NCBI GenBank assembly: GCA_001941225.1
Contig: MSHM01000035.1
Span: 1 to 32,968, forward strand
Source of the DNA: Oscillospiraceae bacterium Zagget12
GTDB taxonomy: Bacteria; Bacillota; Clostridia; UBA1381
Direction: 5' to 3'
Length of the DNA: 32,968 nt
Translations under genes and position numbers: made by a program
The notes under the pieces: generated by a model
What the model was told of the DNA's origin: nothing
Seen by the model: only the letters and a program-made list of their open reading frames with translations
Databases searched by the model: none
Part shown: piece by piece, positions 1 to 32,968 of the stretch
How the letters are laid out: every line of letters begins with the position of its first letter
Numbering within the stretch: position 1 is the stretch's first letter

Positions 1-1774
1 ATAATTCTTTTCCCTCCTTTTTTATCTCATATGATTTTTCTGTCTGTTTTCGTTGTTTTTCATATTTTGCTTTTATTTTTTTTACTTTTTGAGAAAAAAT
101 TTTTTTTATTTCTTCATCTGTATTATTTTCAACATCATATTCAAGCTTTTTGTCCAAAGATTCACAATATTCTTTAATTTCCGAACTACACTCATCTTCA
201 ATACGTTTCCCCTCATTCTTTCGATACTCTTCTATCGCAGATTTAATAATGCCTATATAATTCTCATCAATCTGACTTTGAGCTTCACGCAAGTTTTTAT
301 CAAAAAACTGAATAACATCTTCACAATCAGGTAAAATATTTTCAGCTACAAATGTTACACGATCACCTAAATATACAAGATCTTTACTATGATCAAATTC
401 GGTTTCTTCTCTTGGATTATTCTTTGACAAAGCAACCTGAACTTTTGTAAACCTTCTCAATTCACGTTCGAAGTTTGTAATTTTTTTATTTTTCACCATA
501 TCTTTAGAGATCTCCGCCAAATTTCTGACAATTTCAACTCTAACAAGCGGAAACTCCACAGAATCCTCTGTTGTTTCGCTTAAAAGGACTCGCTCCTTTT
601 GAATAAATCCTTTGTTCCCATCTAATAAATACTGAGAATAAATATTTTCGTTCTTGTTATAATCCGACCTGCTGACTACATATGCGTTAACAAGCTCTAC
701 TCGTTCAATCTTTTCATTTCTCTGTGATTGAATATTTAAGAAATAACTTCTAAAGTCGAGATACCTTCCCCATTTTTCAAATATCTCTATTGCTTTTTCC
801 GGATGTTCAATCGGATATACTTTTTCACACAATGACAAAACCATATCTCTTGTAAGAAAAGGCTTATATAAATCCCTACTTTCAATTCCATAATCGGGTA
901 AATTCCTCGAATTCCTCTTAATAGCGCATGCCGCCGCACATTCAATCGGCAATTCTCCAAATTTTTTAACATTTTCATCAATCAGATCTATTCCCTTAAC
1001 AACAAAAGAAATTAAATTATTTCTGAAGACTAAATCCCCCACTAAAATCAAATCTAATTCTTTTGGAATTACTCCTTCAATAATCTTTGTCTTTGCGGGA
1101 CGAAGTACCATATTATATATACAATCTGAACCTTGATAATGTTCCGCACTCTCCCTCTTTCTTTTAAAACTGGGTAGAGAAACATAATATTTACTTTTCA
1201 CCATAGGGAAACATAATTTTACAAATTTTTCTAAACTTTTATTATAATTTTCCCAATATAATGCAAGCTTGCGTTGGATTTTTTCAAATTGGTCTTCTAT
1301 AGACTCTTGATACACATCATTTCTGTTCCTGTGACTTCCGCATTTCAAATTCTGTGTAAAATCCAAATATATAAAATCGGTTTTCTGCCTGTTATTTTTT
1401 TCTTCAAACTCATGCTGCGCAGAAACAAAATATTTATCGGAATATTTTTCTTGAAAAGCACCATTACTATGTTCTTGCCATATATTGTCCGCCCGGTAAT
1501 CGTCCCATATTGAATCAATTTCAGCTTGAAGTCCATCTTCCTCAAAAATCTCATCCGCAGCAGAAACGTTTGAATAATCATAATAACCTTCATCATCTTC
1601 ATCATCGTCGTTTGTTTCAGAAGAATCTGTCCTATTATTTCCGCTATAAGATGGCACATAGGGCTCTCCTCTATCTATCATCTTTTCAATTAATGATGAC
1701 ACAACGCCAACAACAGCACCTGCTCCTACCACTCCGGCTATTATTTTTTTAACATATTCTATATCGATTGCCAT
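1..1774 (-). CDS. Large unrecognised protein with N-terminal membrane segment, truncated by window edge
   Basis: An open frame of 591 codons without a stop runs from an ATG at 1774 off the left edge of the window. GAGGAG sits about 7 nt before the ATG, and a consensus promoter lies about 200 nt upstream. The product starts MAIDIEYVKK, followed by a Gly/Val/Ala-rich hydrophobic stretch (about residues 12-28) that could be a membrane anchor. Next come an Asp/Glu-rich linker (about 45-80), a long mixed alpha/beta region, and a Lys/Glu-rich, coiled-coil-like segment over the last 90 or so visible residues. I see no P-loop, methyltransferase or nuclease motif in the visible part and recognise no family. 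Its AT-rich composition matches the neighbouring restriction island, and its promoter is a near copy of one on the other side of that island. A defence-related role is possible but is only inferred from location. Confidence 0.8.
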   Translation of the reverse strand, partial: MAIDIEYVKKIIAGVVGAGAVVGVVSSLIEKMIDRGEPYVPSYSGNNRTDSSETNDDDEDDEGYYDYSNVSAADEIFEEDGLQAEIDSIWDDYRADNIWQEHSNGAFQEKYSDKYFVSAQHEFEEKNNRQKTDFIYLDFTQNLKCGSHRNRNDVYQESIEDQFEKIQRKLALYWENYNKSLEKFVKLCFPMVKSKYYVSLPSFKRKRESAEHYQGSDCIYNMVLRPAKTKIIEGVIPKELDLILVGDLVFRNNLISFVVKGIDLIDENVKKFGELPIECAAACAIKRNSRNLPDYGIESRDLYKPFLTRDMVLSLCEKVYPIEHPEKAIEIFEKWGRYLDFRSYFLNIQSQRNEKIERVELVNAYVVSRSDYNKNENIYSQYLLDGNKGFIQKERVLLSETTEDSVEFPLVRVEIVRNLAEISKDMVKNKKITNFERELRRFTKVQVALSKNNPREETEFDHSKDLVYLGDRVTFVAENILPDCEDVIQFFDKNLREAQSQIDENYIGIIKSAIEEYRKNEGKRIEDECSSEIKEYCESLDKKLEYDVENNTDEEIKKIFSQKVKKIKAKYEKQRKQTEKSYEIKKEGKEL

Positions 1775-1979
1775 CTACTATTCTCCTCAGAAAAATTATT
1801 GGTTACCACGTTACTAATAATAAATATTTAGTATGACATATACGCTTACACTTGCACAATGTTAATAACGAGTGTATAAAATTTAACTTTGCTCATACTT
1901 TATAGCTTTTTAACTTCACCATGTGCACACTTTTCCCTACCACAAAAGCCATAAACCAAATACCTAATTATTATATAAT

Positions 1980-2008
1980 ATTATACCATATAGAATTATC
2001 AAAATCAA
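1980..2008 (-). promoter_or_regulatory. Sigma-A promoter of the unrecognised gene (lies in repeat copy R1)
   Basis: On the minus strand, TTGATT (2003-2008) is followed by 17 bp and TATAAT (1980-1985). Transcription would start near 1973, giving a 5' leader of about 200 nt before the ATG at 1774. No clear terminator or known riboswitch was recognised in that leader. Confidence 0.75.
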
Positions 2009-2054
2009 TTTAATTATTCGACTTTTTACCATACAATTCGGTCCCCGCGCACAC
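1980..2054. repeat. 75-bp direct repeat, copy R1 (left flank of restriction cassette)
   Basis: This copy aligns without gaps to 8573-8647, with 67 of 75 positions identical. The eight differences are all transitions, and there is a 33-nt uninterrupted identical block. It lies a few bases downstream of the endonuclease stop codon (2059-2061) and includes the promoter of the unrecognised gene. The intergenic stretch 1775-2058 holds only this repeat and the leader. Confidence 0.85.
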
Positions 2055-2058
2055 TATA

Positions 2059-3384
2059 TTATAAGTTTGTGAGTTGATGTGACGCATATGTTGCTCCCGG
2101 AGCAACAGGAACCGGTCCTCTACCTGTAACAGCCTCAATGCACTTCGCCAACGCAGCCTTTTCTTTTAGCGGATTCCCCGCGTAATGATACATTAAATAT
2201 CTCGTGTCCATTACAATGCCTTGAATTCTTTCATAGTATTTCTTATTTTTACGCCAATCTCCAACAGCCTCACCAATATTACCAACGGTTTCCGTTAATC
2301 CAAAGAAGTTCTTTGCTTTATTGTACGGCATAATAAATGCATTGAATAGAGAACCCGGATTTACACCCTTATACTTTTCCAAATACTCTCCATATGTAAT
2401 CTGCTTGTTGATAGAAGACCCATTGGGTAAGTGATCCGGAATACCGGTCCGACCGTACTTATAACACTTGGCATCAAGAATATAATACTTATTGTTGTAA
2501 ATCATAATGGTATCCGGCATCAGCGGACGTTTTTCTTTATATCTACCGTAATCCAAAAACCAACGAGAACGCGGAAAATACTTGTCCTTATCTTTCTCTC
2601 CAAAAGCACGGTCAATCAGTTTTTCCCACACATGGTCAAAATCATCCGTTCCGAAATAAAACTGTTTATCTGACGTTTTCTCATCCATATACAGCAACAT
2701 ATCCTTCATTGCCTGAAACAAATGTCTTTTCTTATCATCGTTTGTATTTCCAAGTTTTGAATTCAGAATGGCGATTGATGTTTTTACATCCGGGTGTGGT
2801 CCCGGCTGTTCCGGCATATATGGTACATACAGCCAACCCAATTTTTTAAATGCCTCATAAACACAAAAACGATTAATTTGCGTTATCTGTTTGGTATCAT
2901 TCGGCGTCGCCGCTCTCACGGTGAATTCCGTATAAATAAACGAATTGACACCCCTACGTTGTTGAACCAAAGGCACTTGATTTCTGATTGTTCTTTGCCA
3001 ATCCTGCTTTCCGACAGCACTTGTCCTGTATGTCGTATCTTGCTCTACATAATAATTACCGCCAATAGAAAAGTAATATTCTATTACACCCTTATATGCA
3101 TTTATCGGAAAATCCACGTTCTGAGGTGCTGCAAACTTATTGATTGCAAGCAGCCTATCTTCTTTTGTAGTAAACTCAGATAAAACCTGTATCAAATGCT
3201 TAATATCTGTCCTGATTTCGGCATCATTATCGGGTAGTTGGTATCCGATAGGGAAATAGACCATCGCATTATCCGAATCAGCTTTTATTCCAACAAATCG
3301 ATCTCCGTCTTCATTTGAGTTTACCCAACAGTGCTTTTTAATATCATCAACCAAGGCACTGTGCAATGCTGTGTCCAAATCCAT
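2059..3384 (-). CDS. LlaJI/McrC-type restriction endonuclease subunit
   Basis: This 441-residue protein is probably the nuclease partner of the McrB-like GTPase encoded just upstream. A PD-(D/E)XK-type core is visible near residues 290-310, MPDTIMIYNNKYYILDAK, with a short strand, Asp, then Asp-X-Lys. Length, core and gene context match the LlaJI restriction endonuclease family, whose relatives include YdjA of Bacillus subtilis BsuMI. ATG at 3384 is preceded by AAGGTGGTGA and follows the McrB-like stop by 14 nt, so the two are probably cotranslated. In LlaJI-type systems the GTPase and this nuclease cleave DNA together at an asymmetric site protected by two methyltransferases. The exact target cannot be read from sequence. 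A generic McrC-like nuclease is the alternative. Confidence 0.8.
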   Translation of the reverse strand: MDLDTALHSALVDDIKKHCWVNSNEDGDRFVGIKADSDNAMVYFPIGYQLPDNDAEIRTDIKHLIQVLSEFTTKEDRLLAINKFAAPQNVDFPINAYKGVIEYYFSIGGNYYVEQDTTYRTSAVGKQDWQRTIRNQVPLVQQRRGVNSFIYTEFTVRAATPNDTKQITQINRFCVYEAFKKLGWLYVPYMPEQPGPHPDVKTSIAILNSKLGNTNDDKKRHLFQAMKDMLLYMDEKTSDKQFYFGTDDFDHVWEKLIDRAFGEKDKDKYFPRSRWFLDYGRYKEKRPLMPDTIMIYNNKYYILDAKCYKYGRTGIPDHLPNGSSINKQITYGEYLEKYKGVNPGSLFNAFIMPYNKAKNFFGLTETVGNIGEAVGDWRKNKKYYERIQGIVMDTRYLMYHYAGNPLKEKAALAKCIEAVTGRGPVPVAPGATYASHQLTNL

Positions 3385-3398
3385 ATTGAATCACCACC

Positions 3399-5363
3399 TT
3401 ACTCTTTCGGGTTTGTAAATGCCTCTATCACGTTATCCTTGAACATAGCAAATCGTTCTAACTTATTCGCATACATAAATGTACGGATTACCTGTTCCAA
3501 ACTTTGAAAGAGGGTTGTTTCAAACACAATTTCTCTATTAAATTTGAAAGCATCATCCCACAAATACTTAATTACCTTTTCAGGGAACCTGCGATTTTGT
3601 TTCATTGCAGTTCTGATTTCCGCAAGTCTTGCCTCTTCATCAGAGCTTATAGTTTTGTTTTCTTCTTTAGTGCGTAACGCATCATATTCACCTTCAGAAA
3701 GATTACCCATTTTTTCGTTAAATGTTAAATCTCTCAAACGAACAAAATATGCACCCAAACGCTTATCCTCAGCAGAAGTCATTCTTGCGTTATTTCCAAC
3801 AATAATCTTATTAATTTGTGTACAGAAAACTTTCCAAGTAATGCCTGTATCAAGAATTTCCGCATCTGCCAATCTCTTGTCCACATATTCAAAATTGTTT
3901 TCTATCAAGCGCATTTCCCATCTGCGCTGAAATGCCGTATCAAGAGTAAATACATTCTGGTCAGAGGTATTCATCGTTCCGATAATAGACAAATTAGAAG
4001 GAATACGGACTTTATGTTTCGCGTCACCATAAACAATTCTTGCAATATTTGCGTTTGTAATCCCATATTCACTTGTACCTATAGGATACCCATCGTCTAC
4101 GTTACGGATTTCAGTCTTTCTGTCAAGCAGTTGGAATACCTCACCGAAAATTGCAGGTGCATTACCACGATTGATTTCTTCTATAATCAAAATATATTCT
4201 TCCTGCGGGTGAGCATATGCATCAGCTAAAATGTTGGTAAACGGACCGGCAGTGAACTTATAATTTACCTGTCCATCTTCATCTACGTTTGGCAAAATCT
4301 GACCGATAAAGTCAGAATAGGTATAATCCGGATGAAACACCAAACGCTCTACATTGGTATCTTTATTACAATACTCATGTTCAATCGTCCAGCTCTTACC
4401 GGAACCCGGCACGCCGTACAACAATACATTAGTACCGTTTTCAATACGCTTTCCCTTATCCGAGTCTACATACGCAATATCCCGATCCGTTTCTGTTGTA
4501 TTCTCACTTTCAAACTCATCAAGTTCAAATAAAGACTTTTTCGAGCCTAAAAAGCCAAGATAATTTTCTGTATTAAACATATTGGCATTGTTTTCAAAAA
4601 CAAATACTTTTTTCGCAACTTCGGAAATTGTTTCTGCTTTTAATTTGATAGAATCTTTATCAATTTCTAAAGTGGGCAGCTGTTTTAACGCCTGAAGCAT
4701 ACGGTTGTCAAATTTTGCACGGTACTGTTCAAATTTTGCATTAACAGAAGAATCTTCTCTAAATAATTTGATTAACACTAATGTTTCAAGAAAATTTTCA
4801 AACACTTCTGTAGTTGCAACTAAATATTTATATTCCGTCATACTGATAGAATAACTGCCCGTTGCTCTTCCTAATTCAATAAGCACTTTATATAACAGCA
4901 TCACCGGGTACAAACGATAATTCTTTCTTACACTATTGTATTCTTCGTCTACTGTTGAACTGACGTACATTTTTTCGATTTGTCTTTGGATAATATCCTC
5001 ATACAAATCTTTTCTTTCAAATTCTCCGCCACAACGATTATTAATTTCCTCAAAAGTTTCTGTAATGACAGCTTCCTCATATTTTGAGGAAGTCATCGTA
5101 ATAAGTCCAAAAAATGCCGCCACTCTTAATGCTCTATAATTATTAGAAAGTTTAATATCCGGCTTAACGCTATTAATTTCTTCTATCTTTTTTCCTATGA
5201 AATCTTGCAACTTTCCGGTTACTTCTTTTGACTTAAATTCCTTTAGAAAGGAAACCAAATAACAAATACTGTCAAATGCGGTAGGCTGCTTTACCAAATA
5301 CCAGCATTCATAATCATTTGCATTTTCCAACGCAGTTAGTTTATTTTGTAAAACTGGATTCAC
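3399..5363 (-). CDS. McrB-like AAA+ GTPase restriction subunit
   Basis: This 654-residue protein has an unassigned N-terminal half of about 300 residues and a C-terminal AAA+ motor. The motor carries Walker A GVPGSGKS (317-324), Walker B ILIIEEINRG (391-400), and the McrB-type signature IGTMNTSDQN followed by LDTAFQRRW (about 461-481). In the McrBC and LlaJI families this motor uses GTP to translocate DNA and activate a partner nuclease, here the downstream LlaJI-like protein. The start is a GTG at 5361-5363, with GGAGG about 10 nt upstream and only 4 nt after the cytosine methyltransferase stop. The N-terminal part does not look like the methylcytosine-binding domain of E. coli McrB. That fits a methyl-sensitive rather than methyl-dependent system, but this is inference. 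Confidence 0.88.
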   Translation of the reverse strand: MNPVLQNKLTALENANDYECWYLVKQPTAFDSICYLVSFLKEFKSKEVTGKLQDFIGKKIEEINSVKPDIKLSNNYRALRVAAFFGLITMTSSKYEEAVITETFEEINNRCGGEFERKDLYEDIIQRQIEKMYVSSTVDEEYNSVRKNYRLYPVMLLYKVLIELGRATGSYSISMTEYKYLVATTEVFENFLETLVLIKLFREDSSVNAKFEQYRAKFDNRMLQALKQLPTLEIDKDSIKLKAETISEVAKKVFVFENNANMFNTENYLGFLGSKKSLFELDEFESENTTETDRDIAYVDSDKGKRIENGTNVLLYGVPGSGKSWTIEHEYCNKDTNVERLVFHPDYTYSDFIGQILPNVDEDGQVNYKFTAGPFTNILADAYAHPQEEYILIIEEINRGNAPAIFGEVFQLLDRKTEIRNVDDGYPIGTSEYGITNANIARIVYGDAKHKVRIPSNLSIIGTMNTSDQNVFTLDTAFQRRWEMRLIENNFEYVDKRLADAEILDTGITWKVFCTQINKIIVGNNARMTSAEDKRLGAYFVRLRDLTFNEKMGNLSEGEYDALRTKEENKTISSDEEARLAEIRTAMKQNRRFPEKVIKYLWDDAFKFNREIVFETTLFQSLEQVIRTFMYANKLERFAMFKDNVIEAFTNPKE

Positions 5364-5367
5364 TACT

Positions 5368-6468
5368 TTATACCTCCGACTCTATTATTTTACTTATCAA
5401 ACGTGCCAAGAAATAAGATACCTTTGGCGGCACCGCATTTCCAATCTGTTTACAGACAGATGTTTTATTCCCATAGAATACAAAATCATCAGGAAAACTT
5501 TGTATTCTTGCCGCCTCCCGAGGAGATAGAGTTCTGTTTTCAATAGGGTGAATAAATCTGCCTCCCGCAGGTGTGTCAAACCGTGTTGTAATTGTCGGCG
5601 CTTGCTCATCCCAACATAGCCTTCCATAAGCGCCACTGTGAACCGAATTAATATTCTCCTCCAAAGCAGTAAAATTTTCGCCATTCGCAACTCTGCTCAT
5701 TCTATCTACGGCAAGTTTTGAATGGTTTGTCCTTGTATGATTTGTAATCTCCTTTATATCAGCAGCCAAATATTTCTGATACTCTGTAATCGGCTTGGGA
5801 TTATCTATTGAACCGGTCACGGTTGTAGAACCAAGATTTCCAATGGCATCTCGAACAGTAACTGCATCAAAGTAGTTAGGATAATCACAAAGTATCTCTT
5901 CTTTGGTCCGATTCCAAAATTCATTGAAGTCAAAATCACCATTTCTTGTGCCAATAATAATCATTCTTTCTCTTTTTTGAGGGATTCCGAATTCAACTGC
6001 CTTAACAATCTTATAATGCAATTTATAAGGCATACCGTCCAACATATCCGAATCCGAAAAAATTCTAAGTATCTCCTCAAAAATTTTTCCATTCCGCATA
6101 GTCATAATGCCTTTTACATTTTCCATTACAAAAGCTTTGGGTTTCACCGTTTTTACTACTTCGAAATAATACTTAAACAGATAATTTCGCGAGTCATCAA
6201 CAAAACCATTTCTTATTCTTGCACCTGCCATAGAAAACCCTTGACAAGGTGGTCCTCCAATGATAATATCGGCATCTCCGGCTTTAAAAATTCCCGATTG
6301 AGCTATATTACGAATATCGTCAACAATCACATCAACTTCCGGATGATTCATCTTATAGGTCTTTGCTATGTTCGCATCAATCTCTACTGCTTTTTTTACA
6401 GTGTACCCATCTTTGATAAACCCAAGCGATAAGCCTCCACATCCCGAAAATAGGTCAATTACGTTCAT
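5368..6468 (-). CDS. DNA (cytosine-5) methyltransferase
   Basis: This is a C5-cytosine methyltransferase of 366 residues that transfers methyl from S-adenosylmethionine to cytosine and presumably protects one strand of the recognition site. Motifs appear in canonical order: motif I DLFSGCGGLSLGF at the N terminus, motif IV GGPPCQGFS with the catalytic cysteine, motif VI ENVKG, motif VIII QKRERMIIIG, a target-recognition region of roughly 100 residues, and motif X QIGNAVPP near the C terminus. The start is placed at ATG 6466-6468, which has GGAGGAGGTG ideally spaced. A longer in-frame reading from 6504 would add 12 residues but lacks such a site. The gene overlaps the end of the adenine methyltransferase by 14 nt, so the two are translationally coupled. 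Confidence 0.95.
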   Translation of the reverse strand: MNVIDLFSGCGGLSLGFIKDGYTVKKAVEIDANIAKTYKMNHPEVDVIVDDIRNIAQSGIFKAGDADIIIGGPPCQGFSMAGARIRNGFVDDSRNYLFKYYFEVVKTVKPKAFVMENVKGIMTMRNGKIFEEILRIFSDSDMLDGMPYKLHYKIVKAVEFGIPQKRERMIIIGTRNGDFDFNEFWNRTKEEILCDYPNYFDAVTVRDAIGNLGSTTVTGSIDNPKPITEYQKYLAADIKEITNHTRTNHSKLAVDRMSRVANGENFTALEENINSVHSGAYGRLCWDEQAPTITTRFDTPAGGRFIHPIENRTLSPREAARIQSFPDDFVFYGNKTSVCKQIGNAVPPKVSYFLARLISKIIESEV

Positions 6469-8089
6469 CTTTAACACCTCCTCCGACTCTATATCGATAA
6501 GCAAAATTCTTTATGTATATACTTTCCTCTTCTGATAAGCCATATAAAGCATTGACATAGTCATCAATTTGATGAATTGTTTCAACACACTCTTTATGCT
6601 TGTACTCATATTCCGTTTGTTTCGTACCCACATACAGTTTGGTTTCTTCTAATTTATTTTCCAAAGCACGCGCTAATTGATTTACCTCAGTAAAATTATC
6701 AATTTCCGGAACCTTAAAACCGAGCAATTCTTTTCTCGTTATATGCCAGCAATCAGATACACAAATCCAATACCACCAAAATAATGATGAATTGAGCAGG
6801 CACATACAGAAATTAGCGTAATTCTGATTTTTGCACTTAAATATTTTATATTCGGCACCGGTGTGTTCATTCAAAAATGCCTTAATCCAAAAAGTCGCTC
6901 GCATATTCAGATATAAAGAGCTGCCATTTTTTTCAAGCAAATTAATGATTGGTGTATTAAATCCGGTTAATCTACTATAAACGGAAGTGTCAAGCTTTGT
7001 TCCTAATTTGGGAATATATTCATCTTGCACATATTCATTCTTCACTACTTCCGTAATGCTGAATAAATCATATCTTTCTTCTTTATACCAATACCTATAA
7101 TTTCCCGTGAATATATCACGTATGCCATTCTTATTTCTCCCAAGCAAAATACATAGTTTTTGATGTGCGGAAGTAAACAAGCAGTCAGGTCTATCCGAAT
7201 AACTTAAAATATACTGTTCCGGCACTGTGATATATAGTTCATCACGAATTTTTTTCATTCTCGGTGTTGAAACATAAGACAACGGAATTACAAATCCCAT
7301 AACGCCGCCGGACTTTAGCTGCAATGACGCATTTTCAAGTACATTAGCATATATGTTTCCATATCTCTTCTCGGGAATTGACTCGCTTTTTGCATCTTCC
7401 ACATAAGGAGGATTTCCTATAATAATGTCATATTTATTTTCAATCTTTGGTTTATGCTCTACATAATCATAAGATTCGTAGCAATTATTAAGAATTTCGG
7501 AAAGTCCTTTTGTTTTCGCCGCTCCGTGTCTGTGAAGAACACAAAGAAAAAGACGAAGTTTAGTAATGGTAACAGAGTCCTTATTTAAGTCGTTTCCCTT
7601 TATAGATTCAACAACCTTTTTAATTTTTTCCTTTGTTACATCGATATGATGTAAATCAAGTAAGTCCAACTTAAGCTCCAATGCTGCCAGCAAGAAAACG
7701 CCTGAACCACACGTTGGGTCATACACCGTTTTATCATAGCAGAATGTTCTATAAGGAATTACGTTCAGGTCTGACACATAAAGATTGTTTGGCTGTAATC
7801 TTTTACATAGCATTTTCACACTGTTAATCAATATAAAACTTACAACATCTGACGGCGTGTAATATACGCCTTTATTCTTTCGTATAGTTTCTTTTTCATT
7901 TAAGGCAGATAATAACTTTTGCATTTCATCATATGAATAAGGTTTATTTACTGAATTATCAATCAGCAATGACTTGCCTATAATAGCATTGATTTCTTCA
8001 TAGATTACATTTAACTCATTATTGCTGTAATTTTGATTAAGATAACCGCTTGCTATTTTCAATGCATTAACCAATATATCGTTTGCCAT
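6455..8089 (-). CDS. DNA adenine-N6 methyltransferase, Eco57I/TaqI-like
   Basis: This 544-residue protein is a class I adenine methyltransferase. It has KNKGVYYTPSDVV (about 72-84), typical of Eco57I-like and BREX-like enzymes, motif I DPTCGSG (124-130), and catalytic motif IV NPPY (226-229). The C-terminal 200 residues resemble a TaqI-type target-recognition region. It has no visible nuclease domain, so it is a modification-only subunit. ATG 8089 follows GGTAGGTG, and the gene begins 19 nt after the HTH gene. Combined with the downstream cytosine methyltransferase, it gives the cassette one adenine- and one cytosine-modifying enzyme. This is expected when the recognition site is asymmetric and each strand needs a different enzyme. 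Confidence 0.93.
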   Translation of the reverse strand: MANDILVNALKIASGYLNQNYSNNELNVIYEEINAIIGKSLLIDNSVNKPYSYDEMQKLLSALNEKETIRKNKGVYYTPSDVVSFILINSVKMLCKRLQPNNLYVSDLNVIPYRTFCYDKTVYDPTCGSGVFLLAALELKLDLLDLHHIDVTKEKIKKVVESIKGNDLNKDSVTITKLRLFLCVLHRHGAAKTKGLSEILNNCYESYDYVEHKPKIENKYDIIIGNPPYVEDAKSESIPEKRYGNIYANVLENASLQLKSGGVMGFVIPLSYVSTPRMKKIRDELYITVPEQYILSYSDRPDCLFTSAHQKLCILLGRNKNGIRDIFTGNYRYWYKEERYDLFSITEVVKNEYVQDEYIPKLGTKLDTSVYSRLTGFNTPIINLLEKNGSSLYLNMRATFWIKAFLNEHTGAEYKIFKCKNQNYANFCMCLLNSSLFWWYWICVSDCWHITRKELLGFKVPEIDNFTEVNQLARALENKLEETKLYVGTKQTEYEYKHKECVETIHQIDDYVNALYGLSEEESIYIKNFAYRYRVGGGVKDERN

Positions 8090-8108
8090 TTCGCACCTAC
8101 CCGTAAAA

Positions 8109-8303
8109 TTATTCTATGGCACTCTGTCCGCTTTTTACCCAAGCGTCCAATTCGGAATATTTAAACTTCCACTTTTTCCCGATTTTGCAAGCCGGAATAC
8201 CTTTTCCTTTCTTTATCCAATCTCGTACGGTTACAGGCTTAATTCCCAGATGTTCTGCTGCCTCTTCAATGCTTATCCACTTTTCATTTATATTTTCACT
8301 CAT
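8109..8303 (-). CDS. Small excisionase-family HTH DNA-binding protein
   Basis: This 64-residue protein is almost entirely one winged HTH of the excisionase/MerR-like type (WISIEEAAEHLGIKPVTVRDW, ending in a KIGKKWKFKYSELDAWV wing and helix). The start is set at ATG 8301-8303 (MSENINEKW), with AAAGGTGAG 5 nt upstream. The frame is open further up to 8357, but that extension would run into the -10 box of the promoter, so it is not used. It is the first gene of the restriction operon and may act as its control protein, as C proteins do in other restriction systems. Excisionase proper is less likely because no integrase is present. Confidence 0.8.
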   Translation of the reverse strand: MSENINEKWISIEEAAEHLGIKPVTVRDWIKKGKGIPACKIGKKWKFKYSELDAWVKSGQSAIE

Positions 8304-8347
8304 ATTCTCACCTTTACATAACAACATAGATATAAAATACCGATTAT

Positions 8348-8376
8348 ATTGTACCAAATTCCAATTATCTCGTCAA
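8348..8376 (-). promoter_or_regulatory. Sigma-A promoter of the restriction-modification operon
   Basis: On the minus strand, TTGACG (8371-8376), a 17-bp spacer and TACAAT (8348-8353) form a near-consensus promoter. Transcription would start near 8341, about 38 nt upstream of the HTH start codon. Confidence 0.85.
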
Positions 8377-8428
8377 GTTTTTTGCAATATTTTATATGGT
8401 TTATTATCGGTTTCTTTATGTTTCTTAA

Positions 8429-8466
8429 TATAAAAATGCCTCAAGTTCAAACAACTTAAGGCATTT
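8429..8466 (-). terminator. Intrinsic terminator between promoter R2 and the restriction operon
   Basis: A 14-bp stem with one C-A mismatch (8434-8447 with 8453-8466) and a 5-nt loop is followed on the minus strand by a T-rich run. It would stop transcripts from the R2 promoter before they enter the restriction operon. Confidence 0.65.
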
Positions 8467-8566
8467 GCGTTGAATTAAAACTTTCTCAATAATTTGTCTA
8501 TCCCCATCAGTCTATCATAACTTAACCATTTTGCATCTCCTTCGCCAAAGTCAGAAACTCTTGCTT
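8433..8566 (-). ncRNA. Candidate short transcript or gene remnant driven by repeat R2
   Basis: The promoter in R2 would initiate near 8566 and the terminator at 8429-8466 would end the RNA after about 135 nt. No convincing complete gene fits between them. One frame reads through to a stop at 8475-8477 and ends ...SDFGEGDAKWLSYDRL then MGIDKLLRKF, which looks like the last 30 or so codons of a lost protein. I cannot tell a small RNA from a decayed gene tail. Confidence 0.35.
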
Positions 8567-8572
8567 TATATA

Positions 8573-8647
8573 ATTATATCATACGGAATTGTCAAAATCA
8601 ATTTAATTATTCGACTTTTTACCACACAATTCAGTCCTCACGCACAC
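8573..8647. repeat. 75-bp direct repeat, copy R2 (right flank of restriction cassette)
   Basis: This is the partner of 1980-2054 in the same orientation. Like R1, it contains a minus-strand promoter: TTGATT (8596-8601), 17 bp, TATAAT (8573-8578). All -35 and -10 bases are conserved between the copies. The stretch 8304-8770 has no full gene; it holds the operon promoter, the terminator, the short transcript, this repeat, a small GC hairpin around 8648-8665 and the enolase terminator. Confidence 0.85.
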
Positions 8648-8721
8648 GATGCCGCGCTTGCGGCGTTGGAGGGCAGACAATTACAGCCTGTATTGGGCTT
8701 TTAATATAGATTCCGTAAGAC

Positions 8722-8761
8722 AAAAATAAGGCTGTAGGCAGGTGGTATCTTGCCTACAGCC
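8722..8761 (-). terminator. Enolase terminator
   Basis: A perfect 11-bp stem (8730-8740 with 8751-8761) with a 10-nt loop is followed on the minus strand by TTATTTTTG. It lies directly after the enolase stop codon. Confidence 0.9.
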
Positions 8762-8770
8762 CAAATAATT

Positions 8771-10093
<1,323 letters not shown>

Positions 10094-10121
10094 TTATTTT
10101 ATACGCAGGAAACTTAATACA

Positions 10122-10150
10122 TTGACTAAATCTTGAATTGCGTGTATAAT
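10122..10150 (+). promoter_or_regulatory. Promoter of the glucuronidase-transglycosylase pair
   Basis: TTGACT (10122-10127), a 17-bp spacer and TATAAT (10145-10150). Transcription would start near 10157, about 30 nt before the start codon, with AAGGAGAA as ribosome site. Confidence 0.88.
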
Positions 10151-10187
10151 GTACATATACACAGGATTCTGATTTAAGGAGAAAGAT

Positions 10188-12212
10188 ATGTTTAAAATCA
10201 CAAAAGACACATCGTTTTCTTTCCCCGCCCTTACCCCTCCGGTAAAGCACGCTTACGATATATTTATGCGCGACTTTACAAAGGTGTTCGGGCAGGGCTT
10301 TAAGGAAGGCGGCGACGTTACGATACATACCGGCTGCGGCTCTCTTGAAAGCGAGCAATTCAGCCTGACGGTTACCGAAAACAACATAAACATTGACTGC
10401 GCCGACGAGCTTGGCGCGGTCTACGCGGTGCTTTATATGAGCCGCGAATTTCTCGGCGTTGACGATTTCTGGTACTGGACGGAAAAAGAACCGAACAAGC
10501 GCAATGCCGTCGCGCTTTCATCAAGGGAATATACCTCGCCTTTGGCAAGGGTTCGTTACAGAGGTTGGTTTGTCAATGACGAGGTATGCCTTATAGGCTG
10601 GAGCGATGAGTACCCGCCGTCGCGCAAGGTTTGGGAAATCGTCTTTGAAACACTGCTGAGGCTCGGCGGTAATATGGTTATTCCCGGCACGGATTTGCCG
10701 AGGAACGGTCATCATTTTGACATCGCGGCGGAAATGGGACTTTACATAACGCATCACCACGCGGAGCCTTTGGGTTCGGAGATGTTTCTGCGAGCCTATC
10801 CCGACAAGGACGCGAGCTACGGCAAGCACCCTAAGCTTTTTGAAAAGCTATGGTCGGATGCCATAGAAAAAAACAAGGATAAAAAAATCGTATGGACGCT
10901 CGGATTTCGCGGTCAGGGCGACGCGCCGTTTTGGCATAACGACCCTAAATACACCACGCCCGAAAGCCGCGCCGCCGTGATACGCTCTGTCATAGACAAA
11001 CAGTATGAGCTTTTATGCGAAAGAGTTAAAAATCCTGTGTGTGCGGTATATCTGTACGGCGAAATCACGGAATTATATGAGGCGGGATATTTAAAACTGC
11101 CGAAAAACTTCATAAAAATATGGTCGGACAACGGCTACGGCAAAATGGTAGTGCGCCGAAACGGCACGCACAATCCGCGCACTCCGTCGCTGCCGCGCGA
11201 GGACGGTATGCACGGTCTTTACTACCACGTTACCTTCCACGATTTGCAGGCGTCAAGTCATCTTACTCTTCTGGGTAACCCGCCGGAAACGGTGAACAGC
11301 GAATTGGACGAGGCATTTAAGGCGGGCGCGGATAAGTATCTGCTCTTAAACTGCGGAAATATACGTCCGCATATTTATATGCTAAAGCTCGTCGCGCAAA
11401 AGTGGAACGCCGGCGAGGTTGATATTGAGCAATTCAAGAATGATTTTGCGAAAAGGTATTTTGACGGCGACAGCGACGCTGTCGAATGTTACAACGATTA
11501 CTTCGACGCGTGTATTAAATACGGCGAAAACGATGACGACAGAGCCGGCGACGAGCTTTATTATCACACCGCCAGACGCATATGCGTGGACTGGGCAAAG
11601 GGCAATAAAATGTCGGACGGGCTTGTGTTCGCGACCGGTGAGGTGCCGTTTCGCGAGCAAACAGAGTTTTTCGCGCGGCGGTGCAAAACGGCAATGGACA
11701 AATTCTCCGCGTTATGCGCCAAATGCGAAAAGGTAAAAAAGGAGCTTAAAAACAGCGTATTCTTTGAGGACAACATAATGTTCCAGGCAAAGCTGCACTT
11801 GAGCGGAGCGAGAGGCTTATATGCTCTGTGCCGCGCGTATGAGTATTACGAAAATAACGATTTGCCGCGCTGTTTTACAATTCTGACGGGCGCTATGGAG
11901 GAATTTTCTGCGGGAGTCACTCTCCTGGAGAGCGGCGAACACGGAAAATGGAAGAATTTTTACAGCTGCGACTGGCTGACGAATGTGCGCATAACCGTGT
12001 ATGCGGTTGACAGTCTGCGCCGATATATACGAATGATTTCGGACGGTCCCGACTTCTTTGCATGGTACAAAAACCATTGCATACCGGAAACGGAACGGCA
12101 GATATACCTTGAAAATACCCAAAGAGAAACCTTATCCGATGACGAGCTGTCACAAAGGCTTAAGGAAAAGCTTTGGAGCGGGCACAAAGTCCGCGGAAAG
12201 GAGTTATCGTGA
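10188..12212 (+). CDS. Glycoside hydrolase family 115 protein (probable alpha-glucuronidase)
   Basis: GH115 enzymes remove (4-O-methyl)glucuronic acid from xylan or its oligomers. Several stretches are recognisably GH115: RVRYRGWFVNDE, GGNMVIPGTDLPRNGH, WTLGFRGQGDAPFW, YLYGEITELYEAGYLKLP, IKIWSDNGYGKMV, and MHGLYYHVTFHDLQASSH. At 674 residues it is shorter than many family members. There is no signal peptide at its N terminus (MFKITKDTSFSF), so it probably acts inside the cell on imported oligosaccharides. The ATG has a strong ribosome site. Its stop codon overlaps the GTG of the next gene (GTGA), so translation is coupled to a secreted lytic transglycosylase. No sugar transporter lies beside it. 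Substrate assignment rests on family membership only. Confidence 0.85.
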   Translation: MFKITKDTSFSFPALTPPVKHAYDIFMRDFTKVFGQGFKEGGDVTIHTGCGSLESEQFSLTVTENNINIDCADELGAVYAVLYMSREFLGVDDFWYWTEKEPNKRNAVALSSREYTSPLARVRYRGWFVNDEVCLIGWSDEYPPSRKVWEIVFETLLRLGGNMVIPGTDLPRNGHHFDIAAEMGLYITHHHAEPLGSEMFLRAYPDKDASYGKHPKLFEKLWSDAIEKNKDKKIVWTLGFRGQGDAPFWHNDPKYTTPESRAAVIRSVIDKQYELLCERVKNPVCAVYLYGEITELYEAGYLKLPKNFIKIWSDNGYGKMVVRRNGTHNPRTPSLPREDGMHGLYYHVTFHDLQASSHLTLLGNPPETVNSELDEAFKAGADKYLLLNCGNIRPHIYMLKLVAQKWNAGEVDIEQFKNDFAKRYFDGDSDAVECYNDYFDACIKYGENDDDRAGDELYYHTARRICVDWAKGNKMSDGLVFATGEVPFREQTEFFARRCKTAMDKFSALCAKCEKVKKELKNSVFFEDNIMFQAKLHLSGARGLYALCRAYEYYENNDLPRCFTILTGAMEEFSAGVTLLESGEHGKWKNFYSCDWLTNVRITVYAVDSLRRYIRMISDGPDFFAWYKNHCIPETERQIYLENTQRETLSDDELSQRLKEKLWSGHKVRGKELS

Positions 12213-13207
12213 AAAAGATAATAGGAACAATACTTGCAGCCGCTTTATCAGTAAGCTCACTGACGGCTTTTGCCTCGGGAGCCATTCCCGACCACAAGGG
12301 AACAAGTATGGACGGAATAGACATAGGAACCGCGTCGCTTAATTCGACGGTTAAATCCTATTCGGATTTATTCAAGGAGGCGGGCGACCAATACGGTGTC
12401 GATCCGAATTTGCTTGCGGCTATATGTATGCAGGAATCCTCCGGAAGAAATTTAAGCTACAGAGATGATGGCAGCGAATATCCCGCTTGGGGCATTATGC
12501 AGATTGAATACACTCTTGAAAGCTCCTTTGCCGAGTTCGGTCTGCGAACCGCCGGCGAAGAATGGACTCTTGAGGACAGGCTTGACCCCGAAAAGGCAGT
12601 TCCGTTCGCGGCGTATCTTATCTCTCAGTCGCTTATAAGCTATGACTGCGATTATATGAAGATGATACAATCGTACAATTTCGGGCAAACCGTGCTTGAC
12701 AGAATAATAGACGCCGTCGGCGACGAATGGCTCAGCGAGCGAATCAACGCCGCGCATTACGCCGACAACTGGCCTTACGACACATACGGCGACGCGGAGT
12801 ATATCGAGCACGTTTTGAGATATTATCATCAGGATATTGATTACATAGGCGCAAAGGTACGCATCAACGGCGAGCTGCTCGCGTTTGAGGACCAGTACCC
12901 TCTGCTTGAAACAATCAACGGCAATACCTACACTCTTATTCCGGTAAGAGGCGTGAGCGAGGCACTTAACGCCGATGTGGAATGGGACGGCGAAAACAAC
13001 ACGGTTGAAATCCAAAAGGACGATATTGATATTACGCTGTTTATAGACAGCGACACCGCTGTTTTAAACGGCGAGGAGGTCGCTCTCGAAACGCCGGCAA
13101 TGATAAAAAACAACAGGACAATGGTTCCTCTGCGTTTTGTGATGGAATCCTTCAATCTCAATGTAGACTGGGATCAGGACACGCGCACCGTTGAAATTAC
13201 AAAGTAA
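12209..13207 (+). CDS. Secreted lytic transglycosylase with copper-amine-oxidase-like C-terminal domain
   Basis: This 332-residue exported protein begins with a signal peptide (KKIIGTILAAALSVSSLTAFAS). An SLT/lysozyme-like domain follows (about 50-180), with the catalytic Glu at about residue 76 in CMQESSGR and the GIMQIEY motif. It would cleave peptidoglycan glycan strands. Residues 215-332 form a copper-amine-oxidase N-terminal-like domain (VRINGELLAFEDQYP, LIPVRGVSEAL, RTMVPLRFVMESF), common in clostridial wall proteins. GTG 12209-12211 is chosen because GGAAAGGAG lies just upstream and the hydrophobic leader then starts correctly. It shares four bases with the stop of the preceding gene. 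An upstream ATG at 12173 would bury the signal peptide. Confidence 0.9.
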   Translation: MKKIIGTILAAALSVSSLTAFASGAIPDHKGTSMDGIDIGTASLNSTVKSYSDLFKEAGDQYGVDPNLLAAICMQESSGRNLSYRDDGSEYPAWGIMQIEYTLESSFAEFGLRTAGEEWTLEDRLDPEKAVPFAAYLISQSLISYDCDYMKMIQSYNFGQTVLDRIIDAVGDEWLSERINAAHYADNWPYDTYGDAEYIEHVLRYYHQDIDYIGAKVRINGELLAFEDQYPLLETINGNTYTLIPVRGVSEALNADVEWDGENNTVEIQKDDIDITLFIDSDTAVLNGEEVALETPAMIKNNRTMVPLRFVMESFNLNVDWDQDTRTVEITK

Positions 13208-13213
13208 AAACAA

Positions 13214-13256
13214 AGAGCTGTATCAAATTCAAATTCGATACAGCTCTCTTTAATTT
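13214..13256. terminator. Bidirectional terminator
   Basis: An 11-bp perfect stem (13214-13224 with 13237-13247) has T-rich tracts on both sides. It sits between convergent genes and can end both the transglycosylase and the SLH transcripts. Confidence 0.88.
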
Positions 13257-14174
13257 TTATTCGCACTCATAGGCGAGTAAAAGGTCATAATTCTGTTCTT
13301 CCAAATCGTTTATCCGAATATACATTGTATATTGCTTGCCCTTTTCCACCGACACGCCGTCATCTAAGTCCACCGTCACGCTCAGCTTGTCGTTTTCCTT
13401 AGGGTTGACGTACTCGTCATCGAAATTTATCGCGCTTACTATGTCAATATTCGCTTTGTTGCCATCAACAGAGGTCACCTCGGCTATAGTTGTGTACACA
13501 TCGAAATAATTGATAAGCAGATTTTTGTAATCACTTCCCGTTCCGTCCTTTAGGACAAATACAGGCGAATAATTTCCGAATATATCTATGTCATAGCTCG
13601 ATATTAGGCACAACGGAGCGTAAAGAGTTTTCTCCGCCATCTCGAGCACCTCGCCCCTTGTCGCATCGCCCGCATAGTCAATATCCTGCGAATTATCTAT
13701 AATTCCGACGGCATCTCCCCATGTTCTGTAGCCGCTCGGATAACCGCCCGAGGACTGCGCGTATACTCCGTATCCCACCGTTTCAACAAGCATTTTTATC
13801 GCCTGATCCTCGGTCACGTTTTCATCTGGTCTGAAGGTTCCGTCCTCAAATCCGTTGATTATTCCAATAGTCTGCGCGTACACTATGTAGCTGTATGCCC
13901 AATAATCCTCGTCCACGTCGCTGAAACCCACATTCTTCGCAAGTCCCTCAACGTCCTCATCGGAGATGCCGTACAACGCCACAACCATTTTTACAGCCTC
14001 TGCGCGGGTTATGGTTTCGTCCGGCTTAAATGTCCCGTCGGAATAACCCGAAATTATCCCGAGCTTTTCCATAAGCTCCGTGTCCGCCGTTGTAGGTAAG
14101 TCGCTGAACGCCAGCGCGCTTGTACAGGACAGCGCCACCGCCGCCGACAGTATGATACCAATTACTTTTTTCAT
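13257..14174 (-). CDS. S-layer homology (SLH) domain surface protein
   Basis: This 305-residue exported protein has a signal peptide (MKKVIGIILSAAVALSCTSALA) and SLH repeats. The first (about 22-70) contains GIISGYSDGTFKPDETITRAEAVKM, the second (about 85-135) contains GIINGFEDGTFRPDENVTEDQAIKM, and a weaker third (about 145-185) contains AVGIIDNSQDIDYAGDATRGE. SLH domains anchor proteins to cell-wall polymers. The C-terminal 110 residues form an unrecognised domain. ATG 14174 has GGAGGAAC upstream. Its promoter carries a 12-G tract in the spacer, so expression is probably phase-variable. An overlapping minus-strand frame from 14364 is judged spurious. Confidence 0.9.
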   Translation of the reverse strand: MKKVIGIILSAAVALSCTSALAFSDLPTTADTELMEKLGIISGYSDGTFKPDETITRAEAVKMVVALYGISDEDVEGLAKNVGFSDVDEDYWAYSYIVYAQTIGIINGFEDGTFRPDENVTEDQAIKMLVETVGYGVYAQSSGGYPSGYRTWGDAVGIIDNSQDIDYAGDATRGEVLEMAEKTLYAPLCLISSYDIDIFGNYSPVFVLKDGTGSDYKNLLINYFDVYTTIAEVTSVDGNKANIDIVSAINFDDEYVNPKENDKLSVTVDLDDGVSVEKGKQYTMYIRINDLEEQNYDLLLAYECE

Positions 14175-14211
14175 TTTTGTTCCTCCTTGTTTTTTTGTAT
14201 AACTTTATTAT

Positions 14212-14240
14212 ATTATACCCCCCCCCCCCGATTTTGTCAA
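14212..14240 (-). promoter_or_regulatory. SLH-gene promoter with poly-G tract in the spacer
   Basis: On the minus strand, perfect TTGACA (14235-14240) and perfect TATAAT (14212-14217) are exactly 17 bp apart. The spacer is AAATC followed by 12 consecutive G (14218-14229 on the plus strand as C). Slippage in this tract would change the spacer length and hence promoter strength. Confidence 0.9.
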
Positions 14241-14291
14241 GGGGTTTTGGAAGTTTTTCCCGCGCATGGTGAGCGGAATTGGCGGCGCGTC

Positions 14292-14318
14292 GGGCGGCCA
14301 TAAGGGTCGCCCCTACGA
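14292..14318. repeat. Short GGGCG...CGCCCCTACGA palindromic repeat
   Basis: An imperfect hairpin (GGGCGGCC, TAA, GGGTCGCCC) is followed by CTACGA. The end resembles the termini of the palindromic elements at 20748-20855 and 22350-22378, so it is probably a remnant of the same class of dispersed repeat. The rest of 14241-14362 shows nothing else. Confidence 0.45.
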
Positions 14319-14362
14319 GGTAAATTTGCGGCGTGGTGTGTGCCTGCCATACAACATTCCGC

Positions 14363-14400
14363 ATAAAAAACGCCCCTCCGCAATTCGGAGGGACGTTTTA
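14363..14400 (-). terminator. Terminator of the PII-potABCD operon
   Basis: A 12-bp stem with one G-T wobble (14369-14380 with 14386-14397) and a 5-nt loop is followed on the minus strand by a T6 tract. It lies directly downstream of potD. Confidence 0.92.
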
Positions 14401-14408
14401 AGTCATAT

Positions 14409-15494
14409 TTACTTTTTCAGCTCAGTCCACATTTGGTCGTAAATTGCAAGTGTGTCATTGTCAAGATTCTGGATATACTCGCCTGTTTCAATAGCCTCAG
14501 CCGGAGGATTTTTAGCAAGGTTCGCCGCGTATTCCTCGCCCATCAATTCAACAGCCGCCGTGTTGGGGCACATATACGGGAATTCCTCAAGAATCAGCGC
14601 CATATTTTCAGCGTCAAGCATAAAGTTTATAAACTCCATAGCTGCGTCAACATTCTTCGAGCCCGCGGGAATTGCCCAGTTATCCATAAAGAGATACGCG
14701 CCCTCCTCGGGGTATACAACCTCTATTGACGGAACCTCCTCCATTGCAAGCGCAACCTCCGCGCTCCATACGGACGCGATTGAACATTCGCCCGATATAA
14801 GCGCCGACTTGGGGCTGTCGGAGTCATACAGCTTTACATTCGGCTTGATTGAAAGCAGCTTTTCCTTTATTTCGGCAAGCTCCGTTTCGTCCGACGTACT
14901 CATACTGTAACCCAGGCTCTTAGCCGTCATACCGATAACCGCGCGGAAATCGTCAAGCAGGACAATCTGCGATGCATACTGCGGGTCGAACAAGTCGTCA
15001 TACGAGGTTATCTCGCCCGTAACCATATCGGTGTTTACCGCGATTGCCTCAACTCCGCCGAGGTACGGGATTGAATATGTATTGCCCGGGTCATAGGACG
15101 GGTCAAGATACTGCTCGCCTATATTCGACAGGTTTGTAAGTTTATCAAGGTCAAGCTCCGCAAGCATACCCTGCGATGCCATTTGCTCAACCATATAGTC
15201 GCTCGGCTGAATAATATCGAACGCGTCATCGTCCTCGGATTTTACCTTTGCCAGCATATCCTCGTTTGAGGAGAATGTCGTGTGGTTTACCTTTATGCCC
15301 GTTTCATCCTCGAATTTCTCGATTACGGAATCGGGGATATACTCCGTCCAGGTGTAGATGTTAAGCGTGGTCGCGGTGCCGTCCGCCGTTTCTGTTGAAC
15401 CGCCGCAGCCGGTGAGGGTAAGCGTTCCCGCCGCGATTACCGCCGCGGTCGCAAGTGATATTGCCTTTTTCGTTGTGAAAACTTCCTTTTTCAT
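14409..15494 (-). CDS. potD: Spermidine/putrescine ABC transporter substrate-binding lipoprotein
   Basis: This 361-residue lipoprotein has a lipobox (LTLTGC, Cys30) and a PotD/PotF-type binding fold. NIYTWTEYIPDSVIEKFEDETG, near the start of the mature protein, is typical of polyamine receptors. The middle segment (QPSDYMVEQMASQGMLAELD) and the end (EYIQNLDNDTLAIYDQMWTELK) also fit. It captures extracellular putrescine or spermidine for the PotABC importer encoded upstream. It is the last gene of the operon, 16 nt after potC, with AAGGAG as ribosome site. The surrounding agmatine and putrescine genes make putrescine or agmatine the most likely ligand, but the binding pocket cannot be resolved by eye. 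Confidence 0.93.
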   Translation of the reverse strand: MKKEVFTTKKAISLATAAVIAAGTLTLTGCGGSTETADGTATTLNIYTWTEYIPDSVIEKFEDETGIKVNHTTFSSNEDMLAKVKSEDDDAFDIIQPSDYMVEQMASQGMLAELDLDKLTNLSNIGEQYLDPSYDPGNTYSIPYLGGVEAIAVNTDMVTGEITSYDDLFDPQYASQIVLLDDFRAVIGMTAKSLGYSMSTSDETELAEIKEKLLSIKPNVKLYDSDSPKSALISGECSIASVWSAEVALAMEEVPSIEVVYPEEGAYLFMDNWAIPAGSKNVDAAMEFINFMLDAENMALILEEFPYMCPNTAAVELMGEEYAANLAKNPPAEAIETGEYIQNLDNDTLAIYDQMWTELKK

Positions 15495-15510
15495 AATAAA
15501 AACTCCTTTT

Positions 15511-16308
15511 CTATTTATTTTTCTTAAAAAGATTACTTTGTGTTAATATAACGAGCACAATCGTGCCTACCAGTATAAGCGTTGACAGCGCGTTTACATC
15601 GGGCGCTACGCCGCTCTTTATCGATTCCATTACCTTTAACGGGAAGGTTTTTACCTGACCGTTTGTGAAATAGCTTACAATTACATCGTCTATCGAAAGC
15701 GTGAACGCTAAGAGCGCGCCCGCGCCTATACCCGGCGCAAGCACAGGCAGAGTGATATTTTTAAAGGTCGTGAGCCTGTTCGCGCCCAAATCCATACTTG
15801 CCTCCTCGATGGAGCCGTCATAGCCGGAGAGCCTTGCGCGGACATTGAAGATTACGTACGGCGTTGAAAATGTGGTATGCGCAAGCACAAGCGAAATCAT
15901 ACCGCGCGGAATATGCGTGTTCGAGAACAGCGTCAAAAGCGATATTCCCAAAACTATCTCCGGTATTACAACCGGTATATACAAAAGTCCGTCTATGACG
16001 CTCTTTCCGCGGAATTTGTATTTATACATTCCGACCGCCGCTATCGTTCCTATCGCGGTGGCAAGCAGGGTGCTTATCACGGCGATTGCTATTGTAGCTC
16101 CGAAAGATGCCAAAAGCGACGAGTTGTCAAATAGCTTTACATACCAGTCGAATGTGAATCCTTTCCACGTCAGATACGGCTTTGAGGTGGTCGCGTTAAA
16201 CGAGTTTGCCACTATAACCGAAATCGGCAGGAACAGGAATATGTATACCAATGTGCAGAAAACTATTCCCGCAATCTTTTTTATTGATGATTTTATTCGT
16301 CTGCTCAT
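15511..16308 (-). CDS. potC: Polyamine ABC transporter permease PotC
   Basis: This 265-residue inner-membrane permease has about six hydrophobic segments. The first is at 12-32 (GIVFCTLVYIFLFLPISVIVANSF). It contains the cytoplasmic EAA loop that contacts the ATPase (EEASMDLGANRLTTFKNITLPVLAPGI, about 163-190). The size and NSF...WYVKLF pattern match PotC. ATG 16306-16308 follows the potB stop by 3 nt, and the end of potB supplies GGGGGTG as ribosome site. It forms the translocation channel together with PotB. Confidence 0.93.
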   Translation of the reverse strand: MSRRIKSSIKKIAGIVFCTLVYIFLFLPISVIVANSFNATTSKPYLTWKGFTFDWYVKLFDNSSLLASFGATIAIAVISTLLATAIGTIAAVGMYKYKFRGKSVIDGLLYIPVVIPEIVLGISLLTLFSNTHIPRGMISLVLAHTTFSTPYVIFNVRARLSGYDGSIEEASMDLGANRLTTFKNITLPVLAPGIGAGALLAFTLSIDDVIVSYFTNGQVKTFPLKVMESIKSGVAPDVNALSTLILVGTIVLVILTQSNLFKKNK

Positions 16309-16311
16309 TTA

Positions 16312-17187
16312 TCACACCCCCAAATTATCCATATCGCCGCCGAGCTTTTGATAAAGCTTTACCAACAGCAGCGTTATCAGAATAAGTATAATGGACAGCG
16401 CCGCGCCCAAAGGCCAGTTGTTGCCGCTTTGGAACTGACGCTCGATAAGGTTTCCGATAACGTCCGAATTTCCGCCGCCCAAAATATCCGACACGAAGAA
16501 GTAACCCAAGCTCGGAATAAATACCATAATGCTGCCGGAGAATATACCGCTCATCGTTAGCGGGATTATAACCCGCGTAAATGTGGAACGGCTCTTCGCG
16601 CCCAGGTCGGCGGACGCCTCGAGCAAATTCTTGTCGAGCTTTTCTATAGCGGTGTAGAGCGGCAGTACCATATACGGAAACAGGCAGTAAAACATACCCA
16701 ATATCGTCGCTCCGCGGTTAAACAAAAATTCAACCGGCGTGTCCGTCAAATTCATCATTATCAGCAGATTGTTTATCCAACCGTTCGTGCCCAAAAGCGT
16801 CCTCCAGCCGTAAATTCTTATAAGCGAATTTGTCCAGAACGGGATAATCACAAGCATATACAACAGCGCCTTATGCTTGGAGGTCGTTCTCGCAATCAGG
16901 AACGAGAACGGATACCCTACAACGATACATAACGCCGTTGTGATAAATGCCACGAAAAGCGATGTGCCGTAAATCTGAATATAATTCGGGTCAAGCAGAC
17001 GTTGATAATTCGCGAGCGTGAATTTAAACACTACGTTATATCCCTCGTCAAGGCTGCAAAAGCTCATAATCAGTACATATATGAGCGGCACCGCCACGAA
17101 GAACGCGAGCCATAACGTAACCGGTCCGACAGTGGTTATTGCCGGCAGCGTGTTTGAACGGAAGGTATGTCTTGAAAGCTTAGCCAT
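16312..17187 (-). CDS. potB: Polyamine ABC transporter permease PotB
   Basis: This 291-residue permease has multiple membrane segments, the first at about 20-42 (TLWLAFFVAVPLIYVLIMSFCSL). It has the PotB-like periplasmic motif FWTNSLIRIYGWRTLLGTNGWIN and an EAA loop (LEASADLGAKSRSTFTRVIIPLTMSGI, about 189-215). It pairs with PotC in the importer. ATG 17187 has AGGAGGG upstream and follows potA by 12 nt. Confidence 0.94.
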   Translation of the reverse strand: MAKLSRHTFRSNTLPAITTVGPVTLWLAFFVAVPLIYVLIMSFCSLDEGYNVVFKFTLANYQRLLDPNYIQIYGTSLFVAFITTALCIVVGYPFSFLIARTTSKHKALLYMLVIIPFWTNSLIRIYGWRTLLGTNGWINNLLIMMNLTDTPVEFLFNRGATILGMFYCLFPYMVLPLYTAIEKLDKNLLEASADLGAKSRSTFTRVIIPLTMSGIFSGSIMVFIPSLGYFFVSDILGGGNSDVIGNLIERQFQSGNNWPLGAALSIILILITLLLVKLYQKLGGDMDNLGV

Positions 17188-17199
17188 ATAAATCCCTCC

Positions 17200-18303
17200 T
17201 TACCGCAAAACAATATTTTCAACCGCCTCGGCAAATACGTTATCATAAGAGCGTATAAGCTTGGCGTCGCCGTCTTTCCAATAAAGATATACTCTGCCGC
17301 CCGTGGGCAGCTCTTGACCGGCAAGACGCTCTATTTTTATCTCGTTTCCGTTTGAAAGAGTGACAACCGTTTTGAGTATCGAGCCTACGTAAATCTGCTC
17401 CTTAACGATACCCTCAAGATTAAATCCCTCTACCGGCTCCGTGGAATATAACATTCTTTCCGGTCTTACGGATATTACAAGCATTTCTCCGGCTTTGAAA
17501 TCCTCGCGCGGAACCTCAAAATCGCCCGGTTCAATGTGTATACTCATTCTGTCGTCCGTAACGCCCGAGACAACGCCGTCGAAAAGATTGGTTTCGCCTA
17601 TAAACGTCGCGACAAACCGCGTTTTTGGCGACTCGTAAATTTCCGCCGGTGTGCCGACCTGCTGCAAAACGCCCTCGTCCATTATGCAAATTCGGTCGCT
17701 CATCGTGAGCGCCTCCTCCTGGTCGTGCGTTACATATATAAATGTGATGTTCAGCTTTTTTTGCAGACGCTTTAATTCAAGCTGCATCTGTTTTCTAAGC
17801 TTTAAGTCAAGTGCGCCGAGAGGCTCGTCTAAAAGCAGCACCTTGGGTCTGTTTATAAGCGCTCTGGCGATTGCGACTCTTTGCTTTTGTCCGCCGGAAA
17901 GCTGTGAGGGATAGCGTTTCTCAAAGCCGCCGAGCTGAACAAGCTCAAGCATTTCGGTTACGCGTTCCTTTATTTCCGGCTTTTTTACCTTTTTCATTTT
18001 CAGTCCGTAGGCTACATTGTCGTATACCGTCATATGAGGGAAAAGCGCGTAGCTTTGAAATACCGTGTTTACGTCCCTTTCAAACGGCTCCTTATTGTGA
18101 ATATCCTCGCCCTGCACGCTTATGCTGCCGCTTGACGGTTCCTCAAATCCGGCTACCATTCTGAGCGTTGTGGTTTTCCCGCAGCCCGAGGAGCCGAGCA
18201 GAGTAAGAAATTCGCCCTCGTATACGTCAAGGTTCAAATCCTTTACAACGTGATTTGAACCGTAGATTTTATTTACATTTCTGAGTTCAACAACTACTGA
18301 CAT
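17200..18303 (-). CDS. potA: Polyamine ABC transporter ATPase PotA
   Basis: This 367-residue ATPase energises polyamine uptake. Walker A GSSGCGKT (37-44), the Q-loop region VFQSYALFPH, signature LSGGQ (135-139), Walker B LLLDEP (156-161) and the switch His in YVTHDQEEA are all present. A C-terminal TOBE-like regulatory domain follows (about 240-360). It is the second gene of the operon, 17 nt after the PII gene. Strong similarity to the PotA type and the presence of PotB, PotC and PotD make the assignment secure. Confidence 0.95.
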   Translation of the reverse strand: MSVVVELRNVNKIYGSNHVVKDLNLDVYEGEFLTLLGSSGCGKTTTLRMVAGFEEPSSGSISVQGEDIHNKEPFERDVNTVFQSYALFPHMTVYDNVAYGLKMKKVKKPEIKERVTEMLELVQLGGFEKRYPSQLSGGQKQRVAIARALINRPKVLLLDEPLGALDLKLRKQMQLELKRLQKKLNITFIYVTHDQEEALTMSDRICIMDEGVLQQVGTPAEIYESPKTRFVATFIGETNLFDGVVSGVTDDRMSIHIEPGDFEVPREDFKAGEMLVISVRPERMLYSTEPVEGFNLEGIVKEQIYVGSILKTVVTLSNGNEIKIERLAGQELPTGGRVYLYWKDGDAKLIRSYDNVFAEAVENIVLR

Positions 18304-18320
18304 AGCAAATCACCTCTTGT

Positions 18321-18674
18321 CTAAAGCGCTTTATCGTCGCGCTCGCCGGTTCTCAGCCTTACCGCGCCCGCAATATCTCTTATGAAAACCTTACCGTCGC
18401 CGACGTGACCGGTCGGAATTTTATCGCGCAGCTCGGTGATTATATCCTCAACCTCGCTGTCGCTTACAACCACCTCAACCCTAATTTTCGGCAAAAGATT
18501 GATATTGGTTTTAAATCCCTTGATTACGTTCACCGTGTTATCCTCGACAACACCCTTTTGAGTGCCGCAGCCCATAACGCTTGAAATCGTCATACCGCCG
18601 CATTGCTTTGCGTCAAGTATGCTTTTGAGCTTTTCAAGCTTTTCCGGACGTATAATGATAACCAATTCTTTCAT
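18321..18674 (-). CDS. PII-family signal transduction protein with atypical T-loop
   Basis: This 117-residue PII/GlnB-like protein binds ATP/ADP and 2-oxoglutarate and controls transporters or enzymes by contact. The family core is clear: MKELVIIIRPEKLEKLKSIL, QKG at about 39-41, TGHVGDGKVFI (about 87-98), and RTGERDDKAL at the C terminus. The T-loop (about 41-60) is roughly five residues longer than in E. coli GlnB and lacks the Tyr51 that is uridylylated there. Control by that modification is therefore unlikely. It is the first gene of an operon with the polyamine importer rather than with an ammonium transporter or glnA. A role in gating polyamine uptake according to 2-oxoglutarate or energy state is inferred from this context. 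NifI-like proteins also lack Tyr51, but no nitrogenase genes are here. Confidence 0.9.
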   Translation of the reverse strand: MKELVIIIRPEKLEKLKSILDAKQCGGMTISSVMGCGTQKGVVEDNTVNVIKGFKTNINLLPKIRVEVVVSDSEVEDIITELRDKIPTGHVGDGKVFIRDIAGAVRLRTGERDDKAL

Positions 18675-18695
18675 AGATACCAGCTCCTTTACAAA

Positions 18696-18738
18696 ACAAA
18701 AAACGGCAACTTGAGCTTTTAAGCCCCATTGCCGTTTT
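18696..18738 (-). terminator. Leader terminator (attenuator) upstream of the PII-pot operon
   Basis: A 10-bp stem, AAAACGGCAA paired with TTGCCGTTTT (18700-18709 with 18729-18738), is followed by T-rich sequence on the minus strand. It lies between the promoter and the ribosome site of the PII gene, so it ends transcripts early unless it is overcome. Confidence 0.8.
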
Positions 18739-18742
18739 GCTG

Positions 18743-18792
18743 TCTGTTTTTTGATTTAACGTAATTGTAGCACTGTTGTATATAACTTTCAA
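18743..18792 (-). promoter_or_regulatory. Promoter and leader motif of the PII-potABCD operon
   Basis: TTGAAA (18787-18792), a 17-bp spacer and TACAAT (18764-18769) on the minus strand give a start near 18757. AAACAGA follows at about +9 (18743-18749). The same motif occurs in the leaders at 19641 and 23324. Confidence 0.85.
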
Positions 18793-18811
18793 GTAGCAGA
18801 AATGTTTATTT

Positions 18812-19582
18812 TTATACTCCTTTTGGAGTAGAAAAGAACTTTGTTTCCTGCACCTTGTTCATAAGCTGCAATCTGTTGTTGACCTCCGCTTTTCTGTAAA
18901 TATTAAGAATATGCTTTTTAAGAGTATGTATGCTGATAACGAGTTTTTCGCTTATTTCGCTGTTTTCCTCGCCGCGCAGAATGTGTTCGAGAACGGATGT
19001 TTCGCGGTTCGTAAGACGGTATTTTTCGCAAAAGCCTCTTATGTCAAGCTCGGTGTGACCGCAGCGTTTTTCGTATTCGCTGTACAGCCTGAACGCCATA
19101 TGGTCCTTTATCATATCCAAAATCATAATATCATCGTGGGTAAAGTCCTCCTTGCCTATCGAGCGGTAGAGCGTCAGAACGCCCAGAAAGCGTTTGTTCC
19201 GCGCGAAAATCATCTGCATCGCGTAATGCCAGTGATTTTTCAGATATATCTTTTTGTAATATTCCGAATTTATTCTGATGTCGTCGGAGATAATATCGGT
19301 TTCGCGGTATACTATACATTTGCCGCAGTAGAGAATACCTCGCGAATAATCAAGCTCGTCATATTTTTCCGCGTCCGTGCCGTCGCTGTTAAAGCCGACA
19401 AAATTATCCACTCCGACAGAGCCGTCGTCCTTTGCGAGATGAAAATCGGTGGCGTCGAAATCGAGAACCATTTTAAGCTGACTGATAAAATGACTTCGCA
19501 TTTCGCGCTCGTCGGCGATGGTATATATCTTATATATCAGATTATTGAAAAACATCCAGTCGTTTAATTCGTGCACATTCAT
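18812..19582 (-). CDS. LuxR-family regulator with GAF-like sensory domain (copy 1)
   Basis: This 256-residue transcription factor has a C-terminal LuxR/GerE HTH (about 190-250: YRLTNRETSVLEHILRGEENSEISEKLVISIHTLKKHILNIYRKAEVNNR). Its N-terminal region of about 170 residues resembles a GAF-type sensor (FARNKRFLGVLTLYRSIGKEDFTHDDI). No phospho-acceptor receiver domain is present, so a small ligand is the likely signal. It resembles the second regulator at 22444-23190 over its whole length. It is divergent from the N-carbamoylputrescine amidase gene, which it probably controls. Its own transcript begins with a terminator-containing leader. ATG 19582 has GGGAGGAG upstream. Confidence 0.88.
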   Translation of the reverse strand: MNVHELNDWMFFNNLIYKIYTIADEREMRSHFISQLKMVLDFDATDFHLAKDDGSVGVDNFVGFNSDGTDAEKYDELDYSRGILYCGKCIVYRETDIISDDIRINSEYYKKIYLKNHWHYAMQMIFARNKRFLGVLTLYRSIGKEDFTHDDIMILDMIKDHMAFRLYSEYEKRCGHTELDIRGFCEKYRLTNRETSVLEHILRGEENSEISEKLVISIHTLKKHILNIYRKAEVNNRLQLMNKVQETKFFSTPKGV

Positions 19583-19600
19583 AATGACCTACTCCTCCCA

Positions 19601-19636
19601 TAAAAAAAACGGAGACAGCACTAAAGCGTCTCCGTT
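19601..19636 (-). terminator. Leader terminator (attenuator) upstream of LuxR copy 1
   Basis: A perfect 8-bp GC-rich stem (19609-19616 with 19628-19635), extended by A-T pairs, is followed on the minus strand by a T8 tract. GGGAGGAG, the ribosome site, lies immediately after. The hairpin is about 15 nt downstream of the predicted start of transcription. Confidence 0.82.
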
Positions 19637-19640
19637 GACC

Positions 19641-19682
19641 TCTGTTTTTATATATTATATACCCGTTTTTCAGATTTGTAAA
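19641..19682 (-). promoter_or_regulatory. Promoter and leader motif of LuxR copy 1
   Basis: TTTACA (19677-19682), 17 bp, TATAAT (19654-19659) on the minus strand, with a start near 19647. AAACAGA (19641-19647) lies right at the 5' end of the RNA. Confidence 0.85.
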
Positions 19683-19765
19683 GAGTTTTGTACCACTTTT
19701 TAAGTAAGGTATTGTCCCTATTAACCGTTTTTATCAATAATACAACTTATTTTAGCTCGCAAATA

Positions 19766-19794
19766 TTGATTATGCGAATTGATTTTAATATAAT
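19766..19794 (+). promoter_or_regulatory. Promoter of aguB
   Basis: TTGATT (19766-19771), 17 bp, TATAAT (19789-19794). Transcription would start near 19801, leaving a 25-nt leader without a terminator hairpin. It is divergent from the LuxR copy 1 promoter; about 80 bp separate the two. Confidence 0.82.
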
Positions 19795-19825
19795 TATGCC
19801 AAGCAAAATGAATGGAGGCGGTTTT

Positions 19826-20692
19826 ATGAGAAAGGTAACGGCGGCGGCAGTGCAGATGAGCGTGACATGGGACAGAGATAAGACGCTCGACAAGGCGGAG
19901 CGCCTTATCCGCGCGGCGCGCTGTGACGGAGCGGATATAATACTTTTGCAGGAGCTGTTTGAAACTCCGTATTTTTGCCAAAATCACAATAAAGACTATT
20001 ACTCCCTTGCATCATATACGGAGGAGAATCCCGCAGTATCGCGCTTTAAGCGACTTGCAAAGGAGATCGGCGCGGTTATACCCGTGAGCTTTTACGAAAA
20101 AAGCGGCAATACGGCGTTTAACAGCATCGCGGTTATAGACGCCACAGGTGAGCTGTTGGGTGTATACCGCAAGACGCATATACCCGACGGACTGCCGTAT
20201 GGCGAAAAATTTTATTTTACGCCCGGCGACACGGGATTTAAGGTGTGGAACACGAAATACGGCAGACTCGGTTTCGGCATATGCTGGGATCAGTGGTTTC
20301 CCGAGGCGGCGCGCGCAATGGCGCTTATGGGCGCGGAGCTGATATTTTATCCCACGGCGATAGGCAGCGAGCCTATACTGAAAAAGGATTCTATGCCGCA
20401 TTGGCGAAACACTATGTGCGGTCACGCGGCGGCGAATATGATTCCCGTAATCGCCTCCAACAGAATAGGCACCGAAACGGACGGCGAAAGCGAGATAACC
20501 TTTTACGGCTCGTCATTTATATCGGACAATCACGGCTGCGTAATAAAAGAGATGGACAGAGAAACCGAAGGGTTTATTTGCGCCGAGTTCGACCTTGACG
20601 CATTAGAGCGTGAGCGGCGCGAATGGGGAATTTTCCGCGACAGACGACCGGAATGTTACGGGATTTTAACGACGCACGGCGAACGAAGATAG
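19826..20692 (+). CDS. aguB: N-carbamoylputrescine amidase
   Basis: This 288-residue carbon-nitrogen hydrolase (nitrilase fold) converts N-carbamoylputrescine to putrescine, ammonia and CO2. The catalytic triad is visible: Glu43 in LQELFETPYF, Lys116 in YRKTHIPDG and Cys153 in GICWDQWFPE. The sequence closely follows AguB, for example FFTP-like KFYFTPGDTGFKVW and HWRNTMCGHAAANMIPVIASNRIG. ATG 19826-19828 is chosen for the GGAGGCGG just upstream. The frame is open to 19688, but that part crosses the promoter. Its partner enzyme, agmatine deiminase, follows in the same direction after 251 bp that include an inserted palindromic element. Confidence 0.95.
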   Translation: MRKVTAAAVQMSVTWDRDKTLDKAERLIRAARCDGADIILLQELFETPYFCQNHNKDYYSLASYTEENPAVSRFKRLAKEIGAVIPVSFYEKSGNTAFNSIAVIDATGELLGVYRKTHIPDGLPYGEKFYFTPGDTGFKVWNTKYGRLGFGICWDQWFPEAARAMALMGAELIFYPTAIGSEPILKKDSMPHWRNTMCGHAAANMIPVIASNRIGTETDGESEITFYGSSFISDNHGCVIKEMDRETEGFICAEFDLDALERERREWGIFRDRRPECYGILTTHGERR

Positions 20693-20747
20693 GCTGTCAA
20701 CGGTGAGTGGGTAAATTTTTTGTTTGTAGTGCTTGTGGAAGCGACGG

Positions 20748-20855
20748 TTCGTAGGGGTCGGCGCCCTCGACGATCCGTTCGACTTTGCAAAGCAAAGTCG
20801 AAATAATGCCGTTTTTGGTCACAAGAGGGACGTCGAGGGCGCCGTCCCCTACGAA
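20748..20855. repeat. MITE-like palindromic element between aguB and aguA
   Basis: Imperfect 29-bp terminal inverted repeats (20748-20776 and 20827-20855, 26/29 matching) enclose a core. The core contains a perfect 10-bp-stem hairpin (20778-20802). There is no coding capacity. The right terminus recurs without a mismatch at 22350-22378. The remaining intergenic sequence in 20693-20943 shows only the aguA ribosome site. Confidence 0.75.
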
Positions 20856-20943
20856 ATACCCTTCAACATAAGCAGCTCGCTAAACAAAAATTTAAAGCCG
20901 CCGTATCTCAACTCTAAACTCTAATATTAGGAGGTAATACATT

Positions 20944-22047
20944 ATGTCGAAAAGAATTATAAACACAACGCCCCTTGCGGACGGCTATCGTATGCCGGGC
21001 GAATTTGAGCCGCAGGAGGAGGTTTTTATGATGTGGCCGTACCGCGGCGACAACTGGCGGGACGGCGCAAAGCCGGCGCAGGAGCAATACGCGAACGTTG
21101 CCGAGGCGATAAGCCGCCATACGGCGGTAACTATGTTTGTGACGGCGGAGCAGTATGAAAACTGCCGCGCGCGGCTCTCGGATAACATACGCGTAATCGA
21201 GATGTCCTATAACGACGCTTGGTGCCGCGACATAGGTCCCACGTTTTTGACGGACGATAACGGAAACCGCCGCGCCGTAAGCTGGGAATTTAATGCCTGG
21301 GGAGGTCTTACGGACGGCTTGTATTTTCCTTGGGATAAGGACAATGCGGCGGCGGAAAAAATATGCGAAATAACCCGCACCGATTATTACAGAACGGACG
21401 GCTTTGTGCTTGAGGGCGGCTCTATTCATTCCGACGGCGAGGGAACAATCCTCACTACCGAAATGTGTCTGCTGTCCAAAGGACGCAATCCGTCTATGTC
21501 AAAGAGTGAAATCGAAAATAAATTATGCGAATATCTCGGAGCTGAAAAGGTAATATGGCTCGGCGACGGCATAGACCCCGACGAAACCAACGGTCATATT
21601 GACGATGTTGCGTGCTTTGTGCGCCCCGGCGAGGTGTGCTGCATACACACCGACGATGAATCAAACCCGTTTTTCAGCGCGGCGGCGGACGCTCAAAAGA
21701 GATTGTCGCAAGCAACGGACGCAAAAGGCAGACGGCTCAAAATTCACCGTCTATGCTGTACGAAAAACCCGATATACATGGAGGGCGCGGAAACAATAGA
21801 CTTCTCCCGCGGCTCGGCACCGCGACGAAACGGTGACCTTTGCATAGCGTCATACGCGAATTTTCTTATATGCAACGGGGCGGTAATAGTTCCGCAGTAC
21901 GATGACGAAAACGACGCATTGGCTCTGAGGCAAATAGGCGCGATGTTCCCCGAATATGAGATAATAGGCGTCAGGACGCGTGAAATAGTCTACGGCGGCG
22001 GAAATGTGCATTGCATTACACAACAGATGCCGAAAGCGCGGCAATAA
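20944..22047 (+). CDS. aguA: Agmatine deiminase
   Basis: This 367-residue enzyme hydrolyses agmatine to N-carbamoylputrescine and ammonia, the step before AguB. It belongs to the peptidyl-arginine-deiminase-like family. Diagnostic stretches include DGYRMPGEFEPQEEVFMMWP, DAWCRDIGPTFL, VLEGGSIHSDGEGT, NGHIDDVACFVRPG and the C-terminal YGGGNVHCITQQ with the nucleophile Cys357. Length and the Cys position match characterised AguA proteins. ATG 20944 follows TAGGAGG. No clear promoter is visible directly upstream, so it may be read from the aguB promoter through the inserted palindromic element. Confidence 0.96.
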   Translation: MSKRIINTTPLADGYRMPGEFEPQEEVFMMWPYRGDNWRDGAKPAQEQYANVAEAISRHTAVTMFVTAEQYENCRARLSDNIRVIEMSYNDAWCRDIGPTFLTDDNGNRRAVSWEFNAWGGLTDGLYFPWDKDNAAAEKICEITRTDYYRTDGFVLEGGSIHSDGEGTILTTEMCLLSKGRNPSMSKSEIENKLCEYLGAEKVIWLGDGIDPDETNGHIDDVACFVRPGEVCCIHTDDESNPFFSAAADAQKRLSQATDAKGRRLKIHRLCCTKNPIYMEGAETIDFSRGSAPRRNGDLCIASYANFLICNGAVIVPQYDDENDALALRQIGAMFPEYEIIGVRTREIVYGGGNVHCITQQMPKARQ

Positions 22048-22121
22048 TGAGGAATGATTGAAATTTTTGTTTGTGCGTGCAAGCGCACGAATGTATAATG
22101 TACAATTTACAATGACGGTGA

Positions 22122-22306
22122 GGATTTTAAGGCAAAGCCTTAAAATCCCTATATAAATGCTTTTCAAGGCTTTGCCTTGAAAAGCACCCTCATCCGTCAG
22201 CTACGCTGACACCTTCCCCCAAGGGAAGGCTTATATAAGCGCAGTTGCAAAAATTAGCCTTCCCCTGGGGGAAGGTGGCATTTGCATAGCAAATGACGGA
22301 TGAGGG
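22122..22306. repeat. Cluster of palindromic repeats downstream of aguA
   Basis: Three palindromes lie in tandem. The first is a perfect 12-bp stem with a 3-nt loop (22122-22148). The second is a perfect 13-bp stem with a 3-nt loop (22158-22186). The third is a 120-bp element with inverted ends (CCCTCATCCGTCA at 22187 and its complement ending 22306) and inner arms CACCTTCCCCC and GGGGGAAGGTG. No coding sequence is present. The first two could also end the aguA transcript. The stretch 22048-22443 holds only these repeats and the copy at 22350. Confidence 0.8.
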
Positions 22307-22349
22307 ATAAGGCCCCTACGGAGTTACCAATAGCATAAATTTGTATAAC

Positions 22350-22378
22350 GGGACGTCGAGGGCGCCGTCCCCTACGAA
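22350..22378. repeat. Solo terminus of the 20748-20855 element
   Basis: All 29 bases equal 20827-20855. No matching left terminus is close by, so this is a solo end or the remnant of a second insertion. Confidence 0.75.
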
Positions 22379-22443
22379 TTTTTCAGCAAGTGTTACCAAC
22401 TCAAACACAAATTTTAAGCTCAAAACTCTCTTGTAACCTCTGA

Positions 22444-23190
22444 TTAAAAATTATTAATTATTTTCATCAGCTCCCACTTTGATGACGTGTTTGTTTTTCT
22501 GAAGATATTCTGCAAATGCTTTTGGACGGTATTGCGGCTTACGTCAATCATTTCGGCAATTTCATCATTGCTTTTATATTCCGAAACAAAGCTTAAAATT
22601 TCCGTTTCACGCGGAGTCAAATCGAATTTTTCACCAAATTCGGATACGTCCGCGCGGACAGCGCCGTCCGAATTATACAGCCGGTTCATAACCTTGTTAA
22701 GGTGCTGTCCCAATGCGCGCAGGTAAAACAGCTCGCTTTCGTCAAACGCGCCGTCGGTCTTTGTTCTGAATAGCGTCAAAACGCCGAGCAGCCGCTCATT
22801 GTATACAATGCTGTATTGAATGTTGTCGTATATGTGGTACTTTTTGTAGCAGCGTATATATATCGGGTCGCCGAGCCGCATCTCATCGGAACGGAGGTCG
22901 CTGTCACGAACGAGCGTCGGCTCCTTGCTGAGCGCGAGCCATAGGAGGTCGTCCTTATCGGCGCAGCGAATATACTCCTCCTCAGCCTCCGCAAAGCCGG
23001 CGGGATAACACATCGGCGCGCCGAATATCACGCCGCCCTCCGACATTTCCGCGGGCATAATGCTCGCATAGCTGAACGGAACAAGCATCTTAAGTCTCGG
23101 CAGAAAATTATTTTTTAAGTCCTCCTTTGTCTCTGAGGAGTACAGCTCATATACAACCGTGTTAAATATCAGAAAATCGTTTTTATACAT
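22444..23190 (-). CDS. LuxR-family regulator with GAF-like sensory domain (copy 2)
   Basis: This 248-residue paralogue of the regulator at 18812-19582 has the same layout. The sensor-like N-terminal region contains YNERLLGVLTLFRTKTDGAFDESEL, and the LuxR HTH is at about 185-245 (FDLTPRETEILSFVSEYKSNDEIAEMIDVSRNTVQKHLQNIFRKTNTSSKWEL). It is divergent from the putrescine aminotransferase operon and is its likely regulator, perhaps sensing a polyamine or GABA-related metabolite. Effector and sign of control are unknown. ATG 23190 follows AAGGTTGGTGA. No attenuator precedes it, unlike copy 1. Confidence 0.88.
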   Translation of the reverse strand: MYKNDFLIFNTVVYELYSSETKEDLKNNFLPRLKMLVPFSYASIMPAEMSEGGVIFGAPMCYPAGFAEAEEEYIRCADKDDLLWLALSKEPTLVRDSDLRSDEMRLGDPIYIRCYKKYHIYDNIQYSIVYNERLLGVLTLFRTKTDGAFDESELFYLRALGQHLNKVMNRLYNSDGAVRADVSEFGEKFDLTPRETEILSFVSEYKSNDEIAEMIDVSRNTVQKHLQNIFRKTNTSSKWELMKIINNF

Positions 23191-23213
23191 AAAATCACCA
23201 ACCTTGTTATTAA

Positions 23214-23242
23214 ATTATAGCATATATTATACTTAAAATCAA
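23214..23242 (-). promoter_or_regulatory. Promoter of LuxR copy 2
   Basis: TTGATT (23237-23242), 17 bp, TATAAT (23214-23219) on the minus strand, with a start near 23207. The -35 box lies inside an inverted repeat. Confidence 0.82.
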
Positions 23243-23253
23243 GTATATATACT
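23228..23253. promoter_or_regulatory. Candidate operator: overlapping palindromes between divergent promoters
   Basis: TATACTT and AAGTATA (23228-23234 and 23241-23247) form a perfect inverted repeat with a 6-bp centre. AGTATATATACT (23242-23253) is a perfect palindrome overlapping it. They cover the -35 region of the regulator's own promoter, about 35-60 bp upstream of the operon's -35. They are AT-rich, so coincidence is possible. Confidence 0.4.
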
Positions 23254-23286
23254 CAAAAATCGGTACAAATTTCTATAATTTAATAA

Positions 23287-23330
23287 TTGAAATTGAGAAT
23301 ATAAGGCGATATAATACAGCTATAAACAGA
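23287..23330 (+). promoter_or_regulatory. Promoter and leader motif of the putrescine/GABA operon
   Basis: TTGAAA (23287-23292), 17 bp, TATAAT (23310-23315), with a start near 23322. AAACAGA at 23324-23330 is the third occurrence of the shared leader motif. Confidence 0.86.
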
Positions 23331-23340
23331 GATGAAATAC

Positions 23341-23380
23341 AAAGGCGTATTCGCGGCATTGTCACGAGTACGCCTTTTTT
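23341..23380 (+). terminator. Leader terminator (attenuator) upstream of the putrescine/GABA operon
   Basis: A perfect 9-bp stem, AAAGGCGTA with TACGCCTTT (23341-23349 and 23369-23377), merges into a T6 tract. It lies about 20 nt after the start of the RNA and about 15 nt before the aminotransferase ribosome site (GAAAGGAAG). Confidence 0.85.
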
Positions 23381-23408
23381 ATCTCAAAAATGAAAGGAAG
23401 TAAGAAAA

Positions 23409-24785
23409 ATGACTGATAAGGAAAAGGTATTAAAGGACGTAAACAAAATCATATCGCTTATCAAGACGGACAGCGATAAAATCTCGGAAGAGGATAAGAA
23501 AATGATTGTCGAGGACACTCTCGACCATTTTAACAACTATGTAAGCCCGGGTTGGCTCAAGTACAGAAAGTCGGTTTCCTCCGACTCCGAGAACGGCGCG
23601 GTTGTGGAATGGACGGACGAGGGCGCTTATTGTTACGGCTTAAACGGCGAAAGCGAAAAGTTTATCGACTGCCTCGGCGGATTCGGCATCTACACCTGCG
23701 GACACAGAAATCCCGAAATCCTCGAAACGGTAAAAGCGCAGCTTGACCACCAGGCACTCCATTCTCAGGAGCTTTTAGACCCGCTGAGAGGCTATCTTGC
23801 AAAGGCTGTCGCGGAGATAACTCCGGGCAATCTGCAATATTGTTTCTTCACCAACGGCGGCGCGGAGGCGGTTGAAATGGCGCTTAAGCTGGCGCGTATC
23901 GCAACCGGCGGACGCTGGTACATATCGACTGTCGGCGCGTTCCACGGAAAATCAATGGGTGCTATTTCCATGGGCGGCAAGGGCACATACAGAACGCCTT
24001 ACGCTCCGATGGTTCAACAGGTTCAGCACGTACAGTACGGCGTCGCGGAGGACGTGAGAAAGGCTATCGTGAATTTGCAGGCGGTAGGCGAAAAAGTCGC
24101 GGCTGTTATCCTTGAGCCGATTCAGGGCGAGGCGGGAGTTATTGTTCCGCCGGAGGGATATTTGAAGGAGGTAAGAGAAATCTGCGACGAAACGGGCGTA
24201 GCTCTTATATTCGACGAAATCCAAACCGGTATGGGCAGAACCGGTACAATGTGGAGATGCGAGGCGGAGGGCGTTACGCCGGATATTATGACGTTCGGCA
24301 AGGCGTTCGGCGGCGGCATAATGCCGATTACCGGTATCATATGCGACCCCAAGATGTGGACTCAGGACCTTATCGACAATCCGTGGCTTTTAGGCTCGCC
24401 CACGTTCGGCGGAAATCCGGTATGCTGTTCGGCGGCGCTTGCGACAATCAAGTATATGCTTGAAAACGACATTCCGGGCGTATGTAAGAGAAAGGGCGAA
24501 ATCCTTAAAGCGGGACTTGAAAAGATGGCGGCAAAATATCCCGAGATTATTCAAGAGGTACGCGGAACGGGACTTATGCTTGCGGTTGAGTTCCACACCT
24601 GCGATTTGGGCTACGAAACGGCAAAGGGACTTTTCGCAAGACGCGTTATGACCGCCGGTACACTTGTAAACGCCAAAACGATAAGATTTGAGCCTACCGC
24701 CGTTATCTCCGAACAGGATATAGCGGACGTAATTTCACGTATGGACGAGGCTCTTGCGGACACTAAAAAGGCAATGGGAGTTTGA
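23409..24785 (+). CDS. patA: Putrescine aminotransferase
   Basis: This 458-residue class III PLP aminotransferase is of the YgjG/PatA type and transfers the amino group of putrescine to 2-oxoglutarate, giving 4-aminobutanal and glutamate. Similarity to E. coli YgjG is evident in the N-terminal helix region (FNNYVSPGWLKYRKSV), IDCLGGFGIYTCGHRNP, LHSQELLDPLRGYLAK, GAFHGKSMGA, the PLP Asp motif LIFDEIQTGMGRTG and Lys298 in MTFGKAFGGG. The 50-residue N-terminal extension also occurs in YgjG, so it is not an encapsulation tag. It is the first gene of a four-gene operon and is preceded by an attenuator leader. Confidence 0.93.
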   Translation: MTDKEKVLKDVNKIISLIKTDSDKISEEDKKMIVEDTLDHFNNYVSPGWLKYRKSVSSDSENGAVVEWTDEGAYCYGLNGESEKFIDCLGGFGIYTCGHRNPEILETVKAQLDHQALHSQELLDPLRGYLAKAVAEITPGNLQYCFFTNGGAEAVEMALKLARIATGGRWYISTVGAFHGKSMGAISMGGKGTYRTPYAPMVQQVQHVQYGVAEDVRKAIVNLQAVGEKVAAVILEPIQGEAGVIVPPEGYLKEVREICDETGVALIFDEIQTGMGRTGTMWRCEAEGVTPDIMTFGKAFGGGIMPITGIICDPKMWTQDLIDNPWLLGSPTFGGNPVCCSAALATIKYMLENDIPGVCKRKGEILKAGLEKMAAKYPEIIQEVRGTGLMLAVEFHTCDLGYETAKGLFARRVMTAGTLVNAKTIRFEPTAVISEQDIADVISRMDEALADTKKAMGV

Positions 24786-24815
24786 TATTAATTTGATATA
24801 AAGGAGAATATGACT

Positions 24816-26297
24816 ATGGAACCGAAAAAAATGTACATAAACGGCGAATGGGTCGAGGGCAGCTCCGGCAAAACCACAAGCGCGATAAATCCCGCAAACG
24901 GCGAGGTGCTTGCCGAGATTACCTTGGGAACCGTCGAGGACGCGCGCAAAGCAATAGCGGCGGCAAAGGAATCCTTTTATACAACGCGCGAATGGCGCGA
25001 TATGGATTCTCAAACGCGCGGAGATTATATTCTGAAAATCGCCGACGCGATTGACGCGGAGCGTGATGAATTCGCGAGAATAGACAGTATGGATCACGGC
25101 AAACCGTTAAGAGAGGCGGAGTGTGATGTTGACGACGCTATTCACACCTTCAGATATTATGCGAGCCTTATCAAAGCGCCCTACGGCGGCGTTTACGATG
25201 TAAATGAGGGTTTCGGAAAAATGCACTCCTTTACTGTGCATGAGCCTGTCGGAGTATGCGGACTTATCACACCGTGGAATTATCCTCTTCTTATGGGCGT
25301 ATGGAAACTCGCGCCGGCTCTTGCCGCGGGCAACAGCGTTGTGTATAAGCCAAGCTCAAACTGCGTGCTTTCGAGTATAAAGCTTTTTGAAATATTTGAA
25401 AAGGTCGGTTTGCCAAAGGGCTGCGCAAACCTTGTATTGGGACCGGGCGGAACCATAGGCAACGAGCTTGCCGAAAACAACGATGTGGATATGGTTACGT
25501 TTACGGGTTCGACGGAGGTCGGACAGAGCATTATGCGCGCCGCGGCGGGCAACGTTAAGAAGATAGGTCTTGAGCTGGGCGGCAAATCGCCGAACGTAAT
25601 CTTTGCCGACGCCGATATTGAGGGCGCGGTTGAATGGGCAATGATTGGAATTTTCTTAAATCAAGGCGAGATATGCTCCGCAGGCTCGAGAATTATTATA
25701 GAGGAAAGTATAAAGGACGAGTTCGTTAAGCGGCTTGCGGAGCGCGCGAACGCGATAACCTTCGGAAATCCGCTTGACAATCCCGATATGGGACCGCTTG
25801 TGTCGGAGAGCCATATGAACAAGGTTCTTTCGTACATCAAAAAGGGTATTGACGAGGGCGCGGCGCTTGTATGCGGCGGCGAAAGATATACCGAGGGTGA
25901 ATGTGCAAAGGGATATTATGTGCGCCCGACTGTTTTTGACAACTGCACGGACGATATGACTATTGTAAAAGAGGAGATTTTCGGGCCCGTCGTAACTGTT
26001 CAGACCTTTAAGACCGAGCAAGAGGCTATTGATATGGCGAATAATACCGAATACGGACTTGCCGGCGCGGTATTCACCGCGGACGGAGCGAGGGCGCTTA
26101 GGGTTATCAAGGAAATCAGAGCCGGAATTACGTGGATAAACTGCTATAATCCCTGCTTTAACGAGGCTCCCTGGGGCGGCTATAAAAAGTCCGGCATAGG
26201 CAGAGAGCTTGGCGTGCACGGCTTGGAGGAATACCAGGAGATTAAGCAAATTAATATCAACCTCAATCCCGGAATTGTCGGCTGGTACGAGCATTGA
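24816..26297 (+). CDS. 4-aminobutyraldehyde dehydrogenase (ALDH superfamily)
   Basis: This 493-residue NAD(P)-dependent aldehyde dehydrogenase probably oxidises 4-aminobutanal, the product of the upstream aminotransferase, to GABA. It shows the family motifs PWNYPLLMGVWKLAPALAAGN, FTGSTEVG, Glu253 in LELGGKSPN and the nucleophile Cys287 in GEICSAGSR. The sequence is of the betaine/aminobutyraldehyde type, not the CoA-acylating PduP type found in microcompartments. Two ATGs compete. The one at 24816 is 9 nt from AAGGAG, while that at 24810 is only 3 nt away, so 24816 is preferred. Substrate is inferred from operon position. Confidence 0.88.
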   Translation: MEPKKMYINGEWVEGSSGKTTSAINPANGEVLAEITLGTVEDARKAIAAAKESFYTTREWRDMDSQTRGDYILKIADAIDAERDEFARIDSMDHGKPLREAECDVDDAIHTFRYYASLIKAPYGGVYDVNEGFGKMHSFTVHEPVGVCGLITPWNYPLLMGVWKLAPALAAGNSVVYKPSSNCVLSSIKLFEIFEKVGLPKGCANLVLGPGGTIGNELAENNDVDMVTFTGSTEVGQSIMRAAAGNVKKIGLELGGKSPNVIFADADIEGAVEWAMIGIFLNQGEICSAGSRIIIEESIKDEFVKRLAERANAITFGNPLDNPDMGPLVSESHMNKVLSYIKKGIDEGAALVCGGERYTEGECAKGYYVRPTVFDNCTDDMTIVKEEIFGPVVTVQTFKTEQEAIDMANNTEYGLAGAVFTADGARALRVIKEIRAGITWINCYNPCFNEAPWGGYKKSGIGRELGVHGLEEYQEIKQININLNPGIVGWYEH

Positions 26298-26311
26298 TGG
26301 GAGTGTTGGAA

Positions 26312-27424
26312 ATGAAACAATTCAGTATCGCGCCGAAGATAATAACGCTTGATTCCTGCGGCGAATTTACAGATAAATTGGGCATAAACGAGAATGACCT
26401 TGTTATCACGATAGAGGTTACGTGGAGCGCGTATTTTAAAGACATTAAAGCCGGAACGGTAATTTTCATCGAGAATTACGGCTCGGGCGAGCCGACCGAT
26501 GAAATGATTACGAGAATAGCCGCGGACATAAAAAAGCCGTACAAGCGCGTCATAGCTATTGGCGGCGGAACGGTTATAGACTGCGCAAAGCTGTTCGCGC
26601 TCGAAACGCTTTTACCCGTTACGGATTTATTCGACAGGAAAATTCCGGCTGTAAGGGACAAGAAGCTGATTCTCGTTCCGACGACCTGCGGAACAGGCTC
26701 GGAGGTAACGAACATATCGATTCTGGAGTTTAAAAAACGACATACAAAATTCGGTCTTGCCTCTGATGCGCTGTACGCCGACGCGGCAGTAATAGTGCCG
26801 GAGCTGCTTTATAAGCTGCCGTTTAAGGTATTCGCCGCAAGCTCGATAGACGCGCTTGTACATTCGGTTGAAAGCTATCTTTCACCGAAAGCCACGCCGA
26901 TTTCAAGAATGTTTTCGCTTAAGGCAATGACGATGATTTTAAACGGCTACAAAAAAATCGAATCGGACGGCAAGGACGCGCTTAAAGCACTTCTCCCCGA
27001 CTTCTGCCTTGCGTCTACTATGGCGGGAATCGCTTTCGGCAATGCCGGCTGCGCCGCGGTTCACGCGATGAGCTATCCGCTCGGCGCAGCGTTCCACGTT
27101 CCGCACGGAGAATCGAATTACGCGATGTTCACGGGCGTGTTCAAAAAATATATGGAGATAAACCCCGACGGCACGATAAGGGAGCTTAACGCCGCCATAG
27201 CCGCCGTTCTCGGCTGCGGTGCGGAAGATGTGTATGACGAGCTTGAGCGCCTGCTTAACGGCTCGATTTTGCAGAAAAAGCGATTAAGCGAGTATGGTAT
27301 GATAAATGAAATGATTGAGGAATTTACCGATTCCGTTATCGAAAACCAACAGAGGCTGCTCGGGAACAATTATGTTTTTCTTGACAGAGCGGCTCTAATA
27401 GAAATATACGCTAAACTTATGTAA
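26312..27424 (+). CDS. 4-hydroxybutyrate dehydrogenase (iron-type alcohol dehydrogenase)
   Basis: This 370-residue group III alcohol dehydrogenase is likely to reduce succinate semialdehyde to 4-hydroxybutyrate. From memory, it resembles the Clostridium kluyveri enzyme along its length: FIENYGSGEPTDEMI, RVIAIGGGTVIDCAKL, LVPTTCGTGSEVTNISILEFKKRHTKFGLASD, AGIAFGNAGCAAVHAMSYPLGAAFHVPHGESNY and a C-terminal VIENQQRLLGNNY. The His and Asp residues expected to bind iron lie in DALVHSVE and HAMSYPLG...HVPHGE. ATG 26312 (MKQFSIAPK) is chosen because GGGAG lies 8 nt upstream and the length fits the family. In-frame starts further up (TTG 26294, ATG 26297) lack a site. It begins 14 nt after the aldehyde dehydrogenase. 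Confidence 0.9.
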   Translation: MKQFSIAPKIITLDSCGEFTDKLGINENDLVITIEVTWSAYFKDIKAGTVIFIENYGSGEPTDEMITRIAADIKKPYKRVIAIGGGTVIDCAKLFALETLLPVTDLFDRKIPAVRDKKLILVPTTCGTGSEVTNISILEFKKRHTKFGLASDALYADAAVIVPELLYKLPFKVFAASSIDALVHSVESYLSPKATPISRMFSLKAMTMILNGYKKIESDGKDALKALLPDFCLASTMAGIAFGNAGCAAVHAMSYPLGAAFHVPHGESNYAMFTGVFKKYMEINPDGTIRELNAAIAAVLGCGAEDVYDELERLLNGSILQKKRLSEYGMINEMIEEFTDSVIENQQRLLGNNYVFLDRAALIEIYAKLM

Positions 27425-27436
27425 AGGAGTAAAAAA

Positions 27437-28810
27437 ATGTCAGATTTAAGAACAGCCCTGCCGCAAATAAAAACCAAAACCCTGCCGGGACCAAATGCGC
27501 AAAGCATCATAGACCGCCGCGTCAAGGCGATTCCGAACGCGATTCGCTGCGGCTATCCGTTAGCCGTAAAGCGCGGCGAGGGAGCTATGATTGAGGACGT
27601 TGACGGGAATATTTTCCTTGATTGGGTAGGCGGAGTAGGCGTGCTGAACGTCGGCTACTCTCAGCCGAAAATGATTGAGGCGGTCAAGGCTCAGGCGGAT
27701 AAATATTTTCACGTTATGATGAATATCGGCACACACGAGGGATATGTCGCGCTTGCCGAGGAAATGAACAAAATCGTTCCCGTAAGGAGCGAAACCAAGA
27801 AAACTATGTTTGTAAATTCCGGCGCGGAGGCGGACGAAAACGCCGTGAAAATCGCCAAGGGATATACAAAGCGTCCGAATATAATCGTATTTTCCGGCGC
27901 GTTCCACGGCAGAACGCAAATGACTATGGCGATGACGTCCAAAAAAGCGTATGCCTACGGTATGGGACCGTTCCCCGACGGTGTTTACCGCGCGGAGTTT
28001 CCGTATCTGTACCGTGCGCCAAAGGGATTTACGGAGGACGAGGCAATCGAGTATTACATAAAGCGTCTTAACGACGTATTCGAGGAATGCAGCGCGCCCG
28101 ACTATGTCGCGGCGATTGTCGTAGAGCCTATCCAGGGCGAGGGCGGATTTGTTCCCGCGCCGATTGAATGGGTTAAGGCTGTAAGGAAAATCTGCGACAA
28201 GCACGGAATACTTTTGGTTGCGGACGAGGTTCAGACGGGTTTCGCGCGCTCGGGTAAAATGTTTGTTTCGCAGTATTGGAAGGACGCGGGCTGTGCGCCG
28301 GATATTATGACGTCGGCAAAATCCATTGCCGCCGGTATGCCGCTTTCGGCGGTCACCGCGTCGGCGGAGATTATGGACGCGTGTCCCGCGGGAACAATCG
28401 GCGGCACGTTCTGCGGCAACGCTATGAGCTGCGCGGCTGGACTGGAGGTTATTAAATTCATCAAGGAAAACAACCTCTGCGACAGGGCGCTTGAAATAGG
28501 CGGCAGAGTTATGGAATATTACCGCAAGGAGCTTAAGCAGTTCGGAGTTGTCGGCGACGTAAGAGGAATCGGCGCGTTCGTCGGACTGGAGCTTGTAAAG
28601 GATACCGAAACAAAGGAACCGTATCCGGAGCTTGTCGCGGCTATGGTAAAGAGAGCGGCGCAAAAGGGACTTATTATCGAAAGCGCCGGAACATACGGAA
28701 ATGTTATCCGTTTCCTATGCCCGCTTGTAGTTACCGATGAGCAGCTTGAGGCGGGACTTGCGATTATGAAAGAAACAATGGCGCAGAGCCTTGAGGAATT
28801 GAAAAAATAA
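27437..28810 (+). CDS. gabT: 4-aminobutyrate (GABA) aminotransferase
   Basis: This 457-residue class III PLP aminotransferase probably converts GABA and 2-oxoglutarate to succinate semialdehyde and glutamate. Motifs include GEGAMIEDVDGNIFLDWVGGVGVLNVGY, FVNSGAEADENAVKIAK, FSGAFHGRTQMTMAMTSK, VVEPIQGEGGFVPAP, LLVADEVQTGFARSGKMF and Lys295 in MTSAKSIAAGMPLSA. It is distinct from, and only distantly similar to, the first aminotransferase of the operon. It follows the dehydrogenase by 12 nt with AAAGGAG as ribosome site and is the last operon gene before a terminator. Confidence 0.92.
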   Translation: MSDLRTALPQIKTKTLPGPNAQSIIDRRVKAIPNAIRCGYPLAVKRGEGAMIEDVDGNIFLDWVGGVGVLNVGYSQPKMIEAVKAQADKYFHVMMNIGTHEGYVALAEEMNKIVPVRSETKKTMFVNSGAEADENAVKIAKGYTKRPNIIVFSGAFHGRTQMTMAMTSKKAYAYGMGPFPDGVYRAEFPYLYRAPKGFTEDEAIEYYIKRLNDVFEECSAPDYVAAIVVEPIQGEGGFVPAPIEWVKAVRKICDKHGILLVADEVQTGFARSGKMFVSQYWKDAGCAPDIMTSAKSIAAGMPLSAVTASAEIMDACPAGTIGGTFCGNAMSCAAGLEVIKFIKENNLCDRALEIGGRVMEYYRKELKQFGVVGDVRGIGAFVGLELVKDTETKEPYPELVAAMVKRAAQKGLIIESAGTYGNVIRFLCPLVVTDEQLEAGLAIMKETMAQSLEELKK

Positions 28811-28819
28811 ACCGGATTT

Positions 28820-28853
28820 AAAGCGGCGGCGGATTTGAGCTGCCGCTTTTTTT
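28820..28853 (+). terminator. Terminator of the putrescine/GABA operon
   Basis: An 8-bp stem (28820-28827 with 28842-28849) is followed by a T7 tract. It separates the catabolic operon from the shell-protein gene. The rest of 28854-28987 shows no feature. Confidence 0.88.
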
Positions 28854-28987
28854 GTTTCGCACGGGCAGCCGGTAAAGTGATTTATGCAAAATTTTTCCGT
28901 CGGGCGTCAGCCTACCCATATAATCACACTGTAAATGCAGCCAAACACCGCGGGGCAACAATAAATGTATTTTACACTTTTAACATC

Positions 28988-29016
28988 TTGCAAAACACGC
29001 TCACAAATGATATAAT
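28988..29016 (+). promoter_or_regulatory. Promoter of the microcompartment-shell gene
   Basis: TTGCAA (28988-28993), 17 bp, TATAAT (29011-29016). Transcription would start near 29023, 25 nt before the GTG start, with CGGAGGG as ribosome site. Confidence 0.8.
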
Positions 29017-29047
29017 TAACTAAATATGTTTGTAACGGAGGGATAGC

Positions 29048-29761
29048 GTGAAAAATGATATGTTCGGCAAGTGTGCGCTTACGCAGTTTGTGGGCGTCGG
29101 CGTATGCGATACCATCGGTCTTTACATAGCTAATATAGATGATGCGCTGAGGAAACAAATGTCTATCCCCGAAAAATTCCGTTCAATCGGTCTTATCGGC
29201 TCGCGCACGGGCGCGGGCGCGCAAATTCAGGTTGTTGACGACGCCGTAAAGGCAACCTCAACAGAGGTTATATCAATCGAAATCCCGCGCGACACAAAGG
29301 GTTGGGGCGGTCACGGAAATTTCATCATAATCGGCGGCGACACGCCGTCGGACGTTAAGCGCGCCGTCGAATTATCCCTTGAATACATCGATATAAATGC
29401 CGGAGAAATTTACATAAGCGACGCCGGACATATGGAATTTCAGTACAGCGCACGGAGCGGACACGCTGTAAATATGGCGTTCGGCGTGCCTATCGGACAG
29501 CCGTTCGGATTCGTATGCGCGTCGCCCGCTCCGATAGGTATGGTTATATCCGACATTGCTATGAAATCGGCAGGTGTGGAGCTTATTAAAACTCTCCGAC
29601 CCGACAGCGGAACAAGTCACTCAAACGAGGTTATCATCATATTTACCGGTGAAACGTCAGCCGTCAAAACGGCGGTTAAGGACGCGCGTGACGCGGGTAT
29701 GCAGCTTTTGCGCTCGCTCGGCTCAGAGCCGTTGTCCGTAACAAAGCCGTATATAAACTGA
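29048..29761 (+). CDS. PduB-like tandem-BMC (trimeric) microcompartment shell protein
   Basis: This 237-residue protein has two BMC domains and matches the PduB/EtuB class of pseudohexameric trimers that tile bacterial microcompartment shells and can form gated pores. Recognisable stretches are FVGVGVCDTIGLYIAN, FRSIGLIGSRTGAGAQIQ, DDAVKATSTEVISIEIPRDTKG, EIYISDAGHMEFQYSARS, GVPIGQPFGFV, GTSHSNEVIIIFTG and LLRSLGSEP. The start is GTG 29048 with a strong ribosome site. No other shell protein (hexamer or pentamer) is in the window. It has its own promoter after the putrescine/GABA operon and is followed 19 nt later by an AraC regulator. Whether it builds a shell with components encoded elsewhere is unknown. 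Confidence 0.92.
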   Translation: MKNDMFGKCALTQFVGVGVCDTIGLYIANIDDALRKQMSIPEKFRSIGLIGSRTGAGAQIQVVDDAVKATSTEVISIEIPRDTKGWGGHGNFIIIGGDTPSDVKRAVELSLEYIDINAGEIYISDAGHMEFQYSARSGHAVNMAFGVPIGQPFGFVCASPAPIGMVISDIAMKSAGVELIKTLRPDSGTSHSNEVIIIFTGETSAVKTAVKDARDAGMQLLRSLGSEPLSVTKPYIN

Positions 29762-29780
29762 AATCCACGGAGGAAGGCAT

Positions 29781-30599
29781 ATGGACCCACACAATCAAAA
29801 CCAATTATTAAATCAGCGGCTTTCAAGACTGCAAACGGAATTTATATTAATAGACCACGGATTATGCCCCGATTGGTCGCGCGAGGAGCATACGCGCAGG
29901 CGCGACTGCCTGTATCTTATTTTGGACGGCAAAGGGAAAATCACCGTAAACGGCAACACCTTTTATCCCGAAAAAAACGATATGGTTCTGCTGCCGCGCG
30001 GCTCAAGGGTTTCGCTCTACTCCGAAAACGAAACCTGCTACAATAAATATTGGTGTGATTTTATAATGTCGGTTGACGGCCGCTCGTTATTTGACGTTAT
30101 AGATTTCCCGTATATGGTGCATTTGGAAAATATAGATTATGTGAAATCACTGTTCGACCGCCTCGACGCGCTGCATATACAAACGGACGCGGCGTCCGCG
30201 CTGATGATAAAAGCGTCCCTTGTCGAGCTTGTATCTATTTTCCTGAAAAACGACACTCACAAATCCACCGACGTTAAATCAAGCGTGTTTGCCGATGAAA
30301 CGCGGCGGTTTATACAGGAAAATCTCGATTCGCATTTAACCGTGAAAGCCCTCGCCGACAAAATGAGGTATAACGAAAAATATTTTATAAGCCTGTTCAA
30401 AAAGCATTTCGGAACAACTCCGGCATATTATATCAAAACCGCGCGGCTTGAACAGGCAAAGCACGAGCTGCTTTATACCGACCATAAGTCCGCATACATA
30501 GTCAATAAAATAGGATATTCCACGGCGCAGAAATTTTCAAAGGATTTTAAAGCCTATACCGGCTTTTCTCCTATGAAATTCAGAGAATTGTTTAAGTAA
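29781..30599 (+). CDS. AraC-family regulator with cupin-type sensor
   Basis: This 272-residue regulator has an N-terminal cupin-like ligand domain (about 15-110: YLILDGKGKITVNGNTFYPEKNDMVLLPRGS). Its C-terminal AraC double HTH (about 170-272) contains LTVKALADKMRYNEKYFISLFKKHFGTTPAYYIKTARLEQAK and a second helix pair ending YTGFSPMKFRELFK. It is cotranscribed with the shell gene (19-nt gap, GGAGGAAGG site), so it may control that unit, as PocR does for pdu genes. The ligand is unknown, and the cupin could equally sense a sugar. Confidence 0.92.
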   Translation: MDPHNQNQLLNQRLSRLQTEFILIDHGLCPDWSREEHTRRRDCLYLILDGKGKITVNGNTFYPEKNDMVLLPRGSRVSLYSENETCYNKYWCDFIMSVDGRSLFDVIDFPYMVHLENIDYVKSLFDRLDALHIQTDAASALMIKASLVELVSIFLKNDTHKSTDVKSSVFADETRRFIQENLDSHLTVKALADKMRYNEKYFISLFKKHFGTTPAYYIKTARLEQAKHELLYTDHKSAYIVNKIGYSTAQKFSKDFKAYTGFSPMKFRELFK

Positions 30600-30601
30600 A
30601 G

Positions 30602-30640
30602 CAAGGCTGTCGGCATAAAACCGACAGCCTTGAATTTATC
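30602..30640. terminator. Terminator after the AraC gene
   Basis: A perfect 12-bp stem (30602-30613 with 30621-30632) with a 7-nt loop is followed by AATTTAT. It lies between convergent genes, so it may serve both, although T-tracts are short on each side. Confidence 0.8.
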
Positions 30641-31381
30641 TCAATTATTAATTTGTAAATCCTTCAGCAGTTGGTTGTATATTTCTTCCTGTTCCGCCCT
30701 GTAAACCATATATTCACATTCAAGCATCGCCTTAAAGTCGTTTATTTTTTTCATTTGGTCCGCGCTTTGGTAATGGAAATTCGCGTATTCCATATTCTGA
30801 TACGCGTCGGCTATATCTTGATTTTCAAAGTCAATATGCGCCTCGCACAAAGTAAACAGCGCCGCCGTATCCTTATAGGAATCCTCCCAAATTTCCGTAA
30901 GGCGATCTCTCGCCTCATAATATTCCCCGTTTTCTATAAGTCTTTCCGCCGAGGTATATATTATATTTGTTTTTGCCGGACCAAACAAAAGCACGCCGAG
31001 AAATATCAAAATAGCAATCGCTGTAAGCACCGCTAAAACCTTTTTGCATTTATTGCCGAATGCTATTCCCTCTCCCGATTGCATAACGGGCTTTGGCTCT
31101 GCCGTATGTATTGCCGTTCGATTGATTGAATTTGATGAGCTGCTCGGACTGCTTGAGTTACCGCTATAAGATGAATTGCCGCCGTCAAACGCGCCTTGAC
31201 TTCCGAGAATAGCTCCAATACGCACAATATCCTCAAGCGATGTGTGTCCCATTCCGGCTGCCATTCCCGCCGCCTTATATGGGTCGGGTTTGCCGTCCTC
31301 GCCTCGGCTTGCCTGAACCGCCGTCCATAACGACGCGTTTCTCTGTATTTTATTGAAAGTACTATGCTTATTTCTTCCCAT
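30641..31381 (-). CDS. Single-pass membrane protein of unknown function with TPR-like tail
   Basis: This protein of about 246 residues is unrecognised as a family. Its N-terminal 65 residues are soluble and basic to neutral. A Ser/Asn/Gly-rich linker follows (about 68-90). One clear membrane segment is at about 115-137 (KKVLAVLTAIAILIFLGVLLFG). The C-terminal region is acidic and helical with tetratricopeptide-like spacing (YEARDRLTEIWEDSYKDTAALFTLCEAHIDFENQ), ending in a charged coiled-coil-like helix. ATG 31379-31381 is preferred although its ribosome site is weak; GTG 31388-31390 is an alternative. It stands alone, divergent from the IS110 element. Extracellular placement of the C-terminal half is inferred. 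Confidence 0.8.
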   Translation of the reverse strand: MGRNKHSTFNKIQRNASLWTAVQASRGEDGKPDPYKAAGMAAGMGHTSLEDIVRIGAILGSQGAFDGGNSSYSGNSSSPSSSSNSINRTAIHTAEPKPVMQSGEGIAFGNKCKKVLAVLTAIAILIFLGVLLFGPAKTNIIYTSAERLIENGEYYEARDRLTEIWEDSYKDTAALFTLCEAHIDFENQDIADAYQNMEYANFHYQSADQMKKINDFKAMLECEYMVYRAEQEEIYNQLLKDLQINN

Positions 31382-31396
31382 ATTTACCACGTATAA

Positions 31397-31427
31397 TATA
31401 ATTATCCAAAAAGTAAGGGTAATTATA
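31397..31427. promoter_or_regulatory. Inverted repeat upstream of the membrane-protein gene
   Basis: TATAATTATCC and GGGTAATTATA (31397-31407 and 31417-31427) pair at 10 of 11 positions around a 9-bp centre. It is AT-rich and lies just before the start codon. It could be an operator or simply overlapping promoter elements; I could not define a clear -35/-10 pair here. Confidence 0.3.
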
Positions 31428-31491
31428 TCATTTCTCCTTCCTTTTTTAATGTTGTATAGAAAAGGTCAGCTACCTTTGCTATAATAAATAT

Positions 31492-31675
31492 AGGCACTGT
31501 GGATTTGTTCATAATTTCTACAGCTTTGACTGGTATGAGGTGACTCAAACCACAGATTTTCGCCTTCATTGTTAATCAGTTAGTTAACGCTTTGACGTTT
31601 GTATTTGCGTGATTACATTGTCGGAATTCTTGTGGAAAACATTCAGTGCTTAAATCCATTTTCACTAAGGAGGTT
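31492..31675 (+). ncRNA. Candidate bridge RNA (seekRNA) of the IS110 element
   Basis: A TATAAT at 31480-31485 could start an RNA near 31492. The first arm is CTGTGGATTTG (31497-31507) paired with CAAACCACAG (31546-31555), ten pairs and one bulged A, enclosing a 38-nt loop. The second arm pairs 31571-31578 with 31610-31616 around a 31-nt loop. Two large loops in this order fit the target- and donor-binding loops known for IS621. The first loop contains GAGGTGACT (31537-31545), the exact complement of the last nine bases of the window. The second contains AGTTAGT (31578-31584), present at the right end (32956-32962). Confidence 0.5.
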
Positions 31676-31680
31676 TTTTA

Positions 31681-32850
31681 ATGTACTTCATTGGTATTGA
31701 CATTTCCAAGTACAAGCATGACTGCTTTATCGTTTCAAGCGATGGTGAAACTCCTTTTGGGGTGTTTTCATTCCGGAATGACAAACAGGGCTTTGAGATG
31801 TTTCTTGACAGGTTGAATTCTCTTAATTCTTCCGAAGAAAAGAGAATAGGGTTTGAATCAACATCTCATTATTCATTAAACCTTATGTTATTCCTTGAAA
31901 ACCATAATCTTACCTTTATGGAGTTTCAACCGGCTCTTATTAGTCAATACAGAAAAGCTCTAACGCTTAGAAAGACTAAGACCGATGCAATAGATTCTAA
32001 GACTATTGCTCGTTGGTTAATGAATGTTGATTACAAACCCTATCCACATTCATTTTACCACAATTATTCTCTAAAGTCACTAACAAGATTAAGATTTTAT
32101 TTAATTAAGCAAAGAACCTTTTATTTAATCAAGCTTACTGACATTTTAGACCATATTTTCCCTGAGTTTAAGCCGTTTTTTAACAATAACCTCGGTGCTG
32201 CCGCGTTACATATCCTCGAAAAATACGGTTCTCCTATTAAAATTGCCGCAATGAGGACAACATCCTATGATGATTTGCGCCGAATTTCAAGAGGTCACTT
32301 CTCTATGCAGAAATTTCTTGAATTACGGGAGCTTGCTAAAAACACAGTGGGTGTCTCTAATCATATATTCGAGGTTGAGCTTTCCGCCATTCTGAGACTC
32401 TATTGCCAGCTGAACAGCGAAATATCTGCGATTGAAGATGAAATATCCCAATTAACACTGGAGCTTGACAGACCTATACTGACAGTTCCCGGCATAGGTA
32501 TACAGTCCGCAGCTGTTATTCTCTCAGAATATGGGGATATATCCAAATTCAAATCTCCTGCACAAATGTTATCATTTGCCGGATTGGAGCCGGGATATTT
32601 CCAATCGGGGCAGTCCGAACATACAGGTCATATGGTTAAACGCGGTTCATCACACTTAAGATGTGCCATTATGAACTGCTGTTTGCTTTTAATTCAGTAC
32701 AATATGACCTTTGCTGAATTCTATGCCAAGAAACGCTCCGAAGGCAAGCCGCATAGAGTTGCATTATCTCATGTCGCGAAGAAACTAATCAGAGTTATAT
32801 ACACTCTTGAAACAACCAATCAGCCGTTTGACGCAAGCAAGCTTAGATAA
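31681..32850 (+). CDS. IS110-family transposase (bridge-RNA-type recombinase)
   Basis: This 389-residue transposase has an N-terminal RuvC-like DEDD domain: Asp7 in GIDISK, Glu59 in GFES, and Asp102/Asp105 in TKTDAIDSK. Its C-terminal Tnp_IS116/IS110/IS902-type domain contains LTVPGIGIQSAAVILSEYGDI, FKSPAQMLSFAGLEPG and the Ser-containing KRGSSHLRCAIM. ATG 31681 follows AAGGAGG. The frame is intact from start to stop, so it may be active. Its AT-rich composition contrasts with the neighbouring metabolic genes. Confidence 0.95.
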   Translation: MYFIGIDISKYKHDCFIVSSDGETPFGVFSFRNDKQGFEMFLDRLNSLNSSEEKRIGFESTSHYSLNLMLFLENHNLTFMEFQPALISQYRKALTLRKTKTDAIDSKTIARWLMNVDYKPYPHSFYHNYSLKSLTRLRFYLIKQRTFYLIKLTDILDHIFPEFKPFFNNNLGAAALHILEKYGSPIKIAAMRTTSYDDLRRISRGHFSMQKFLELRELAKNTVGVSNHIFEVELSAILRLYCQLNSEISAIEDEISQLTLELDRPILTVPGIGIQSAAVILSEYGDISKFKSPAQMLSFAGLEPGYFQSGQSEHTGHMVKRGSSHLRCAIMNCCLLLIQYNMTFAEFYAKKRSEGKPHRVALSHVAKKLIRVIYTLETTNQPFDASKLR

Positions 32851-32853
32851 TTT

Positions 32854-32885
32854 AGCCTTTTAAAAAAATTATCATTTGAAAGGCT
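32854..32885 (+). terminator. Hairpin after the transposase gene
   Basis: AGCCTTT (32854-32860) pairs with AAAGGCT (32879-32885) around an AT-rich loop. The following sequence has short T runs. It is a plausible transposase terminator or a structured element of the right end. Confidence 0.5.
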
Positions 32886-32968
32886 TGTTTGCTATGCAAT
32901 TCTTTTCTTAATTAAATTTTTTTCGTTTTTTTCGTTTTACCTCTTGACTTTTAATAGTTAGTCACCTC

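Follow-up and report, generated by a model that had tools for sequence, protein, structure and literature searches.

Poly-G promoter spacers in known systems

The fimbrial promoters of Haemophilus, which a sequence-only reading had named as the parallel to the locus described here, carry dinucleotide repeats, and porA and tp0126, with poly-G in the spacer, are the closer precedents. In porA of Neisseria meningitidis a poly-G tract lies between the -35 and -10 elements, and according to the excerpted text of PMC3639595 a change from 11G to 10G results in about 2-fold, and a change to 9G in 13-fold, less surface protein. For tp0126 of Treponema pallidum, the excerpted text of PMC7864442 recounts earlier work according to which transcription from a promoter with a poly-G spacer is best at 17 nt.

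The promoter considered here is located in a stretch of 32,968 nt (the whole stretch analysed, hereafter the window) and shares with porA, the expression of which is graded by tract length according to the same excerpt (PMC3639595), a G homopolymer in the core-promoter spacer and a surface protein encoded downstream. However, porA codes for one outer-membrane porin of a Gram-negative pathogen, whereas here five complete promoters in a member of the Clostridia precede genes for SLH and dockerin proteins. Likewise, tp0126 codes for a spirochaete outer-membrane protein without a link to dockerin or SLH proteins, and, in contrast to its optimum, most of the tract promoters listed here are off 17 nt. 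Phase variation by coding homopolymers, as known from Campylobacter, Neisseria and others, is also based on slipped-strand homopolymers, and a coding G9 is found in the source genome, too; yet it works on translation, whereas the tract in the window would work on promoter spacing. Among the literature matches listed, which comprise titles and the starts of abstracts, with subscription papers and preprints outside, there were neither poly-G spacer promoters in Clostridia nor phase-variable dockerin proteins.

The promoter in the window

The promoter and the gene behind it consist of the following features:

14235..14240, minus strand: -35 hexamer TTGACA, perfect by sequence
14230..14234, minus strand: short arm AAATC from the -35 hexamer to the G tract, ending in TC as do the other five TTGACA-linked arms of the genome
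14218..14229, minus strand: G12 homopolymer in the sequence, presumed slippage site setting the spacer length
14212..14217, minus strand: -10 hexamer TATAAT, perfect by sequence, with a 17-nt spacer
14207..14212, minus strand: second TATAAT in the sequence, 22 nt from the -35 hexamer, overlapping the first by one base
14182..14188, minus strand: AAGGAGG, ribosome-binding-site-like as read from the sequence
13257..14174, minus strand: gene for an SLH surface protein of 305 aa with a signal-peptide-like N-terminus and a Pfam SLH match

The sequence-only reading had described TTGACA and TATAAT as perfect and 17 bp apart, with 12 of the 17 spacer bases forming one G homopolymer, and on both points it was exact, the spacer being made up of G12 at 14229-14218 and the AAATC arm. 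What it had missed is the second TATAAT, as the -10 region, TATAATATAAT, contains two such hexamers at 14207-14217 on the minus strand. Judged by its spacing, the window copy is predicted to be ON at 17 nt; however, since the second TATAAT lies 22 nt from the -35 hexamer, a shorter tract need not silence the promoter. A tract shorter by five G would place the second TATAAT at 17 nt.

With respect to chance expectation, the tract is the only run of at least eight G in the window, giving five overlapping matches in contrast to 0.29 expected, a number found in none of 100 shuffles. The pattern TTGACA-N14-20-TATAAT has a single match in the window with 0.09 expected, and at least one match occurred in 9 of 100 shuffles. 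As in porA and tp0126, the homopolymer is situated between the -35 and the -10 hexamer.

The ATG of the SLH gene is at 14174, 37 nt past the first -10 hexamer. In line with the earlier claim that the gene encodes an exported SLH protein, its product has a signal-peptide-like N-terminus and matches PF00395 (SLH) in two stretches (Pfam, 80.3 bits vs a cut-off of 20.8, E=1e-22). The protein matches 36 stretches of its own genome (G000; 1.90 Mb in 44 contigs, 77% complete), and its closest relative found in the genus, in G004, is 72% identical. Upstream on the same strand are ABC transporter genes coding for a solute-binding protein, two permeases and an ATPase, and convergent to the SLH gene is a gene for a transglycosylase-like protein with a copper amine oxidase-like domain (12173-13207). 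A gene of glycosyl hydrolase family 115 is located at 10188-12212 on the plus strand of the window.

Tract promoters, dockerins and cohesin in the source genome

The source genome contains ten distinct runs of at least nine G (22 overlapping rows), six of which come shortly after TTGACA, and the arms of all six end in TC. In five of these six a -10 hexamer is found 0-3 nt past the run (TATAAT four times and TACAAT once), the spacers of the five complete promoters being 17, 17, 18, 18 and 16 nt long. Among these five, an SLH match was found for the window's promoter alone, and the other TTGACA-linked tracts belong to large secreted proteins with repeats and a C-terminal dockerin. The tract at C41:37350-37376 on the minus strand (L226:15351), where TTGACA is followed by G12 but not by a -10 hexamer, lies about 315 nt before a dockerin gene and looks like a decayed tract promoter. 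In the assembly, a tract-controlled dockerin gene at L223:9725-12852 (G000:C27) is frameshifted after about 490 codons. By eye, two of the remaining four runs of at least nine G are terminator-stem-like and one is situated at the start of a coding region; the explanation as a terminator stem, which suits the runs at C17:67899 and C23:180135, was rejected for the tract in the window, which is unlike these.

Dockerin_1 can be found in ten places of the genome, five of them in genes behind a TTGACA-linked tract (that on C41 counted). The sixth place is in a gene with a coding G9 and falls under the Pfam cut-off when scanned as protein, and for the four remaining places the fetched upstream DNA contains no G run of six or more. 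The coding G9 (C27:123514-123522, minus strand; L008; L302:6015) is located within the first codons of this dockerin-type gene. Of two ATG codons here, the one with a ribosome-binding site starts a frame that ends after 15 codons, and the other, created at the first G of the run, starts the long frame of the secreted protein; translational phase variation is possible at this gene, although the sequence only suggests it.

A cohesin is encoded at C27:146691-147002, about 4 kb from one of the tract promoters, with 34.1 bits when scanned as a piece; a scan of the entire 404-aa protein, in which Cu_amine_oxidN1 domains are also present, did not list it. Cohesin matches occur in 15 of the 16 genus genomes, and with Dockerin_1 in its ten places both partners are encoded in the source genome, as in cohesin-dockerin systems of the cellulosome type. 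In contrast to these, the tract-controlled proteins that were scanned have no enzyme domains by Pfam but a repetitive or beta-helix look, they are predicted to be phase-variable, and their assembly through cohesin is putative.

Recurrence in relatives and in the wider collection

Recurrence was assessed with the pattern TTGACA-N3-12-G8-N0-4-TANNNT, and with the exact TATAAT for order and class, in a sample of one genome per species that includes incomplete assemblies and in which the source genome is counted each time. Of the 16 genus genomes 7 have the pattern and 9 lack it, and of the 70 family genomes 10 have it and 60 lack it; its exact version is found in 7 of the 95 order genomes and in 7 of the 391 class genomes. 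When read backwards, the pattern had no match in any of the genus, family, order and class genomes searched, and with C substituted for G in the run it matched 0 of the 95 order genomes, vs 7 for G. This restriction to G on the coding strand is unexplained by spacing alone; a fit to an extended -10 element, which has a G just upstream, is one possible reason.

In a public genome collection scanned with a stricter pattern and without a control, at least 119 further stretches were found, some of which may be due to chance. Many of the matches listed are titled Clostridia or Bacilli and come from animal guts, and Saccharibacteria, Spirochaetes, Chloroflexi, Streptobacillus and others are also among them, a scattered distribution which probably reflects many separate origins of the design. 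Two cultured strains, Pumilibacter muris CLA-AA-M08 and Hydrogenoanaerobacterium saccharovorans An564, are also represented among the matches listed. Three viral contigs (L295, L296 and L297) carry the G-tract promoter pattern with spacers of 14, 21 and 15 nt, respectively. In G435 (L306-L310), a near-identical cassette, ATGGTTAAAGTGCTTGACAAAC-G9-TG.TATAAT, with a 15-nt spacer occurs at five loci, four times before lipoprotein-like genes. Upstream of a gene for a 1357-aa protein with a dockerin-type C-terminus in G020:C27, a G11 tract lies at a distance of 60 nt (L237:9376), the usual -35 and -10 hexamers being absent. G010:C26 (L227) and G015:C1 (L228) have the same flanking regulator-like genes and the same 157-aa gene, and the gene that follows the tract promoter is a 230-aa SLH gene in one species and a 303-aa SLH gene in the second, which looks like a reshuffling of promoters or genes.

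With regard to the products, open reading frames of at least 100 aa within 150 nt of a tract promoter were collected from the stretches of the collection scan, in which 125 tract promoters were counted (127 rows, a few with a second or weaker -10 hexamer), and duplicates were dropped, leaving 92. By a home-made rule, and among the matches listed, 68 of these 92 are signal-peptide-like, in contrast to 72 of 380 other open reading frames in the same stretches (odds ratio 12). A product predicted to be secreted or at the surface is encoded both in the window, as an SLH protein with a signal-peptide-like N-terminus, and, by this rule, in 68 of the 92 cases elsewhere.

Total spacer length

In all DNA fetched, the matches listed comprise 150 tract promoters with perfect hexamers, including the three viral ones (14, 15 and 21 nt), and their spacers of 14 to 21 nt occur 4, 20, 25, 9, 37, 36, 14 and 5 times, respectively. 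Where perfect promoters of this DNA lack a tract, a 17-nt spacer is found in 32 of 52 cases, or in 33 of 55 after more loci had been added. Among the matches listed, 17 nt is therefore found in 9 of 150 tract promoters vs 32 of 52 tract-free promoters (9e-16, Fisher's test). The gap was noticed post hoc. It is located at the sum of arm and tract, since a G9 tract is rarely combined with an 8-nt arm and a G10 tract rarely with a 7-nt arm. When the arms of 125 sites among the matches listed were shuffled against the tract lengths, the expectation for 17 nt was 20.4 sites, in contrast to the 7 observed (P=0.00015); of eight sums tested only 17 is depleted, and 19 is overrepresented (P about 0.004). 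When each genome contributes a single site, 16, 17 and 18 nt average 21.0, 5.8 and 21.4 sites (P=0.0018). Sites with at least one hexamer mismatch show no gap, but they are few (3 of 14 at 17 nt).

Outside the collection scan there are 26 sites, two of them at 17 nt and both in the source genome, the window being counted twice (17 and 22 nt); this set overlaps partly with the collection scan (by place and motif, G435:C40 = L044 and G319:C30 = L081), and G435 adds several near-identical 15-nt cassettes to it. None of the 14 sites outside the source genome in the class-genome scan is at 17 nt. As to the search tool, the matches are unordered by spacer and seven 17-nt sites are among those listed, and an artefact of the tool was rejected as the source of the gap.

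We read the depletion at the sum of arm and tract as evidence that RNA polymerase, and hence selection, responds to the total spacing, and that the sampled populations are mostly off the optimum; the 17-nt copy in the window would then represent an uncommon, predicted-ON state. Alternatives for the gap are a mutationally unstable ON state or an undetected bias among the matches listed. If the promoters are ON at 17 nt, some further reason is needed for the rarity of this spacing elsewhere.

Tract-length variation and contig ends

At loci of the genus other than that of the window, tract lengths range from 9 to 15 G. Comparing loci in the same neighbourhood, with orthology judged by gene order and protein ends and not by a tree, the tracts are unequal in G012 and G009 at two loci (G11 vs G9/G10, and G10 vs G15), and equal in G009 and G013 (both G10) as well as in G009 and G012 at another locus (both G11). 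The contigs C19 and C27 of G009 overlap at their ends, and the shared sequences, 104 and 103 nt long, differ solely in G10 vs G9, which means that both lengths reached the assembler; they may stem either from the cells or from sequencing error.

A length fixed at 12 in all relatives, which the sequence-only reading had named as evidence against switching, is therefore not found at the other loci of the genus. At the window's own locus, the G004 contig with the closest SLH orthologue begins just past the tract position, so that this genome is uninformative on tract length.

Contig ends are in fact found near tract promoters in excess. Among the matches listed, 11 of 125 tract promoters are at most 130 nt away from a contig end, vs 1.97 expected, and at 30, 60, 100 and 130 nt the counts are 4, 5, 7 and 11 of 125 vs 0.45, 0.91, 1.51 and 1.97. 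Within the genus, 4 of 19 tracts are near a contig end (0.15 expected). For G runs outside promoters the count is 0 of 14 (0.13 expected), a sample too small to serve as control. However, L028 and L070, on two contigs of one genome, agree in arm, tract and the codons that follow, and L039 and L059 have similar sequence in common within another, and such repeats may account for four of the eleven cases, leaving seven. Also, homopolymer sequencing or PCR error could have given rise to the G9/G10 contigs and the contig breaks.

Probable slipped-strand switching and alternative explanations

Taken together, the repeated use of the design at surface genes, its recurrence with other tract lengths, the G9/G10 contigs, the excess of contig ends and the constraint on the spacer support the earlier claim of phase variation, and we consider it highly probable that the window promoter is phase-variable by slipped-strand change of its G tract. 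G12 would gain or lose single G by slipped-strand mispairing during replication, each change would alter the distance between the -35 and -10 hexamers and thereby how well the housekeeping holoenzyme of RNA polymerase fits, and transcription of the SLH gene would be strong at 17 nt, weaker at 16 or 18 nt and low further away. Slippage as the cause, and a dependence of transcription on tract length in the source organism, are what we infer from this arrangement. The window locus would be one of a repertoire, four more complete tract promoters preceding secreted dockerin proteins, and each cell would show its own combination of surface proteins. The benefit may lie in the escape from phage, immunity or competitors, or in changed adhesion.

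In turn, the tract might be a fixed structural element that acts by making the spacer stiff or bent, through a G-quadruplex on the non-template strand or as a binding site for a regulator, so that expression would be graded and not phase-variable. The exclusive use of G, never C, on the coding strand among the 95 order genomes (7 vs 0) and the TC at the end of all six TTGACA-linked arms in the source genome would be in line with such an element; however, at some pairs of same-neighbourhood loci the tract length differs between species, it also differs between overlapping contigs, and the 17-nt gap tracks the sum of arm and tract and neither of them alone, which renders this explanation improbable.

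Even less credit can be given to the remaining two alternatives. As the locus stems from a single metagenome-assembled genome that is 77% complete, and as G homopolymers are error-prone, the tract might be a chance G run in a promoter, a miscounted homopolymer or an assembly artefact. Yet this is strongly disfavoured by the absence of reversed-pattern matches from the genus, family, order and class genomes, by the recurrence in at least 119 stretches from many projects (in the scan without control) and by the strong signal-peptide bias downstream, and a miscount by one or two would shift the spacer but leave the design. Equally unlikely, in our view, is a once-variable promoter which has become locked in the ON state, at 17 nt, and now acts like any other strong promoter, for an SLH protein that the cell needs. 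While the window copy has precisely the optimal spacing, found in few tract promoters (9 of 150 among the matches listed), sister promoters in the source genome are at 16 and 18 nt and the contig of G004 ends at this very tract; in addition, a run of 12 G is expected to be unstable, which also counts against a locked state.

Implications for gut-type Clostridia

While slipped-strand change of a poly-G spacer is a known mechanism (porA, tp0126), its use for a repertoire of dockerin and SLH proteins in Clostridia and the avoidance of 17 nt appear to be new, and the present case is unlike its precedents in host group, SLH and dockerin targets, multi-locus use, G-only orientation and the 17-nt gap. 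In a wider reading, the truth of which we regard as evenly balanced, uncultured gut-type Clostridia and other Firmicutes would possess a multi-locus, combinatorial poly-G surface repertoire of SLH proteins, cohesin-anchored dockerin adhesins and lipoproteins; their populations would mostly be one or two slips off 17 nt, full expression would be a rare form of bet-hedging, and the gap would have been left by natural selection or by instability of the ON state. The labels "gut-type" and "commensal-type" are taken from the sources given in the records of matching relatives and are presumed for the source genome.

Tract promoters before genes for secreted surface proteins resemble the random on/off switch of some pathogens. 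If the wider reading is true, a switch known mainly from work on a small number of Gram-negative and spirochaete pathogens would be in repeated use for the surface proteins of Gram-positive commensal-type gut bacteria, the cohesin-dockerin system included. The 17-nt gap would then represent a quantitative and testable prediction of the state that populations occupy, and since any metagenome can be searched for the sequence signature and its occurrences counted, the states of the switch and the rate of switching would become measurable in gut communities without culture.
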